Positions 1 through 64,000 of a DNA stretch of 64,000 bases are shown here, piece after piece; position 1 is the first letter of the stretch, and every line of letters begins with the position of its first letter. This DNA comes from Acidimicrobiales bacterium (GTDB lineage: Bacteria > Actinomycetota > Acidimicrobiia > Acidimicrobiales > Poriferisodalaceae), in contig JAAZYR010000004.1 of the NCBI GenBank assembly GCA_014239555.1, positions 1 to 64,000 on the forward strand, written 5' to 3'. Under the pieces are notes generated by a model, which searched no databases, was not told the DNA's origin, and saw only the letters and a list, made by a program, of their open reading frames with translations. The position numbers were made by a program, and so were the translations under genes.

Positions 1-55
1 CGGGCGAGCATACGCGCACCACCACCGAACGGACACGTTTCGGATTGCTCTTGCT

Positions 56-105
56 GGTAACCGGCTTCCTCTGCGATTTCACCGTAGGTGACGACCTCTC
101 CTACC
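56..105 (-). repeat. Left arm of a 50-bp perfect inverted repeat
   Basis: The reverse complement of this segment is identical, base for base over 50 bp, to 431-480 inside the alkyltransferase-like gene. Identity stops abruptly on both sides. Read on the minus strand it encodes the same VGEVVTYGEIAEEAGY stretch, but with unrelated sequence before and after it. It could be a genuine duplication/inversion or an assembly chimera near the edge of the window. Confidence 0.95.
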
Positions 106-267
106 CGGAGGGAAACTCAGGACGCGTGCCATCGGACCTGACTCAGAATCGCCCATCAGGAAAGAAATTTCACGGTAGTCACCATCTTCGGTGAGACCGT
201 TCCAGCGCTGGGGAAACGCAATGTTTCCTTCCTCAACGGGATTGCTTGCTGATTGTGCGTTACCCAT
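106..267 (-). pseudogene. N-terminal fragment of a possible cupin-like protein, cut at the inverted repeat
   Basis: An ATG at 265-267 is preceded by a GGGGTGGGG stretch that resembles the ribosome site of the gene starting at 3460. About 54 residues follow, ending in ARVLSFPPG, a phrase reminiscent of the first strands of small cupin proteins (where histidines would normally come next). The open frame then runs into the 50-bp repeat and stops at 79. The expected histidine-rich metal-binding motif is missing, so only a 5' end is present. The cupin assignment is a weak resemblance. The gene may be truly truncated, or an artefact of a chimeric join at 105/106. Confidence 0.35.
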
Positions 268-359
268 CGTGCCCCACCCCTTGGATCGGTTAACCACCAA
301 CGAATGTTTCTTTTAAACGTTGGGTCCCGCTAAGGCTAATCATCTGAGAACATGCGTGT

Positions 360-659
360 GTGGAACGAGCGATTCAAACAGAGCCGGTGCCCCTTGGGGC
401 CGCGATCGCAACCGTTCTTAACGCCCTACAGGTAGGAGAGGTCGTCACCTACGGTGAAATCGCAGAGGAAGCCGGTTACCCGCGCTGTGCTCGCGCAGTC
501 GGAAACTTCTTGCAACGCAACTCAGGGTTCCCCTGGTGGCGAGTAGTTAACTCCAACGGTCGACTTGCTCCTGGGCACGAAGCTCGGCAGGCACGCCTCC
601 TCAGGCAAGAAGGGGTCGTGGTAGAGCGCGGGTATGTGGTCGGAATGAAGCGCCGATAA
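360..659 (+). CDS. Alkyltransferase-like protein (ATL), MGMT-type DNA-binding domain
   Basis: This is a 99-residue protein consisting only of the winged-helix DNA-binding domain of O6-alkylguanine-DNA alkyltransferases. The active-site PCHRV motif is replaced by PWWRV (about residues 58-62), so the alkyl-accepting cysteine is a tryptophan, the hallmark of ATL proteins. Known ATLs bind O6-alkylguanine and flip it out without repairing it, handing the lesion to nucleotide excision repair. The start is a GTG; the preceding bases offer several overlapping GTG codons, so the exact start is uncertain by a residue or two. Codons for VGEVVTYGEIAEEAGY lie in a 50-bp inverted repeat shared with 56-105. 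Confidence 0.85.
   Translation: MERAIQTEPVPLGAAIATVLNALQVGEVVTYGEIAEEAGYPRCARAVGNFLQRNSGFPWWRVVNSNGRLAPGHEARQARLLRQEGVVVERGYVVGMKRR
431..480 (+). repeat. Right arm of the 50-bp perfect inverted repeat
   Basis: This arm lies within the alkyltransferase-like gene and is the exact reverse complement of 56-105. The arms are separated by 325 bp holding the start of the plus-strand ATL gene and the start of the minus-strand cupin-like fragment. Confidence 0.95.
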
Positions 660-832
660 CTGAATCGTGGCGCTCGATATCGCCCACCTGGTCATTTCCG
701 AAACGAGTTGGTTCCACTTTCGGTATTTGGGCGAGGACGATGCTACGGGAAATCCACCTCCGCCGATGACTTAGGGTGTCACCAGCATCTGGCAGTACTC
801 TGCCCATGGCTTGACCGCTGGGGGTCAAAATT

Positions 833-1462
833 ATGGAAATCGTTGCTGCCACTGAAGGCCACGCGCTGGCACAAATAGACCAGATACCTGAGCTGGTCTA
901 CTCGACCGGCCCAGCCAGCTACTCGTACCAGTTCGGTAGCCGCGGCGTGCTCGACCCTCTAATTCGTGCTTCCTGGATGCTTCCAGAGACGCTGTTCAGT
1001 TACGACGCGACCACACTTGCGTTAGAAGGAGACGAACTCCTCGGTCTCGAGATCGGGTTCACTAACCCAGGGTTTCATGAACGAAGTCAAGCCTTGGCGC
1101 CTATCTGGCCGGCTCTCGATGAATTTACGGAGGCCAATAAAGAACATCTCGCGGGTCTAGGACGTCGCATTTTTGAATGCAGTTGGCTCAATCCCGTAAT
1201 TCCCGAGGACGTTTATTATGTTCATGCACTCGCAGTTACAGAGGGTCATCGCGGCGAAGGGATTGGGGCTGCGCTATTACGCAACGCTATTGATCATGCC
1301 CAAGAAATCGAATTAAAAGGTCTGCAGCTCGATGTGTTATCAGGCAACCCCGCTGTTGACTTCTACCGATCATTCGGCCTTGAGGTGTTAGTCGAATCGA
1401 CCGTGCCGAGCGCCTTCGCGAAAGGTGTCCCTACTGAACTACGTATGGGAATGCGCTTTTAG
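833..1462 (+). CDS. GNAT family N-acetyltransferase
   Basis: A 209-residue protein with the GNAT acetyl-CoA-binding signature HRGEGIGAALL (around residues 139-149). It is followed by a helix and the late-fold phrase NPAVDFYRSFGLEV, typical of motif B. Members transfer an acetyl group from acetyl-CoA to an amine; the substrate cannot be read from sequence. The N-terminal 120 residues are longer than in minimal GNATs and carry no recognised domain. An ATG preceded by GGGGGT is the likely start. It stands alone and converges with the downstream SDR gene. Confidence 0.85.
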   Translation: MEIVAATEGHALAQIDQIPELVYSTGPASYSYQFGSRGVLDPLIRASWMLPETLFSYDATTLALEGDELLGLEIGFTNPGFHERSQALAPIWPALDEFTEANKEHLAGLGRRIFECSWLNPVIPEDVYYVHALAVTEGHRGEGIGAALLRNAIDHAQEIELKGLQLDVLSGNPAVDFYRSFGLEVLVESTVPSAFAKGVPTELRMGMRF

Positions 1463-1493
1463 GGGGCGGACCGAAAATAACTGCATACATTGA

Positions 1494-2363
1494 TCAACCA
1501 CCGGTGATGTCTGCGTCCATTCGCCCAGTAGTCGGAAAGCCCTGCTGTTCGATGGCTCGATGACGGGCGATGACGGATTCGACGATGTTGGGGTCGGTGT
1601 AGATGTAGAACTTGTTGTTGACCACCGCGTCGTGGACCAACTCGGCGACCTCACGGGGTGCACGCCCTGACGTGATCACATCCCACATTGCAGCGGTGAC
1701 AGCTTCGGAGTGCTCCGTCGCCACAGGTGCGGGCACCACCCGGAACCGCTCGGGCCGATGGGTTTCGTCGTACATGATGTTCGTCGAGACCGCGCCGGGG
1801 CACAACACCGACACGTTGACATCGCTCGTGCGCGCCGCTAAGTCGTGAAACTGACACTCAGAAAGCGCTACCACCGCATGCTTTGCCGCGTAATACGCAG
1901 CACTGATGACAGATCCCGACGTCAGCCCTGATTGCGACGCTGTGTTGACGATATGGCCGTCGCCATGTTCGAGCAGGTGGGGGACAAATGTGCGCATCCC
2001 GTGAATGACTCCCCACAGGTCAACGTCGAGCACCCACCGCCAGTCTTCAACAGTCAGTTCGTGTGGCGGGAGGCCAACTGGTCCAGCGACGCCCGCGTTG
2101 TTGCAAACAAGGTGGGCTCGGTCGAAACAATCGACGGTCAGAGCAAGTAGGGCCTCGACATCTGCTGCCTCCGTGACATCAACACGCAGTCCTGTGGTGG
2201 GTCCAATTTCGGAGACCTCAGCCACCGCTATATCAAGAGCCGCCTGATCAATGTCGGCCAACACAACGTTCATCCCGGCTACTGCCCAACGCTCGGCCAT
2301 GGCTCGACCAATTCCACTCGCCGCACCGGTAACCACCGCAGTCTTGCCAGCTAACTCCTGCAT
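1494..2363 (-). CDS. SDR family short-chain dehydrogenase/reductase
   Basis: A 289-residue classical SDR. The N-terminal nucleotide-binding motif TGAASGIG is followed by NNAGV, the catalytic serine segment TASQSG, and the YxxxK pair in AYYAAKHA, so the catalytic set is complete. An acidic residue after beta-2 (VLADIDQ) suggests NAD(H) preference, as is usual for SDRs with Asp there. It oxidises or reduces a hydroxyl/carbonyl of unknown substrate in the cytoplasm. The start ATG follows a GAGGGGGC ribosome site. There are no operon partners. Confidence 0.9.
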   Translation of the reverse strand: MQELAGKTAVVTGAASGIGRAMAERWAVAGMNVVLADIDQAALDIAVAEVSEIGPTTGLRVDVTEAADVEALLALTVDCFDRAHLVCNNAGVAGPVGLPPHELTVEDWRWVLDVDLWGVIHGMRTFVPHLLEHGDGHIVNTASQSGLTSGSVISAAYYAAKHAVVALSECQFHDLAARTSDVNVSVLCPGAVSTNIMYDETHRPERFRVVPAPVATEHSEAVTAAMWDVITSGRAPREVAELVHDAVVNNKFYIYTDPNIVESVIARHRAIEQQGFPTTGRMDADITGG

Positions 2364-2673
2364 AGTGCCCCCTCAGATGACTCTGCGCAGACCCGCGGCC
2401 GCACGGTTCAACCCTAGACATCATCAACGGACTCGACCGAGAAAGAAATGAGAAGTCGATCTGTTGAGTACCCAGGACATCAGCTTGATTGCCAAATGCC
2501 ACTTGGACCAAAGTCAGGGTCCCGTATTGGCCGGTTCGACGCGATTTTTAGCGGCGACGCAGCCTTCCACAACTCATCGACGAGATAGTCGGCGGGGCAC
2601 GGTAGGACTGTCAACGGATGCAGGCCCAGTAGAACTGCTTGAAACTGGTCCGCAGGTACGGTGAAGGACCCTG
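2364..2673. other. 310-bp stretch without a convincing gene
   Basis: This lies between the SDR start and the stop of the 52-residue protein. A minus-strand frame through 2480-2673 reads like protein for about 40 residues (GSFTVPADQF and on) but has no plausible start; it could be a decayed remnant. No hairpin, RNA gene or repeat was noticed. Confidence 0.4.
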
Positions 2674-2832
2674 TTAATCGACGTCGAAGGCGCCGCGCTC
2701 CTTGAGCTCTTCGTATTGTCGTAGTTCGCCTTGGGTGGCTAATCCCATGGTGATGCGGGCGTCCATGGCTTTCTTCCACGCCGTCATGGCATCGTCGCTG
2801 TCTCCTTCGTTGTGTCGGTGAATGGTTGCCAT
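2674..2832 (-). CDS. Small 52-residue hypothetical protein
   Basis: An ATG-initiated frame of 52 codons begins with MATIHRHNEG and ends with GAFDVD. It is hydrophilic and predicted mainly helical (AWKKAMDARITMGLATQGEL, then RQYEELKERG), without a signal or membrane segment. It starts 22 bp after the stop of the 201-residue gene on the same strand, so the two are probably cotranscribed. A GGGG stretch about 8 bases upstream is a weak ribosome site. Not recognised. Support comes from position and protein-like composition only. Confidence 0.5.
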   Translation of the reverse strand: MATIHRHNEGDSDDAMTAWKKAMDARITMGLATQGELRQYEELKERGAFDVD

Positions 2833-2854
2833 CGGTTATAACCCCAGTGTCAGA

Positions 2855-3460
2855 TCAGAGTCGCCGCGACAGAGAGCGCGCTACGGGCTGTGCGTTGTAA
2901 TCGGACATGATTTTCTTCACCGCTGGATCGGCGAAGTTGGCGGTGGCTGCAATCATGAATAAATCGAGTGAGTCGGTCCAGTTCACCATGAAGTGCATTC
3001 CGGTGAATTCACCTCCGGCGACTACTTGACCCCATCGACAGCCGTTGGAAGCAGCGCTCAGGTTTCCCCAACTGACGTCGGTGTTGGCTATCGCTGTGGC
3101 GTCGTCGGTGGTGTCCGATCGAATCATCAACATGGACACGTATTTCCCGTCTGTCGTGCCTCGTTCGACAATGCTGCGCCCCAAGCTGCGACGTAGAGGA
3201 GTGACTCCACACCTGCCGTAAAGATTCATGATTTCTGAGTCATTGTTGAGCGATACAAGTCCTTCCATTGCTGCATCAATGCTGTCCCATTGGAACGAAA
3301 AGTTGACTTCCCCTGCTCGATCTCCGCCCATCATCGTTTGTGACATCGCCACCGCAGTTGATCCTTGGGACAGCACACGATCGCGTCCCCAGTCGTTGAA
3401 AGCTGCAGCGAATGTGTTCACATCTGACATACGGGTACTCAAAACTGTTGAATACGACAT
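2855..3460 (-). CDS. Two-domain conserved hypothetical protein, paralogue of 5823-6422
   Basis: A 201-residue protein starting at an ATG with a strong AAAGGTGGGG ribosome site. It aligns end to end with the protein at 5823-6422: MMGGDRAG versus VMGGEAAG, WDSIDAAMEG versus WESVDAAIAG, RCGVTPLRRS versus DCGVSVVRRS, and WTDSLD versus FADSVD. The two halves also look alike (a GG turn, a strand, a W/F-x-D/E-S-[ILV]-D turn, a helix). This suggests two alpha/beta ferredoxin-like (dimeric barrel, ABM/NIPSNAP-like) modules per chain. The fold is an inference and no function is known. The 52-residue gene follows on the same strand. Confidence 0.8.
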   Translation of the reverse strand: MSYSTVLSTRMSDVNTFAAAFNDWGRDRVLSQGSTAVAMSQTMMGGDRAGEVNFSFQWDSIDAAMEGLVSLNNDSEIMNLYGRCGVTPLRRSLGRSIVERGTTDGKYVSMLMIRSDTTDDATAIANTDVSWGNLSAASNGCRWGQVVAGGEFTGMHFMVNWTDSLDLFMIAATANFADPAVKKIMSDYNAQPVARSLSRRL

Positions 3461-3822
3461 GTCTTTTACCCCACCTTTAGGTATAGGCCGATCCTCATGA
3501 TCCGAACCGTCACTATTTAACACCCCACCACCACACCTCCTGACACCGCAGCAACAGTCTGTTGTTTCAGGCCCTGTCTTTGGTGAGCGGTCGAGTAGGG
3601 GAGTGGTGGGCACCTCAGCGTCGACGACGAAATCACGCCCGGCTATTGTGTGGACTCTGGAACACCTACTCCAGTACCTACCAATCATCTGCAGGGGGAA
3701 CCGTAAAGGTGCAGGTCCTGGTTGAGCGAGGCGACTGGATTAGGTGTTCCGGAGTCACCTTCGTAATCCAAGCCAACAGACGCACCAAACGACCTTGATC
3801 TGAGCTGAATTAGGCTTAGGGC
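3461..3822. other. Divergent intergenic region (362 bp) holding an imperfect inverted repeat
   Basis: It separates the minus-strand 201-residue gene and the plus-strand SnoaL-like gene, so promoters for both should lie here. A plus-strand frame at 3562-3798 lacks protein character. The notable content is the 23-bp imperfect inverted repeat at 3653-3675 and 3734-3756. Confidence 0.6.
3653..3756. repeat. Imperfect inverted repeat, 23-bp arms, 58-bp spacer
   Basis: The left arm is 3653-3675 and the right arm 3734-3756. The reverse complement of the right arm matches the left at 21 of 23 positions, around the shared core GGAACACCTA. The arms lie just upstream of the SnoaL-like gene. It could be a regulatory element, a large hairpin, or the remnant of a small mobile element. 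Confidence 0.6.
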
Positions 3823-4200
3823 ATGGATCGCGAAGAAGCAGAGAAGATCACAAAGGGCTTTGAACAAGCGTATGTGACGGCCCACGCCGACCAAAACATC
3901 GAAGTCCTCCGGGAAGGATTCCACCCCGACGTTGAGATCTTTCTGAACGGTCAACCGTTGGTGCAAGGTCGCGACGCCTACCTCGCCTACTGGAAGCCCA
4001 TGCTTCCAGCCATGCGCGACTTCGCTCTGACTAAGACGTGCCGTGGCGTCGACGGCGATCGGATCACCGTCACCTATGAGTGCTCGTTTAAGACCCCCGA
4101 TGGTGGCTCGAGGCTTGGCTACGGCATCGAACTGTGGGATATGGAAAACGGTCAGCTCCGCCAATGGAAGCACTTCGCCACAGAGGTCGATCAATCCTGA
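3823..4200 (+). CDS. SnoaL-like / NTF2-fold protein
   Basis: A 125-residue protein with the pattern of the SnoaL-like NTF2 superfamily. It has an N-terminal helix (FEQAYVTAHADQN), the FHPDVEIFLNGQPLVQGRDAY segment and C-terminal antiparallel strands ending in ENGQLRQWKHF. Family members are cone-shaped barrels that act as small-molecule isomerases, hydrolases, dehydratases or binding modules; sequence alone does not tell which. It is a single gene, convergent with the downstream lipoprotein. Confidence 0.75.
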   Translation: MDREEAEKITKGFEQAYVTAHADQNIEVLREGFHPDVEIFLNGQPLVQGRDAYLAYWKPMLPAMRDFALTKTCRGVDGDRITVTYECSFKTPDGGSRLGYGIELWDMENGQLRQWKHFATEVDQS

Positions 4201-4311
4201 GGCCAGGCACAGCACCAATCGTCGGTATTCAAATCAGACCGAAATGATTTTAAGAACGTCCCTACACCTATTCCACGTTTAGTTATGCCTTGAGCATTTC
4301 ATCTGGGCTTC

Positions 4312-4584
4312 TTAACCAGGATCAGAAATGCACCGGGCCATCACATCTGCCATCCGGTCCGAAAGGTCGTCGGTCAGAAGCAGGATGTTCTCTTCGTACA
4401 GAAACTCATCCTGGGGCATTGCTCCTTCGATGCAACTGAGCAATTTCGCGCACGAAGAAGCATCGGCCTCTACTTGGCACTCAACCAGAAAGTTATTGCG
4501 AACCTCTTCGTCATAACGGTTATCTTCATCGCCACAGCTAACTGATGTTGTTACTAAAAGCAGAACCACTGAAAGAATTCTCAC
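4312..4584 (-). CDS. Small putative lipoprotein
   Basis: From a GTG start the product is about 90 residues: a basic residue, a hydrophobic stretch (LSVVLLLV), then SVSC, a plausible though not ideal lipobox. Diacylglyceryl attachment at that Cys would anchor it in the membrane. The mature part is acidic and contains four further cysteines (VEC, SSC, LSC, ARC), which could form two disulfides outside the cell. The open frame extends upstream to 4644, but the GTG places the signal peptide at the very N-terminus, so it is preferred. No family recognised. Confidence 0.65.
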   Translation of the reverse strand: MRILSVVLLLVTTSVSCGDEDNRYDEEVRNNFLVECQVEADASSCAKLLSCIEGAMPQDEFLYEENILLLTDDLSDRMADVMARCISDPG

Positions 4585-4785
4585 GCCCGGCAATCTACAG
4601 CTGGTGGTGGCAGGTATCGCAGTTTTGAGGTTCACACAGCACATTTACCAATCCCAGTGACACGCCCCGCGATCACGGCTCGTCACAACTGTGCGAATAA
4701 ATATCAGCTTCGAGTTCTTGATGAGATTTAGAGGAATAACTCAGTGGCCTAGGCTGGCTACTCCAACACCGGAGGGCGCAGGTCA

Positions 4786-5061
4786 ATGTCTGCAGAAAAA
4801 GAAATGATCGCATCCGCACCCACATGGGCATGGGACTGCGACATCACAGGACGCAAATACACCATTACCTTCGGGGCTGTTGAAGAGATCTTCGATGGGG
4901 CACCCAGCGCGGCGATCTGGTACTCCAATCCCAAAAATCCAGAGGACCACAACGAACAACCCATCTTGCTGCCCATCGCAATGATGCTCGAAGCAATAGC
5001 AGAGGTATTCGACCCAGACCTGCTGATTGAGTTCTTCAAGCAGCACGTACCCGAAGATTAA
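4786..5061 (+). CDS. Hypothetical protein, 91 residues
   Basis: An ATG with a GGAGG ribosome site upstream opens a 91-codon frame. The product is acidic and soluble: a WAWDCDITGRKYTITF beta-rich front, then a helical tail (LPIAMMLEAIAEVFDPDLLIEFF). It has no signal peptide or membrane segment. Composition and ribosome site support a real gene; not recognised. Confidence 0.65.
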   Translation: MSAEKEMIASAPTWAWDCDITGRKYTITFGAVEEIFDGAPSAAIWYSNPKNPEDHNEQPILLPIAMMLEAIAEVFDPDLLIEFFKQHVPED

Positions 5062-5065
5062 GGAT

Positions 5066-5161
5066 TCACTTCTTAGTGGTCACCGATCGACCCCTAGCTG
5101 CGAACCAAAAATAGGTACCGATTGCCGCCAGAACAACAAGAGAACAGAGTTCCATGGCCAT
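5066..5161 (-). CDS. Possible 31-residue single-span membrane microprotein
   Basis: A minus-strand frame from one of two in-frame ATGs (5159-5161 or 5153-5155) encodes ELCSLVVLAAIGTYFWFAA followed by the basic tail RGRSVTTKK. This is the layout of a single-pass membrane peptide with an outside N-terminus. The ribosome site is weak and the length is short enough for chance, so this is tentative. Confidence 0.3.
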   Translation of the reverse strand: MAMELCSLVVLAAIGTYFWFAARGRSVTTKK

Positions 5162-5221
5162 TCATCTTAGGCGTCGCCGGCTCACTCCTTGGGAGCTACC
5201 CCACGGGGGACCTCTACTTGA

Positions 5222-5641
5222 CTAGCCATCGGCGACATCTATGGTGCTGCCATCGGCGAGTGCGACCGCTTCGATCTCGAACATCAACTCGGGGTACGCC
5301 AGGGACCGCACCTCACAGATCGTGTCGGCGGGATAGGGCTCGCTAAACACCTCCCTGCGCAATTCGACCACTTCGGAAAAATAAGCCATGTCGGTAACGA
5401 AAATGGTGACCTTAATCACCTGATCAAGACTCGATCCCGCTGCGTTCAGCACGCGGTCGAGATTGCGAACGGCCTGGCGGGCCTGAGCACCGAAGTCACC
5501 AACGCCGACGACTTCACCTTGCTCGTCGATTGCCGCTTGTCCCGACACAAAGATGAGGTCGCCGACTCGAAAACCCTGCGAAATATGGACCGCTGCGAAA
5601 CGGTCAGGTTCGGTGCTGATGCGCTGAGCGTTGGTTCCCAT
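5222..5641 (-). CDS. Rid family protein (YjgF/YER057c/UK114) lacking the canonical Arg
   Basis: A 139-residue Rid-fold protein with the typical VSGQAAID, QARQAVRNLDRVLNAAG and FEIEAVA segments. In active enamine/imine deaminases an arginine (Arg105 of E. coli RidA, in PARSCVEV) holds the substrate carboxylate. The equivalent segment here is PADTICEV, with Asp in its place. It therefore probably does not deaminate 2-aminoacrylate and may belong to one of the arginine-less Rid subfamilies. A second Rid protein at 6615-7076 keeps the Arg. ATG start. Confidence 0.85.
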   Translation of the reverse strand: MGTNAQRISTEPDRFAAVHISQGFRVGDLIFVSGQAAIDEQGEVVGVGDFGAQARQAVRNLDRVLNAAGSSLDQVIKVTIFVTDMAYFSEVVELRREVFSEPYPADTICEVRSLAYPELMFEIEAVALADGSTIDVADG

Positions 5642-5822
5642 CTCGGAATCCTAGTTCGACACCTCCATGTATGAACTTCGATCTCAGGTCCGAACTTAGC
5701 TAAACCAAGGCGCCGTCATGGGCGATTCATCAAAGGACACGAAGTGGGGGATCGGCCGCTCAGATACTCTTTGGCGACTTCCCGACGATCGGTGGGGATT
5801 TAACTTAAGGAAAAAGTGAACC

Positions 5823-6422
5823 ATGTCGATTATGACTATTGCAGTTACTGCCGTCCAAGACCTCAATGGCTTTGTGGAGGCCAGCAACAGTTACGGGAAA
5901 CAGCGAGTTCTCGACATGGGCTGCAAGCACACCTCGATAGCCAAAATAGTTATGGGTGGAGAAGCAGCAGGACTGTGTGGCGTGTCCTTTGAGTGGGAGT
6001 CGGTAGACGCCGCTATCGCTGGATCCAACGCGATCAATAGCGACGGTCAGATGATGCAGATGATGGGCGACTGTGGAGTGTCAGTCGTTCGTCGCAGCGT
6101 GTTGGAAATTCTCGCTGAGTTCGGCGAAACCAGACCCACAAGTGGGTTCGGAACAGCGGTGTATATGAGCGGAAATATCTCAGCGGAGGGCATTGATACT
6201 GGTTGGGGGCACATGCAAGCAGGAGCCAATGGACTCATGCTCACCCGTGCGATCGCCAATGGCATAGCTCCATGGACAGGGCTGGTCATGACATTTGCTG
6301 ACTCAGTTGATGACCTACTGGTCGCAGCAGCTAATGCTTGGGGAGACACCTCCATGCAAGCCCTAAACGCTAGGAACGATGTGAAACCACTGGGTCGAGT
6401 TATTAACGAAATAGTCGCTTAG
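5823..6422 (+). CDS. Two-domain conserved hypothetical protein, paralogue of 2855-3460
   Basis: A 199-residue soluble protein, a full-length paralogue of the product of 2855-3460 (landmarks VMGGEAAG, WESVDAAIAG, CGVSVVRRS, FADSVDD). Its halves appear to repeat a ferredoxin-like alpha/beta unit, consistent with a pseudo-dimeric barrel; that is inference. AAGGAAAAAG upstream of the ATG serves as ribosome site; a second in-frame ATG lies three codons later. It lies between the two Rid genes. Function unknown. Confidence 0.8.
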   Translation: MSIMTIAVTAVQDLNGFVEASNSYGKQRVLDMGCKHTSIAKIVMGGEAAGLCGVSFEWESVDAAIAGSNAINSDGQMMQMMGDCGVSVVRRSVLEILAEFGETRPTSGFGTAVYMSGNISAEGIDTGWGHMQAGANGLMLTRAIANGIAPWTGLVMTFADSVDDLLVAAANAWGDTSMQALNARNDVKPLGRVINEIVA

Positions 6423-6614
6423 CGGTCTCGTTCGCGCCGAGGGCCCATCGAAGACGAGAGGGGCTAGGGGCTGCGACGGCTCAGATTGTTCGGAATGACT
6501 TGTGGTTCGCTCCACATTTAGCTTTACTTTACATAATTAATGTTATGAGCGTTTTGGTTGGGGGAGCAATCAAGTCTAAAAGCACTACTTTTCGCTGAAA
6601 TACCCCTCTCGGGA

Positions 6615-7076
6615 CTAATCACGAAGGAGAAACAGCGCCTCCACCTCGACACAGATATCGAAAGGCAGCTCGGCCATTCCCACAGCGGCGCGGGTGTGCA
6701 CACCATCGTCACCAAAGACATCAAGAAAGAGCTGCGAGCACCCGTCGATCACTGCTGGAGTGTTATTGAAGCCTGGCGCGCAATTCACCATACCGAACAC
6801 CTTTATTACGCGATCAACAGCGTCGAGTGTTCCGAGCTCTTCGCGAACGGTGTGCAACATCTGCAAGCCGGTCAGCCGTGCCGCTGCCTGCGCGGCCTGG
6901 AGGTCGACGCCGTCGCCGACCTTTCCGGTAACCATCGATCCGTCATTGCGGACAGGGCCATGCCCGCCAATGTGTAGATGGTTGCCCACTCTCACCGAGC
7001 CCACGTAGAGCCCGGCGGGTGGGTACCCCTCCGGCAATTCGATGCCCGCGTCCGCAATTCGTTGTTCGTGACTCAT
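6615..7076 (-). CDS. Rid family protein with conserved Arg
   Basis: A 153-residue member of the YjgF-like group with a longer front. The segment HTRAAVGMAELPFDICVEVEA carries the substrate-binding Arg and the conserved Glu near the end, so enamine/imine hydrolysis is possible, though this subgroup's substrates are mostly unassigned. The start ATG is preceded by AAGGGGGAA. It converges with 5823-6422 across a 192-bp gap containing an AT-rich palindrome (6532-6547). Confidence 0.85.
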   Translation of the reverse strand: MSHEQRIADAGIELPEGYPPAGLYVGSVRVGNHLHIGGHGPVRNDGSMVTGKVGDGVDLQAAQAAARLTGLQMLHTVREELGTLDAVDRVIKVFGMVNCAPGFNNTPAVIDGCSQLFLDVFGDDGVHTRAAVGMAELPFDICVEVEALFLLRD

Positions 7077-7388
7077 CCCAAACGTTCCCCCTTGGGCTGC
7101 TAGAGCCCGGCGCCCCTCAAGTTATATCCTCCGCCGAATCAGAACATGAGGTGGGGTGACGTTCGCCGTCTTGAAGGGTGTTTCGCGAACGGGTCGGTGT
7201 CATGGAGTTCTTCTACTGTTTCGGCTGATCGAGTGAACTGGTTGAGCAGCTCTATCTTCCTTCCTAGCGTTCCTCTGCTGCGCTGTCACACAATTCGAGT
7301 TATCCAGGCGATGAGTTTCGCCGTTTTGGATCTAGCTACTGGTATGAGGGTTCATCAGCACATTTCCCTGTCGGATTTCCGAGAGGTA
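7077..7388. other. 312-bp stretch without a gene
   Basis: This lies between the parE stop and the Rid gene start, both on the minus strand. Both strands were inspected; no protein-like frame with a ribosome site, no tRNA and no strong hairpin was seen. It should contain the end of the parCE transcript and the promoter of the Rid gene. Confidence 0.5.
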
Positions 7389-9440
7389 CTAGACATCCAA
7401 AGCATGTCCATAGTCTCGGCTGTGCTTGATAATGAAGTCTTTTCGTGGCTCGACAGGCGCCCCCATCATTACAGCAAAGGCTTTTTCAGCAGCCTTAGCG
7501 TCCTCCAGGGTGATCCTTCGCAACAACCGAGTTTTAGGGTCCAAAGTCGTCTCTAAAAGCTCGTCATCATCCATTTCCCCAAGCCCCTTGAATCTGGTGA
7601 CCCTATAACGACGGCCTTTTCGGTCGAGGTCCTCCATTCGGGTCTGAAGTTGATCCTCGGAATACAGAAACTCCTTTTCCGATCCCAACACCAGGGCGTG
7701 GGTCGGGGGTTGCGCAGCGTAGATGTGTCCTTCTTCGAGCAGAGGCTTCATGTAGTGATAGATCAACGTCAAGACAAGACAGCGAATATGGCTCCCGTCT
7801 ACGTCTGCGTCAGCAAGAAGAATTATGCGGTCATACCTCCGAGATTCGAGATCAAACTCTGGTCCGGAGCCTGAGCCGACAGCCGTAAACAGAGCTGTTG
7901 CTTCGGCATTATCAAGTACAGATTTTTTCGTGCTTTTACCAGCGTTAACGACTTTGCCCCTCAAGGGCAGAACTGCTTGCCAAGCGCTGTCTCGTGCCCG
8001 TTTCGCGGGACCTGCAGCAGAGTCACCCTCAACGATGAGTAGTTCGCCTTCTGGGTGCAGTCGACAATCGGCGAGTTTGTCAGGCAATCCGTTGTTCCCC
8101 AGTTGGGCGGCCTTGCGGCGGTTGTCGAGCGCCTGCTTGGTGCTGATTCGGTTGACTATGGCATCAGCAACCTTGTCCAAAATCGCCTTTACATGAACCT
8201 TCTTCGAACCTTTTGCCGTTCCCTCGAACCAATCTTTGAGACCATCTCGTACAACTGCTCCAACAATTTTTTGGACTTCGGGGGTACCCAATTCACGTTT
8301 AGTCTGACCACGGAACTGTGGTTCGGGAAACACGGTTCGCACCACCGCGATGAGTCCCTCCTGCGCGTCTTCTTTTTGAACTTTCGCTTCGCCTTTGAGC
8401 TTGCGGAGTTTTCTCGGATCGGCCGTTGATATTGCTTGGTTTAGCGCCGTTGTTAGGGAACGCTCGAAGCCAGTTAGGTGAGTACCTCCGTCCGGTGTTG
8501 GGATGGTGTTAACGAAAGTGATTAAGGACTTTTCGTATCCGTGCACCCAACGCAAAGCGATGTCGACGTTGCATTCGCGACTCACTTCCGTAAGTTTCCC
8601 ATCGACTGGGACTTTTTCAGTGAAAACGCCGGAACCCGATATAGCTACTAACCCGGTAACAGGTTGTGCTTCACCAGACAAGAAATCCACGTAGTCGGCA
8701 AGACCCCCTTGGGATAGGAACTCTTCGGCAGGCCTCTTCGAACCCCTTCGTTTATCTGATAGGCGAATTTTGAGTCCAGGCACCAAAAAGCACACCTGTC
8801 CGAGCCGATCCTTCACTTCCTCGTAGTCGATCGCCGCTTCGGGATCGAAAATTTCAGTATCAGGCCAAAATCGGACACGTGTTCCTGTTCGGTTTTTGGG
8901 GATTTTGGCAATTTTTTTCAATGCATGATCTGGCGAAAAACGTCCGTTCTTCGCCGTGTGTCCAGCGATCTGGTCTTGAAATTCGAGCCGATACGTTGCT
9001 CCGCTGCGATCAACTTCAACCTCGATTCGCGTTGCGAGAGCGTTGACAACTGATGCCCCAACCCCGTGCAGGCCGCCAGATGCCCCGTAAGCGCCGTTGC
9101 CGAACTTTCCTCCGGCGTGGAGTTCGGTGAACACCACTTCGAGAGCGGTGACGTCACCCTCTTTTTGATCGACCGGAATCCCACGGCCGTTGTCCGTCAC
9201 CTCGTACGAACCGTCTGAATGTAAGAAAACCTCGAGCAGCCGTGCATGGCCAGCCGCTGCCTCATCGACCCCATTGTCGATGATCTCCCACAAAAGGTGT
9301 GTTAATCCTCCGGACCCAGTTCCACCGATATACATGCCAGGTCGTTTCCGAACCGCTTCCAACCCTTCGAGTACCTCGATATCGTCGGCATCGTAGCTAC
9401 CGGGTTGCTTCCTCTTTCCGGTTTCAGCCTTAGTATTCAC
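7389..9440 (-). CDS. parE: Type IIA topoisomerase ATPase subunit, ParE/GyrB
   Basis: 683 residues in the order GHKL ATPase, transducer, TOPRIM, C-terminal GyrB domain. Visible motifs are [12 protein letters not shown] and [10 protein letters not shown] (ATP/Mg binding), [22 protein letters not shown] (ATP lid), then [23 protein letters not shown] and DADVDGSHI (TOPRIM metal site). With the partner at 9437-11869 it forms a heterotetramer that passes one DNA duplex through another. The GTG start overlaps the partner's TGA. The pair is not near dnaA/recF as gyrase usually is, which favours topoisomerase IV (decatenase); gyrase cannot be excluded. Confidence 0.93.
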
Positions 9441-11869
9441 TGAAACCGGTACTCCCCTACCACCGAGACTCGTAGATCCAGGTCGGTTGTCGTTCCGTCA
9501 CGGCGACTTGCTTCTATGTTCAACGGAAACGGGGTGGGATCCACTTTTCTTGAATCTCCATCCTCGAGCACCACGGCGGCCATCTGTTGGTTACGCCCTA
9601 CCCACGCGAAGGACGCCGTTGTTTCAAAATTCTTCCATCTGACAGTTCGGACTCCCCCAGTCGCCCGTCCTTTGGTTGGAACCTCTGCGACGTCCGTCAC
9701 TTTCACAGCGCCGTCGTCGCTCACCACCAAAACGACGGCCCCGAATTCAACAAGTCCGGCCGCTACCAACGCTGATCCGGCTTTCAGTTTCATTCCGGCC
9801 ACCCCAGCGGCTCCCGACCCTTGAACAGAAATGCCGGCCGCTGCTGTTCGAAGCGCTTGCCCATCGGAAGCCACCATCACGATTTCACTATCATCACTAA
9901 CGATGAACCCGGCGACGACTCGGTCGTCGCCTTTCAAGTTAATCACCGCCGTTCCGGATCGAAGCCGTCCAACCGATTCGAGTTCGAGACGTTTGGCCAT
10001 ACCGTTCCTCGTAGCTATGAGCACGCTGCCTTGGCCTTCACCAAAGAGTCCGACCACGCGTTCTCCCCGGCTCAACGAGAACATCTCTGTAACCGATGCG
10101 CCCCTACTGCCACGGATTATCTCCGGCACTTCTCGAGAACGCACTTTCAGCAAGCGTCCTTGGTCAGTGATAGCGGAAATTGAACTATAAAGACTGGTTT
10201 CTAGGCTTCGAGCGATTACATCGTGACGTCCCGGCTTGGCATTGAATTCTTCATCGGGGGATCTACGTCCAAGCAAGCCAGAAGTGGACAGGGTAACGAG
10301 CGTGGATTGGTCTGCCAGAGGTTCTTCGGGCGCTACCTCCAATAGCGAAGGATCATCGTTGATTACTGCGATGTCATTGGCGGAAAGGATTGTGGTGCGA
10401 CGAAGTGTGCCAAATTCATTGACTAACTCTCGCAGTTCCCGACCAACCAGTTTTCGTCGACGAGCATCGGATGCGAGGATTTTTTGTAGGTCACTGATAG
10501 CTGCCTGAACGTTGCCCAGTTCTTCTCGAAGCTTTCCAACTTCCAACGCTGTGAGACGACGGAGTTGCATATCTAAGATGTGGGTCGCTTGTACCTCAGT
10601 GAGTTGTAACAAGTTGATGAGTTCGCGACGAGCCGATTCCGCATCGTCTGATCTTCGAATAATTGAAATCACTTGGTCAATGTTGTCGAGGGCAAGCAGA
10701 AGGCCGAGTAGGACATGTTCTCGTTCCTCTGCGCGAGCGAGGCGATATTCAGTGCGTCGAACGATGACGTCTAAGCGATGATCGACATAATGTTGGCAAA
10801 GCGCATACAGGCCAAGAGTTGTTGGCACGCCATCGACTAACGCCACATTATTTATTCCAAAACTTTCCTCGAGTGGGGTCAGCCGGTACAGCTTTTCCAA
10901 TAACCCGTGAGGTCCAACTCCCGTTTTGCATTCAATAACGAGGCGTAATCCATGATTACGATCCGAAAGGTCAACGACGGCGCCTATTCCGTCGAGTTTT
11001 CCGGTAGATACGAGTTCACGAATTTTAGCCTGGACACGTTCCGGGCCTACCGCGTAGGGCAATTCCGTTACAACGATTCCCTGTCTACGGGCAGTAATAT
11101 TTTCAATCTCCGCTCTAGCTCGAACGCGGATCGTTCCTCGGCCAGTTGCATATGCTTCTCGAAGTGATCCATCATCAACGACGATGCCACCGGTTGGGAA
11201 ATCCGGCCCTTCGACAAATTCCATAAGGTCATCCACCGAGGGTTTCGGACGACGGTTTGTAAGTACATGGTCAATTGCAGCTGCGATTTCGGTGAGGTTG
11301 TGTGGCGGCATGTTGGTCGCCATTCCGACAGCGATTCCCGAGGCTCCATTTACAAGCAAGTTCGGGATGGCAGCGGGCAAGCACGTTGGTTCTTCGCGTT
11401 CGCCATCAAAGTTTGGAACGAAATCAACGGTTTCTTCGTCCAGGTCAACGACCATGGCCATCGCTGCAGATGTCAACCGTGCTTCGGTGTACCTATATGC
11501 CGCGGGTGGGTCGTCAAGGCTACCGAAGTTGCCTTTGGGGTCGACAAGCGGCACCGACATCGAGAACGTCTGACCCATTCGGACCATCGCCTCATAAATG
11601 GCACCGTCACCATGAGGATGGTATTTCCCCATCACTTCACCAACCACTCCCGCTGATTTTCGAAATGGTGTGCCCGGCCGAAGACCTAAATCCGCCATCA
11701 CATAAAGGATTCGCCGCTGAACAGGTTTCAATCCGTCTCTAACATCTGGAATCGCCCGGCTCGTTGTGACCGAGAGCGCGTAGGGCATAAATGAATCGCG
11801 CATCTCGTCGGCAACGGGTACCTCAACGATTTCGCGAGCAATTTGTTCTGGTGCCTTAGCTCGTGCCAT
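9437..11869 (-). CDS. parC: Type IIA topoisomerase DNA-cleavage subunit, ParC/GyrA
   Basis: 810 residues: winged-helix breakage-reunion domain, tower and coiled coil, then a six-bladed beta-pinwheel. The catalytic tyrosine is Tyr127 in AAYRYTEAR. The quinolone-determining segment reads [10 protein letters not shown], with Gly89 where E. coli GyrA has Ser83 and Glu93 where it has Asp87. The pinwheel contains [13 protein letters not shown], a degenerate version of a GyrA-box, and no clean QRRGGKG is present. This fits ParC better than GyrA. It starts at ATG with GGAAGG upstream, is first in a two-gene operon with parE, and is divergent from the gene at 12085. Confidence 0.93.
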
Positions 11870-12084
11870 GGCCTTCCCGGGTCTAGTTGTCCGCCTCAGC
11901 CGAGGGTAGGACGCCCGGAACCATCAGAGTGGTCATTCAGACCCAAAAAAGTGCTTTGTGCCTGAAATGCCAATCTTTTGATTTCGTTCGGTAACGTTGG
12001 CACCGTAATCAGGGACCACAGCAGGGGCCAGTACTCCCCCGCCGCCTCCCATGCCCCCAACTAGCCGGAGAACCCGGAGCAACG

Positions 12085-13473
12085 ATGAGCCGACGTATCG
12101 AGGTCGAGCTGACTAGTCAGCGAGATGACGGAACCTGGACCTGGCGAGCCGCCGGCGCCAAACAGCCCAAAGGGACTTTAGAAGGCACACTGTTGTATGA
12201 GGGGGCATCAGTCGGGGACATTTGCCGAGCCGATGCTGATTTCGAGATCGATGGCATCTTCGTCACTGGTGTGTCACCACCGAAAGGCCGCAGCGGACGC
12301 CCAGACGACGAAAGAATCGAGATTCTCGGATCTGGTCGAGAATTTGATGCTGTCACGACACAACTCGCGAAGAAGGGTCGTTCAGACAAAGGGAAGAGCG
12401 GCCGGCGTCGACAAACTGAGAAAGCTGGGAAAGACGGCCCAAAACGTAAACCGAAGAGACAAGACGATCGCCGTAAATCCGAGCCGCGCCAGGCACGCAA
12501 AGAACGCCCCGAAGCTCCAGCAAAACCCAAACCCAAAAAGCTCAAACCTGGGCGCGCTCACCGTAAAGCTCTGATCGACTCTCTGCCGGAGGAGCAACGC
12601 GTTATCGCCGAACAGGTGTCACGAGGCGGCATCGCTGCGGTGCGCAAAGAAATTGAAACCCAAAATGCTCGCGCCGCCGAGGAAGGCCTTCCAGAAGTTC
12701 GAGCCGATGCCCTGGTGACCTTGGCCGAATCGTTGCTTCCTCAACTCAAAATCGCCGAGTGGCGAGATCGGGCTGACGCCGCGTTGTCTTCAATCGAAGA
12801 AGTCGATATCCGTGACTTGAGAACCGTTTTAGTTGCCGCTGAAGATGCTGCCCGCGATGACGAAACTCGGCTACTCGCTGATCAGATCCGAGCGGGACTA
12901 AATGAGCGCCTAGAGAAAGCGCAGGTCGAATGGCATGAAGAGATTCGGACCGCTCTGAAAGAGGAACGCGTCGTCAGAGCGTTGCGTCTCAGTTCTCGGC
13001 CCGCTAAGGCCGGTAGCCCGCTACCTCCTGACATTGCTGAGAGCCTTACCAATCAAGCGAATCAGGCCCTCGGCGGGGAGGTGAGCCAGCAGCGCCTCGG
13101 AATCGTTCTCGAAGCTATCGCTTTTTCACCAATACGGCCCTACGTCGTTATGGCGCAGGTGCCATCTGAACCGAGCAAGGAGTTACTTGAAACGATCCGC
13201 AAGATCGCGGATCGCATTCCAGAAATTGCTGGCCGGTTGGGCATCGAGCCACCAGAAAAAGGCAGAGGCCGAAAAAAGCGTCGCCCGAAGAGACCCCCTC
13301 GACAAAACGATGCAACCAAACCGTCTACCAACCAAGAAACCGAAGCTTCGACTCCAGACGACAAACCAACAGCATCCGATACCGATCCTGAGACAAACAC
13401 AGAATCAGACAACGAACCGTCCACCAACGAACCGGCTCCCAACCAAGAAGTGAGTGCAGATGAACGCCCCTAA
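12085..13473 (+). CDS. Conserved hypothetical protein, OB/TRAM-like N-terminus with charged tails
   Basis: 462 residues in four parts. Residues 1-70 are beta-rich (RIEVELTSQRDDGTWTW, LLYEGASVGDICRADADF) and resemble a small OB/TRAM-type barrel. Residues about 90-160 are extremely Lys/Arg-rich and low complexity. Residues about 165-390 are helical (SLPEEQRVIAEQVSRGGI, KIAEWRDRADAALSS). The tail is a disordered Thr/Asn/Glu/Asp-rich segment after a basic GRGRKKRRPKRPPR run. The basic stretches suggest nucleic-acid binding. It is divergent from parC, and the crotonase gene starts 9 bp after its stop. An ATG with GGAG upstream is a good start. Confidence 0.75.
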   Translation: MSRRIEVELTSQRDDGTWTWRAAGAKQPKGTLEGTLLYEGASVGDICRADADFEIDGIFVTGVSPPKGRSGRPDDERIEILGSGREFDAVTTQLAKKGRSDKGKSGRRRQTEKAGKDGPKRKPKRQDDRRKSEPRQARKERPEAPAKPKPKKLKPGRAHRKALIDSLPEEQRVIAEQVSRGGIAAVRKEIETQNARAAEEGLPEVRADALVTLAESLLPQLKIAEWRDRADAALSSIEEVDIRDLRTVLVAAEDAARDDETRLLADQIRAGLNERLEKAQVEWHEEIRTALKEERVVRALRLSSRPAKAGSPLPPDIAESLTNQANQALGGEVSQQRLGIVLEAIAFSPIRPYVVMAQVPSEPSKELLETIRKIADRIPEIAGRLGIEPPEKGRGRKKRRPKRPPRQNDATKPSTNQETEASTPDDKPTASDTDPETNTESDNEPSTNEPAPNQEVSADERP

Positions 13474-13482
13474 GGGCAGCAG

Positions 13483-14241
13483 ATGGTCGTAACGTACGAG
13501 GAGGCCGGCAACATCAGGGTCATTACTCTGGACAGGCCCGAAGCCCGAAACGCAGTTAGTCATGACGTCTCAACCGAGCTCGAAGCCCACCTTGACACCT
13601 TCGAATCTGACGACAGTGCCTGGGTTGCGATACTTGCAGCAAATGGATCCGTTTTTAGTGCTGGCGCCGACCTCAAGTCCGTTAGCAGCGGCAAGGCAAT
13701 TGAGACCGAGAAGGGCGGATTCGCCGGATTAGTTCGCTACCCAAGAACCAAACCTTTGATCGCAGCGGTCGACGGTCCTGCCTTAGCGGGCGGTCTGGAG
13801 ATAGTTCTGGCTTGCGACCTTGTCGTCGCGTCCACCATCGCTCGCTTCGGAATTCCCGAAGTGAAACGCAGTCTGATAGCCGGAGCAGGCGGGCTTTTCC
13901 GTCTACCCGCATCAATTGCTCGTAACGTCGCTATGGAATTAGCTCTTACTGGCGATCCCATAAGCGCCGAGCGCGCCTTTGCGTTAGGTCTTGTCAACGA
14001 ACTCGTCGCACCGGGCACCGTGATTGATGCGGCATTAGCACTTGCTGCCCGCATCACCGTTAACGCCCCAATAGCCGTCAGAGAAAGCCGCAAAGTGGTT
14101 TTAGAGAGCCAAGGTGTGGCCGACGCTGAAGGCTGGCAAATCACTAAAGACCATTTTCGGGTCGTCGTAAAAACCGAAGACTTCCGTGAAGGTCCGTTGG
14201 CTTTCGTAGAAAAACGTGACCCTGTTTGGAAGGGACGTTAG
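13483..14241 (+). CDS. Enoyl-CoA hydratase/isomerase family protein (crotonase)
   Basis: A 252-residue crotonase. The oxyanion-hole segments are FSAGADLK and DGPALAGGLE; the Glu in GGLEI and the Glu in FGIPEVK occupy the positions of the two catalytic glutamates of enoyl-CoA hydratase (Glu144 and Glu164 in the rat enzyme). Hydration of a trans-2-enoyl-CoA is therefore plausible, probably in fatty-acid or branched-chain degradation. It lies 9 bp downstream of the 462-residue gene and its TAG overlaps the stop of the convergent Nudix gene in a shared TTAG. Confidence 0.9.
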   Translation: MVVTYEEAGNIRVITLDRPEARNAVSHDVSTELEAHLDTFESDDSAWVAILAANGSVFSAGADLKSVSSGKAIETEKGGFAGLVRYPRTKPLIAAVDGPALAGGLEIVLACDLVVASTIARFGIPEVKRSLIAGAGGLFRLPASIARNVAMELALTGDPISAERAFALGLVNELVAPGTVIDAALALAARITVNAPIAVRESRKVVLESQGVADAEGWQITKDHFRVVVKTEDFREGPLAFVEKRDPVWKGR

Positions 14242-14657
14242 GGCGTTAGAACGCTGTGCTGGAAAAGGAACTCCTTCAGACCAACTGTTAGTTCAAGCTT
14301 TCGCATTTGTTCCGAGTCAGCAAAAGTTAAATCTTGAGCGTCATCACCAGGAACAGCCCCAGAAGGGTCATCGGTTACAGCGAAGAAGTCTGCGATCAGA
14401 TACCTGTGATCCAAGACCGAACGTTCAACCCAACCAATGAACTCCCGACAGTTCACCTTTAGACCAGTTTCCTCTTGAACCTCACGTTCGACCGCATCTT
14501 GCCAGCGTTCTCGGGGTTCTAGGCGGCCACCTGGAAGAGACCATCGACCAATGTCGGGCTCCTGCCCTCGTTTGACAAGGAGTAGTGAGCCATTCCAAAA
14601 CAAGACCGCTCCGACGCAAGGTTCCGGCATCTGTAGGTTGGTCGACTCAGGATTCAT
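14238..14657 (-). CDS. Nudix hydrolase
   Basis: 139 residues with a complete Nudix box, from GGRLEP through REVQEETGL, matching Gx5Ex7REUxEExGU, which binds the catalytic Mg2+. The family hydrolyses nucleoside diphosphates linked to another moiety (8-oxo-dGTP, ADP-ribose, NADH, dinucleoside polyphosphates). The substrate is not readable here. It overlaps the upstream GNAT gene by 11 bp and is last in a three-gene operon with the GNAT and the ThyX-like gene, which hints at nucleotide-pool housekeeping. Confidence 0.9.
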   Translation of the reverse strand: MNPESTNLQMPEPCVGAVLFWNGSLLLVKRGQEPDIGRWSLPGGRLEPRERWQDAVEREVQEETGLKVNCREFIGWVERSVLDHRYLIADFFAVTDDPSGAVPGDDAQDLTFADSEQMRKLELTVGLKEFLFQHSVLTP

Positions 14658-15123
14658 CGAGTGGTTTATGCACAGTTAGGAGCCGGGCCTTGAATCCAAA
14701 CGTTTCGAAAAAGTTTTTCGTCGCACGGTTACCAGGTAATGCCATCGAGTCAATCCCTACACAATTACGGTCAGTGCACCACGAAATAATCGAACCGATT
14801 AGCGCCTCGCCGAGGCCGACGCTTCGAGCCTCGGGGTCAACCCAGATGTCCGAAACCTGGCCCAGGACTTCGCCAGTGCGAAGTAACTCAACTCTGGAGA
14901 CGGCGTATCCGAGGGGAACATCATCAATCATTCCAATCCAGATGGTCTGATCCGGGTCGTGAAACGCCGTTTCAAAGCTCGCTAGATAAGGTCGGCTTCT
15001 CGTCTCGCGTCTGCTCCACACATAACCGCCACGATTCTCGTGCTGCTCTGCTACCGCCTGCGTCGCGAAGTCAGCCAGCATTTCGAGGTCGGCGATAACG
15101 GCAACTCGAACTGATTCATTCAC
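14647..15123 (-). CDS. GNAT family N-acetyltransferase
   Basis: 158 residues. The GNAT core shows VSDIWVDPEARSVGLGEALI, with a variant acetyl-CoA loop (RSVGLGEAL), and the later FFETFGFKARLL segment. It starts at a GTG that overlaps the TGA of the ThyX-like gene (GTGA) and ends 11 bp into the Nudix gene, so translation is probably coupled through all three. The substrate is unknown; a peptide or small-molecule amine is equally likely. Confidence 0.85.
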   Translation of the reverse strand: MNESVRVAVIADLEMLADFATQAVAEQHENRGGYVWSRRETRSRPYLASFETAFHDPDQTIWIGMIDDVPLGYAVSRVELLRTGEVLGQVSDIWVDPEARSVGLGEALIGSIISWCTDRNCVGIDSMALPGNRATKNFFETFGFKARLLTVHKPLDES

Positions 15124-16721
15124 TGCGTTGCCCGTCGCTCTTCCAAAGCCTTTTCTGCTTGAAGTCTCCCGTCTTCTCCCTCAGTAAGGTCAATGTGTGT
15201 AAACATTTCTGCCACGGCTTGATGCCCGGCGCGAGTAGCTATCTGCTGATACATCTCCTGTGCAATCCGCCGATAATTTGGGTGACCCTGTGGCTGACTT
15301 CGCAGTTCGAGCATGTGGAGTGCTTCGCGGGCGTTGAACTGCATGACATACCGAACCCGAAAAGCCATGGATACGGCGTATGAGGCCTGCTCTGGGAATT
15401 CAGGGAGTAGGGATTCATAAAGAGCCCTCGAACGTTCCAGGGCGCCATCGTAGCGATCCGCGAGGCCTGCTCCCTTGACTGCTTCTGGAATTTCGTAGCC
15501 ATGGTTGGGTGTGAGCGATTGCCATTCAATCGTAAGTAGACGATGCCGTTGCAGGTCTCGAAAACCCCCATAGTCGCCAAGCACATCAAACCGGTAATCC
15601 AATCTTTCCAAGGCACGACCCGGCCTGTGACGTCGGTTACCTCTGTCGCCGACATATCGTCGGACTAGATCTATTCGTTCCTCAGATGTCAGCTTGTCGA
15701 CTAAATCCACCAGCTGTGTCTCAGGCAAGTGACTATACGGATACAACATCGCGGCCAACATCTTGCGCTCGCCATCAGGATCCCAGTCAATGAGTTCGAC
15801 CTCGCTGACCGGTACTGGGTCTATCTGCGCGAACATCTGCGTTGTGAGTTCTCGCATCGAATCGCGATTGGCCTCAAAATACTTAGACCAAGCAACACCC
15901 CGATCTTCAACGTCGACGCGTCGAAGGAAAGACGGGATCACTTTTCGCAATTCGAAAAGCATCATGTCGGCGTAGGACCGAGCCTCGGGAAGCGGATGCG
16001 ATCGCATCCGGATCAATAAAGCTTCGTATGCCTGACCTGTGCCATAGATCCCCACATTCGAGAGGCTCGCAGCTGGAAGAAGTCCGCGTACCGCATCAAA
16101 GGACTTCGCCCTTATCGTTTGGCGGTAAGCCAAATCGCCGATGTCTTTGCCCTGTGCGTGGTTAGTTCGATAGAAGTCCTGCATGAGCGGTACCAGCTCT
16201 GCATAACTGTCAAATAGTCGGTCAAGGTCACCGACGTAACGCGTACCAAGCGGAGAAGCAAGTACTTCCGGATCGCGGTGATAGCGATACCGCCCTTCGA
16301 TTCGGGTGTCGTAACTTAAGTAACGAGTTGATTGCTCCAAATAAGCCATCAGTCGTCCCCACTCGAGAACTTTCGTCAAGATATTCGAAGCCTGCTCACA
16401 TGCCAGATGAACGCCGCCCAGCTGCGCGACTGAATCGTCGCCGTATTCGACGAAAACTCGTTGATATAGCGCCTCAGCTTTAGCGAGGCCAACTGTGGCA
16501 TCGATCGACAGATCTCCTGAGATATCAAGATCATCAACGAATTCATCAAGAAACAAACGCCTGAGACTTTTGTGAGTTCTGCTGTACCTCGCGAAAAGCG
16601 CGCCCTTGACTACCTCAGGCAGATTAACGAGCGCGAACACTGGCTGGTCAAGGTTCGTGAAATAGCGACGAAGAACATCTTCCTCGCTCGCCGTAAATTG
16701 CTCAACTGCGTAGTTGTTCAA
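15120..16721 (-). CDS. Tandem ThyX-like (FAD-dependent thymidylate synthase family) protein
   Basis: 533 residues, about twice a normal ThyX (roughly 220-250), made of two ThyX-like modules. The ThyX motif RHRxxSxNExSxRY appears in complementary pieces. Module 1 has WGRLMAYLEQSTRY, keeping the ExSxRY half but not RHR. Module 2 has RHRLLTIEWQSLTP, keeping RHR and the Ser but not RY. The NAREALHMLELRSQPQGHP segment near the end matches the ThyX C-terminal motif with its nucleotide-binding Arg. ThyX makes dTMP from dUMP using methylenetetrahydrofolate, FAD and NADPH. Whether this protein does so is unproven. First gene of an operon with GNAT and Nudix genes. Confidence 0.8.
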   Translation of the reverse strand: MNNYAVEQFTASEEDVLRRYFTNLDQPVFALVNLPEVVKGALFARYSRTHKSLRRLFLDEFVDDLDISGDLSIDATVGLAKAEALYQRVFVEYGDDSVAQLGGVHLACEQASNILTKVLEWGRLMAYLEQSTRYLSYDTRIEGRYRYHRDPEVLASPLGTRYVGDLDRLFDSYAELVPLMQDFYRTNHAQGKDIGDLAYRQTIRAKSFDAVRGLLPAASLSNVGIYGTGQAYEALLIRMRSHPLPEARSYADMMLFELRKVIPSFLRRVDVEDRGVAWSKYFEANRDSMRELTTQMFAQIDPVPVSEVELIDWDPDGERKMLAAMLYPYSHLPETQLVDLVDKLTSEERIDLVRRYVGDRGNRRHRPGRALERLDYRFDVLGDYGGFRDLQRHRLLTIEWQSLTPNHGYEIPEAVKGAGLADRYDGALERSRALYESLLPEFPEQASYAVSMAFRVRYVMQFNAREALHMLELRSQPQGHPNYRRIAQEMYQQIATRAGHQAVAEMFTHIDLTEGEDGRLQAEKALEERRATQ

Positions 16722-16829
16722 GATCAGTTTCGAAAGTTAGTCGGATAAGGGAGGAATGTTTCGGTACGTGAATCTGATCGTAGGGCGATCCGACGCATTA
16801 GTCGCGCACCCTTGCGGTCTTTGGAACCA

Positions 16830-17444
16830 TCAGAATATGACGTTGAAAGCATCAGGGACCACCCTCACTGCGATTGAACGATGCCGTCCCTCGTCAACTC
16901 CGTCGATCCGGATACGAAAGGGACGCTCGAAAGTCCGTTCTAAATGAGTAACTCTTTCGCTACGAATACCTGAATGCGGCAAGTGATCCCCCGTTCGCAG
17001 ACGACTTCTAGCTAACCACCTTTGCCTAATGGGTAGATCTCCTTCCAGCAGGTCAAATCGGCCATCGTTGGGATGCGCTTTGGGGGCCACACGCCATGTG
17101 TCACGCCATTCAGAGTTCATCACTGCGGTGATTGGCCCCAGCCACCAACTTCTCATACAAAACACGTGGGCTACGGCTGCACATGAACGATCATCAAGGC
17201 TGACCTCGGCCGCATCAATTGGCGCCATCTTGGCTTCCTGACTGCGAATTCTTTGCAATCCTCCTACGGGAGAACCTAACGCTCGCCATAAATCACCCCC
17301 GAGAAGCGCTATGGGAGGAATCTCTGTTCCAGCAGCCCAAGATTCCTCGACAACGGTTCGCACCTCGGCGTCTGTTGTCGCTATGACATCCACTAACCCG
17401 AACGGCGCGTCATCACCCCAATCTTCTCCGCGCTCAATCGGCAT
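16830..17444 (-). CDS. Lipid/diacylglycerol kinase-like protein lacking the GGDGT motif
   Basis: 204 residues. The C-terminal half resembles the beta-sandwich of YegS/DgkB-type lipid kinases: APKAHPNDGRFDLLEGDL matches the usual KPDDGxLDV segment, and the end RIRIDGVDEGRHRSIAVRVV matches the final DG(E)...V.V.P strands. The catalytic N-terminal GGDGT nucleotide loop is absent; only LLGGDLWRALG, a possible relic, is seen near residue 50. It may be a non-catalytic or diverged member. It overlaps the end of helY by 11 bp and is last in the tat-helY operon. Confidence 0.6.
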   Translation of the reverse strand: MPIERGEDWGDDAPFGLVDVIATTDAEVRTVVEESWAAGTEIPPIALLGGDLWRALGSPVGGLQRIRSQEAKMAPIDAAEVSLDDRSCAAVAHVFCMRSWWLGPITAVMNSEWRDTWRVAPKAHPNDGRFDLLEGDLPIRQRWLARSRLRTGDHLPHSGIRSERVTHLERTFERPFRIRIDGVDEGRHRSIAVRVVPDAFNVIF

Positions 17445-20022
17445 CTATGTCAACCTCATCCTCAATATCGTCCTGAACGCGCGCCGCGGCCGCCACCAAA
17501 TCTCGATCAATAGCGGTAACAGCGTTCCTCATTGCTTTACGGGTCTGATCGTTAGGTACAACCTCTGCGATTTGGCTGAGGAGGTCGATCACTTGCCGAA
17601 CATTTCGCACGAAATCTCCCGCTGACATCTCCTCATCGAGTATCTGGTGGAGATCATGGCCCGATGCCCATGCGTGAATCTGCGCCAAAATTGAAGGATC
17701 TGGCATCCTCGTTTCAGGTAGCCCCCTGTTCCGTTCTTCTGTGCGCAGCGATGTTGCGTAGGTCAGCATTGCCTTGACGCGTTCCTCTACAGCACTGTTG
17801 GGGTACCAAGGCGGTGGTGGTTCTATTCGGCTCCGGTGCTCGTAGGTTAGAACTGAAGCGATCGCTGCGACTTCCGACACCGGCAAGCCATCAAAAATAC
17901 CGTTGTCTACGCAGATGCCAACAAGTAAATCCATCTCATGGAATATCCCTTGGAGCCGCCGGCCAGATTCCTCGAGTTGCCATCCAGTCGCACAACCGAA
18001 GGTTTGCAACATTGCCACGATCGAATCAAGGGTGTGAGTAAGACCGCCTTCAGCAACATCTATTCGAGATTTCAGCGATTCGATTCTCAGTTCGGCGCGC
18101 TGCACTTGACGCTCCGCTTCCGCCCGTGCTCGCTGTAGGTCCCGATCAGGTCGTCTCATTTCTGGCACGAGACCCGAATCCGTCAGGTGTTGTTTCAGCA
18201 GCCTGGCAGCGCCTCGCTGATACTCGCGCCGATTGGGTGCATATGGTTTTGGTAATTCCAAGGTCGCAATAGATTGCGGCGACAGGTCGAAGTCCGACTC
18301 TCCAAGCATCATTACCTTGCCTCGAGCAGTCACTACTCGGACTCGGTTGTCCCCTCCGCGTCTATTGGTAGTTCCGAGTACTAATAGATGCTGTGCGTCT
18401 GTGCCCTGAATTCTTTCCACGACTGCTCCCGGACGAAGGCTTCGCAAAGCCTCCGAGACCTGAGGAGCGCCTTTAACTACAGGACTGGTTTCTGACGACC
18501 GAGCGACGCCAAGCCGTTTCAACTCCGTCTGCGCGGTTCGAAGCGATGCTTTTGCTTTCTCTACTTGAGTGGCCAACTTGACGACGCTCCGAGCGGACCG
18601 ATACTGGGCGAATGAACGTTCCAACAAGTCGATAGCTTCTTGACGGTCCGCTCTTCCCATCAAATTGGCGGCCATGTTGTACGTGGGACGAAAAGCCGAT
18701 TCCAAAACGAATTCTTTACTAGACGCGAGTCGCACGATTTGGTCAAAAGACTCATAAGGGCTCCACAGGGTGTATGCATGCCCTGTCGAATCGATTCCTC
18801 TTCGCCCGGCACGCCCCGTTAGTTGCGTGTACTCCCCTGGCGTCAACACCACGTGTCCTTCACCACGGAAACGACTTAGTTGTTCCACGATTACTGATCG
18901 GGCGGGCAAATTAACTCCCATAGCCAGAGTTTCGGTGGCAAACACCACTCGTAGTAAACCCGCGGCGAAACAATCCTCGACGGTCTCTTTGAATGGCGCA
19001 ACCATGCCCGCATGGTGGGCCGCGACTCCAGCTTTTAATCCTTCCAACCAACTTTCATAGTCAAGGACCTCAAGATCAGCGCGCCGAATGTCGCGTACAT
19101 GTTGCTCCGCGATCGTTTCAACTTTTTGTCGCTCGCGTCCATCAAGAAAACCGACGCCTTGTTCAAGGCAGTTTCGGACTGCGTCATCACATCCCTGTCT
19201 GGAAAAAATAAAACAAATCGCCGGTAGCCGGCCATTGGCGTCGAGATGTTCGATTACTTCGCTGCGCCTTGGTCGGCCTACTCCACCGGTTCTCCCGCGA
19301 CCATCTTGTCGTCTCTGGCCACCAAATTTTCCGAGAAATCGTTCAACTTCGATATTGACTTGGCCGTTTCTAAGAGTTCGAAATTCTTGGAGTCTCCGGT
19401 GTCTTTTGTCAAACACTAAGAAATGGTCATGTAACTCAACAGGTCGCGTTGGTTCGGTTATGGCTTCGCAACTCCCCTGGACTTCACCGATCCATCCAGC
19501 CAGTTCTTCAGCGTTAGTTACGGTCGCTGAGAGGCACACCAAACGGGTGCTCGATGGGAGCTGGATAATCACTTCTTCCCAAACAGGCCCCCGGTAAGGG
19601 TCCTGCAAAAAGTGAACTTCATCGAGAACAACGAGTCCTAAATTCTCAAGTCGAGGAGACCTTGCGTAAATCATGTTTCGAAGGACTTCTGTAGTCATCA
19701 CAACTACATCGGTATCGGGACGAATTGCATTATCTCCTGTTAGTAATCCAACCCGGTCGGGCCCTAACCAGGAAGAAAGGTCACGGAACTTCTGGTTCGA
19801 TAACGCCTTGATAGGTGTTGTGTATGCAACTGAGCGACCATCCTCTATCGCCTTGGCGATTGCGTACTCCGCAATAAGCGTCTTGCCGGAGGCTGTTGGA
19901 GCAGTGACCAGGACAGATCGATCGTCATCTATCACCTCGAAAGCTTGAACCTGAAAGTCATCCGGTGTGAGTCCCCGATTTGCCAAAAGACTCGCTCGCA
20001 GGGGAATAGTTGGGCTTGTCAT
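17434..20022 (-). CDS. helY: Ski2/Mtr4-like DExH-box RNA helicase, HelY
   Basis: 862 residues. The helicase core shows the Q-motif region DDFQVQAFEVI, Walker A APTASGKT, TTPIKALSNQKF, the DEVH box, SAT, GVAAHHAGM and QLTGRAGRRGID (motif VI). It is followed by a long insertion with coiled coil and a C-terminal DSHCT domain ending in DDIEDEVDIDAD. Homologues unwind RNA and are linked to RNA turnover. It starts at ATG within ATGA shared with the tatC stop. The tatA-tatC-helY order is the same as in mycobacteria, which supports the name. Confidence 0.93.
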   Translation of the reverse strand: MTSPTIPLRASLLANRGLTPDDFQVQAFEVIDDDRSVLVTAPTASGKTLIAEYAIAKAIEDGRSVAYTTPIKALSNQKFRDLSSWLGPDRVGLLTGDNAIRPDTDVVVMTTEVLRNMIYARSPRLENLGLVVLDEVHFLQDPYRGPVWEEVIIQLPSSTRLVCLSATVTNAEELAGWIGEVQGSCEAITEPTRPVELHDHFLVFDKRHRRLQEFRTLRNGQVNIEVERFLGKFGGQRRQDGRGRTGGVGRPRRSEVIEHLDANGRLPAICFIFSRQGCDDAVRNCLEQGVGFLDGRERQKVETIAEQHVRDIRRADLEVLDYESWLEGLKAGVAAHHAGMVAPFKETVEDCFAAGLLRVVFATETLAMGVNLPARSVIVEQLSRFRGEGHVVLTPGEYTQLTGRAGRRGIDSTGHAYTLWSPYESFDQIVRLASSKEFVLESAFRPTYNMAANLMGRADRQEAIDLLERSFAQYRSARSVVKLATQVEKAKASLRTAQTELKRLGVARSSETSPVVKGAPQVSEALRSLRPGAVVERIQGTDAQHLLVLGTTNRRGGDNRVRVVTARGKVMMLGESDFDLSPQSIATLELPKPYAPNRREYQRGAARLLKQHLTDSGLVPEMRRPDRDLQRARAEAERQVQRAELRIESLKSRIDVAEGGLTHTLDSIVAMLQTFGCATGWQLEESGRRLQGIFHEMDLLVGICVDNGIFDGLPVSEVAAIASVLTYEHRSRIEPPPPWYPNSAVEERVKAMLTYATSLRTEERNRGLPETRMPDPSILAQIHAWASGHDLHQILDEEMSAGDFVRNVRQVIDLLSQIAEVVPNDQTRKAMRNAVTAIDRDLVAAAARVQDDIEDEVDIDAD

Positions 20023-20813
20023 CGTTCACCGTTAGTTCTGTTGGACCAAAGACCGCGACCTCGTTGGCGTGTCAGGAGGCGCCCTACCAATATCGACAAT
20101 TCAAAAAACACGTACATCGGTATAGACAACGCAGCCAAGGAGATCGGATCCCCCGACGGCGTGATAATCGCCGCCAGAGCAACTATTCCCACGATTGCGT
20201 AACGACGGAGCCGGTGTAACTGGGCTGGCTTCACTACGCCGGCGATTTGAAGGAAAACCAGCAGGATAGGAAATTCGAAACCAATTCCGAAAGCCATCAT
20301 CATGTATGTGATCAACCCGAGATAGGCACCAGGCGAGAACATGGGGTCGATGGAATCTCCTCCAAAGGAAATGAGGAAGTCAAGCGCCCTTTCGAACGTC
20401 GAATAGGCCAGTGCAGCTCCGCAGGCGAAGAGGAGCAGCGCACTTAGGACAAAAGGAATTGCGTACCGTTTTTCTTTTCGGTCTAGTGCCGGCGTGACAA
20501 ATCGCCATAAATGCCAAAGAATCACTGGCATCGCTAGGACGAGGCCTACGTAGAGCGAAACTCTGATGCGCGTTTTGAACCCATCGAGAGGCTCAATGAT
20601 CACCAGGGTGCACGGTTTATCTATGCCCTGAGCCTCCAGAACGTTGCAGTACGGCGGTAGGAAAAACCTTTCCAGCATCCAGTCATAAAAGAACAAGCCG
20701 ACTACGGCACCAGCGATTATTGCGAGGACGCTCCATATCAAACGCACTCGCAACTCTGCGATGTGGTCCCAAAACGACACGGGTCCAGATACGGGCCGAC
20801 GACGTAGCTTCAT
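20019..20813 (-). CDS. tatC: Sec-independent protein translocase TatC
   Basis: 264 residues, polytopic, with six predicted membrane spans. Signatures are the N-terminal FWDHIAELRVRLIWSV (family pattern H-x-EL-R-x-R), the first periplasmic loop, the RVSLYVGLVLAMPVILWHLWRFVTPAL stretch split over spans 2 and 3 with the family FxxPAL, and the late EFPILLVFLQIAGVV. TatC recognises twin-arginine signal peptides and builds the channel with TatA/B for folded proteins. ATGA overlaps join it to tatA upstream and helY downstream. The C-terminal tail is basic and cytoplasmic. Confidence 0.97.
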   Translation of the reverse strand: MKLRRRPVSGPVSFWDHIAELRVRLIWSVLAIIAGAVVGLFFYDWMLERFFLPPYCNVLEAQGIDKPCTLVIIEPLDGFKTRIRVSLYVGLVLAMPVILWHLWRFVTPALDRKEKRYAIPFVLSALLLFACGAALAYSTFERALDFLISFGGDSIDPMFSPGAYLGLITYMMMAFGIGFEFPILLVFLQIAGVVKPAQLHRLRRYAIVGIVALAAIITPSGDPISLAALSIPMYVFFELSILVGRLLTRQRGRGLWSNRTNGER

Positions 20814-21088
20814 TGTGGGGGTGACGACTCGCCAGTTTCACGATCGCGGCTGTTGGCGTCGTCTGGCAAGTTAGGCGTAACGCTTTGTTGGCGAAGTTCG
20901 TCGTCGTGAGATTGTTCCACGCCCGCTTCGACTGCGTTATCAAGTTCATTTCGGATCCGTGAACTAAACCGGCGAAGATCTGCGAGTCCTTTCCCGACAC
21001 GGCGTACGGCGTCAGGAAGCTGTTTGGGGCCGAGCGCTATGAGAGCGACGAAGGAAATAATCAGCACCTCGTTTGGCGTGAGATTCAC
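20810..21088 (-). CDS. tatA: Sec-independent translocase TatA/TatB family protein
   Basis: 92 residues: an N-terminal membrane span (VLIISFVALIAL), the hinge GPKQLP, an amphipathic helix (DAVRRVGKGLADLRRFSSRI) and an acidic polar tail. An acidic residue before the span and the LGPKQLP hinge are TatB-like, while length and position directly before tatC fit either. The GTG start overlaps the TGA of the upstream small membrane protein (GTGA) and the stop overlaps the tatC start. Whether a separate TatA lies elsewhere cannot be seen. Confidence 0.9.
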   Translation of the reverse strand: MNLTPNEVLIISFVALIALGPKQLPDAVRRVGKGLADLRRFSSRIRNELDNAVEAGVEQSHDDELRQQSVTPNLPDDANSRDRETGESSPPQ

Positions 21089-21366
21089 GCCTTTGATGCT
21101 ATGTCTTTGCTGTCGCTACCAGACGTTGCACCATCAATCCCTCTTATTCTCCGAAAAACCATTTGCCGAATCCGTGTCCGCGCTATCCGGGATAAATGTC
21201 TTTGGGCTCGGCCCATCTGGATCCCCAATCCGCCCAACGCAAGTTCGGCTCGATCAACACTTGCAAGCGAACTCCTGGTTTCTTCAGCCACACGAAGGAC
21301 TGCGCGCCATATGAATATGGACAGAGTCAGTATCAATGATGCGGCGGTGATCGACGCGACAAGCAC
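21085..21366 (-). CDS. Small single-span membrane protein upstream of tatA
   Basis: 93 residues: an N-terminal membrane span (LVASITAASLILTLSIFIW) followed by a cytoplasmic helical, Arg-rich tail (RAVLRVAEETRSSLASVDRA and on). The layout mimics a TatA-like protein, but the hinge Gly-Pro and the amphipathic helix are not evident. It is the first gene of the tat-helY operon, overlapping tatA by GTGA. Not recognised; it may be a Tat-associated factor. Confidence 0.7.
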   Translation of the reverse strand: MLVASITAASLILTLSIFIWRAVLRVAEETRSSLASVDRAELALGGLGIQMGRAQRHLSRIARTRIRQMVFRRIRGIDGATSGSDSKDIASKA

Positions 21367-21423
21367 GTCATAACGTTAGAGGCTCGGTTGCAACACTTCG
21401 ACACAATCGAGCAGGATGCTCCC

Positions 21424-22134
21424 GTGCAACAGCGGCTGGTTTCCTTGCGTCAACCCCCAATCAAATTCGCCCACCGAGGAGGTCGGGCGCACGCCCAAGA
21501 AAACACGATTGACGCTTTTGTGCAAGCTCTTCAACTCGGTGCCACCGGACTGGAAACAGATGTCTGGCTCACCTCGGACAACATCCCGATCTTGGACCAT
21601 GACGGTGTACTTCGCAAAGGTTTTCGCCGCCGAAAGATACGGACTTTCCGGAAGGTGGATTTACCGTCTCATATCCCAACTCTTCGCGAGCTCTACCAAA
21701 CTTGTGGAAATAACTTCGAGTTATCTATAGATGTGAAGGATCAGTCGGCGATCGGTCCTGTTATCGAAACGTCCCGCGAATTCGAAGCCGAAACCAAACT
21801 CTGGTTATGTCATGGGGACTGGAAAGTTGCGGCCAGTTGGCGCGACTCGACGAGTGCGCGTTTGGTCAATTCCACTCGCTTGCGTTCGATGAAGGAAGGA
21901 CCGGAACGGCACGCCGCTGAATTAGCCAATGCAGGCGTCGATGCAGTCAACCTTCATCACACGGACTGGACTGGCGGACTTACCACCCTTTTTCATCGCT
22001 TTGGTCGTTATTGCATAGCCTGGGATGCGCAGCACCAAAAGGCAATCAGCGATCTTGTCCGCATGGGCATAGACGCCATTCACAGCGACCATGTGGACCG
22101 CTTACATGAGGGGTTTCGCCAGGCCGAATACTAG
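21424..22134 (+). CDS. Glycerophosphodiester phosphodiesterase family protein
   Basis: About 236 residues of a GDPD TIM barrel. HRGG near the N-terminus, QENTIDAF, LETDVWLTSD and the DHDG motif supply the metal and catalytic residues (the His pair and the Glu/Asp ligands). Products would be sn-glycerol 3-phosphate and an alcohol from deacylated phospholipids. The frame opens at a TTG at 21388, only 21 bp from the divergent tat operon; the GTG at 21424 with an AGGAT stretch upstream is preferred. It is the only plus-strand gene in the 14-30 kb block and splits the proteasome and tat operons. Confidence 0.88.
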   Translation: MQQRLVSLRQPPIKFAHRGGRAHAQENTIDAFVQALQLGATGLETDVWLTSDNIPILDHDGVLRKGFRRRKIRTFRKVDLPSHIPTLRELYQTCGNNFELSIDVKDQSAIGPVIETSREFEAETKLWLCHGDWKVAASWRDSTSARLVNSTRLRSMKEGPERHAAELANAGVDAVNLHHTDWTGGLTTLFHRFGRYCIAWDAQHQKAISDLVRMGIDAIHSDHVDRLHEGFRQAEY

Positions 22135-22151
22135 TTTCGGATGAGCGAAGA

Positions 22152-22715
22152 TTACGGCCGGCCAACACTGCGTATCGGCCAAATTCGAGCGAAGACCTCT
22201 CCTACGAGTAAGTCAACGTCGATAGCTCCAAACGAACGGCTGTCTCGACTGTTGGCGCGATTATCACCCATGACAAAAATTTGACCTTTAGGTACGTCAA
22301 CTGGTCCAAAATCGGTGGTGATGGAGTTCTCAGGCAGGTATTTCTCAGGTAGTGGGAGGTTGTCCACGTAAACCACCCCGTTGATAGCTTGGACCTGCTC
22401 GCCCGGCAAAGCGACGACACGTTTGACGAAGTCCTTGAGCTGCGAGTTATTGATGGACTGGGGCCGGTTGAATACAACGAGGTCACCTCGGTCGACTTGT
22501 CCTACGCTAAAAGCAAGCTTGGCAACCATCAGACGATCCCCCACTTCTAACGTGGGCGCCATTGAATTTGATGGAATGAAATATGTCTGCACTACAAACA
22601 TTCGAATTGCGAAGGCCGCGAGAAGAGCAACAACTATTACGACGCCCCATTCGCGCACTGAGCGCCACAAGCCACTGCGGCTCAAACCTTTAGGATCGTT
22701 GGCCTCCATATTCAT
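22152..22715 (-). CDS. lepB: Type I signal peptidase LepB
   Basis: 187 residues from an ATG that overlaps by one base the TAA of the DUF3866 gene (an open frame extends further upstream but is not needed). One membrane span (VVIVVALLAAFAI) precedes box B PSNSMAPTL with the nucleophile Ser, box D around VKRVVALPGE with the general-base Lys, and box E GDNRANSRDSR. It removes signal peptides from exported proteins on the outer face of the membrane. It is the last gene of the proteasome operon on this strand, a placement not typical of mycobacteria. Confidence 0.95.
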   Translation of the reverse strand: MNMEANDPKGLSRSGLWRSVREWGVVIVVALLAAFAIRMFVVQTYFIPSNSMAPTLEVGDRLMVAKLAFSVGQVDRGDLVVFNRPQSINNSQLKDFVKRVVALPGEQVQAINGVVYVDNLPLPEKYLPENSITTDFGPVDVPKGQIFVMGDNRANSRDSRSFGAIDVDLLVGEVFARIWPIRSVGRP

Positions 22716-23698
22716 TACGCCTGGTTCCTCAGCCAAGTAGCGGCAGCGCCAACATGAGCGCAAGCCATCGGGTCTTCCTCTATCGGCCTGCCCATTGTCA
22801 ATATCGCTACACCCGAATCGGTGATAGCCGTCGCAATATCCATTGGCTCAATAGGAACTGGGTGGTGCCCGTTCTCGGAGATCCAAGATGTGTCATCACC
22901 GATGGGAACTGGGACTTCGATTGGCACCGGGATGGCCCGCAGGATTGTTCGATTATGGTGGCTTATTCCTTGATGGCGTTGTCGGCCATCTGCACTTGAG
23001 GCTCTCACACAGAGGCCTACCTGAGCGCCTAGGGCAGCTAGAACCGACGCATGCCCTGCGAGTTCCATTGCGGAAAAGCCCAAGACTGAAGCCGTTCCGA
23101 GATGACCGGGCCCTGCCGCCAGGATCATCTGAGAGCAACCGTGGTCAAGAAGGCCTGCTGCCGCTGAGGCAACGCTCACTGCCTCTAGGTCTCCGCCGAA
23201 GGCTTGACCCGCAGTGGCAGTGCACTTGAGGAGATCTCGGCTTTCTAGATTCGCCACTACATCACTAAGCCGCAACGGGAGTCCCGCTTGGTCTGTCATG
23301 AGATACCCCAAGTCAGGTGATCTCAAAGCCAAAGAAGCTGCGCCAAAATGACTATGGAGTACGCAGAGCAGGATCCGAGCGCCAACAAGATCCGTTCGCT
23401 TGGAGATATGAGGATCGACCTCCAGTTGCTCAGATAGGTACCGCGCCTTTAATACCTGTCCGCCATTCAGGGCCCGCCGTTCCGTCCTGTTTTGTATCGA
23501 ATGAACGACATGCCATCCCCCCGTACCTAGACCGAGTTCAACTGCAGTGGTGTTAACCAGCACAAGGTTTCCGACCTCGACCAACCCAACCACGGCTGTC
23601 AACGCGTACGCCTGGGACTCGTCCTCGAGCTGCATTCGTTGGAGGCCTTCGCGAACTTCAATTATGTTGTCCACTCGCAAGGTCTGAAAAGTCGGCAC
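22715..23698 (-). CDS. DUF3866 family protein
   Basis: 327 residues matching what is known of actinobacterial DUF3866: an N-terminal beta barrel-like front with VEVGNLVLVNTTAVELGLGTGG, then a Rossmann-like alternating part with VLHSHFGAASLA and the glycine-rich AAGPGHLGTASVLGFSAME. No catalytic motif is established for this family. A GTG start lies 10 bp after the pafA stop, and its own stop touches lepB, so it is cotranscribed with the pupylation genes. Association with protein turnover is inferred from location. Confidence 0.8.
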   Translation of the reverse strand: MPTFQTLRVDNIIEVREGLQRMQLEDESQAYALTAVVGLVEVGNLVLVNTTAVELGLGTGGWHVVHSIQNRTERRALNGGQVLKARYLSEQLEVDPHISKRTDLVGARILLCVLHSHFGAASLALRSPDLGYLMTDQAGLPLRLSDVVANLESRDLLKCTATAGQAFGGDLEAVSVASAAAGLLDHGCSQMILAAGPGHLGTASVLGFSAMELAGHASVLAALGAQVGLCVRASSADGRQRHQGISHHNRTILRAIPVPIEVPVPIGDDTSWISENGHHPVPIEPMDIATAITDSGVAILTMGRPIEEDPMACAHVGAAATWLRNQA

Positions 23699-23708
23699 GC
23701 TAGTTACC

Positions 23709-25070
23709 TCAAAGCGACGCGATCAGGGCGTCGACTCGTTCGTCTTGAGCTAGAAACGGGTCTTTACACAGCACAGTTCTCTGGGCTTGGTCGTTTAGCT
23801 TCAGATGAACCCAGTCGACGGTGTAGTCACGTTTCTTTTCTTTCGCTTGCCTAACAAAGTCCCCGCGAAGACGCGCCCGCGTCGTTTGAGGTGGTTGCTC
23901 AATTGCCGTCTCAACGTCCTCGTCTTTCAACAGACGTTCCACCAGCCCATTCCGTTGGAGTAGATAGAACACGCCTCGGCTTTGGTTCACGTCGTGGTAC
24001 TGGAGGTCGAGTAACGCCGTTCGAGGATCACTTAATTCGAGGTCATGCTTCGCTTGGTACCGCTCTAGAAGGTGGTACTTGATGACCCAGTCGATCTCTT
24101 TGCTAAGGGTTAAGGGGTCCTGCTCGATACCTCGCATGCAGTGTTCCCACATGGCTAACGCCTGTTTCTCTTCGTCATTCAAGTCGTTCGTATCCGCAAA
24201 TCGTTGCGCTCTTTCCAGATATTCAGCTTGAATTTCGAATGCGCTTGCCTCTCGACCATTCGCTAGACGAACCCGCCGCGTGCAGGTGATGTCGTGGCTG
24301 ATCTCGCGAATAGCTCTGATTGGATTCTCGAGGGTCATATCGCGAAGCACAACGGCCGGGTCTTCCATCATGCGGAGCAACAAAGATGTAACCCCCACCT
24401 TCAAGAAGGAGGTGTATTCGCTCATATTTGAGTCACCCACGATTACATGTAGACGTCGATACCGCTCTGCATCGGCATGTGGCTCGTCTCGAGTATTGAT
24501 AATTGGGCGGCTACGCGTAGTGGCGCTAGAAACTCCTTCCCAAATGTGCTCGGCTCTTTGGGCGATGCTGTACATGGCTCCTCGCGCACTTTGCAACACC
24601 TTGCCCGCGCCGGTGTAGATCTGCCGACTCACTAAGAAGGGAATCAACACTTCGGCGTAGTGTGAAAAATCATCGCGGCGACTTGTTAGGTAGTTTTCGT
24701 GGCAGCCGTAACTATTCCCGGCGCTATCCGTGTTGTTTTTAAAGAGGTAGATCGTACTTCCTGTGATCCCCTCTTCGGCGAGGCGCTCCTCTGCGTTTTT
24801 TACGAGCTTTTCAAGAATTCGTTCGCCGGCCCGATCATGGCAAATCACTTGATATACCGAGTCGCATTCAGGAGTGGCGTATTCCGGATGTGACCCCACA
24901 TCCAAATACAGACGTGCTCCGTTCGCCAAGAAAACGTTACTTGATCGGCCCCAGGAAACGACCCTGCGAAATAAGTACCGAGCTACCTCGTCCGGACTAA
25001 GTCGACGCTGTCCTCGGATGGTGCAAGTAACCCCGTACTCGTTTTCCAGCCCCATGATTCTTCGTTGCAC
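23709..25070 (-). CDS. pafA: Pup--protein ligase PafA
   Basis: About 453 residues of the carboxylate-amine ligase (glutamine-synthetase-like) fold. The start is set at the GTG giving [16 protein letters not shown], which matches the family N-terminus; the frame also opens three codons earlier. The catalytic base Asp lies in [18 protein letters not shown], and YGCHENYL and TRDEPHAD are further conserved landmarks. PafA uses ATP to join the C-terminal Glu of deamidated Pup to substrate lysines. It lies downstream of prcA (71-bp gap) and upstream of DUF3866; no pafB/pafC follow. Confidence 0.96.
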
Positions 25071-25141
25071 GGGCCACACCGTATCTTTGTTCTCAGCAAG
25101 CGGTTGAGCAGCGACAGGGAACCTGTCAGTTCGAGCTGGTG

Positions 25142-25822
25142 TTACTCCGCCAAGAGGCTCGCCGTGTCGGCGTCGTCGAGGCGTCGGAAACAGCGGCGCC
25201 CGTTGCCGTTATCCAGTATCGCAACTTCCAGATCCTCGGCTGACATGGACCGGTCCGGTCCGGCCAGCGATTCGACTGCAAGACGAACGGCGCCGTCGCG
25301 CTCAAGATCGGCAGACCAGCCCTCACCCAATCTCCCAAGAACTGCTTCTGAGTCCCCTCCTATGCAACACCAGTGTTGTTCATCGACCACAGTGCCGTCG
25401 TACTGAATTCGATACAAATCCGCATCACCTTCACGGTCGATTTCCGCAACCACGATCTCAACTTCCATGGGTTTCATCTCATGGGTGAATATCTGTCCCA
25501 GCATCTGGGCGTATTGATTAGCCAGACTTCGCGCATCGACGTCATCGCGGCTGTACTGATAACCCTTGAGCTCTGCGTAACGAACTCCGGCTATACGTAG
25601 TTGATCAAATTCGTTGTAACGTCCGACGCCTCCAAAAGCAATTCGGTCATATATTTCTGAAACCTTCCGCAATGACGAACTGGCGTTCTCGGCGACGAGT
25701 GCTACCCCACCTTGGTATTCAACAGCGGCGAGACTGCGCCCGCGTGCAATTCCTTTACGCGCATAGTCTGCGCGGTCCTGCATCAATTGTTCAGGACTTA
25801 CATACATTCCCGCCATCGTCAT
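25142..25822 (-). CDS. prcA: 20S proteasome subunit alpha
   Basis: 226 residues. The N-terminal part [25 protein letters not shown] is the gate-forming alpha N-terminus, followed by the alpha signature [38 protein letters not shown], named here by its ends [11 protein letters not shown] and YNEFDQL. Alpha rings close the barrel and dock the Arc/Mpa ATPase through its C-terminal tail. It begins 2 bp after the prcB stop. Confidence 0.97.
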
Positions 25823-25824
25823 GG

Positions 25825-26616
25825 CTAAGTTGCCCCTCTCCCCAGCTCTTCGCGAAGTTCAGCGAAGACTTGCCCGGACTCGCCATCACTGAGTTGTCTG
25901 AAACCATCTTCTGTAATTACTGCCAGGATTGGATAGATCCCACGAACCGGGTCGGGACCGCCAGTAGCGCTGTCTTCATCTGCGGCGTGCCACAGGGCCT
26001 TAACCGCTAACGCGAGAGCGTTCTCGGTGGAAAGGTCCGGCTCATAGCCGAGCTTTACCACTGTCCCGGCGTGAAGGCTGCCGGAACCACTTGTGGCAAA
26101 GTCCTGCTCTTCGTAACGGCCTCCTGTTATGTCGAACTGAAAAAGTCGACCCAACCCTTGGGAATGGTCAAATCCGGCGAAGATTGGCACCACCGCCAGC
26201 CCTTGCATCGCTTGTGGAAGGTTTCCGCGGAGCATCTCAGCCAGCTGATTCGCTTTGCCTTCCAATGTGAGCGGTTTTCCTTCAATCTTTTCGTAGTACT
26301 CGAGCTGCAGTTGAAACACCCGCACCATCTGAATTGCTGGTCCTGCTGCGCCGGCGATGGCCACCGCTGAATGTTCATCAGCGGGGAAAACCTTTTGCAT
26401 ATCTCGGTGGCTGATTAGATGCCCCGCTGTAGCGCGACGATCACCTGCAACCACTACCCCGCCCTCGCAGCGCACAGCTAAAACAGTCGTCGCGTGCCCT
26501 GCATCAATGACACCGCGTAGGTCCACCGGGAACGGTTCGTGACCGGTTTGGCGTAAAAGGCTCAAGAAGTCAGTCCCCGGATCCTGCCCAGGAACGAAGA
26601 ACGGCATCGCGCTCAC
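25825..26616 (-). CDS. prcB: 20S proteasome subunit beta (catalytic)
   Basis: 263 residues with a 42-residue propeptide. Autocleavage is expected before Thr43 in GHATTVLAV, exposing the N-terminal threonine nucleophile. The catalytic Asp/Lys partners lie in [10 protein letters not shown] and the following HRDMQKVFP, and the SGSGSLHA loop is present. It degrades pupylated proteins delivered by Arc. The GTG start overlaps the pup TGA (GTGA), so translation of the two is coupled. Confidence 0.97.
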
Positions 26617-26804
26617 TGCCCGCCTTTCTGCACGTAATTCTTGACAAACTCTTCAGCGTTGGTTTCCAGAACCTCGTCGATTTCGTCAAGCAGGTCATCT
26701 AACTCCGCCTTGAGCTCTTGCCCCGCTTCTTGTGGCCCAGCTTCATCAACCTCAGCCTCCTCCGTTCGAGGGGTGGGCCGGCGCTTTTGTTCTCGTTCAG
26801 CCAT
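26613..26804 (-). CDS. pup: Prokaryotic ubiquitin-like protein Pup
   Basis: 63 residues, highly charged and largely disordered. The C-terminal helical part [19 protein letters not shown] is the region that threads into the ATPase coiled coil, followed by [10 protein letters not shown]. The final residue is Gln, so Dop must convert it to Glu before PafA can attach it. An ATG is preceded by GGAGA. It lies between dop and prcB, the standard order. Confidence 0.97.
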
Positions 26805-26839
26805 CTAGGTCTCCTACGTTCTCTCGATCCTATGTGGGG

Positions 26840-28333
26840 TTATGTCCCTAAACGACGTAGAAGTTCTCCTGCGTCGTCACATTCATCCAACAAGCTAGCC
26901 ACGTGAGCCGCTGTCCCTCTCAATGGTTCAAGCATTGGGACTCGACGCAATGGGTCAGTCCCGACATCAAACACCATCGAATCCCAATTTGCGGCGACTA
27001 TCTGGTCAGGGTATTTCTCTAAGCAACGTCCGCGAAAAAATGCGCGAGTAGTCGGAGGAGGCTGACTAATCGCTGCTTCCACTTCGGCATCGTTAGAAAT
27101 TCGAACAAGCCCGATCCTGCGAGCTAATCCCTTATCGGGTCGCAGGTCGTGATACTGAAGGTCTAATGCTGCCATTCTCGGGTCAGACCACTCGACACCA
27201 TGGCGGGAGCGGAATCCTTCGTACAGACGACGTTTTGCTATCCAATCGATGGAATCGGCAAGCGAGTCTGGGTTGTCTTCGAGCGCGACAAGGACCGATG
27301 CCCAACGCTCCATTAAGTCCCTACCAATTTGTTCTCCTCCGACGACATCAAACCCATGTCGATCCGCCCACCGCTCGGCCGCTGCGTGGTAGACCCATTG
27401 GACCTCTAGCGCTGTGGCAGTGGCGCCGTTGGCCAAGCGATAGCGCGCTTCAAGGTCGATGTCGTAACTCACCTCGCGTAAGGCACGCACGGGCGACTCA
27501 AAGGCACAGTCGTTGGGTGCCATGTCGTCATCAATCATTGCCAAAACAATTGCCGTCGTTCCCAGCTTTAGATAGGTCTGCAACTCGCTCATATTTGCGT
27601 CACCGACAATTACGTGGAGGCGTCTGTAGCGTTTGCTGTCGGCGTGAGGCTCATCTCTCGTGTTAATAATCGGACGTTTGATAGTGGTTTCAAGGCCCAC
27701 TTCTTCTTCAAAAAAATCGGCGCGCTGGGTTATTTGAAACGGCACTTCGTCGTGGGTGAGTCCAGGGGCTTCTGAACCCACTTTCCCAGCGCCACAAAAA
27801 ATTTGTCGGGTAATGAAGAAGGGCATGATCTGGAGCACTATTCGCCCGAACGGAACATTTCTATCGACCAAATAGTTTTCGTGGCATCCGTAGCTGTTGC
27901 CCTTGCCGTCGCTGTTGTTTTTGTGGATTACCAACTCCTCGCCTTCTGGCAGGAGTTGGTTTGCTTTATCCATGGAACGAATCAGAATTTCTTCGGCCGC
28001 TCGATCGTAAATGGTGCATTGAAACGCGTCCGTGCACTCTGGGGTCGCTAGTTCTGGATGTGCATGATCCACGTAATAGCGAGCGCCGTTAGTCAGGACA
28101 GCGTTTACTAGGTGGGTTTCAATTTCAGGAGCCAACGCATCAAATTCATTAAAACCTCGTGCATCAACTCCAGGGTGCTCATCTTCAAAGTCCCACCCGA
28201 CGCGCCGTTCTAGGTAACCATTCACATAGGAATTAATGATCATCGACGAAGCCGCAACGGGATTGGAATCACCTTCGTTGCGGTGAAGGATGCCGAATTC
28301 TGTTTCTATCCCCAGGACTTTGTGTACCGCCAC
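26840..28333 (-). CDS. dop: Pup deamidase/depupylase Dop
   Basis: 497 residues and a paralogue of PafA in this locus. The N-terminus VLGIETEFGILHRNEG, then the Dop-specific insertion before the ARYYVDHAHPELATPEC active-site Asp, [12 protein letters not shown], and [21 protein letters not shown] are all present. Dop deamidates the Pup C-terminal Gln and removes Pup from substrates. It starts with GTG 28 bp after the arc stop and is followed by pup. The presence of both paralogues gives a reversible pupylation cycle. Confidence 0.96.
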   Translation of the reverse strand: MAVHKVLGIETEFGILHRNEGDSNPVAASSMIINSYVNGYLERRVGWDFEDEHPGVDARGFNEFDALAPEIETHLVNAVLTNGARYYVDHAHPELATPECTDAFQCTIYDRAAEEILIRSMDKANQLLPEGEELVIHKNNSDGKGNSYGCHENYLVDRNVPFGRIVLQIMPFFITRQIFCGAGKVGSEAPGLTHDEVPFQITQRADFFEEEVGLETTIKRPIINTRDEPHADSKRYRRLHVIVGDANMSELQTYLKLGTTAIVLAMIDDDMAPNDCAFESPVRALREVSYDIDLEARYRLANGATATALEVQWVYHAAAERWADRHGFDVVGGEQIGRDLMERWASVLVALEDNPDSLADSIDWIAKRRLYEGFRSRHGVEWSDPRMAALDLQYHDLRPDKGLARRIGLVRISNDAEVEAAISQPPPTTRAFFRGRCLEKYPDQIVAANWDSMVFDVGTDPLRRVPMLEPLRGTAAHVASLLDECDDAGELLRRLGT

Positions 28334-28361
28334 ACGGCGACCCTATCGCTGGAAGTGGGTT

Positions 28362-30131
28362 TTAGAGGTACTGGCCGGTCTGAACGCGCTCAATCGCCCG
28401 TCCGCCTTCGCTCTCTAAATCGTTTTCCCCGCTGACCAACGTCCGAATGAAAATAATTCGTTCACCTTTTTTCCCCGAGATCTTCGCCCAGTCGTCGGGG
28501 TTTGTCGTGTTCGGCAGATCTTCGTGTTCTCGATATTCTTGTCGAATCGAGCCAAGCAAATCATCGAGCCGAATGCCCTGGCTTCCGGTTGCGATCGCTC
28601 TTTTTATCGCGCTTTTCTTCGACCGCCGAACAATATTTTCGATCATGGCGCCCGAAGCAAAGTCTTTGAAGTACATCACTTCCTTATCACCGTTTTGGTA
28701 GGTGACCTCTAGGAATTGGTTGTGCTCCTCGTCTCGATACATTTCTTCGACCGTTCGCTCAATCATTACTCGAACTGCCTTATCGGGATCGCCACCACCC
28801 AGGTCATCAATCTCAATGGGGTCGATCGGAAGATGCTGCTTTAGGTACGTTGCAAAGATTGCCGCCGCCGCAGTTTCGTCTGGTCTGTGAATTTTAATTT
28901 TTACGTCAAGGCGGCCGGGCCTCAAGATTGCTGGATCGATCAAGTCCTCCCGGTTAGATGCGCCGATGACGATGACGTTCCTTAAGCCCTCTACGCCATC
29001 TATTTCAGCCAGAAGCTGTGGGACAACGGTCGACTCCATATCAGAACTGATGCCGCTCCCGCGCGTACGAAATAGAGACTCCATTTCGTCGAAAAACACG
29101 ATGACCGGCCAACCTTCACTTGCTTTCTCTCTAGCTCGTTGAAAGATCTGCCTTATCTGTCGTTCGGTTTCCCCTACATATTTGTTTAATAATTCCGGGC
29201 CTTTGACATTGATGAAGAAACTCTGCGCCTGCCCGTCGCCTGCGACATCGGCGATCTTTTTCGCTAGCGAATTTGCAACCGCTTTCGCGATCAACGTTTT
29301 GCCGCAGCCTGGCGGACCATAAAGCAAGATGCCCTTTGGGGCAGGAAGCTCATAGTCGCGAAATAAATCTTGATGAAGGTAGGGCAGTTCTACCGCATCG
29401 GTAATTTGTTCAATTTGACCGTCTAAGCCGCCTATGTCGTTGTAGGTGACATCAGGCACTTCCTCCAGTAGCAGATCATCGACTTCGGGTCGCGGTAACC
29501 GTTCAAGCACAAGGTTGGCTCGAATGTCGAGCAGCAAACTGTCCCCGGACCTCATGGTTTGTTCACGCAGGTGCCCAGCCAGTTCAACCACGCGCTCTTC
29601 GTCAGCTCTTCCCACGACAAGAGCGCGTTCACCATCCGCTAAGACTTCTTTGAGAGTGACCACCTCACCCGAAGATTCGGGTCTGCGGGCCATTACGACG
29701 TTCAAAGATTCATTGAGAACAACCTCGGAACCGGTTTCTAAGTCCTGCTCGGCTAAGTCCGGGTGCAGGCTGACCCGCACTTTTCTTCCGTTCGCGTGCA
29801 CATCTACGGTTCCATCTTCATTTGCGGCGATGAGGGTGCCATACGCGGAGGGTGGCTGAGTGAGTTTGTCAACTTCCTCTCGAAGCGTCGCTATGTGTTC
29901 ACGGGCTTCGCGCAGCGTGAAAGTGAGTTTCTCGTTTTGAGAAACTGCCTGGGCAAGCTGTCCTTTGGTCTCAAGTAGACGTTCCTCGAGGGTGGTCACT
30001 CTTTTCGGGGTATCAACTAGCTTTCGTCTCAGTAAGGCAACCTCGGACTCCATGGCCCGTATCTGACTGCGCAGCGCTGCTAATTCACCTGCCGGCATTT
30101 CGTTATCAGTCAGTTCGTCGTCATTCGACAT
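28362..30131 (-). CDS. arc: Proteasome-associated AAA ATPase Arc/Mpa
   Basis: About 589 residues: an N-terminal coiled coil (residues about 15-90) that captures Pup, tandem OB domains, and an AAA module with Walker A GPPGCGKT, Walker [13 protein letters not shown] and the arginine-finger region [11 protein letters not shown]. The C-terminus ends in TGQYL, the tail with penultimate Tyr that opens the proteasome gate. A GTG precedes the ATG by one codon; the ATG with GAGG upstream is preferred. First gene of the pupylation operon, divergent from a ferredoxin gene. Confidence 0.96.
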
Positions 30132-30181
30132 CACTAACCTCGATTCGCTGTCGTCAGCACCGGAACCTACACGAATCCGCT

Positions 30182-30205
30182 ACACAAACTGCTACATGTT
30201 TGTGT
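30182..30205. promoter_or_regulatory. Possible operator: perfect 8-bp inverted repeat with 8-bp spacer
   Basis: ACACAAAC and GTTTGTGT flank TGCTACAT in the arc-ferredoxin divergent region, about 51 bp before the arc start. On the arc strand a TTGACG hexamer lies just upstream, so the repeat would overlap the expected -10 region. Repressor binding is an inference. Confidence 0.3.
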
Positions 30206-30273
30206 TGTCCACAGAATCGTCAACTTGGTGCAGGTTCTGTGTTTACATCCCTCGGACAAGGTAAATTGAGACA

Positions 30274-30300
30274 TACCCCGGTAGGGAGACCTTCCGGGTA
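30274..30300 (+). promoter_or_regulatory. Candidate leader hairpin with GAGA tetraloop
   Basis: The 27-nt segment can fold as TACCC-(c bulge)-GG-t-AGG / GAGA loop / CC-t-... GGGTA. The outer 5-bp stem TACCC/GGGTA is perfect, and the inner stem closes on a GNRA-type tetraloop. It lies 51 bp before the ferredoxin start. It could also be a protein-binding palindrome on DNA. Confidence 0.35.
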
Positions 30301-30351
30301 ATATCCCCCGCACCCGCTGCGCTTCATTCTGCGAAGAACAAAGGCACCACC

Positions 30352-30585
30352 ATGAAGGTCTGGATCGATCAAGATTTATGCACAGGAGATGGTCTCTGCG
30401 AGGAGATCGCGCCTGATGTGTTCACGTTGCTCGATGATGGACTTGCTTATGTAGTTGAAGCTGGAAATGTGATGTCTGATCCAGGTGGGGCGGAAGCTTT
30501 AGCTAGCTTCCCCGATTCGCAACTAGACGCGGTGATTGAGTCTGCTGAGGAATGCCCCGGCGAGTGCATTTACATTGAGGCCTAA
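30352..30585 (+). CDS. Small ferredoxin, probably 3Fe-4S
   Basis: 77 residues, single-cluster type. The N-terminal motif is CTGDGLC (CxxDxxC, Asp at the usual second-cysteine position), and the C-terminal part has ECPGECIYIE. Asp in place of the second Cys favours a [3Fe-4S] cluster, as in ferredoxins that serve cytochromes P450 or other oxygenases. No such partner lies nearby. It is divergent from arc, and ATG is preceded by AAAGGCACC. Confidence 0.9.
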   Translation: MKVWIDQDLCTGDGLCEEIAPDVFTLLDDGLAYVVEAGNVMSDPGGAEALASFPDSQLDAVIESAEECPGECIYIEA

Positions 30586-30656
30586 CAAGCCTTCAGCAGA
30601 CAACTAGACCGTGCAGGGGATCCTGAAAGAGATCACCTCCGCATTGTCGCGTTAAT

Positions 30657-31835
30657 TCAATTCAAACATTTTCCTGTGTTCACGACGGTGCGGTCTCCAA
30701 AGGCTGCGACTTCGGCCATAAATGCTGCCACTTCCGATCTGTCCAAGGCATATGCAGTGCCCCCGTATTCTGACGATCCGGGAGGCGCGACTGCGAAGAT
30801 GACGGCTACGACTGAACCGTTGTTGTCGATAACCGGTGCCCCGCTATCTCCCGTTTGTAGTTTTGCGGCAGCAAACCAAACCTTGCGAGTCGTGTCCACC
30901 GAGTCGTGAAGATCGCGTCCGTGGGCTGCAACGCGCTCCACCAGACGTATCGGCGCGGTTCGTAATGGCCCACCTCCAGGGTGGCCGATAACTCCCGCTA
31001 ACTGTCCAGCTAACGGTGATTCCAGATGTAGCGGTTCGATGGTCGGGTCCACCCTTAAGAGGGCAAGGTCGCGCTCCGGGTCAAACGCCAATACCGCAGT
31101 TTGCTCGAGTGTTGTTCCGGGTAGAGCAACCTCGACCTTTTGTGACCCTGCAACCACATGGGCGTTCGTTAACGCCACCCCGGGTGCAATAACAAAACCA
31201 GTTCCGTCCTGCCTTTGGCTACAAGCAATTGCGGTGACACGAACTATTGACGCTGCGGCGACTTCTAATACCTCGGCACTCACCACCAATTTTGTTGGTA
31301 AGTCCCCGACATCCACCGCAGGGGTATCAGCATCAAAAGCAGCAAGAACGCCCCAGTCTTGGGTGAGGCTACCCAGAAGACTTCCAGCAGTAGGAGTCAC
31401 TGGGACCCAGCGTTCAACGGCTGCTACTGCCCTTGAAGTTTTGGCCTGATCCCGAGGCCAACCTCGCACGGAAAGAAGCGCTGGGGCGAAGAGCCAAACC
31501 AGAAGCACCACTAAGCCGGCCCCCATTACGACACCAGCAAGCGAATCAACCCAACGCAATGGGCGCGGAACGAAGTTTCGCAATCCGCGCGCCACTCTCC
31601 ACCCAACAGCATGCCCAAGTACACCGGCGAGTAACACGGCCGCTGTCGCGGCACCGAGTCGCTGGTGTTTGCCTGTGATATTTAATGAATCGAGGGCAAC
31701 CGTCGCCCAGCGAGCAGCCGCTAGCGCAGCCACTGTGAATCCAACCCAACTGGCGAGGCGTCCTACAAGCCCGCCTCTCCAGCCAGTCCAGACTGCTATT
31801 GCCAGCAATAGTCCAAAGAAGAGATCAACAACCAC
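30657..31835 (-). CDS. MarP-like membrane serine protease (CvpA + trypsin-like)
   Basis: 392 residues: an N-terminal CvpA-type region with about four membrane spans (1-120), then an extracytoplasmic chymotrypsin-fold protease. The triad is His226 (TNAHVV), Asp256 (ERDLALL) and Ser331 (TGDSGAPV). Cys205 just before the protease core and Cys390 near the C-terminus are positioned like the disulfide that activates mycobacterial MarP. MarP cleaves a peptidoglycan hydrolase in acid and oxidative stress. It is last in the trmI operon, 10 bp after trmI. Confidence 0.88.
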   Translation of the reverse strand: MVVDLFFGLLLAIAVWTGWRGGLVGRLASWVGFTVAALAAARWATVALDSLNITGKHQRLGAATAAVLLAGVLGHAVGWRVARGLRNFVPRPLRWVDSLAGVVMGAGLVVLLVWLFAPALLSVRGWPRDQAKTSRAVAAVERWVPVTPTAGSLLGSLTQDWGVLAAFDADTPAVDVGDLPTKLVVSAEVLEVAAASIVRVTAIACSQRQDGTGFVIAPGVALTNAHVVAGSQKVEVALPGTTLEQTAVLAFDPERDLALLRVDPTIEPLHLESPLAGQLAGVIGHPGGGPLRTAPIRLVERVAAHGRDLHDSVDTTRKVWFAAAKLQTGDSGAPVIDNNGSVVAVIFAVAPPGSSEYGGTAYALDRSEVAAFMAEVAAFGDRTVVNTGKCLN

Positions 31836-31845
31836 TGTCGCTCAA

Positions 31846-32646
31846 TCAGAGTGCAACTAGTCGGGCATGAGTAAGAAATCCGGTGTGGGCGACCATTCTG
31901 TGGTCCGGCCGCACTGCGTGGCCTTCAACGTGCCACGTGCGATGCAGGACCTCAATCGTCTCGATCATCGACCAGGGACCTTTATCGAGTCTCTGGCGAA
32001 GGTTCTGGACCTGGATGATAGATGGGTTGTACACAACAAGAATCCCACCGCGTCGCAGCGACTTCTCCAGATGAGGCACCACTTGCCATGGTTCTGGTAA
32101 GTCGAGGACAGCACGGTCAAAGTTGCCGTCTTCGTGTGGCTCGTAGGCATCACGAATCTTTATTTCGTATCGGTCAAGGACGTCTTGTCCAAGAAACCTC
32201 TCGACGTTGGACCGGGCGTTTTCAGCAAAATCTTCGCGGATTTCGTACCCGGTTACTTCTGCACCGGCACGCAAAAGCGCGGTAGACAGCGCTCCCGATC
32301 CGAGACCGGATTCGAACACCCGTGATCCTGCGGAAATGTCGGCCAGAATAAGAATCGGTCCTAAGTCTTTTGGATAAATGACCTGAGCTCCACGCGGCAT
32401 CTTTAGGACATGGTCGCTAAGCGTTGGGCGTAACGCTACGAACCGAGCGTTCGACGCAGTGCGAAATTCGCTTCCTTCTACGCTTCCGATGATCTCGTTA
32501 TGTGGAACCATCCCCGCATGGGAGTGAAACTCACCATCCTCCTCAAGTTCCACTAGATAGCGGCGCTGCCGATTATCGATGAGGACTATGCGTTCGCTTA
32601 TCTGAAGAACCGCTCCGTCAGTGACCGAAGAATCGGATTCCGCCAT
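31846..32646 (-). CDS. trmI: tRNA (adenine-N1)-methyltransferase TrmI
   Basis: 266 residues: a small N-terminal beta domain, then a class I SAM-methyltransferase core with VFESGLGSGALSTALLRAG (motif I), the acidic EIREDF (motif II) and VLDLPEPWQV (motif IV, catalytic Asp region). It makes m1A58 in the T-loop of tRNA, stabilising it. In mycobacteria the orthologue is also near the proteasome genes. It sits 2 bp downstream of a small membrane gene and 10 bp upstream of the MarP-like gene. Confidence 0.93.
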   Translation of the reverse strand: MAESDSSVTDGAVLQISERIVLIDNRQRRYLVELEEDGEFHSHAGMVPHNEIIGSVEGSEFRTASNARFVALRPTLSDHVLKMPRGAQVIYPKDLGPILILADISAGSRVFESGLGSGALSTALLRAGAEVTGYEIREDFAENARSNVERFLGQDVLDRYEIKIRDAYEPHEDGNFDRAVLDLPEPWQVVPHLEKSLRRGGILVVYNPSIIQVQNLRQRLDKGPWSMIETIEVLHRTWHVEGHAVRPDHRMVAHTGFLTHARLVAL

Positions 32647-32648
32647 AG

Positions 32649-32888
32649 CTAAACCTGCCGACCGCGCTGGTCTTCGGGAAGGTGTCTAATTCTCAAGGAT
32701 TCCCCTGGTTTCAACTCGGCTGTGTGCGCGACTTCCGCCCTCCGCCGACTCAGAACCTTAAGGAGCCGGAACCCGGTGCCCATGATCGCCAACGCCATCC
32801 AGCCGCCACTACCAAGTCGCCCTCTTCTCCACGCGGACCTAATTAACCGACCAGGAGGGCGTTGCCTCATACCGTCGAGCAGACTCAT
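32649..32888 (-). CDS. Small hypothetical protein with one hydrophobic segment
   Basis: 79 residues: a basic N-terminus (RQRPPGRLIRSAWRRGRLG), a short hydrophobic segment (GWMALAIMGTGFRLLKVL) that may be a single membrane span, and a charged tail ending in a segment around LKPGESLRIRHL. Its ATG overlaps the stop of the preceding gene (TGATG) and its stop is 2 bp before trmI. Tight coupling supports reality; no family recognised. Confidence 0.65.
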   Translation of the reverse strand: MSLLDGMRQRPPGRLIRSAWRRGRLGSGGWMALAIMGTGFRLLKVLSRRRAEVAHTAELKPGESLRIRHLPEDQRGRQV

Positions 32889-33121
32889 CAGATTCGGACG
32901 ATTTCGACGACTGTTGAGCGCTTTCGTCCGACTCGGCGCCCCAAAGCGAATGCAACAAGGACGATCCCTGTGACCACGGCACTGGCAATGACGATTCCAG
33001 GTTTTGGAAATGTCGTCGTACTTTCTTCGGCTTCGCCTGTCACCCGCTCGAAGCTATGACGCAAGTCGTCGGCCGTAATGGGCGGGACACTGCTGTGTTC
33101 GTTGTTTTCGTTATCCACCAT
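32888..33121 (-). CDS. Small single-span membrane protein
   Basis: About 77 residues from an ATG with GGAAGG upstream (the frame opens six codons earlier). An acidic, polar N-terminal half (DNENNEHSSVPPITADDLR) precedes one membrane span (GIVIASAVVTGIVLVAFAL) and a short basic tail (GRRVGRKRS), predicting N-out topology. It is one base after the stop of the preceding membrane gene and overlaps the next. Not recognised. Confidence 0.7.
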   Translation of the reverse strand: MVDNENNEHSSVPPITADDLRHSFERVTGEAEESTTTFPKPGIVIASAVVTGIVLVAFALGRRVGRKRSTVVEIVRI

Positions 33122-33122
33122 G

Positions 33123-33437
33123 TCAACGACGCCTTCCATCGCGCTTTATCGCCAGCAGAACGAGTGAAAAGATACATAACGCTGCCGCGATTCCGGCCAG
33201 ATAGGGCACGAACGACCAAGTGCCTTCAAAAACGGTTGTTAGCTCCTGCAAGCTACGAACAGCTGCGAGTGTCAAGAACACCGCTGCTACAGAAAAACAG
33301 ATAGATCCGAGTACGCCAAAGATGATGTAGCGGCCCAACCCCTGCAGTGGTCGGACGGTTTCCTGCATCAGATAGGCGCGTAAGGTCGTCAATAACTCCT
33401 GAACATCAGTTCTTATTCCTCGATGCTGATCCGACAC
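33123..33437 (-). CDS. Phage-holin-like / small two-span membrane protein
   Basis: 104 residues: an amphipathic N-terminal helix (TDVQELLTTLRAYLMQETV), two membrane spans (YIIFGVLGSICFSVAAVFL and VPYLAGIAAALCIFSLVLL) and a basic end RDGRRR. This layout resembles the actinobacterial putative phage holin superfamily / phage-shock-like membrane proteins often found as single chromosomal genes. GTG start with AGGAG upstream. It lies in the run of small membrane genes leading to trmI. Confidence 0.7.
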   Translation of the reverse strand: MSDQHRGIRTDVQELLTTLRAYLMQETVRPLQGLGRYIIFGVLGSICFSVAAVFLTLAAVRSLQELTTVFEGTWSFVPYLAGIAAALCIFSLVLLAIKRDGRRR

Positions 33438-33505
33438 TGCGCCCCACTCCTAAAGGTTGGACGATTCCCAAGCATGCCAGACAAGAAGGGCTGCGCCACC
33501 AGCGG

Positions 33506-34153
33506 TCATTCCTTGTCTCTCATCGCTTCAAGAACTTCTTCAAGTCCCACAACGAGCTCTTCGATGCAGTCAAGCCTCTCCGCGGAATTGCTTCGCGTTA
33601 AAATTTTTTGTCGATCAAACGAACCTGCGGGCGTCAAATGAGCGATCCGGTATCCCAACTCTTCCGCGTCGACCCCGACCGCCAAGGCTTCAGCGTCAAT
33701 TATCGGCATTTCGTAGCCTGCACTTTTTGCAGCGACGGTCAGGGCGGTAAGCCTTTTCAATACCTCCATGCAGCGGTCCATAGACAATGGGCAGTCATCA
33801 TCAGGCAAATCAGTGATCACTGCGTTGGGGTAAGGGTCGTCGTCGAGCCATTCCTCAACCAAGATTCTTGACTCCCCGCGAATCAACAACGCCCACCTTC
33901 CATCGGGGAATTCGCGGTGTTCGATGATTCTGGCGAGGCATCCGACTGAGGAGCGGACATCTCCTCCCCCCACCTCGTGTCCTTTCTCAATCAGAACGAC
34001 CCCAAACGGTTCTTCATTGTTGACACAGCGCTTAGCTAGGGATCGGTAACGTTCCTCAAAAATGTTGAGAGGAAGAGTAACTCCAGGAAACAAGACGCTG
34101 CCGAGCGGAAACATCGGTGTTTCTTTGCGAAATAGTTTGCTCTGCTCCGTCAT
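33506..34153 (-). CDS. LON substrate-binding (PUA-like) domain protein
   Basis: About 215 residues from an ATG following GGTCAAGTTGAG. It contains MFPLGSVLFPGVTLPLNIFE and the downstream strands (GCLARIIEHREFPDGRWALL), the N-terminal recognition domain of Lon, with no ATPase or protease domain. Such stand-alone LON proteins are widespread in bacteria and their role is unclear. It leads the operon with the small membrane genes, trmI and the MarP-like gene. Confidence 0.88.
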   Translation of the reverse strand: MTEQSKLFRKETPMFPLGSVLFPGVTLPLNIFEERYRSLAKRCVNNEEPFGVVLIEKGHEVGGGDVRSSVGCLARIIEHREFPDGRWALLIRGESRILVEEWLDDDPYPNAVITDLPDDDCPLSMDRCMEVLKRLTALTVAAKSAGYEMPIIDAEALAVGVDAEELGYRIAHLTPAGSFDRQKILTRSNSAERLDCIEELVVGLEEVLEAMRDKE

Positions 34154-34273
34154 CTCAACTTGACCAATCCCTTCTTCAAATTTTCTCGAGTACCTGTGAA
34201 AGACAGTAGGTCTAAACGAAAAGCTCGGGGATAAAGAGGAGTCTCCAACCGTCAATTCGCATAGTCTCAGAAT

Positions 34274-34666
34274 GTGGAAATCATCGCAGCACTATTCCTA
34301 GAACACCTCGAAATGCGTCAAACTGATGGCGGCTCGGCACGTCTTGATCTCTCAGGGGTGCACTTTTCGCTCGATGCGCCAAGTCCGTTTCCGGTGACCA
34401 TCCAACCGCATTTAATGGTGCTGCTGAAGTGCCCCGCTGAGCACCAGGGCCTAGCGGCGCTCGAAGTTACCTTTCATTCGGAGGGCGAACCCATGGACAT
34501 TCGTAACGTTCAACCAGTTAGCGTCGATCCGGGGAAGTTCGGTTACAACCTCGTACAAGCAACGGTGGAAATTGTCGGACCCATGACCATTGAAGCCCAT
34601 TGTCGGATAGACAACGGACCGGTATTAACTGTTCCCCTAACAGTTACTGAGCCGTCCCCCCACTAG
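34274..34666 (+). CDS. DUF6941-like protein
   Basis: 130 residues, beta-rich and without a signal peptide. The opening AALFLEHLEMRQTDGG and the following strands (HLMVLLKCPAEHQGLAALEV) resemble DUF6941 proteins, which begin with a similar ADxxEV(x)DG phrase. No function is known. GTG start. It ends 2 bp before the FIST-domain gene, forming a two-gene unit; the upstream neighbour is divergent. Confidence 0.65.
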   Translation: MEIIAALFLEHLEMRQTDGGSARLDLSGVHFSLDAPSPFPVTIQPHLMVLLKCPAEHQGLAALEVTFHSEGEPMDIRNVQPVSVDPGKFGYNLVQATVEIVGPMTIEAHCRIDNGPVLTVPLTVTEPSPH

Positions 34667-34668
34667 CA

Positions 34669-35805
34669 ATGCCCTACGCTTCGAGTCTCTCGACACACCA
34701 TGATCCCGGAGTCGCGATAGGTGAAACTATCGGCGAGGTTTTGGAGGTCGTCGGACCTAACCCTGATGCTGTCGCCCTGTTCATCTCCGGAGACCTAATG
34801 GCTCATGCCGCAGATCTTTTGGCGGCAACACATCAGTTACTTCAGCCAAAAACACTTATCGGAACCACCGCAGTCTCTGTCGTAGCGGGAGCCCGGGAGG
34901 TTGAAGAACAGCGCGCGGTCGCAATGTGGGCTGGCAAATTCGATGGAACAGTCTCAGCCGTGCGACTCGAAGCTCGACAAACGATCCATGGCGGCATCGA
35001 AATCGATGAGCTGCCCGAAGTAAGCGCACACACATTAATTCTTCTTGCTGATCCTTTCAGCTTCCCTACTGAGTTAGCTGTCGACTCGTGGTCCGCTTCC
35101 CACCCTGAGCTTCAGATAATCGGGGGCCTGGCTTCTGGGGCTAATGCTCCGAATGGAAACCGATTTCTGCTCAATGATCAGATTCACGATACCGGTGCTG
35201 TTGGGCTCTTAATCGGGGGACGTACCCGTGTGGAGCCTTTGGTATCTCAGGGTTGTCGCCCGGTGGGGTCACCGTTGATTGTGACTTCGGCAGAGGGCAA
35301 TTTAGTTCGAGAGTTAGGTGGAAAGCCGGCGTTAAGGCGATTAGAGGAGATGTTTAATGGCCTCAGCGAAAGCGAGCAGTTACTCGTCAACCAGGGCTTA
35401 CACATTGGACGAGTGATCGACGAGCATCAGGTCGATTTCGGTACCGGTGACTTCCTCATTCGAGCCGTTATGGGGGCCGACCAACGAACCGGGAGTCTCG
35501 CTATCGGTGACCACCCACCCGTTGGAAGCACTGTCCAATTTCAAGTACGCGACGCAGCATCGGCCGATCAAGATTTACGTCTCATGGCCGAGCCAATTAG
35601 TGCTGCCGAGGGCGCACTGCTCTTCACGTGTAACGGGCGAGGGTCGCACCTATTCGAAGACCCAGATCATGATGCTGCAATCATCGCCGACCTAGTTCGG
35701 CATGAGGCTGTAGCGGGGATGTTTTGCGCGGGTGAAATTGGGCCTGTTGGCACACGGTCCTTCCTCCATGGATTCACCGCTTCCGCGGCTCTTTTTCGCG
35801 ACTGA
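34669..35805 (+). CDS. FIST domain protein (sensory FIST_N / FIST_C)
   Basis: 378 residues covering the full FIST module. FIST_N ends around GGLASGANAPNGNRFLLND and AVGLLIGG; the FIST_C part has QGCRPVGSPLIVTSAEGN, then the late GALLFTCNGRGSHLF and AVAGMFCAGEIGPVG. FIST domains are proposed small-ligand (perhaps amino acid) sensors, often in front of kinases, cyclases or methyl-accepting domains. No output domain is attached here. It is followed 53 bp later by transketolase. Confidence 0.88.
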   Translation: MPYASSLSTHHDPGVAIGETIGEVLEVVGPNPDAVALFISGDLMAHAADLLAATHQLLQPKTLIGTTAVSVVAGAREVEEQRAVAMWAGKFDGTVSAVRLEARQTIHGGIEIDELPEVSAHTLILLADPFSFPTELAVDSWSASHPELQIIGGLASGANAPNGNRFLLNDQIHDTGAVGLLIGGRTRVEPLVSQGCRPVGSPLIVTSAEGNLVRELGGKPALRRLEEMFNGLSESEQLLVNQGLHIGRVIDEHQVDFGTGDFLIRAVMGADQRTGSLAIGDHPPVGSTVQFQVRDAASADQDLRLMAEPISAAEGALLFTCNGRGSHLFEDPDHDAAIIADLVRHEAVAGMFCAGEIGPVGTRSFLHGFTASAALFRD

Positions 35806-35858
35806 ACCTCCCTAAAATTGTCAAAAGCTCAAGCTAGGATCGCCACTTGGGAGGCTAA

Positions 35859-37811
35859 GTGACAAGCGACCTTCGGACCCGACAAATCAACACAATCAGA
35901 GCCCTTGCACTCGACGCCGTCAAAAAGGCAAACAGTGGCCATACAGGGACGGCAATGGCGCTAGCTCCTCTTGCTGACGTCTTATTCACCAGGGTCCTGA
36001 AATATGATGCGGCAGCACCCGGGTGGGCGGACCGAGACCGATTCATCCTGTCTGCCGGTCATGCTTCGATGCTCCTGTATTCAATGTTGTACTTGACTGG
36101 GTACGGCATCTCACTCGACGACATCCGGAGCTTCCGTCAGTGGGGGTCGCTCACTCCCGGTCATCCTGAAGCGGGTCTTACTCCAGGAGTCGAAGTGACT
36201 ACAGGGCCTCTCGGTCAGGGACTAGCAAACGCCGTGGGAATGGCGCTTGCAGAAAGACATCTTCGAGCTCGCCTCGGCAGCGAAATCGTCGATCACCGAA
36301 GCTGGGTGATTTGTGGTGACGGCGACCTAATGGAGGGAGTGAGTCACGAAGCGGCGAGCCTGGCCGGTCATCAAAAACTGGGCAGGCTCGTGGCCGTATA
36401 CGACGACAACCAAATAACTATCGACGGATCGACTGATCTAACATTTTCTGATAATACTCAACAGCGATTTGAGGCATACGGCTGGCACGTTCGAAACCTT
36501 GGCGAAGCCGCCGAGGACACAGATTTACTTGAATCAGCGCTTGTGGACGCCGCCGACATAGAGGACCAACCCTCATTGGTCATCGTGCGGAGCCACATCG
36601 GATTTCCCGCGCCGAACGCGATGGACACGCCCGGAGCGCATGGAGCCATCACCGATGATGATGAGATCGCTGCGGCAAAACTCGCGATGGGTTTCGATCC
36701 CCAAGTCGACTTCCGAGTTGATGACGACGTCCTGGAGGCATATCGCGAAGCCGGCGCAAGAGGTGCCGAACTGCACGCTGAATGGAAACTCCGTGTTGCT
36801 CACAGCGATCTCGATGTCAGTTGGATTGATGCATTACTCACAGGAAAGCCACTGCCTAATTGGTTAGACGAGCTACCGAAGTACGAACCAGGAACTTCGG
36901 TCGCGACTCGTAACGCGAACAATCACGTGATCGACGCGCTGGTAGATGTAGTTCCCTCTCTCCTTTCTGGTTCTGCCGATCTCACCGGCAATACAGGGAC
37001 GAATTTGGTGGCTGAAACGCTCACCCCGAGCCAACCTGAAGGACGCAAGCTGTACTACGGCGTCCGGGAACATGCCATGGGCGGAATAGCTAACGGAATG
37101 GCGTTGCATGGCGGCATCCTTCCCGTAGTAGGAACGTTTCTTGTTTTCGCTGACTACATGAGGCCTTCAGTTCGCATGGCTGCGCTTAGTAAAGCCAACG
37201 TGGTATTCGTCTGGAGCCACGACTCAATCGGCGTCGGTGAAGATGGGCCAACCCATCAGCCCATTGAACACGTCGCTTCTTTGCGGGCGATCCCGGATCT
37301 CCCGGTAATACGGCCTGCTGACGCGAACGAAGTATCACAGGCTTGGCAAATCGCTATTGAGACCGACGGTCCGATTGCGATCGTTCTCACCCGGCAAAAT
37401 GTCCCTGTCCTCGAAGGCACCGTGCGACCTAACCAAGTCAACTGCGGTGCCTATGTTCTTATAGATGCCCCGGATCCTGCAGTTATTTTGGCTGGGACTG
37501 GGTCAGAAGTTCAATTATGCGTCGATGCGGCTGCGTCTCTTGCCGCAGCGGGCATAGCGTCGCGAGTGGTGTCTATGCCCTGCTGGGAAATATTTCTTGA
37601 TCAGGACGAGAGTTACCAGGAGCGGGTTTTCCCTCATGGAATACCAGTTGTCGGCGTTGAGGCCGGTATTTCTCTCGGTTGGGACCGATGGGCAGACGTA
37701 ACCGTAACGATTGATCGTTTCGGGGCAAGCGCGCCCGGAAACGAAGTCCTGGAGAAATTCGGATTCAACGCCGCAGCCGTTGAGACTGCAGCTCGTTCGC
37801 TAATTCAATAA
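35859..37811 (+). CDS. tkt: Transketolase
   Basis: 650 residues: pyrophosphate domain, pyrimidine domain and C-terminal domain. The substrate His lies in KKANSGHTGTAM, GPLGQGLANAVGMA follows, and the ThDP/Mg motif is GDGDLMEGVSHE through DDNQITIDG. EHAMGGIANGMALHGG and the HDSIGVGEDGPTHQP stretch complete the active site. It transfers two-carbon units in the pentose phosphate and, if present, Calvin pathways. The start is GTG with GGGAGG upstream; transaldolase follows after 19 bp. Confidence 0.96.
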   Translation: MTSDLRTRQINTIRALALDAVKKANSGHTGTAMALAPLADVLFTRVLKYDAAAPGWADRDRFILSAGHASMLLYSMLYLTGYGISLDDIRSFRQWGSLTPGHPEAGLTPGVEVTTGPLGQGLANAVGMALAERHLRARLGSEIVDHRSWVICGDGDLMEGVSHEAASLAGHQKLGRLVAVYDDNQITIDGSTDLTFSDNTQQRFEAYGWHVRNLGEAAEDTDLLESALVDAADIEDQPSLVIVRSHIGFPAPNAMDTPGAHGAITDDDEIAAAKLAMGFDPQVDFRVDDDVLEAYREAGARGAELHAEWKLRVAHSDLDVSWIDALLTGKPLPNWLDELPKYEPGTSVATRNANNHVIDALVDVVPSLLSGSADLTGNTGTNLVAETLTPSQPEGRKLYYGVREHAMGGIANGMALHGGILPVVGTFLVFADYMRPSVRMAALSKANVVFVWSHDSIGVGEDGPTHQPIEHVASLRAIPDLPVIRPADANEVSQAWQIAIETDGPIAIVLTRQNVPVLEGTVRPNQVNCGAYVLIDAPDPAVILAGTGSEVQLCVDAAASLAAAGIASRVVSMPCWEIFLDQDESYQERVFPHGIPVVGVEAGISLGWDRWADVTVTIDRFGASAPGNEVLEKFGFNAAAVETAARSLIQ

Positions 37812-37830
37812 CGCTCAGATCGGAAGAGGG

Positions 37831-38955
37831 ATGACCATTTCAACGAACTCCAACTCTCGGCTTTCAGCCCTATATGAGGAACACGGACAAAGCCCTTGGC
37901 TCGACAACCTTCGCCGAGGCTGGATCACCACCGGAGAGTTAGATCAATGGGTGGCTTCAGGTATTAGAGGCCTTACCTCTAATCCAGCAATCTTCCAGAA
38001 AGCGATCGAGGGAAGTGCAGACTACGACGAGCAATTCATTCAATTGATTGCAGACGGCGTTGCCGTGGGCACGGCTTACTGGGATTTAGTAACAAGTGAT
38101 ATTCGGGGCGCACTGGATGCTCTCCGCCCGGTTTATGAGTCTTCCAATGGGACAGATGGTTTTGTCTCGGTGGAAGTCGACCCCGCACTAGCCAGAGAAA
38201 CCGATGAGACAACCAGAGCTGCAAGAGCACTACATGAGAGACTTAACGCGCCAAACCTCATGGTCAAAATACCGGGCACGTTGGAAGGTCTGCCTTCGGT
38301 GCGGACCATGATTGGCGAAGGCAAATCCATCAACGTCACATTGATTTTCTCAGTGTCTCGATACAGGGAAGTCATGGAGGCCTATATCGCCGGATTAGAG
38401 GACGCTGTGGAGGCTGGCTGCGAGGACCTCTCGGGGATCGCTAGCGTTGCCTCCTTTTTCATCTCGCGGACTGATACAGAGGTGGACCGCCGCCTTGAGG
38501 AAATAGGAACTGAGGCGGCTCTTTCTCTGCGCGGAAGAACTGCAGTTGCCCAGGCTCAAGTCGCCTACCTGGCTTTCAAAACTGTTTTCGATGGTTCGCG
38601 TTGGCAGGCACTAGCTAATAGGGGCGCCCAATTACAACGACCGCTTTGGGCTTCAACAAGCACTAAGAATCCGAGTTACTCCGAAACCTTGTACGTGGAC
38701 GAGTTGATAGGGCCCAACACGGTCAACACCATGCCCGACAACACGATCGATGCGTTCGTGAAACGGGGAACAGTCGCTCGCACAGTTGACGCCAAGCCAT
38801 TCGAACCTCAAGCAGTCCTTGATGCGGTATCGGCTCTCGGCATAGATCTCGACAACGTCGCTGCAGTATTAGAAGAAGAAGGCGTTGCGTCGTTCGTCAA
38901 AAGCTTCGATGAGTTAATAGCAAGTTTGTCGACGAAGGCCGAATCACTGAATTAA
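37831..38955 (+). CDS. tal: Transaldolase
   Basis: 374 residues, the longer actinobacterial class of transaldolase. The Schiff-base Lys lies in NLMVKIPGTLEGL, and landmarks GLTSNPAIFQKAI, NVTLIFSVSRY and WASTSTKNPSYSETLYVDEL are intact. It transfers the dihydroxyacetone unit from sedoheptulose 7-phosphate to glyceraldehyde 3-phosphate. It is in an operon with tkt (GAAGAGGG before the ATG), giving the non-oxidative pentose phosphate branch in one unit. Confidence 0.96.
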   Translation: MTISTNSNSRLSALYEEHGQSPWLDNLRRGWITTGELDQWVASGIRGLTSNPAIFQKAIEGSADYDEQFIQLIADGVAVGTAYWDLVTSDIRGALDALRPVYESSNGTDGFVSVEVDPALARETDETTRAARALHERLNAPNLMVKIPGTLEGLPSVRTMIGEGKSINVTLIFSVSRYREVMEAYIAGLEDAVEAGCEDLSGIASVASFFISRTDTEVDRRLEEIGTEAALSLRGRTAVAQAQVAYLAFKTVFDGSRWQALANRGAQLQRPLWASTSTKNPSYSETLYVDELIGPNTVNTMPDNTIDAFVKRGTVARTVDAKPFEPQAVLDAVSALGIDLDNVAAVLEEEGVASFVKSFDELIASLSTKAESLN

Positions 38956-38991
38956 CAGCAAGTCGGTTGCAAATCGAAACTTACTCACCTA

Positions 38992-39461
38992 TGTTCACAT
39001 ATATGGGGAATAGGCCAGAACAGCGCGATGGTTGTTCTATCCAACGAACGCTTGATGTGATTGGCGATCGATGGATGCTCCTCATCCTTCGCGATCTGTT
39101 TCGAGGAGTGCGACGTTTCGGCCAACTCGAAGACAACCTCGGCATCGCTAAAAATCTTCTCGCCTCTCGTTTAGCCAAGCTGGTCGATGCAGACATCGTG
39201 AACAAAGTCCCATACCAAGACCGACCCGTTCGACATGAGTATTTCCTCACTCACAAAGGGCGCGACCTATCACCAAGTCTGGTTGCTTTAATGAGATGGG
39301 GTGATCATTGGTGCAACGACGGAACACCGCCCACGCTTCTCGTTCATTCCGAGTGCGGCACGCCCCTCACCCAGATCACGCAATGTCCAACCTGTAACGA
39401 CTCACTTGATCCCGCTGAAATTCGTAGCCGACCTGGTCCTGGCGCAAGCATCAGGTCCTGA
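38992..39461 (+). CDS. HxlR family winged-helix transcriptional regulator
   Basis: About 156 residues. The HxlR core shows GCSIQRTLDVIGDRWMLLIL, RRFGQLEDNLGIAKNLLASR (recognition helix) and the wing YQDRPVRHEYFLT. A C-terminal extension carries HSECGTPL and QCPTC, a possible half zinc ribbon. The first Cys of HxlR cores is redox-active in some relatives. The start is unclear (TTG 38967, ATG 38992 or ATG 39004). It sits between tal and fbiC, with fbiC starting 13 bp after its stop, so it might control FO synthesis. Confidence 0.85.
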
Positions 39462-39474
39462 GAACGGAGCAACA

Positions 39475-41931
39475 ATGACGATGAGTATTGAAATTCCTGC
39501 CGAAGTTGATGCGCTCTTGAATTTGCCTCTCCACTCCCTATTGGAACGCGCTTCATCTATTCGTGATGCCGCACATGGAACTCGGGTTACCTATAGTCCC
39601 AAGGTTTTTATCCCGCTGACCATGCTGTGCCGAGACAAATGCGGGTACTGCACCTTCGCTCAGCCACCGGCTCGGCTCGACCATCCCTACCTCGAACCTG
39701 ACGAAGTGTTGGCCATAGCGCGCCACGGGGCATCTCAGGGGTGTCATGAAGCGTTGTTTACGCTTGGGGAGCGGCCAGAACTGCGTTATTCAGTAGCCCA
39801 AGAATGGCTACGCGATCATGGCTATGAGACCACCATCGAATATTTGATTGATATGTGTCGCATGGTGCGAGACGAAACTGGTTTGTTGCCCCACGCCAAC
39901 CCTGGTGCGCTCTATCGCGACGAGTTAGCTGAGTTGCGAAAAGTTAGCCCCAGCCAAGGCATGATGTTGGAAAGCCTCAACGAAGAACTTCTTTGTCACA
40001 GAGGCTGCCCGGATAAAGAGCCAGAACGGCGGCTGAACACCTTAGAAGCTGCAGGACAACTCCAGATTCCGTACACCACTGGCCTTTTAGTAGGCATCGG
40101 CGAGACCCTCACTGACCGAGTCGAGACGATCCTCGCTATCGCTGAAAGCCACCGAAGGCATGGGCACGTTCAGGAAGTCATTGTTCAGAATTTTTTACCG
40201 AAATTAGGCACGGCCATGCACAAGAGCCCGCCTTGCCCATCTGACGATTATTTACAAGCCATTGCCCTCGCTCGCATATTGCTTCCGACAGACATACACC
40301 TTCAAGCGCCGCCGAATTTGTCTGATGATTTCGGTGGTCTTCTCGACGCCGGTATCGACGACTGGGGCGGCGTGTCGCCCATTACGGCTGACCACGTAAA
40401 CCCCGAACGGCCATGGCCTGATCTGGACCGGCTTCGCGAAGTAACTGAAACCAGAGGCTTTAGTCTCGCCCCGAGGCTCACCATCCACCCAAGTTTCGCT
40501 CTTCGCCCAGAAGAATGGCTTGACGAAGAGAATCGTTTCCCTGTTCTTGATCGAAGCGATGCCGAAGGTCTGGGTAGAGATGATCCCGGCGCTCAAATGC
40601 CGGAGCGGACGATGGAAAATCGCGATGTCGGCTCAGGGGCTGACGTGCTGTTAGCTGATCAAGACAGCACCCAGTGGTACTCAGGGGGAGCGGAACATTC
40701 ACCGATGAAAATCCTCCCCGGTCGCTCGTTTTCTCGAGGGGCGGTACAAGAGGTTCTCGATGGAGTGCTCCTAGGTCACGAAGTCGATCGAGATGAAATC
40801 ATTACCCTCTTCGAAGCCCGCGGACCTGAGGTTGTGGCAGTGGCAGAGGTTGCCGATGAATTGCGTCGGCAAGCCGTAGGGGAAAAAGTGACATGGGTCC
40901 ACAATCGAAATATTAATTACACCAACGTGTGCACCTTCAAATGTCGGTTCTGTGGGTTTTCAAAAGGTCCGCTTTCTCTCAATCTCCGCGGCACCCCGTA
41001 CATGCTCACCCTGCAAGACATACAAGAACGTGTGATCGAAGCAGCTCAACTGGGAGCTACAGAAGTAACACTCCAGGGCGGGATCCACCCAAGCTTTGAC
41101 GGCGATTATTACATCGACGTGTGTAAAGCAATCCACGACGTTGTGCCTGACATGCACCTACATGGCTTTACCGCTTTGGAAGTAATCGAAGGAGCTCACC
41201 GTCTCGGCGAATCTTTGGTCGAGTACCTCATGCGCTTGAAAGAAGCGGGACTCAAATCGCTCCCGGGGACGGCTGCGGAGGTTCTTGACGACGAGGTTCG
41301 GCAAATTCTTTGCCCGGACAAAATTTCGACCGACGAGTGGCTGGAGTGCCATGAGGCGGCTCACGCTATTGGCCTTCATTCGAATATCACCATTATGTTC
41401 GGATCCATAGAGGAACCTCGTCATTGGGCGAATCACATCGTGAAGACCCGCGAACTTCAAAAGCGGACAGGTGGCTTCACCGAGTGGGTACCGCTGCCGT
41501 TTGTGCACATGGCAAGTCCGATCTACCTTCAGCGACAAGCTCGAAGAGGGCCGACTTTCAGAGAAACACTGCTGATGCACAGCGTGGGGCGAATCGCGTA
41601 CCACGGACTCATCGACAACATCCAGGTCTCTTGGGTGAAGATCGGGGTTGAGGGGGCCAAGCAGATTTTGAGAGCAGGGGCCAACGATCTTGGTGGGACT
41701 CTGATGGACGAAAATATCAGTCGCGCGGCCGGTGCCCAGCACGGGCAAGGTCTCCTTGAGGATGACTTTCGAGCTATTGCTGAACCACTAGGGCGAACTA
41801 TCCGTCAGCGAACGACCTCCTACGGCGAAGCTGATGGGGCACCAACTGTCGTCAAGACCGCGACAATTTCACCTGACAATCCCACGGACCGAAAGCTTAT
41901 TCCCGTTGCGGCCCTAGGCGATCGCGTGTGA
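39475..41931 (+). CDS. fbiC: Bifunctional FO synthase FbiC (CofG + CofH)
   Basis: 818 residues joining two radical-SAM enzymes. The first CxxxCxxC is Cys52-Cys56-Cys59 (CRDKCGYC) and the second about Cys486-Cys490-Cys493 (CTFKCRFC). They make 7,8-didemethyl-8-hydroxy-5-deazariboflavin, the chromophore of F420, from tyrosine and a ribityl-pyrimidine. The chosen ATG follows GGAGCAACA; the frame is open upstream into the HxlR gene. It implies F420-dependent metabolism in this organism. The linker (about residues 360-430) carries a disordered acidic stretch. Confidence 0.96.
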   Translation: MTMSIEIPAEVDALLNLPLHSLLERASSIRDAAHGTRVTYSPKVFIPLTMLCRDKCGYCTFAQPPARLDHPYLEPDEVLAIARHGASQGCHEALFTLGERPELRYSVAQEWLRDHGYETTIEYLIDMCRMVRDETGLLPHANPGALYRDELAELRKVSPSQGMMLESLNEELLCHRGCPDKEPERRLNTLEAAGQLQIPYTTGLLVGIGETLTDRVETILAIAESHRRHGHVQEVIVQNFLPKLGTAMHKSPPCPSDDYLQAIALARILLPTDIHLQAPPNLSDDFGGLLDAGIDDWGGVSPITADHVNPERPWPDLDRLREVTETRGFSLAPRLTIHPSFALRPEEWLDEENRFPVLDRSDAEGLGRDDPGAQMPERTMENRDVGSGADVLLADQDSTQWYSGGAEHSPMKILPGRSFSRGAVQEVLDGVLLGHEVDRDEIITLFEARGPEVVAVAEVADELRRQAVGEKVTWVHNRNINYTNVCTFKCRFCGFSKGPLSLNLRGTPYMLTLQDIQERVIEAAQLGATEVTLQGGIHPSFDGDYYIDVCKAIHDVVPDMHLHGFTALEVIEGAHRLGESLVEYLMRLKEAGLKSLPGTAAEVLDDEVRQILCPDKISTDEWLECHEAAHAIGLHSNITIMFGSIEEPRHWANHIVKTRELQKRTGGFTEWVPLPFVHMASPIYLQRQARRGPTFRETLLMHSVGRIAYHGLIDNIQVSWVKIGVEGAKQILRAGANDLGGTLMDENISRAAGAQHGQGLLEDDFRAIAEPLGRTIRQRTTSYGEADGAPTVVKTATISPDNPTDRKLIPVAALGDRV

Positions 41932-41971
41932 TTCCCGAGAACGCCACTTCTTAGGAACCAGTTCAGATTCG

Positions 41972-42181
41972 TTAGAGAAGGGTGGATTGCGGACCACCGC
42001 TGATGATTGCTGCCGCCTTGTCGACTGCTCGTCGAGCTCGACTCAGCCGCTTCTCGATCTCTGGACGTGTCGTAGTCACCTCGTCTTCGAGGGCGTCCCG
42101 TAGAGCTTCCATTCCAATGTCGCTAAGTTCTTCGGAAATCTGCTCCAAACGGCTCTTGATGTCTTCAAGCCTTTCCTCCAT
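41972..42181 (-). CDS. Small coiled-coil protein downstream of glcF
   Basis: 69 residues starting at an ATG one base after the glcF stop. Nearly the whole chain is a heptad-like helix (ERLEDIKSRLEQISEELSDI, then EIEKRLSRARRAVDKAAAI). It has no signal or membrane span. Tight placement suggests it is cotranscribed with glcDEF, but no family is recognised and the link to glycolate oxidation is only positional. Confidence 0.7.
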   Translation of the reverse strand: MEERLEDIKSRLEQISEELSDIGMEALRDALEDEVTTTRPEIEKRLSRARRAVDKAAAIISGGPQSTLL

Positions 42182-42182
42182 G

Positions 42183-43343
42183 TCAGATGTCTTTCCGCAT
42201 GAGGTCGTCAACTATTTCCAGTGGGTGGCGAACTCGCACGCCCCCCGCTTGGAGGTGCAAAAGACAACCCGGGTTGGCACTCGCCACTTCGTGAACCTGG
42301 GCTCGATTGATCGATTCAATTTTTCGCTCTCTGACTGCAGCCGCGGTATCAGGATAAAGCGCAGAATAGGCCCCCCCTGCACCACAACATAAGCCCTCGT
42401 CATCGAGGATAACTGGGTCCGCGTATCTGGCTAGAACAACTCGAACAGGGTCGTGAGCTTGCTGCACATGTCGAAGGTGGCAGGGATCCTGTATGGCGAT
42501 TCTCGGAGGATTCGCGTGAGCAGCAGGCAGTTCATCGAGATGGTTCACTAACCATTCATGAACATCGAGCACTCGTTGACTGAACTTGTGTGCGTCTGAC
42601 GTATTTAAAAGGTGCCCATATTCTTTCATCTGTGCTCCACAGCCAGCAGAGTCCACCAGGATTGGTGCGTCGCCGGGAAAAGCGCTCATTGTGCGTCGAG
42701 CCAAGCGTCGAGCTTCTTCGCCTAGGCCTGCATGAACGTGGAGGGCGCCGCAACAGGCCGCCTTTTTGTCGGGAAATCTGACTCCTGCGCCGGCAGCTTC
42801 AATGACTCGTTGGGTCGCTCGATGTGTGTCCCGCATCCAAACATCCATTACGCAACCAGTGAATAGCCAAACATCTTCGCCACTAGGCACCAAAGGCGCC
42901 TGCATCAGTGGGATCTTCGGTAGAGCCAACTTAGAGGGAAGAAGTTTGAGCCTTTGTAGGACTGCTAGCGCTCTCGAACCTATGGTCAAAATGTTGGGGC
43001 ATCCAAGCACGCGATAGCCCCAACGACGCCACCAAGACTGATACGAAGTTTGTTGGGTTAAGGCCTCACGCGTGGTTTCCATCATTGAACCGAATGGAAC
43101 CCCAGCCGGGCACGCAGTTTCGCAGCCGCGACATTGGATACAGGCATCCATAAAATCAACAAAGGTTTGGTCAATTAGCCCAGTGCTCTCCGCTTGCCTC
43201 ATTAGCGCAATCCGACCGCGCGGCGAAGCTGACTCTTCTTGGGTTACTCGGTATGTCGGACAGTGCGGAAGGCAAAGACCGCACGAAACACACGACGCCA
43301 GATCTTCCGAGTCAATCCCTAGTTTCACGGCGACTTTCTTCAT
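42183..43343 (-). CDS. glcF: Glycolate oxidase iron-sulfur subunit GlcF
   Basis: 386 residues. Two [4Fe-4S] motifs lie near the N-terminus: CVSCGLCLPHCP (Cys18, 21, 24, 28) and CIQCRGCETACP. These are followed by two cysteine-rich CCG domains (AACCGALHVHAG and LCCGAGGAY). It carries electrons from the flavin subunits to the membrane quinone pool. ATG start overlapping the glcE stop (ATGA). Confidence 0.93.
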   Translation of the reverse strand: MKKVAVKLGIDSEDLASCVSCGLCLPHCPTYRVTQEESASPRGRIALMRQAESTGLIDQTFVDFMDACIQCRGCETACPAGVPFGSMMETTREALTQQTSYQSWWRRWGYRVLGCPNILTIGSRALAVLQRLKLLPSKLALPKIPLMQAPLVPSGEDVWLFTGCVMDVWMRDTHRATQRVIEAAGAGVRFPDKKAACCGALHVHAGLGEEARRLARRTMSAFPGDAPILVDSAGCGAQMKEYGHLLNTSDAHKFSQRVLDVHEWLVNHLDELPAAHANPPRIAIQDPCHLRHVQQAHDPVRVVLARYADPVILDDEGLCCGAGGAYSALYPDTAAAVRERKIESINRAQVHEVASANPGCLLHLQAGGVRVRHPLEIVDDLMRKDI

Positions 43344-44260
43344 GTCGCGACCAACTGTCTGCCGGGGTTCAGACGGCCGCTCGGATCCAGGCGGCGTTCG
43401 AGTTCATTCATTAGGACCTTATTAGTGTTTGAAAGTGGTGCTGGTGTTTGTGACTCGCCACAGTGGACGACACCCACCCCGATTTCGGCAATCCAGTCTG
43501 TGGAATTGCCGGCGAGTCCCCGAAGCGCTTTAGGTTCAAGCGACATTCTTCCCTGGGTCGGAAAGTTCGGAGGGGAGTCCACTTCTTCAAAGTCAAGGAG
43601 GGCTGCCTGGGACTCGACGTCTGATTTTACGCCTTCAAGGCAAACCCAAACTTGCTTTCCGTTCCATAGGACCGAAGAGGGCCGATACAACTGGTTGTAA
43701 ATCTCGAAGGGGTCACCTGCTCCCCTAAGCCACAAAGTCGTCTCGGGGATCGGCAAACATCGCAAAGTCACCTCGGCGATGCACCCCAACTTGCCAAGCG
43801 ACCCGACGAGAAGGCGGCATAGATCGTACCCCGAGACGTTCTTCACCGTCGGCCCACCAGAGGTCACTATCTGCCCGCTGTGGTCTACGTGCCTAATTTG
43901 AAGTACCAAGTCGCGAATCGGTCCGTACCGAAGCCGTCTAAAGCCGCTCCGCCCTACAGCAAGCACTCCACCAACGGTTGCCTCGGAATTCAAGTCGAAA
44001 GGCACCATCTGTCCGAATTGGGCACATTTTTCGTTCAAGTCTCCGATGGAAGTTCCGGCTCCGCATCGGACGGTCATTTCTTCTGGCTCATGGGACCAGA
44101 TGCCGGCAGGCGCGCGAACTTCACGCGAACCGGGGAAGGGCAGTCCCCCTACCTCCCATTGAGTTTGGCCGCCGACGACAGTTACGGGGCCTACCGACCC
44201 AACATCGGATGCAAATCTGAGAATTGGTTCTTCGATGAAATGCTGAGGATTCACACCCAC
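43340..44260 (-). CDS. glcE: Glycolate oxidase FAD-binding subunit GlcE
   Basis: 306 residues, a short FAD_binding_4 protein. The FAD-binding part has VRCGAGTSIGDLNEKCA, EATVGGVLAVGRSGFRRLRYG and TVKNVSGYDLCRLLVGSLG. It forms the second flavin-domain subunit of the GlcDEF complex that oxidises glycolate to glyoxylate. The GTG start overlaps glcD by 10 bp and the stop overlaps glcF by 4 bp. Confidence 0.9.
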   Translation of the reverse strand: MGVNPQHFIEEPILRFASDVGSVGPVTVVGGQTQWEVGGLPFPGSREVRAPAGIWSHEPEEMTVRCGAGTSIGDLNEKCAQFGQMVPFDLNSEATVGGVLAVGRSGFRRLRYGPIRDLVLQIRHVDHSGQIVTSGGPTVKNVSGYDLCRLLVGSLGKLGCIAEVTLRCLPIPETTLWLRGAGDPFEIYNQLYRPSSVLWNGKQVWVCLEGVKSDVESQAALLDFEEVDSPPNFPTQGRMSLEPKALRGLAGNSTDWIAEIGVGVVHCGESQTPAPLSNTNKVLMNELERRLDPSGRLNPGRQLVAT

Positions 44261-45690
44261 GCGCCTTCTGGGACGTGCTGGCCAAATGAGTCACTACACC
44301 GGGAACCCGAGGGGAGAATTTTTAAAGGATTCGCTAAACCCTCTGGGTCAAAGGCCTCCCGGACTAAATCCTGCGTGGCCATGTCATGCTCAGTGAACAA
44401 CATGCCCATGTAATCCCGCTTTTCAAGGCCTATCCCGTGCTCGCCACTCAACACGCCTCCAGCCTCGATTGATGCGGTGATGATTGCTCTCCCTGCTGCG
44501 TGCACTCGCTCGAGAACACCCGGCTCGCGACTGTCATACGCCAGGATTGGGTGCAGGTTGCCATCGCCCGCATGGAAGACGTTGATGGCGATCAGATTAT
44601 GTGCATCGGCGATTCGATAAACCTTCTCTAGTACTTCGACCAGCTTTCCTCGCGGCACCACCGTGTCATGGAGGTAATAGTCAGGTTTGATGCGCGCTAC
44701 TGCTCCAAACGCATTCTTCCTGCCTTTCCAGAGCAGCGCTCTTTCAGCTTCATCTGCTGCGAGTCTCACTTCGCCAACGTGATGGGCTTCGGCCACTCGT
44801 CGAACAACCTCGACCCCATTTTCAACGCCCCCGGCAAGACCATCCAGTTCCACTAAGAGCACGGCGTCTGCTTCAGTTGGGTAGCCAGCGTTGACGAATG
44901 CTTCGACTACTTCGATAGCTCGGTGGTCCATCATCTCCAAAGCTGCGGGTATGAGGCCCTGAGCAATGATCGCTGAGACAGCTGCAGCGCCATCCCTCAC
45001 GTCGGAAAAATCGAGTAACAAGGTGCGCACTTCGGGCGGGTTTTGGGTGAGGCGAACAGCGATTTTCGTCGCAACACCCATGGTCCCCTCCGAACCTATA
45101 AATAGACCTCGCAAGTCGTAGCCTGATGGCTCTGCTGTGAGGTCGCCTAAGACCGTGATCGACCCATCAGGAAGGACAACTTCAATGGCTGCAACATGGG
45201 CGCTTGTCACGCCGTACGCCAAGCAGTGAGGTCCTCCGCTGTTGTTCGCGACGTTGCCTCCGATCGAGCACACTTGTTGGCTCGATGGGTCTGGGGCGAA
45301 GTGAAACCCCAAACCCTTTAATTGGGTGCTTAGATCGAGGTTAAGTACTCCTGGCTCCACCCAAGCGATGCGATTGTCTAGATCAACTTCGATGATCCTG
45401 TTCATCTTCGCTGTTGCGATTACTACAGGGTCGCCAACAGGAACAGCCCCTCCGGATAAACCGGTTCCAGACCCTCGCGCTATAAACGGTCGTTTATGGT
45501 CTCCACAAATGTTGACAATGCATCGAACTTCTTCGCTGTTTATGGGCAAACAGACTATTGCCGGGCGACCTTCAAGAACTGATCCATCTTTGCCATATAG
45601 ACCTAACTCAAAATCTTCAGCTCGAGCGCGGTCACCTAGAAGCGTTTGAAGATCATCAAGAAGAGGCTTGTCTGCGGATGGCGGCACCAT
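44251..45690 (-). CDS. glcD: Glycolate oxidase subunit GlcD (FAD-linked oxidase)
   Basis: 479 residues: an N-terminal FAD_binding_4 domain (PFIARGSGTGLSGGAVPVGD, QQVCSIGGNVANNSGGPHCL, LRGLFIGSEGTMGV) and a C-terminal FAD-linked oxidase domain with HAGDGNLHPI and LSGEHGIGLEKRDYM. It is the glycolate/D-2-hydroxyacid dehydrogenase subunit. It leads the glcD-glcE-glcF operon. The divergent gene at 45716 begins 25 bp away, so the two share a promoter region. Confidence 0.94.
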   Translation of the reverse strand: MVPPSADKPLLDDLQTLLGDRARAEDFELGLYGKDGSVLEGRPAIVCLPINSEEVRCIVNICGDHKRPFIARGSGTGLSGGAVPVGDPVVIATAKMNRIIEVDLDNRIAWVEPGVLNLDLSTQLKGLGFHFAPDPSSQQVCSIGGNVANNSGGPHCLAYGVTSAHVAAIEVVLPDGSITVLGDLTAEPSGYDLRGLFIGSEGTMGVATKIAVRLTQNPPEVRTLLLDFSDVRDGAAAVSAIIAQGLIPAALEMMDHRAIEVVEAFVNAGYPTEADAVLLVELDGLAGGVENGVEVVRRVAEAHHVGEVRLAADEAERALLWKGRKNAFGAVARIKPDYYLHDTVVPRGKLVEVLEKVYRIADAHNLIAINVFHAGDGNLHPILAYDSREPGVLERVHAAGRAIITASIEAGGVLSGEHGIGLEKRDYMGMLFTEHDMATQDLVREAFDPEGLANPLKILPSGSRCSDSFGQHVPEGAWV

Positions 45691-45715
45691 GATGAACGTA
45701 TCGTAGGCTGGGCCC

Positions 45716-46462
45716 GTGGCGAAGCCCTTAACGTCTTCTAGTCATGATCGCGAATGGTTATCGTTCGAAGATCCCGGTGAACACCGGACTTGGTTATTCG
45801 ATATCACTTTCCTCGCGAGTAACTGGACTTGCATCTACGGGGCAGGTTGCCCAGGCATTGCGTCAGAACCCGCTCCTGATCGACAACTGGGCTGCTGCAC
45901 CCATGGTGCTTACATTTCCGATGCCGAAGACCTCGAACACGTGCGGAATCAGATCGACAGGTTGACAGGTGACCTATGGCAATACCGTGATGCAGCCGAA
46001 AGTCTTGGCGGCGGCTTGTGGCAAGACGATGCGGGTTGGTGGCGTACACGTGTGGTGGATGGAGCCTGTATTTTTCAAAATCGGCCAGAGCACCCCAACG
46101 GTGCCGGTTGCGCATTCCATCATCTCGCAATTGAAACCGATTCTCGACCTATGGAAACCAAACCAGAAATTTGCTGGCAGGCACCACTTCGTCGCGAAGA
46201 TCACGAAACGGTGACAGGACACATATACACGATGGTGCGCGAATGGGAACGGCGCGACTGGGGCGGCGAAGAGACTGACGTGTGGTGGTGGTGTACAAGT
46301 GAGGATCAAGCTCACGTCGGCGAGTTCCCCGTCTACCTTCAGATGGAGCAGGAACTCTCTTCTATTTGCGGACCAGTTGTGTACAGCTGGTTACGCGCTG
46401 AACTCGACGAACGGCGGAGTCGGAGCTCGTTATTGCCGCACCCCACCGTCAGGCGACGCTAA
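45716..46462 (+). CDS. Cysteine-rich conserved hypothetical protein, likely metal-binding
   Basis: 248 residues with nine cysteines, many in conserved-looking clusters: WTCIYGAGCPG (Cys39, Cys45), LGCCTHGAY (Cys60, Cys61), GACIFQNRP and NGAGCAFHH. It also carries many tryptophans (GGLWQDDAGWWR, WWWCTS). The CxxxxxC...CC...C pattern resembles Fe/Zn-chelating YkgJ/DUF3109-type proteins, but the match is loose. Start GTG. It is divergent from glcD with 25 bp between the starts and converges with the acidic protein downstream. Confidence 0.7.
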   Translation: MAKPLTSSSHDREWLSFEDPGEHRTWLFDITFLASNWTCIYGAGCPGIASEPAPDRQLGCCTHGAYISDAEDLEHVRNQIDRLTGDLWQYRDAAESLGGGLWQDDAGWWRTRVVDGACIFQNRPEHPNGAGCAFHHLAIETDSRPMETKPEICWQAPLRREDHETVTGHIYTMVREWERRDWGGEETDVWWWCTSEDQAHVGEFPVYLQMEQELSSICGPVVYSWLRAELDERRSRSSLLPHPTVRRR

Positions 46463-46472
46463 TTTCGCTGAC

Positions 46473-46811
46473 TTAGGCTTTCTCTTCATCACTTTCGTCG
46501 AAGTCTGCGTACTTCGCAGCCAATTCGGAGTAGTCATCGTACTTCTCGGCCAAGTCCCCATATTGGTCATCCGGATCGTCTTCTTTGTCTTTAGAAAACA
46601 GATCGGGTTCTTCGAAATCAAAGTCTTCCACGGTAAAAGAAGCTTCGGCATTTTCCCGTTGGAATTTGCGCGCCTCTTCGTACCGGCGATGACGACCCTT
46701 CTTCACGGATGGCTCCTCGTCTCCAAATCGCCTTCTTCGTAGCGCAACAACTGAGTCAGCCACCTGAATCAACGCACTGCGACCCCTCCGTTCTATCAGA
46801 TTTACGCGCAA
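46473..46811 (-). CDS. Hypothetical protein with acidic repetitive C-terminus
   Basis: Up to 112 residues. The front is basic (ALRRRRFGDEEPSVKKGRHR); the rest is strongly acidic with two related units, YGDLAEKYDDY and SELAAKYADF, ending in DESDEEKA. It is probably disordered. The frame begins at TTG; a GTG about 17 codons later is an alternative, and neither has a clear ribosome site. It lies 36 bp after the rnd stop and may be the end of that operon. Not recognised. Confidence 0.5.
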   Translation of the reverse strand: MRVNLIERRGRSALIQVADSVVALRRRRFGDEEPSVKKGRHRRYEEARKFQRENAEASFTVEDFDFEEPDLFSKDKEDDPDDQYGDLAEKYDDYSELAAKYADFDESDEEKA

Positions 46812-46847
46812 GAATTTGAGTCCAAAGCGGTCGAATTTTCGTTTATT

Positions 46848-48089
46848 TTAATTTTCTCGCTGAAATCGGGGCTCGAGAACCAGCCCGCCACGGGGGTCGA
46901 ACGCCACGGCGGCTCGCCCCGTCACAAGATCCTGGATGCGGCTCCCCACCAGATCTGCTCGCCATCCCTCAGACAGTCGAGCCTTTTCGGAGCCTCTCAA
47001 TAAGTCAATGATGTCTGCCCGGGTGGCAAGTAACGCTGGGTCAAGTGCCTCATCTTTAGCTACTTGAGATACCCAAGCCGATACCAGGGATACCGCAGCT
47101 CGGAGTTCTTTATCTAGTTTGGGTCCCTCTTCAATACCGAGTGTAGGAACGTCCTCAGAAGCTCGGATTAATCCGTCGGCTACTACAGAAAGTATTTCCT
47201 CAGCTGCCCGGTCTTTCATGTATCGGCCGTCTAAACCTCGCACTCCCTTTAAGTCCTGAGAGTTTTTCGGAGCGCGCTGCGCAACTCCTACCAGAGCCAG
47301 GTCCGAGAGAATAAACCGGGTCGGCAGATCTTTGTTCTGCGCAGTTCGCTCTCGCCATTCGGCCAGCACCGACGCGACGCAACGCGCCTGGCCTCGGAGA
47401 TGACGCGCCTCTTTAATTCGAGTCCATGCGAGCTCGACTGGCAACGTTGGCTTTGTGTACCAATTCCGTGGGTCCGATTCATTTGTGGCCCATGTCAGGC
47501 GTCCTCGTTGTTCAAGGTCGGCGATTAAACGATCATGCAGATCAAAGAGGTATCGCACGTCGCTAGCTGCATAGTCTCGTTGGGTGGGTCGCAGAGGCCG
47601 TTCAAACCAATCGGTCAACCGGTCACCTTTGGGTAAGCGATGGCCGACGTATCTCTCAACGAGTGAAGCCAGCGATGGCGTCGACATACCAACGAAACCA
47701 GCAGCGATTTGAGTGTCAAACAAATAGCGTGGAATAACACCACACGCTCTTTCCAACACTTCAAGGTCTTGCGACGACGCGTGCATAACCCAAATAACGT
47801 CACTATCCAGCACTGCCGATAACGGTTCGAGATCGACTTCTAAGGGGTCAACGAGAAAAATGTTTTCTTCGATCGCTATCTGTAGAAGCGCAACCCTTGG
47901 CCAATATGTTCGTTCCCGATGAAACTCCGTGTCAACTGCTATTCGCTTTGCTGGTAAAGCAAGGGAGACTAAGTCGTTGAAGGCATCTTGATTGTCGATC
48001 CATTCGTAACCGATCGCTTCTGAACCTGACGTGGACACAGATTGAGGTGAAGAAAGTTGGCCATCTAATCGGCGACGACGAAGAGTCAC
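46848..48089 (-). CDS. rnd: Ribonuclease D
   Basis: 413 residues. The 3'-5' exonuclease domain carries the DEDDy residues: IAVDTEFHRERTY (Asp, Glu), ASSQDLEVL (Asp) and RDYAASDVRYL (Tyr, Asp). An HRDC domain follows (KDLPTRFILSD, then LKGVRGLDGRYM), and the C-terminus extends about 100 residues. It matures the 3' ends of structured RNAs. The GTG start overlaps the rhodanese stop (GTGA). Confidence 0.93.
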   Translation of the reverse strand: MTLRRRRLDGQLSSPQSVSTSGSEAIGYEWIDNQDAFNDLVSLALPAKRIAVDTEFHRERTYWPRVALLQIAIEENIFLVDPLEVDLEPLSAVLDSDVIWVMHASSQDLEVLERACGVIPRYLFDTQIAAGFVGMSTPSLASLVERYVGHRLPKGDRLTDWFERPLRPTQRDYAASDVRYLFDLHDRLIADLEQRGRLTWATNESDPRNWYTKPTLPVELAWTRIKEARHLRGQARCVASVLAEWRERTAQNKDLPTRFILSDLALVGVAQRAPKNSQDLKGVRGLDGRYMKDRAAEEILSVVADGLIRASEDVPTLGIEEGPKLDKELRAAVSLVSAWVSQVAKDEALDPALLATRADIIDLLRGSEKARLSEGWRADLVGSRIQDLVTGRAAVAFDPRGGLVLEPRFQREN

Positions 48090-48403
48090 TCGGATCCCGA
48101 GTCGATTTCTCGACCCGATTCGATCCAGGCAAGTGTTCCGCCCGTAACGTTGACCGCATCAATACCGCGCATGCGGAGGAATTCGCAGGCGTCTGCACTT
48201 CTCCCCCCGCTTTTACAGATCACGTACGTTCTTCCATTAGTGGGGATTTCGTTTAACCGCTCGACTACTTCACCCAGAGGAATCAGTTTCCCTCCCGGGA
48301 CCCTCGCGTCCTGCCATTCTTCGACTTCTCGCACATCTAGGAGCATGGCTCCTGCGGCGAGTTCTGGGGCTAACTCGTCGACGCTAATCTCGGGGAGTTC
48401 CAT
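48086..48403 (-). CDS. Rhodanese-like domain protein
   Basis: About 105 residues from an ATG with AAAGGTAATCG upstream. It is a single rhodanese domain: LLDVREVEEWQDARVPGG, PLGEVVERLNEIP and the active-site loop CKSGGRS with its Cys, able to carry a persulfide. It lies between mobA and rnd in a minus-strand run. A role in sulfur transfer, possibly for molybdopterin or tRNA thiolation, is plausible from the mobA neighbour but unproven. Confidence 0.9.
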   Translation of the reverse strand: MELPEISVDELAPELAAGAMLLDVREVEEWQDARVPGGKLIPLGEVVERLNEIPTNGRTYVICKSGGRSADACEFLRMRGIDAVNVTGGTLAWIESGREIDSGSE

Positions 48404-48454
48404 TCGATTACCTTTCGCGGTCACAGGATACGTGTTTACCGTGGCGCTCTATAG

Positions 48455-49000
48455 CTAAAATTTCGAAAATAGGGCCTGGAAATCCTCCGGAGTGTTCACA
48501 TTTTGTACGTTCTCGGGCGACACGTTGACAGTGCAATAGTCCGCTGCGTTGAGCACCATCTTTGGGCCACGCGCCCCTTTGCTGTAACCAAGTTTTAAGA
48601 GCTCCAACGATTCTTCTTTGTACAGGCCGATCAGCGGTTCCAAACGCTCGCTGTGTGCCAGCACGACTGGCTCTTCAGCTGCTGTAGCGGTTGAAATAAT
48701 TTTCCGTAATAGTTGGGATGACACCATAGGGACGTCGCATGGGCACACAAGAAGTGTGCCGTACTGTTCAAGTGCGCCAATTATGGCGCCGAGAGGTCCG
48801 CCACCTGGCTCGCTGTCAGCCAGCACCGGCAATTGCAGATCGGGGCGGTCGCCCAAGGCAACGACGGTTTTCGCGCCGGCTTCTTTCATCGCATCTACAA
48901 CCCACTGAATCATGGGGCGACCTCTAAGGTCGAGGGTGGCCTTGTCGCGACCCATGCGACTTGATGCTCCCCCGCACAGCACTGCCCCGGTAACCCTCAT
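48455..49000 (-). CDS. mobA: Molybdenum cofactor guanylyltransferase MobA
   Basis: 181 residues, a nucleotidyltransferase of the MobA type. It has the GTP-binding LCGGASSRMGRDKATLDLRG, the middle GGGPLGAIIGALEQYG and the metal-binding VCPCDVPMV. It links GMP to molybdopterin to give the bis-MGD cofactor of DMSO-reductase-type enzymes, so the cell is expected to make such an enzyme. It overlaps the DUF3151 gene by ATGA. Confidence 0.9.
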   Translation of the reverse strand: MRVTGAVLCGGASSRMGRDKATLDLRGRPMIQWVVDAMKEAGAKTVVALGDRPDLQLPVLADSEPGGGPLGAIIGALEQYGTLLVCPCDVPMVSSQLLRKIISTATAAEEPVVLAHSERLEPLIGLYKEESLELLKLGYSKGARGPKMVLNAADYCTVNVSPENVQNVNTPEDFQALFSKF

Positions 49001-49437
49001 TCGTCGTCAGGCACTCCCGACGGGTCAAGTTGCATTAAGAACTGGGCACATCGTTCTTGTTCGTCGATTTCCCCAATAGCGGCAGCAGCGCGGTGAAGGC
49101 CTAATAGTGAACGCAGAAATCCGTGATTCGTTGCTTCTGACCACCGGACGTAACCACTTCCCTTCCACCCAGCAGCGCGTAACGTATCTAATCCTCGGTG
49201 ATAGCCCACTCGGAAGTAGGCGTACGCCTCCACTGGCCCACTGGCCAATTGACCCATGGCCACCCAACCATCCAAGAACCGTGGCCATCGCGCAACGATT
49301 TCCGCGACACGGTGTTTCTGATCTGGTGCGGGAGCTGCGAGCGCCTCAGACAAGGCACTCAATGCTTCAGCGTCATAGGGGCCGATGATCGTCTCTGGTG
49401 GACCTGTTGGTGTCAGATGAATGGAATGCTCAGACAT
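48997..49437 (-). CDS. DUF3151 family protein
   Basis: 146 residues, matching the actinobacterial DUF3151 family. Landmarks are ARWPRFLDGWVAMGQLA, EAYAYFRVGYHRGLDTLR, AGWKGSGYVRW, and the end LLGLHRAAAAIGEIDEQERC through FLMQLDP. It is predicted all-helical, TPR-like, and cytoplasmic. Function is unknown. It is followed by mobA with a 4-bp overlap and preceded by the hydrolase gene after 25 bp. Confidence 0.88.
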   Translation of the reverse strand: MSEHSIHLTPTGPPETIIGPYDAEALSALSEALAAPAPDQKHRVAEIVARWPRFLDGWVAMGQLASGPVEAYAYFRVGYHRGLDTLRAAGWKGSGYVRWSEATNHGFLRSLLGLHRAAAAIGEIDEQERCAQFLMQLDPSGVPDDE

Positions 49438-49462
49438 ACGGTGACTTTAGCGATGACATCTA

Positions 49463-50221
49463 CTAATTGGTGATCCCTGCCTCAGTAACTGCTAAATGGA
49501 TGAGGCCAGCCACAGCTTCGGGGTGCGTCATAGGCGCAGCGTGACCTGCTCCATCGATGGTAACCAGGCGCGAATTTTGTCCTTCCTTGGCTGTGACTGA
49601 CGCGGCGCGTTGTGCACGATCACCGGATCGTTGACCAACACCAACAATCAACGGAATGTCGATTTCTTGTGCGTCATAGCGGCGTGTCACCTGCGCGTGA
49701 AGTTCTTCGACCATCAACGTTCCCTCGGAGCGTCGCCGTTGCTGCACCACTTCGGGTAGCTTTTCCCATCGGTCGTCGCCGATCACGCGCCGTGTAAAAT
49801 GTTCTGCTGCGTCCCCGGGGTTTACATCATCCGGAGGTGGCGCCGGCCACCACTCTTCCCAAGCTCTCGGCGCCTCGAAGGTCACAACCGCTCTCAGTGC
49901 AGAGTTTCGTTGCGTTGCCAAAGCGAGTGCGATGACGCCTCCGTAACTATGACCGAACACGACAGTGGGCTTATCCCCAATGACCGCAGACAAGTCATCG
50001 ATTTGCTGAGTAAACGATTCGGTTGCTGGCGCGTCTGCCGAGCGACCATAGCCTCGCCGGTCGTATCTAATTACCTCATACTGTTTGAGACGTCGCGCAA
50101 TGCGAATCATTCCAGCTGCTCGGTCTATGGCACCATGGACCAAAACAATTTGAAAAGCGGAGCCGTTCTGGTTATTTCCATACACGGCTAGTCCGCCGAC
50201 TTTTTGCTGGTAGGGACCCAC
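49463..50221 (-). CDS. Alpha/beta hydrolase
   Basis: 252 residues of the alpha/beta-hydrolase fold. The oxyanion-hole region is VLVHGAIDRAAG, the nucleophile elbow is GHSYGG (Ser), DRRGYGRSAD is the classic turn, and the late His is in DGAGHAAPMTHP. Substrate unknown; esters, lactones or epoxides are all possible. It begins 3 bp after the pyk stop, so it is cotranscribed with pyruvate kinase. Confidence 0.88.
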   Translation of the reverse strand: MGPYQQKVGGLAVYGNNQNGSAFQIVLVHGAIDRAAGMIRIARRLKQYEVIRYDRRGYGRSADAPATESFTQQIDDLSAVIGDKPTVVFGHSYGGVIALALATQRNSALRAVVTFEAPRAWEEWWPAPPPDDVNPGDAAEHFTRRVIGDDRWEKLPEVVQQRRRSEGTLMVEELHAQVTRRYDAQEIDIPLIVGVGQRSGDRAQRAASVTAKEGQNSRLVTIDGAGHAAPMTHPEAVAGLIHLAVTEAGITN

Positions 50222-50224
50222 GAA

Positions 50225-51658
50225 TCAAGGGACTCGCAGAACCCTGAGGGTGTCGGTTGCGTGGGTTTCGGCACTAGAGCCAGAGACAACGACGACGGTG
50301 TCACCAGAGCGAACTACCCCCACTCTTGCAGCGCTATCTACTGCCTCTTTCGCCGTCGCAGCTGGGGTCGATTGCTCGTCGAAGATTAGAGGTCGAGTTC
50401 CCCATGACAGAGACAGCTGGTTCGCCGTGCGATCGTCGAAAGTCATACCAAACAAGGGGACCGTCGGCCGGAAACGCGCGACGCTGCGCACGGTGAACCC
50501 TGAACGACTCAAACAAATGATTGCATCTGCATCTGTCTCAGTAGCGGTTCGAGCAGCCGCCATGGTCAGGGCATCGGTCACCCGTAGGTACGCAGCAGCG
50601 GACTTCGAACGACGTCGAAGCGCCTGTATCCGTTCCGCCCAAGCTTCGTAGTTAAACTTTTCATCCGCGCGCGCGGTGATGGTGGCCATTGTTTTCACCG
50701 CGTTGATCGGGTCTCGACCGATTGCGGTCTCGCCGCTAAGCATCACGGCGGACGTGCCATCAAAGACGGCATTCGCTATGTCAGATGCTTCAGCTCGGGT
50801 CGGTGTGGGAGCAGAAACCATGGATTCAAGCATCTGCGTTGCCGTGATGGCGGGCCGACCAAGTGCTATGCACTCCTGGATAATGTGTTTTTGGAGGTGA
50901 GGCAGCTCTTCGATATCGGCCTCGGAGCCCAAATCTCCCCGCGCGACCATCACCGCACCTGAAGCTTCAATTATTCCTTCAAGATTTTGGACGGCCGCTT
51001 TGGTCTCGACTTTCGCGATAACCAACGGACCTCTGGGCGCAGGCTCAACCCCAAGCCGGCGGATATCGTGCGCCGAACGAACGAAGGACACCGCGACCAT
51101 ATCCGTCCCTAACTCGACAAAAGTGTCTAGCAACGACAGATCTTCATCTGTCGGTGAAGTGAGACGAAGTCGATCCGACGGAACATGCAGTCCTGGTCTG
51201 CCCTCAAGTTTTCCACCGTGTAAGACACGAGCCTTCAGCCGGTCTCCTTCGCGGCTTTCGATAATTAGGATGACTTTCCCGTCTGCAAATGAGAGCGTGT
51301 CGCCCAGTTGCACGTCATTGATCAGGTCGGGATAATCGACGTTTATGAGGTCCCCCGAACTTTCTGACCCATCAACCCCTAAAGATATTTGCGTGTCTTC
51401 TACGAGCTCAAAGCCTCCGTCGGTGAAGGGAGCGCATCGAATTTTGGGGCCCGGTAGATCAACAACGATTCCGACATGGCGACCGAGGTCGGCCGCAACA
51501 GCCCTCACCGTATGGAACTTCTGTACCTGCTCGTCGAGCGTGCCATGAGCTAGTCCGATGCGAGCAACATCCATTCCTGCTTCGATCATTCTTCGCAAAG
51601 TCGGACCGTCCTGCGATGCAGGACCGATTGTCGCGATGATTTTGGTACGTCGTGCCAT
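50225..51658 (-). CDS. pyk: Pyruvate kinase with altered potassium-site motif
   Basis: About 477 residues from an ATG with GGAG just upstream (a GTG three codons earlier is an alternative). The catalytic elements are present: Arg of VARIG, KVETKAAVQN, VMVARGDLG and AITATQMLESM. The normally invariant RxNFSHG reads RIGLAHG, and DLPGPKIR has Lys where K+-dependent enzymes have Glu (GPEIR), the mark of K+-independent forms. It makes pyruvate and ATP from phosphoenolpyruvate and ADP. First gene of a long minus-strand operon. Confidence 0.93.
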   Translation of the reverse strand: MARRTKIIATIGPASQDGPTLRRMIEAGMDVARIGLAHGTLDEQVQKFHTVRAVAADLGRHVGIVVDLPGPKIRCAPFTDGGFELVEDTQISLGVDGSESSGDLINVDYPDLINDVQLGDTLSFADGKVILIIESREGDRLKARVLHGGKLEGRPGLHVPSDRLRLTSPTDEDLSLLDTFVELGTDMVAVSFVRSAHDIRRLGVEPAPRGPLVIAKVETKAAVQNLEGIIEASGAVMVARGDLGSEADIEELPHLQKHIIQECIALGRPAITATQMLESMVSAPTPTRAEASDIANAVFDGTSAVMLSGETAIGRDPINAVKTMATITARADEKFNYEAWAERIQALRRRSKSAAAYLRVTDALTMAAARTATETDADAIICLSRSGFTVRSVARFRPTVPLFGMTFDDRTANQLSLSWGTRPLIFDEQSTPAATAKEAVDSAARVGVVRSGDTVVVVSGSSAETHATDTLRVLRVP

Positions 51659-51776
51659 CTGCTCCACGGTACCGAGACCTAAGAAAAAGACCAGAGAGAT
51701 TTCTCAGTGTTCACCCGATCGTCAACAGCGCTTCTTAAGCCACTTTGGGGCTCCGAACCTTCTAAGGTCATCTCAC

Positions 51777-52397
51777 GTGGAATTGATACTTGTACGACAC
51801 GCCCGTCCTGAGCACATCGAAACGAGTGATGGAAGCCCTGCGGATCCTCCTTTGGCCGAGATCGGACACCAGCAGGCGGCCGCGGTTGCTCGCTGGCTAA
51901 GCGAAGAACAGATTGATTTTCTGTATAGCAGTCCGATGCGCCGAGCCCGCCAAACAGCGATGCCGTTAGAAGAACTTTGTGGCCTGGTAGTAAACGTTCG
52001 TGAGGAGATCAGCGAGTTTGACCGTGATTCAAGTGCCTATGTGCCAATGGAAGTACTCAAAGAAATCAATCGACCGGCGTGGGAGCGTTTTGCGTCAGGC
52101 AAAATGTCAGAGTCTTTTCATTCGTTAACGGTCTGGTTTTCAGGTGTCGTGGCAGCTTTGGAGGAAATCGTCGAAGGGCACGGCGGCCAACGGGTGGCAG
52201 TCGTATGTCACGGCGGAGTCATTAACGCCTATTTGGCTCACTGCCTCAATTTTGATTCGGATGCTTTCATGAAATTCGACGTCGACTACAGCTCAGTGAC
52301 ACGCGTTTTAGCCTCAAGCCGAGGCCACCGCAGCGTTAGAAGCGTTAACGAAACCACCCACTTTCGGGGTTCGCCTCACCTCTCGATCCGCGACTAA
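51777..52397 (+). CDS. Histidine phosphatase (phosphoglycerate-mutase-like) family protein
   Basis: 206 residues from a GTG that places ELILVRHARPEH at the N-terminus. RHA contains the phospho-accepting His; YSSPMRRARQTA carries the next Arg, and VAVVCHGGVINAYLAH the second catalytic His. The branch includes broad-specificity phosphatases and mutases, and the substrate is not determinable. The open frame extends upstream across the pyk promoter but lacks protein character there. It converges with the acyl-CoA dehydrogenase gene. Confidence 0.88.
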   Translation: MELILVRHARPEHIETSDGSPADPPLAEIGHQQAAAVARWLSEEQIDFLYSSPMRRARQTAMPLEELCGLVVNVREEISEFDRDSSAYVPMEVLKEINRPAWERFASGKMSESFHSLTVWFSGVVAALEEIVEGHGGQRVAVVCHGGVINAYLAHCLNFDSDAFMKFDVDYSSVTRVLASSRGHRSVRSVNETTHFRGSPHLSIRD

Positions 52398-52417
52398 CGG
52401 CCGCCATATTCGCTGGA

Positions 52418-53614
52418 TCAGTTATTTGGAACTTCAGTAAACGGAAGTTCCTTGTCGGTGCGAACATCGCCAGGGAGACCCAATACTCGCTCGCCTAAAA
52501 TATTTCGCATTACTTCGGACGTTCCGCCCTCAATTGAGTTAGCTCTTGAACGCAAGAAATGTTTCTGAACACTCCCGTGGGTATTGGTAGTTCTATCTAC
52601 CGTTTGATCTTTGGTTCGATTGGGATCGTAGAGCATTCCTTGGGGGCCCAATAACTCCATATTGAATTCGCGTATGTCCTTGTTATTTTCCGCAAAAGCA
52701 AGTTTCCCTGTAGCACCTTCTGGGCCGGGAACGCCTTTCCCTCTATTCTGACTGGCCCGAATATTCGTTAAACGGGTGACTTCTGATTTACTCCATAAGC
52801 GCATCAGACGGTCTTGGGTGGCGAGGTCTTTGCGGTGCTCCGCTATCGCACCCCACAGTCGAACTGATTCGGCGATAGGCCCTGAACCGCGAGGCGCCTG
52901 TCCCCCACCAATCGCTACTCTCTCATTCATCAACGTGGTGAGCGCTACTCGCCAACCATCACCGATTTCTCCCAGCCGCTCAGCATCAGGAATGCGCGCA
53001 TCCGTGAAGTACACCTCGTTAAATTCCGCTTCGCCGGTCATCTGACGCAAGGGCCGAACATCGACTCCCTCTTGCTTCATATCAACGACGAAATAAGACA
53101 ACCCTTTGTGTTTCGGTGCCTCGGGGTCAGTTCGGGTCACTAAACATCCCCATCGCGACACGTGTGCCAAGCTCGTCCAAACTTTCTGTCCATTGACTAC
53201 CCATTCATCGCCGTCTCGTACCGCTTGACTAGTAAGACCTGCTACGTCGCTCCCTGCCGATGGCTCAGAGAACAGTTGACACCAGATTTCCTCCGCACTG
53301 AAGAGCGGACGTAGATAGCGGTTCTTTTGCGCTTCGCTCCCGTGGGTATACACCGTTGGCCCACACATGCCGTACCCAATCGGGTTGAAGGGCCAGCACA
53401 TCGGAGCGCCAACGTCGGCCAATTGTGCGTTGACTCGACTCTGGAGTTTCGGGGCTACACCCAGCCCGCCACACCCCTCGTCGAAATGCACCCAAGCAAG
53501 ACCTACATCAAACTGTGCTTCAAGGAATTCAACGCGTCCACCAGCGGGGTCGTGCTCCTTCAGTAATTGCTGGACCAGACCGTCAAGATGCTTTTCTTCC
53601 GTTGCAAGCGTCAT
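52418..53614 (-). CDS. Acyl-CoA dehydrogenase
   Basis: 398 residues from an ATG preceded by a perfect GGAGGATTA ribosome site, which rules out upstream starts. The FAD/acyl-CoA dehydrogenase fold shows CQLFSEPSAGSDVAGL, VNGQKVWTSLAH and the C-terminal SIEGGTSEVMRNILGERVLG, where the Glu of the IEGGT segment sits at the usual base position. It makes an enoyl-CoA from an acyl-CoA, passing electrons to ETF. SirB1-like gene upstream (137-bp gap). Confidence 0.93.
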   Translation of the reverse strand: MTLATEEKHLDGLVQQLLKEHDPAGGRVEFLEAQFDVGLAWVHFDEGCGGLGVAPKLQSRVNAQLADVGAPMCWPFNPIGYGMCGPTVYTHGSEAQKNRYLRPLFSAEEIWCQLFSEPSAGSDVAGLTSQAVRDGDEWVVNGQKVWTSLAHVSRWGCLVTRTDPEAPKHKGLSYFVVDMKQEGVDVRPLRQMTGEAEFNEVYFTDARIPDAERLGEIGDGWRVALTTLMNERVAIGGGQAPRGSGPIAESVRLWGAIAEHRKDLATQDRLMRLWSKSEVTRLTNIRASQNRGKGVPGPEGATGKLAFAENNKDIREFNMELLGPQGMLYDPNRTKDQTVDRTTNTHGSVQKHFLRSRANSIEGGTSEVMRNILGERVLGLPGDVRTDKELPFTEVPNN

Positions 53615-53751
53615 TAATCCTCCTGTAGCGCCACCATAGCTCTGCTTCGGAATTCTCTGATGACCGGGAGCAATCTCCGATCGAATTGTGATCTTTTGAT
53701 CATCTGTCTTCGGGCGGGAACTAGTGGCTGAGTCGCAGCGCGGTTCCAGCC

Positions 53752-54540
53752 TTAGTTCAAACGCGCCCACAGGTGAGTGGCTCTGGTTCTCATTTGCTCG
53801 GCATCCGTTCCGCTGTACCGGTCCGCTGCGTTGTCGAGGTGTCGGGCTGCTTCATCGGTTCTACCTAGCGCGTCTAGCGCTGAAGCGAGACGGTGAAATT
53901 CATCTATAGGGCAGTCATCAAGGCAGACCAGCAATTCAAGAACTGCCGTTAACTCTGAGACACCCTGATCTTTTAAATAGATCATCCGAAGGTTGTTGAG
54001 CATGCGCAAAATAATGACCTCAGGGGTCGTCTCGCTCAAAAATTCTGTTCGGAATTCTTGTCCTGGGTGGAGCGTTAAGAAAATATCCCGAGCGGCTGAT
54101 TCGTCAATGATCTTGCCCTCAAATGGATCAACAAATACTCCCTCAGCCTCTCTATGCCCCACTAGAAAGTGTCCAGGCATACCCACACCAAAGAGAGGGA
54201 CGCCACATCGACGAGCCACTTCGATGGTAACGATCGCTAAGGAAATAGGTATGCCCCGTCTACGTTGAAGTACCTGGTCAATGTAGCTATTCGCCGGGTT
54301 GTAATAATCGTCCTTCTCCCCTCCGAATCCTTGTTCTTGGAACAAGAACTGAATAACCCCGGGAAGTGTGTGGTCAGAAATTTCCGCGGCGAGACGATCG
54401 ATCTTTGTTAACTCCGCTTCGACATCCATAGGCGTTTGCCCACAGTGGGCACCAATGGACAATGCGGCGATATCGAGCCGTAGAGGCGATTCACTCAAGG
54501 CGTCTTGAAAACGTTGGAGAGGCGGAAAAGAGGAAGTCAC
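53752..54540 (-). CDS. SirB1-family transglutaminase-like / TPR protein
   Basis: 262 residues. The N-terminal two-thirds matches the SirB1/transglutaminase-like family (NPANSYIDQVLQRRRGIPIS, GVGMPGHFLVGHRE, VFVDPFEGKII); the C-terminal 80 residues form TPR-like helices (YLKDQGVSELTAVLELL and RLASALDALGRTDEAARHLD). A cysteine protease-type catalytic site is not evident beyond the His of GHFLVGH. Function is unknown in bacteria. ATG start. Confidence 0.88.
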   Translation of the reverse strand: MTSSFPPLQRFQDALSESPLRLDIAALSIGAHCGQTPMDVEAELTKIDRLAAEISDHTLPGVIQFLFQEQGFGGEKDDYYNPANSYIDQVLQRRRGIPISLAIVTIEVARRCGVPLFGVGMPGHFLVGHREAEGVFVDPFEGKIIDESAARDIFLTLHPGQEFRTEFLSETTPEVIILRMLNNLRMIYLKDQGVSELTAVLELLVCLDDCPIDEFHRLASALDALGRTDEAARHLDNAADRYSGTDAEQMRTRATHLWARLN

Positions 54541-54599
54541 TAGACGCGGAGAGTAGCTCGGCTATCCAAGGAAGCGGTGAACCGCGATACTAACTACCC

Positions 54600-55379
54600 A
54601 TGCCTGCTACACATCCTTATCTTGACGCATCCTCTCCGATCCCTATTGCCCATCGGGGAGGCGCCGGTTCTTGGCCTGAAAACACCATGCCAGCGTTCCA
54701 AGGAGCTGTTGATCTTGGTTTTCGGTACGTGGAGACAGACGTTCACGCAACTGCAGATGGAGTTCTCGTCGCCTTTCATGACGACCGACTCGATCGCGTG
54801 ACTAATTCGATCGGGCGCATTTCGGAGCTGACTTGGAGCGAAGTGAGCCAGGCCTTGGTTGATGGGCGTGAGCCCATCCCCCGTTTCAGCGAATTAATGC
54901 TGACCTTTCCAAATCTACGAGTCAATATTGATCCCAAAGCGAATACCGCTGTGGAACCTCTGATCCGTGAACTCCGGGAATTGAAAGCTCTCGACAGAGT
55001 CTGTATTGGCGCTTTCTCCGACGCTCGCCTAAGGAGAATCCACGACGAGTTCGGAAACGCCGTGTGTCTCAGCATGGGTCCCGTAGAAGTAGTGCGTGCC
55101 CGGTTGGCTTCCTGGAATTTACCCCTCCGTCGATTCCGTGCTCGGGCGGCTCAGGTGCCCATTCGACAAGGACCCATCCCGATAGTGGATGAGAGATTCG
55201 TTGCCAGATGCCATGAACTTGACATCGCTGTGCACGTGTGGACCGTCGATGAGGTGGAAGAAATGGATTCGCTACTTGATTTGGGAGTTGACGGCATAAT
55301 GACCGATGTCCCAGCGACCCTTTTAGAGGTACTCCGACGACGTGGTCTTTGGCCCGGTAAGGAAGATCTAAATGAGTGA
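54600..55379 (+). CDS. Glycerophosphodiester phosphodiesterase (UgpQ-like)
   Basis: 259 residues of a GDPD barrel with all hallmarks: PIAHRGGAGSWPENT, VETDVHATADG, FHDDRLDRVTN and the late VHVWTVDEVEEMDSLLDLG/VDGIMTD. It hydrolyses glycerophosphodiesters to glycerol 3-phosphate. It leads a three-gene operon, overlapping the FAD-oxidase gene by 8 bp. It is a distant paralogue of the protein at 21424, sharing the domain but not the detail. Confidence 0.92.
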   Translation: MPATHPYLDASSPIPIAHRGGAGSWPENTMPAFQGAVDLGFRYVETDVHATADGVLVAFHDDRLDRVTNSIGRISELTWSEVSQALVDGREPIPRFSELMLTFPNLRVNIDPKANTAVEPLIRELRELKALDRVCIGAFSDARLRRIHDEFGNAVCLSMGPVEVVRARLASWNLPLRRFRARAAQVPIRQGPIPIVDERFVARCHELDIAVHVWTVDEVEEMDSLLDLGVDGIMTDVPATLLEVLRRRGLWPGKEDLNE

Positions 55380-56760
55380 CGGCGTTTCGGAGCTTGTTAG
55401 CAAGCTCAAGGGTGTTGTCGGCGATAATCACCTCTTACGAGAGGCGGACCTCACCGCTGGTTATTCCACGGACTGGACAGGCAGATTCCAAGGGCGCACG
55501 CCGTTAGTCGTTCGACCAGCCAACACCGCTGAATTGGCTGAGGTCGTCATGCTGACAGCAGAAGCCGGGTTTGCGATCGTGCCTCAAGGCGGCAACACCG
55601 GTCTGGTTGGAGGGAGCGTTCCGCTCAACGGGGAGGTTGTCCTATCAACGATGCGGTTGAACGACTGTCAGCCCGTGGACCAACTTGCTCAGCAAGTCAC
55701 TTGTGGGGCTGGAGTCACACTGGCGCAAGCGCAAGCGCACGTCGCGTCTGCTTCTCTTGATATAGGCGTTGACCTCGCAGCACGCGATAGTTGCACCATC
55801 GGAGGAATGATTGCCACCAATGCCGGAGGAATCAACGTCATCCGGTACGGCGCTATGCGAGAACAGGTTCTTGGGATAGAGGCAGTACTAGCTGACGGGT
55901 CAGTCATCAGCCATCTCGAGGGTTTGGAGAAGGACAATACGGGCTACCACTTCCCCTCCTTATTAGCGGGAAGCGAAGGAACACTGGGAATCATCACTAA
56001 AGCACGCCTGCGACTTCACCCTCATTTAACGGGCCGCTGCACTGCGATGTTGGCGTTCGACAACGTGGATGACGCAGTGGCGGCGACTTCTGCTCTGAGG
56101 CGCTCGGTTACCTCTCTTCATTCGGCGGAAGTTATTTTTCGCGATGCCATGCATTTAGTGTGCGAGCACATCAATTCTGCCGTCCCCGTTGGCGCGAATA
56201 GTGAAGCTTGGCTGATCATTGAGGCAGCTGCTCCGAGTGACCCAACCGAAGAGCTCGCGGCCGCTATCGATTCCCTTGGAAGACTTGTGGTCGACGTTGG
56301 GGTTGGTGTCGATAGCTCCAGTCGAAAGAACTTATGGCAGTACAGAGAAAAAGTAACCGAAGCTATCGCAGCCGCGGGAACACCCCACAAGCTAGATGTG
56401 ACTTTAGGAGCCTCCAAGCTCGCCGATTTTGTTACCGAGGTTCCATCAATTGTGTCGGCAATCGACGAAGGCTCCTCTGTCTACATGTTCGGCCATTTAG
56501 GTGACGGTAACGTCCACGTCAATGTGATGGGCAATGCCGGAGTTGAACCGCCCGAGGCAGTGGATGCAGCCGTCCTTGAATACGCTGCGAAGCTCGGGGG
56601 CAGCATCTCTGCCGAACATGGGATCGGTACCGCCAAGAAAGAGTTTTTGCATCTCAATCGGACGAGTGCGGAAATATTTGCCTTTCGATCCATCAAACAC
56701 GCCCTCGACCCTCGCCAAATATTAAACCCCCATGTCCTTCTCCCCTCGGAAGATTCCTGA
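55372..56760 (+). CDS. FAD-binding oxidase, GlcD/D-2-hydroxyacid dehydrogenase type
   Basis: 462 residues: FAD_binding_4 (AIVPQGGNTGLVGGSVPLNG, DSCTIGGMIATNAGGINVIR, LLAGSEGTLGIITKARL) and FAD-oxidase C-terminal domain (FGHLGDGNVHVNV, SISAEHGIGTAKKEF). It resembles D-2-hydroxyglutarate or D-lactate dehydrogenases, working without the GlcE/GlcF partners. It overlaps the GDPD by 8 bp and the gamma-glutamyltransferase start by one base (TGATG), so all three are coupled. Confidence 0.92.
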   Translation: MSDGVSELVSKLKGVVGDNHLLREADLTAGYSTDWTGRFQGRTPLVVRPANTAELAEVVMLTAEAGFAIVPQGGNTGLVGGSVPLNGEVVLSTMRLNDCQPVDQLAQQVTCGAGVTLAQAQAHVASASLDIGVDLAARDSCTIGGMIATNAGGINVIRYGAMREQVLGIEAVLADGSVISHLEGLEKDNTGYHFPSLLAGSEGTLGIITKARLRLHPHLTGRCTAMLAFDNVDDAVAATSALRRSVTSLHSAEVIFRDAMHLVCEHINSAVPVGANSEAWLIIEAAAPSDPTEELAAAIDSLGRLVVDVGVGVDSSSRKNLWQYREKVTEAIAAAGTPHKLDVTLGASKLADFVTEVPSIVSAIDEGSSVYMFGHLGDGNVHVNVMGNAGVEPPEAVDAAVLEYAAKLGGSISAEHGIGTAKKEFLHLNRTSAEIFAFRSIKHALDPRQILNPHVLLPSEDS

Positions 56761-58349
56761 TGTCACCCGACCACAACGTTCCTTTCGTCACGCGCCACGC
56801 CAGCAACGGGATGGTGTGCACGATTGACCACCTCGCAAGCGGTGCCGGTGTAGCTGCTATGCGAAAAGGAGGCAATGCCGTGGATGCCGCCATCGCAGCT
56901 TCAGCGGTGCTGGCGGTCACCAGCCAACATATGTGCGGATTGGGAGGCGATCTGTGGGCGCTGGTACATGTGCCTGGAGAAAAGCAACCGTACGCACTAA
57001 ATGCGAGTGGCCGGTCGGGTAGTGGTGCCGATCTCGCACAGTTAAAACGTGACGGTTTTACCGAGATGCCGTTTCGCAATGACCCTCGAAGTATCCCTAT
57101 TCCAGGTTGTGTCGATGGTTGGTGCACGCTGCACAAGAAATTTGGTCAGTTAGCTCTCCATGAGGTGCTGCAGGACGCTATCGGACTTGCAGAACATGGC
57201 TTCCCGATCAGTCCACAGTGCGCTCAGGCCACTCAACTACTCGTTGGCATCGACAACACAAAGGATTACTTCCGCAGCGGCGCACCAAAAGCAGGGACGG
57301 TCATCTATCGAGCAGGAGTAGCACAAGTACTTAAAGAGGTAGCAGCGGGTGGCAGGGAAGCGTTCTATCAAGGCAATTTCGGTGCTGAGCTACTCAGCTT
57401 CGGCGCCGGCGAGTACTCGAAGCAAGACCTGACAACATTGCAGTCAGATTGGGTGGATCCAATTTCGGTCGATGCGTTCGGCCATCGCATCTGGAGCCCG
57501 CCGCCGAACTCTCAGGGTTACCTTTGTCTGTCAGCAGCGTGGATTGCCGACCAACTCGAAATGCCCAACGATGTGAGTGACCCGCTTTTTATTCATCTGC
57601 TGGCTGAGTCAGCTCTCCAGGCCGGCTTCGACCGGCCCGAAATACTCCACGAACATGCCAGTGGCAGGGATTTGTTGAAAAAAGAACGGCTGGCTCCGCG
57701 CTCCAACGCGATCCGTCGCGATCAGGTCTCAAGTGTTTCAACCGGGATAAACCCTGGAGACACCATTTATTTGAATGCCGTAGATCAAAACCGAATGGGA
57801 GTGTCACTAATCCAGTCCAACGCATCTGGCTGGGGAGCTTTGGCATTTATGCCCGAAACCGGAATCTCATTGCACAACAGAGGTATTGGGTTTTCCACAG
57901 ACCCAGATTCCCCGGCTGCTTATGGACCAGGCCGTCGCCCTCCTCATACTCTCGCTCCAACGTTGGTAGAAAATTTGGACGGAACTCTGAAAGCGGTGGT
58001 TGGAACGATGGGTGGGGATTCTCAACCTCAGATCATTCTTCAGCTGTTGGCCAGGCTCCTTATGTTTGGGCAAAGCCCTTCGGAGGCTTTGTCGGCGCCC
58101 CGGTGGCGTCTGGCTGGCTCTAATCCGACGGGTTTTCATACATGGGCCGATCCCGGAGAAATCGTGCTTGAGCTCGAAGGTTCTGCGGCTTCAGCGGAAT
58201 CTGCTCTGAAACAGTTAGGCCACCGCATTCGAACGACATCCGCCTTTAACAGCGCGTTCGGGCATGCTCACATCATTGAGGTCCAGGACGGCAGGTTGGC
58301 CGGAGCTGCTGAACCTCGGGCCCTGACTGGTGCATCTTCGGGGTATTGA
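56760..58349 (+). CDS. Gamma-glutamyltransferase family protein
   Basis: 529 residues of the Ntn-hydrolase GGT family. The large-subunit part has GGNAVDAAIAASAVLAVT and GLGGDLWAL; autoprocessing would occur before the Thr of PGDTIYLNAV, then QSNASGWGA and the oxyanion GTMGGDSQPQ. The Thr is retained while the usual following Thr-His is Ile-Tyr, a variation known in other members. No signal peptide is seen, so it is probably cytoplasmic, unlike periplasmic GGT. Third gene of the operon. Confidence 0.88.
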   Translation: MSPDHNVPFVTRHASNGMVCTIDHLASGAGVAAMRKGGNAVDAAIAASAVLAVTSQHMCGLGGDLWALVHVPGEKQPYALNASGRSGSGADLAQLKRDGFTEMPFRNDPRSIPIPGCVDGWCTLHKKFGQLALHEVLQDAIGLAEHGFPISPQCAQATQLLVGIDNTKDYFRSGAPKAGTVIYRAGVAQVLKEVAAGGREAFYQGNFGAELLSFGAGEYSKQDLTTLQSDWVDPISVDAFGHRIWSPPPNSQGYLCLSAAWIADQLEMPNDVSDPLFIHLLAESALQAGFDRPEILHEHASGRDLLKKERLAPRSNAIRRDQVSSVSTGINPGDTIYLNAVDQNRMGVSLIQSNASGWGALAFMPETGISLHNRGIGFSTDPDSPAAYGPGRRPPHTLAPTLVENLDGTLKAVVGTMGGDSQPQIILQLLARLLMFGQSPSEALSAPRWRLAGSNPTGFHTWADPGEIVLELEGSAASAESALKQLGHRIRTTSAFNSAFGHAHIIEVQDGRLAGAAEPRALTGASSGY

Positions 58350-58445
58350 AGACCTAGGCAAAGCTCTTTAGTGGCTCAGGTCGTTCCGGTCGCTGTTTCG
58401 GCAAGGAAGTACCGCTCTAAGTGGGCTGTCCATCGCATTATCGAT

Positions 58446-58461
58446 AACCCGCAACCGGGTT
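58446..58461. terminator. Candidate stem-loop between convergent genes
   Basis: AACCCG-CAAC-CGGGTT forms a perfect 6-bp stem with a 4-nt loop, followed by one further T. It lies in the 154-bp gap between the convergent gamma-glutamyltransferase and crotonase genes. The T-tract is too short for a strong intrinsic terminator. Confidence 0.35.
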
Positions 58462-58503
58462 TGCTGGCTTCCGTTTCGATTATCGCTCGGTGAACGTCAT
58501 AGA

Positions 58504-59319
58504 TCAGCGATTCTTCCATTCCACTTGGGATTTGGTGAGAAAAGAAGCCATGGCTTCCCTGCTGTCTTCGGTACCTGAGGCTAATATCTGCGTTCGGTTT
58601 TCCATATCAATTCCAGCCTTCAGACTCGGTATTTCAAGGTTGGACCACATCACTTCTTTCGTCATCCAAACCCCGAACGGACTGTTGGCGGCAATTTCAG
58701 CGGCGACGCCTAAGCATGTGTCGATTAGCTCGTCATCGGACACAACATTGGTCACAAGTCCGATTCGGTCGGCTTCGTCTGACGTAATCACACGACCGGT
58801 CAGCATTAGTTCCCAAGCGCGAGAAGCTCCAATTAGTCGTGGCAACATCCAGCTGACGCCGATGTCGCAGCCCGATATACCAAGCCTCACAAAGGCAGTA
58901 CCAAATTTTGCCGAAGTGTCACAGTAACGGATGTCACTGGCACAAGCGATTGCGAAACCGCCACCTGCCGCTGCGCCATTTATTGCCGCGATAATTGGCT
59001 GTCGCACGTCTCGCATGTGGTGCACAAGTTCCGCAATGTATTGCTGCACTGCCATGCCCTGCTGTTGCCGCCCAAACTTTTCAGTACCGGGAATTACGCC
59101 AAACCCCGTTAGATCGAGCCCTGCACAGAAACCTCTTCCGGCGCCGGTGATGATGATGGCCCTGGTTTCGTGATCGCTGTCAACTAAATCCAACGCTTGG
59201 TGCAGATCACTAACAAGGTCATATGTGAGGGCGTTGAGACGTTCAGGTCGATTCAACGTAATTCGAGCGACTCCCGGTTCAGGGGAGTCGACGACGACAT
59301 TTTCGTAGGACTGTTCCAT
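58504..59319 (-). CDS. Crotonase-family protein lacking both catalytic glutamates
   Basis: 271 residues with oxyanion loops GFCAGLDLTG and NGAAAGGGFAIACASD. At the hydratase Glu144 and Glu164 positions it has GGGFAI and FGTAFVRLG, with no Glu. An Asp is present in GISGCDIGVSW, where dienoyl-CoA isomerases keep one of their Asp residues. It is thus unlikely to be a simple enoyl-CoA hydratase and more likely an isomerase or other CoA-ester enzyme. It stands alone with its start facing the GGDEF gene stop. Confidence 0.88.
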   Translation of the reverse strand: MEQSYENVVVDSPEPGVARITLNRPERLNALTYDLVSDLHQALDLVDSDHETRAIIITGAGRGFCAGLDLTGFGVIPGTEKFGRQQQGMAVQQYIAELVHHMRDVRQPIIAAINGAAAGGGFAIACASDIRYCDTSAKFGTAFVRLGISGCDIGVSWMLPRLIGASRAWELMLTGRVITSDEADRIGLVTNVVSDDELIDTCLGVAAEIAANSPFGVWMTKEVMWSNLEIPSLKAGIDMENRTQILASGTEDSREAMASFLTKSQVEWKNR

Positions 59320-59371
59320 AATCTCGCTTTTCTCGTCTCAGGTTGGACAATACTCCGCTAGAGACGCGGCT

Positions 59372-59878
59372 TCAGAGGCTGTCTACGTTCGTGGCTACCT
59401 GGATCCGGCCTGGCCCATGTTCTGCTGCCCTCTGACAAGCTGCTCGGGCAGCATCTATCAGGTCTTCGCCGTCCATAGCATGAATCGGATAACAAGCAAC
59501 GCCCGCTGAGAGGCTTACAACATCTCGCGAAGGAGCCTCAGCGTTGGCTTGTCGGATCCTATTTGCTGCCCATATAGCTCCTGCTTCTGATGTGTCATCC
59601 AACAACGCTCCGAGTGTCCCGGCGCTGATACCACACACCGTGTCAGATTCTCGAAGGGTGTTAGTGATGACTCTTGAGGTAGCTCTCATTGCGTGTTCGC
59701 GGATGTAGGGGGCGAAAGAGTCAAATTCGTCGATTTCGAAGAAGATAACGGACACAGGTTTCAATGTCCGACGAGCTAAGGCGACTTTGCGTTCAAGCAT
59801 GACCGTAAACACTCGGCCATCCGGTAAGCCTGTGATGGCTTCGGTGATTGAGTCGGCGCTGGTTTCAGGTCCACGCAT
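59372..59878 (-). CDS. Degenerate GGDEF-domain protein
   Basis: About 168 residues starting at an ATG with AGGAG upstream (the frame extends another 27 codons without support). It is a stand-alone GGDEF fold: TGLPDGRVFTVML, VSVIFFEIDEFDSF, RESDTVCGISAGTLGALLDD, and VVSLSAGVACYPIHA. The signature GGDEF reads SAGTL, so the guanylate-cyclase metal and catalytic residues are lost. It may bind a nucleotide or a partner instead. Divergent from the fumarylacetoacetase gene. Confidence 0.85.
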   Translation of the reverse strand: MRGPETSADSITEAITGLPDGRVFTVMLERKVALARRTLKPVSVIFFEIDEFDSFAPYIREHAMRATSRVITNTLRESDTVCGISAGTLGALLDDTSEAGAIWAANRIRQANAEAPSRDVVSLSAGVACYPIHAMDGEDLIDAARAACQRAAEHGPGRIQVATNVDSL

Positions 59879-59984
59879 CGAGACTTTGCTCCTAGTCACA
59901 TAGCCACTTTCGCAGTGAGAGTGACCTGTTGAGCAAGAGTGCCAGAGCGCGCCCATCACAACAAGCCGGGACTATGGTCCCTAC

Positions 59985-60827
59985 ATGATTATTGCGCGAC
60001 ATCTTCACGAAGGTTCTGTTCGGATCGCTCTGGTTGATGGAGACGAACTCGTCAATCTAGAAACCAATCATGATGATCTTCCCGAGTTGTTGGCTTCTGA
60101 GGTACCAGTCGAAGAACTGGTTTCTGAGGAGAGGACGGCATTGTCGCAAGCTCGTCTTCTACCCCCAGTTGGAGCGCCGCCTGCGATTCTTGCTGTGGGG
60201 TTGAACTACCGCGCTCACGCTGAGGAAGGCGGCAGAGACGTACCTACAACTCCCGTTATTTTCACGAAACACCACAATTGCATCATTGGGCCGGGAGCGG
60301 GAATTCACATTCCACACGTCGCGTCGGAGATGGTGGACTACGAGGGTGAGTTGGCGATCATCATTGGCCGCCGGTGCCGTCATGTTCCAAAAGACCGAGC
60401 GCACGAAGTAATAGCCGGCTACAGCATCATGAACGATGTGAGCGTTCGTGATTGGCAACGCGCTAGCCCAACGATGCTCATGGGTAAATCTTGGGACACT
60501 CACGGACCCTTGGGTCCATGGATGGTCACTGGCGCCTCACTTGATCCGCACAACCTGCAGCTCACGACGCGCGTCAACGGAGAAATTCGTCAAGACTCCA
60601 ACACCGATGATTTGATTTTCGATTGTTTTGACATCGTTCATCATCTCTCGACGGCCTTTACCTTGGAACCAGGAACGGTGATAGCAACCGGCACACCAGC
60701 CGGCGTTGGCCTGTACTGGGATCCACCGAAGATGCTGACGCCGGGTGACGAAGTGTCGATCACGATCGACGGAATAGGAACGCTCACCAATCCCGTAATC
60801 AGCGAACCGAAAACGCAACTGCTCTAG
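59985..60827 (+). CDS. Fumarylacetoacetate hydrolase family protein
   Basis: 280 residues: a short N-terminal domain and the FAH barrel with VGLNYRAHAEEGG, FTKHHNCIIGPG, MVDYEGELAIIIGRR (Glu ligands) and HLSTAFTLEPGTVIATGTPAGVG. Members hydrolyse or decarboxylate 2-keto acids or cleave acylpyruvates. It probably acts in an aromatic or ketoacid pathway. The TAG overlaps the stop of the AtuA-family gene in a shared CTAG. Confidence 0.9.
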   Translation: MIIARHLHEGSVRIALVDGDELVNLETNHDDLPELLASEVPVEELVSEERTALSQARLLPPVGAPPAILAVGLNYRAHAEEGGRDVPTTPVIFTKHHNCIIGPGAGIHIPHVASEMVDYEGELAIIIGRRCRHVPKDRAHEVIAGYSIMNDVSVRDWQRASPTMLMGKSWDTHGPLGPWMVTGASLDPHNLQLTTRVNGEIRQDSNTDDLIFDCFDIVHHLSTAFTLEPGTVIATGTPAGVGLYWDPPKMLTPGDEVSITIDGIGTLTNPVISEPKTQLL

Positions 60828-62596
60828 GGCAAAAGAACTTCAGGGATGTCAACGATTTTCGCGCGTAGATATTCTCCGAGGGCTTTCGCTTGAGGGTCCT
60901 GTCGAGTGGACGCGGCCACACCTTCTTCGAGTAAGCCATGGAAAATAAAGTTGAGACTCCAGAGATTAGGTAAGTCGTAACGGTCGACAGCCCGGTCTGC
61001 TGCTTCCGGCATTAGTGACTTGAGGCAATCAACGGTCAAGAAGTCACTCAACCAAACGAAGGCAGCCGCACTTCGAGCAAAAATGCCTAGGTTTGCGTTT
61101 GGGCCTTTATCTCCCGATCGAGCGCCGAAAAGTGTTCCTAAGGGAACCGGCCGTGTTGGGCCCTCAGGCCGATCAGGAAGTGAAACTGTTAACGGTTCGA
61201 TGTCCGGCGCTGTCGCGAACACAGTGTTGTCCACGACCGTTCGTTTACCGCCCACGACGACGTCCATCGGCGCAAGGCTTGAATCCAATAGAGCCGGCCA
61301 AAAAACACCAAACGGCTGGCCGGGGCCGGGGCCGCCACCGGTTCCGAACATTCCGGGAATGGAACAGAGTCCAATTTCTGTCCCAGCATTTGAGAACGCT
61401 CTTCCAACCTTTCGCTCATCGGGATCTTTGACGATGATCTTGTAGACAGCTACTGCCTCTTCGTTAGTCGCCGGGTTCTCTTTGTGTGTTGGTAGGAATT
61501 TTCGAACAACGGTCTCGTAGTCATCAGGACTGTAAGGGCAGCTATTCCAGAATTGGCGGTCGATCAACTCCGCCTTCTCTTCGACATCGAGACCGGTCAA
61601 ACCTACCGATATTTGATTTCGGAAACCGCCTTGGTAGTTCATGGCCACTTTGAGGTTTTCAGGTGCCGGCTCTCCGCGCGTACCGAAAATTTTAACGCGA
61701 TCTTTTTCGAGCTGATCCAGCTGAATGGTGTCAAATCTGCTCACTACATCTGGATTGAAGTATCGCTCGCTTTGAATTTCGTAGAGCAGCTGAGAGGTAA
61801 CCGTTCCAATCGAAACTTCTCCCCCGGTTCCGTCATGCTTACCAATGACCGAACTTCCATCCGCGAACACTTCAGCCCAGGGAAAACCCGGATATGTGAG
61901 ATCGTCAATTTCAGTGAAGAACGAATAGTTACCTCCGGTAGCTTGCCCGCCACATTCGATCACGTGTCCAGCGACGATCGCCCCAGCTAGGGCGTCCCAG
62001 TCCTCGCGCCCCCACCCGTGATACCAAGCTGCAGGACCCGCAACGACAGCGGCGTCGGTCGCTCTTCCTGTGATCACAATGTCCGCTCCCTGGTTGAGCG
62101 CTTCAACAATCCCCCAGCATCCGATATATGCGTTTGCGGTAACTATGCGATCGGCCAGGTCACCCAAAGGTTGTCCGGTGTCGAGATGAGCAAAATCGGT
62201 TCCGGCAGCTATTAAATCCGACAACCGATCGGAGAGGTCATCTCCAGCCACGTAGGCAATGGAGGGTTGCAATCCGAAACGGTCTGCGACCTCTTGAACT
62301 GCATCCGCGCAACCCTCCGGGTTGAGACCTCCGGCATTTGAAACGACTTTGATTCCTCTGTCTAAGCACTCGCCCATCACGTCTTCCATTTGAGTGACAA
62401 ACGTGCGTGCATATCCGCGCCCAGGAGCCTTTGCTTGAATACGCGACAGAATGAGCATCGTCAGTTCGGCGAGCCAGTCGCCAGTCAGAGCATCAATCGG
62501 TCCCCCCTCCACCATCTCTTTGGCGGCGGCTAATCGGTCTCCGAAAAAACCACTGCAGTTGGCGATTCGAATGGGCTGGCCGGATGAGCGCGACAT
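60824..62596 (-). CDS. AtuA family (DUF1446) protein
   Basis: 590 residues from an ATG with GAAGAGGAAAT upstream. The N-terminal part has RIANCSGFFGDRLAAAKEMV and SNAGGLNPEGC, TGRATDAAVVAGPAAW, and the C-terminal part has GARSGDKGPNANLGIFARS. This resembles AtuA of acyclic terpene utilisation, whose role there is not understood. No AtuC/AtuF carboxylase is present in the window, so a different pathway is likely. Convergent with the fumarylacetoacetase gene. Confidence 0.88.
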   Translation of the reverse strand: MSRSSGQPIRIANCSGFFGDRLAAAKEMVEGGPIDALTGDWLAELTMLILSRIQAKAPGRGYARTFVTQMEDVMGECLDRGIKVVSNAGGLNPEGCADAVQEVADRFGLQPSIAYVAGDDLSDRLSDLIAAGTDFAHLDTGQPLGDLADRIVTANAYIGCWGIVEALNQGADIVITGRATDAAVVAGPAAWYHGWGREDWDALAGAIVAGHVIECGGQATGGNYSFFTEIDDLTYPGFPWAEVFADGSSVIGKHDGTGGEVSIGTVTSQLLYEIQSERYFNPDVVSRFDTIQLDQLEKDRVKIFGTRGEPAPENLKVAMNYQGGFRNQISVGLTGLDVEEKAELIDRQFWNSCPYSPDDYETVVRKFLPTHKENPATNEEAVAVYKIIVKDPDERKVGRAFSNAGTEIGLCSIPGMFGTGGGPGPGQPFGVFWPALLDSSLAPMDVVVGGKRTVVDNTVFATAPDIEPLTVSLPDRPEGPTRPVPLGTLFGARSGDKGPNANLGIFARSAAAFVWLSDFLTVDCLKSLMPEAADRAVDRYDLPNLWSLNFIFHGLLEEGVAASTRQDPQAKALGEYLRAKIVDIPEVLLP

Positions 62597-62706
62597 ATTT
62601 CCTCTTCTGTCGAGATACTGGTTCCTTACGGTAATCGAACCGCGCAAGTCGCTTACCAGTGGACACCGACAAGCACAGGCCAAGCATCCTCTGCCAAACT
62701 CGGTGC

Positions 62707-63384
62707 ATGAGCAACCCTGTTTTGCTATTGCATGGATTTACCGGTTCAGTCGAATCTACTTGGGCCCCCACAGGCATCATGGAACTCCTGAGTGAGGCTG
62801 GGCGAGAAGTGATCGCTTGGGACCTCCCGGGTCACGGGTCGGCCGAAAAACATCACGACGCTGCTGGTTACGCAGACATGGAACAAGGGTTAGTTGACCG
62901 ACTTCCTGATGGAATCGTTGATGGGGTCGGTTTTTCTATGGGTGCGAGAACTTTACTTTGTATGGCATCTATCGCCCCAGAAAAGTTCGGCAAGCTTGTC
63001 GTTGCCGGTGTTGGACGGAATCTTTTCGAAAGAGACGAAGAGCAGGCCGAACGGATCGCTAAAGGAGTGCAAGGCGAGGCAGCCGACGACGATGTGCATG
63101 CTCAAACTTTTGCTCGCTACGCGTCAGAACCTGGCCAAGACGGCCGCGCGTTGGCAGCCTTCATGCGTCGACGTCACTACCCTCTTGGATCCGCACAATT
63201 CGAGCGCATAATCCATCCGGTACGCGTCGTTTTAGGCAGCGAAGATTTTGCTGGCCCTGCTGATCCTTTGATCGACGCTCTTTCGGACCCCAGCTACACC
63301 GAGTTGCGGGGATGTGATCACTTTGCAACTCCGAAAAACTTTGGTTTTATTGATGCCGTTTTAGAACATTTCGAGGCTTTCTGA
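62707..63384 (+). CDS. Alpha/beta hydrolase (MenH-like)
   Basis: 225 residues from an ATG that gives MSNPVLLLHGFTGSVESTW; the frame is open upstream but overlaps the divergent AtuA promoter region. The elbow is GVGFSMGARTLL (Ser), the AWDLPGHGSAE turn is present, and the late His is in LRGCDHFATPK. It resembles MenH/2-succinyl-6-hydroxy-cyclohexadiene carboxylate synthase-type hydrolases, but no menaquinone genes are nearby. Function remains open. Confidence 0.8.
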   Translation: MSNPVLLLHGFTGSVESTWAPTGIMELLSEAGREVIAWDLPGHGSAEKHHDAAGYADMEQGLVDRLPDGIVDGVGFSMGARTLLCMASIAPEKFGKLVVAGVGRNLFERDEEQAERIAKGVQGEAADDDVHAQTFARYASEPGQDGRALAAFMRRRHYPLGSAQFERIIHPVRVVLGSEDFAGPADPLIDALSDPSYTELRGCDHFATPKNFGFIDAVLEHFEAF

Positions 63385-63402
63385 AACTGGAGCCGCGGGG
63401 CT

Positions 63403-64000
63403 TCATTCCGCAGAATATGCGGGGTCAGGGAGATTCAGATAGGTAGCCGGATCCTTCGCCGCTGCGTTTACTCGCAGTTCAAAGTGAAGGTGAACACCGG
63501 TCGAAAGACCTGTGGATCCGACCGAACCGAGAGCCTGTCCTTTCTCGACGACATCGCCCGCCTGCACGCTCACTCTGCTCAGATGTGCGTACACCGTCGC
63601 AATTTGGCCACCGTGGTCTAGAACAACCGTTTTCCCGTAGGCAACTAAATCGAGCACTGCGAGCACAGATCCATCCGCTACAGCGAGAGCTGGCCCGCCT
63701 GATGTCCTGTTAGGGCCGATGAAATCGCTACCGGCGTGTTTCGAGATATCACCCCAGATGGGGTGGCGTCGCCAGCCAAACGGCGATGTTTGGACGGGTT
63801 GACTGAGTGGGAGCGCAAACTCGACGGACGCAGGTTCATTAGGCGTTTGACACGATTGGGAATGGATGATCAGTTCTCTCAAGTACTCGCTGTCGATTGG
63901 CCCCGAAAGGTTCGATGGCGGGTCATTGGGCAGAGAGCTTGGGGTTCTCAGCAGTACTGCGCCAGCGCCGGCCACCGACACATCGGCAACTGGCCATGGA
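63403..64000 (-). CDS. M23 (LytM) metallopeptidase, 5' end beyond the window
   Basis: The frame is open to the window edge, so the protein is truncated here. It covers 192 residues from a possible GTG at 63979-63981, but upstream sequence remains in frame. The M23 domain is complete: HAGSDF (metal His and Asp), TVYAHLSRVSVQAG and HLHFEL (HxH). It cleaves peptidoglycan cross-links, acting outside the membrane, so a signal or membrane anchor is expected upstream. The end of the gene contains the palindrome CCGCA-GAATA-TGCGG (63408-63422). Confidence 0.88.
   Translation of the reverse strand, partial: PWPVADVSVAGAGAVLLRTPSSLPNDPPSNLSGPIDSEYLRELIIHSQSCQTPNEPASVEFALPLSQPVQTSPFGWRRHPIWGDISKHAGSDFIGPNRTSGGPALAVADGSVLAVLDLVAYGKTVVLDHGGQIATVYAHLSRVSVQAGDVVEKGQALGSVGSTGLSTGVHLHFELRVNAAAKDPATYLNLPDPAYSAE

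Follow-up and report, generated by a model that had tools for sequence, protein, structure and literature searches.

A tandem ThyX-like protein with complementary active-site halves as the candidate sole thymidylate synthase of a marine actinobacterium and many of its relatives

The window, the whole 64,000-nucleotide stretch of Acidimicrobiales DNA analyzed here, carries on its reverse strand a double-length gene related to the flavin-dependent thymidylate synthase ThyX (Table 1). Full-length homologues with 95-63% identity are found at 80 Acidimicrobiia loci, and close relatives begin at the same start codon, mostly GTG or TTG. Thy1 (PF02511) is the sole Pfam family matched in the protein, in two stretches (114.5 bits, E 6.9e-33); in a scan of the genome the two module matches reached 71.9 and 41.3 bits, each exceeding the gathering cut-off of 24.8 bits. 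The NCBIfam equivalog for canonical ThyX, TIGR02170, gave 37.8 bits over module 2 only, below its cut-off of 87.9, and members of the tandem family, lying under this threshold, are labelled generically. A phmmer search of the PDB returned marginal ThyX matches only. Each module was also compared by hhalign with a profile of 31 canonical ThyX proteins, with the clear results given in Table 1. The profiles of module 1 (M1) and module 2 (M2) match each other weakly when compared directly (probability 7.7, E 0.0045), so their homology is established through canonical ThyX. The preliminary description of this DNA had proposed a tandem ThyX-like protein with the catalytic motif divided between its modules, and the open reading frame, the two Thy1 matches and both motif halves are all confirmed.

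The gene lies in a conserved order of helicase, YegS-like protein, ThyX, GNAT, (Nudix), enoyl-CoA hydratase and GyrA. Coupling to the GNAT and Nudix genes had been taken earlier as a pointer to nucleotide chemistry. Of 80 relatives, 67 have a GNAT match in the vicinity, though it is divergent and can be several kb distant; Nudix was detected in 27 of the 80 only. Because the gene order reflects general synteny and Nudix is so sparsely kept, the argument is weak; no dedicated operon is supported, and the two genes were rejected as evidence of functional partnership. On the other side, at 16830-17444 (-), lies a 204-aa gene with a weak match (21.7 bits) to the YegS C-terminal domain only, no lipid-kinase N-terminal domain being matched; its position upstream of ThyX is conserved in 71 of the 80 relatives.

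Table 1. Features of the tandem ThyX gene and its neighbours in the window (residue counts over 122 actinobacterial tandem homologues)
Feature	Coordinates	Strand	Remarks
Nudix-family gene	14238..14657	(-)	overlaps GNAT gene; neighbouring gene, unlikely to belong to the function
GNAT-family gene	14647..15123	(-)	4-base overlap between its start and the ThyX stop; neighbouring gene, unlikely to belong to the function
Tandem two-module ThyX gene	15120..16721	(-)	533 aa, TTG start, stop codon included
Module 1 (M1), aa 28-270, putative 'C' half (dUMP/catalytic)	15912..16640	(-)	hhalign probability 98.7, E 2.2e-16
S47 of M1 (ARYSR), aligned by motif to T. maritima Ser30	16581..16583	(-)	motif alignment made here
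D95 of M1, at the conserved His53 position (folate/flavin stacking)	16437..16439	(-)	D 122/122
W121-G122-R123 of M1, replacing RHR	16353..16361	(-)	W 84/122, R 38/122; G 119/122; R 122/122
E129-Q-S131-T-R133-Y134 of M1, ExSxRY segment	16320..16337	(-)	E, S, R, Y each 122/122
R212 of M1, = T. maritima R147	16086..16088	(-)	R 122/122 in M1, 0/122 in M2; 43/43 in canonical ThyX
Module 2 (M2), aa 306-508, putative 'A' half (FAD/RHR)	15198..15806	(-)	hhalign probability 99.2, E 8.4e-20
E372 of M2, = T. maritima E58; Gln in M1	15606..15608	(-)	122/122 in M2, 0/122 in M1
R392-H393-R394 of M2, RHR motif	15540..15548	(-)	each 122/122
N463-A-R465 of M2, = T. maritima N163-A-R165 (FAD); T-G-Q in M1	15327..15335	(-)	N 114/122, R 121/122
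R474 of M2, = T. maritima R174 (dUMP contact from RHR subunit)	15300..15302	(-)	120/122

Residues were counted over 122 actinobacterial tandem homologues, with 43 canonical ThyX proteins as reference. The M1 motif reads W121-G-R-L-M-A-Y-L-E129-Q-S131-T-R133-Y134 and that of M2 R392-H-R-L-L-T-I-E-W-Q-S402-L-T-P. The T. maritima residues E86, S88, R90, Y91 and R147 correspond to E129, S131, R133, Y134 and R212, all invariant in M1, where the R78-H79 positions have become W/R-G; R90 and R147 are absent from M2 in every homologue. Never is RHR...S...SxRY contiguous in one module: RHR occurs in M2 only and ExSxRY in M1 only (122/122). That M1 has WGR in place of RHR and retains ExSxRY, as first described, is thus seen directly in the sequence. 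For M2, the reported retention of RHR and absence of RY hold, while the supposed keeping of the first Ser region does not: it is not a conserved property, since a Ser stands at the position of Ser402 (that of S88) in no more than 20 of the 122 relatives, and the position of Ser83 is occupied by Thr397.

A broader view comes from the 19 columns in which at least 95% of the 43 canonical sequences agree. Six of them (E58, F64, R78, H79, N163 and R165) are kept in M2 and absent or largely absent from M1, with neither N nor R found at the N463 and R465 positions of M1 (0/122 each). Five others (S88, R90, R147, P151 and E182) show the opposite pattern. The R80 and R174 columns are retained in both modules, the Arg at R174 in 119 of 122 M1 sequences, which makes the loss of the 'A' half in M1 only partial; the H53 and H59 columns are gone from both; and P199 is retained in M1 and unaligned in M2. 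Added together, the modules hold the complete FAD/dUMP pocket set, with R78, H79, R80, R174, N163, R165 and E58 from M2 and S88, R90, Y91 and R147 from M1. Judged from these alignments, the partition between M1 and M2 is real but imperfectly clean, and the composite site that it predicts is not wholly canonical. The complementary motif halves lie far beyond chance, being invariant in 122 homologues and recurring in families that are about 22% identical.

Published structures indicate where such halves would sit. In the M. tuberculosis and H. pylori enzymes, subunit A provides the RHR motif and a late Arg, subunit B the Ser and Arg that hold the FAD phosphates, and subunit C a backbone contact together with the Ser, Arg and lid Tyr of SxRY; the contacts that hold dUMP are made by the first RHR Arg and the later Arg, from A, and by the Ser and Arg of SxRY, from C (PMC6514825). 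In PBCV-1 ThyX, monomer A contributes Gln75 and Arg182, and monomer B contributes Ser88 and Gln89 (PMC3498832). Ser30 of the T. maritima enzyme contacts the flavin C4=O, and His53 of ThyX packs on folate or flavin (PMC11940539). The correspondence of these literature residues with T. maritima numbering is an alignment made in this analysis, as is the match of Ser30 to S47, a residue invariant in alignments A1 and A2 and almost so in A3. Since the two half motifs are placed by these structures on different subunits of one site, both belong to one pocket. By homology, M2 would represent the 'A' half and M1 the 'C' half of the same pocket, and the solved structures suggest that the two halves meet.

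Structure prediction supports the fold of M2. AlphaFold2 run with 43 close relatives only gave a pLDDT of 66 and an unreliable M1; addition of eight Bacillus-phage homologues (alignment A3) raised the single-chain model to a pLDDT of 80.1 and a pTM of 0.82. Residues 305-513 of the model superpose onto the T. maritima enzyme (Z about 16, 2.4-2.5 Å over about 190 residues; for 1o26_C, Z 16.1, 2.5 Å, 190 residues), so M2 has the ThyX fold in the model. The superpositions on ThyX crystal structures span aa 305-513, and the likeness of M1 comes from its profile match and from a whole-length match to the tandem ThyX of Microcystis phage LMM01 (Ma-LMM01), the top viral hit by structure. The M1 motif loop (residues 128-141) and residues 92-102 have a pLDDT below 50, so the geometry of these two segments in the model is no evidence.

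The genomic context bears on function. The genome to which the window belongs (2.72 Mb, 95.6% complete, not closed) contains no Thy1 match other than the tandem gene; at this completeness, neither ThyA (PF00303) nor a FolA-type DHFR was found in it, and the tandem protein itself matches Thy1 only. The preliminary description had named an ordinary ThyA or ThyX elsewhere in the genome, along with half motifs facing different pockets, as what would count against its proposal; with neither enzyme found in the genome, that objection falls. A thymidine kinase is encoded, so salvage could in principle supply dTMP. Across a sample of 198 Actinomycetota species genomes, the tandem ThyX is present in 60, one of which (G149) is counted from two end fragments. 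None of the 60 has a single-length ThyX and 59 lack a ThyA match, the exception (G129) being a 74-residue fragment at a contig end, while 132 of the 138 genomes without the tandem carry ThyA and/or ThyX. Fisher's test gives p 3e-42 for this mutual exclusion, a value not to be taken literally because the species are related. G177, a genome of the same class without ThyX, has a strong ThyA. Against the nearest homologues, dN/dS is 0.035-0.045 (about 0.03-0.05), alike in M1 and M2, and both halves are under strong purifying selection. Together, the census and dN/dS form the pattern of a sole, essential thymidylate synthase. The double-length ThyX thus appears to be the only candidate thymidylate maker of this marine actinobacterium and of many related species.

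Some other genomes of the sample depart from these types. Five (G051, G039, G009, G075 and G162; loci L169-L173) have neither tandem nor ordinary ThyX and encode an apparent circular permutation of ThyX with the motif THRxFSRNSxSSRA, in which the segment that is N-terminal in ThyX (..ARCARVSY...PHWSPxEH) is found at the C-terminal end, behind the RHR-like and SRx segments. In many ThyX-less Actinomycetota, among them G015, G020, G030 and G035, only weak partial ThyA matches of 34-48 bits were seen, in ORFs of about 220-330 aa; some have in-frame stops within the match, and they are possibly divergent ThyA genes. One actinobacterial genome, G040, holds two different tandem ThyX genes (L115 and L116).

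The family extends beyond Actinomycetota, a distribution that rests on plasmid and phage records. The same module order and split occur, at about 22% identity, on Bacillus/Paenibacillus plasmids and IMG/VR contigs, and also in the phages Tunturi_5 (ORF50), Ma-LMM01 (gp020), My-WqHQDG, BONAISHI (ORF269) and VmeM-Yong MS32, identities over this wider set being about 22-25%; scans of viral contigs with the window protein and with the Tunturi_5 protein yielded no relatives. E129, S131, R133 and Y134 stay invariant in the alignment that includes the phage family. The Tunturi_5 gene lies beside a dCMP deaminase and a dUTPase, and a Euzebya plasmid tandem is near a dCTP deaminase. The open literature that was searched, which takes in few subscription journals, yielded no account of a ThyX in tandem, fused or duplicated form. 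A plasmid record labelled 'Parabacteroides distasonis' (NZ_OY725790.1) carries an actinobacterial-type tandem ThyX with 46% identity, probably because the record is mislabelled or the gene was transferred.

In a maximum-likelihood tree of the modules, all M1 sequences form one branch (support 100/100) and all M2 sequences another (97/97), with mirrored internal order, so that phage and Bacillus-group tandems share one clade per module with the actinobacterial ones. A constraint uniting actinobacterial M1 and M2 in one clade is rejected (p-AU 0.00046). When the motif columns are removed the branches persist with support of 95/100 for M1 and 86/81 for M2, although the M2 rows of family F3 are no longer grouped; long branches, chiefly those of phage M2, call for caution in reading the tree. 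A separate duplication in each family was entertained because the residues with the 'B' role lie in different modules in different families, and it is rejected by the same groupings and constraint. These also make a single origin preferable, and the tree favours one ancient tandem ancestor as the best reading of the module sequences.

Two departures distinguish the composite site. His53, present in 43 of 43 canonical ThyX proteins and retained in M1 of the phage and Bacillus tandems, is Asp95 in M1 and Pro367 in M2 of the window protein and is His in none of the 122 actinobacterial tandems; its replacement in both modules leaves the composite site not fully canonical. Structures of T. maritima H53D have been solved with FAD and with FAD plus dUMP (4kar and 4kas, by their PDB titles), so ligand binding is compatible with Asp. 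The other departure concerns the FAD-holding 'B' residues E58, N163 and R165, which lie in M2 of the actinobacterial tandems and in M1, not M2, of the Bacillus-group ones (L153, L154 and L159-L167). Because a pseudo-tetramer of 222 symmetry with M2 as A and M1 as C lets B be either the other M2 or an M1, this placement of residues suggests that module pairing may differ between the two families.

Comparison with known systems defines what is particular to the tandem. Canonical ThyX (PF02511; T. maritima TM0449, M. tuberculosis, H. pylori) shares the fold of M2, has the same FAD/dUMP pocket residues as M1 and M2 summed and fills the same apparent genomic role of sole thymidylate synthase. It is a homotetramer of chains of about 220 aa with four equal sites, whereas the tandem has two diverged modules per chain, each with part of a pocket, a conserved N-terminal extension on M1, and Asp instead of His53. 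Two further proteins share the ThyX fold: PolB of Streptomyces cacaoi, which has a single module per chain and, by its PDB title, UMP/dUMP substrates, and an atypical ThyX of C. glutamicum (3fnn, 3ge9), which stands beside a ThyA, unlike the protein of the window genome.

The tandem protein is most likely a functional flavin-dependent thymidylate synthase that acts as a composite site only, an activity that we infer. With high confidence, it would be the de novo thymidylate synthase of the organism, a ThyX whose duplicated modules underwent complementary loss of half-sites, leaving a complete pocket only where M1 and M2 meet. A ThyX subunit would have been duplicated in tandem within one chain, each copy then losing a different half-site. 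M2 would supply the arginines and histidine of RHR, R474 and the FAD-holding residues, in the role of subunit A; M1, acting as subunit C, would supply S131, R133 and Y134, the backbone at E129 that faces the flavin and, probably, R212. The complete FAD/dUMP/folate pocket would form where the modules meet, either within one chain or between two. A dimer of chains is expected to reproduce the tetramer as a pseudo-tetramer with 222 symmetry, in which sites with M2 as A and M1 as C would be complete and the reverse pair dead; an assembly of this kind would probably contain two live and two retired sites. The earlier proposal that a single chain could rebuild a full site from complementary halves thus draws support from the published pockets, the lack of any other ThyX or ThyA and the purifying selection. 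A more detailed version is put forward tentatively, with slightly less than even confidence: an obligate pseudo-heterotetramer in which two sites are live and two permanently retired, of one ancient origin shared by actinobacteria and large phages, with two wirings of the FAD residues that correspond to two module pairings, and with His53 changed to Asp in actinobacteria.

Three other readings were weighed. The protein might be an inactive structural or regulatory ThyX paralogue, with dTMP drawn from thymidine salvage; this accords with the thymidine kinase encoded in the genome, with the absence of H53 from both modules and with the precedent of the atypical C. glutamicum protein, whose PDB title states that the organism depends on ThyA. 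The residues kept by the tandem are precisely catalytic and ligand-binding ones, invariant and arranged in complementary halves, and the low dN/dS likewise speaks against decay. Moreover, with no other ThyX in any tandem-bearing genome and ThyA matched in a single one, loss of activity would make a whole set of lineages thymidine auxotrophs. Such loss, which the preliminary description had offered as its alternative, is disfavoured, and we regard an inactive paralogue as improbable.

A slightly smaller probability is assigned to a ThyX-like methylase with another substrate, UMP or a modified deoxyuridylate as in PolB, the true synthase having escaped recognition. PolB (4p5a, 4p5b) is indeed among the structural matches, with Z about 13, and the change of H53 to Asp with an altered pocket could mean changed chemistry; against this stand the mutual exclusion, in the phylum sample, between the tandem and either ThyA or canonical ThyX, and the deaminase and dUTPase genes beside the phage and plasmid copies, a setting that dTMP supply would predict. 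It is least credible, and very improbable, that the tandem is active with an independent site in each module and that the split motifs do not cooperate. The Arg residues at R80 and R174 in both modules would suit such an arrangement, but M1 lacks H79, R165, N163 and E58, while M2 lacks R90, R147 and the SxRY loop and only occasionally has S88, and known ThyX enzymes draw the two halves of one pocket from different subunits.

A composite thymidylate synthase matters on several grounds. Thymidylate synthase is an essential enzyme, and its ThyX type, which humans lack, is a drug target; the tandem is apparently the only such enzyme in 59 of the 198 sampled species of Actinomycetota, and in many Acidimicrobiia from marine and fresh water. 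As an instance of subfunctionalisation inside a single active site, it would be clean and open to test. Either half can be mutated by itself, which is impossible in a homotetramer, so the tandem allows the contribution of each subunit to ThyX chemistry to be separated experimentally.
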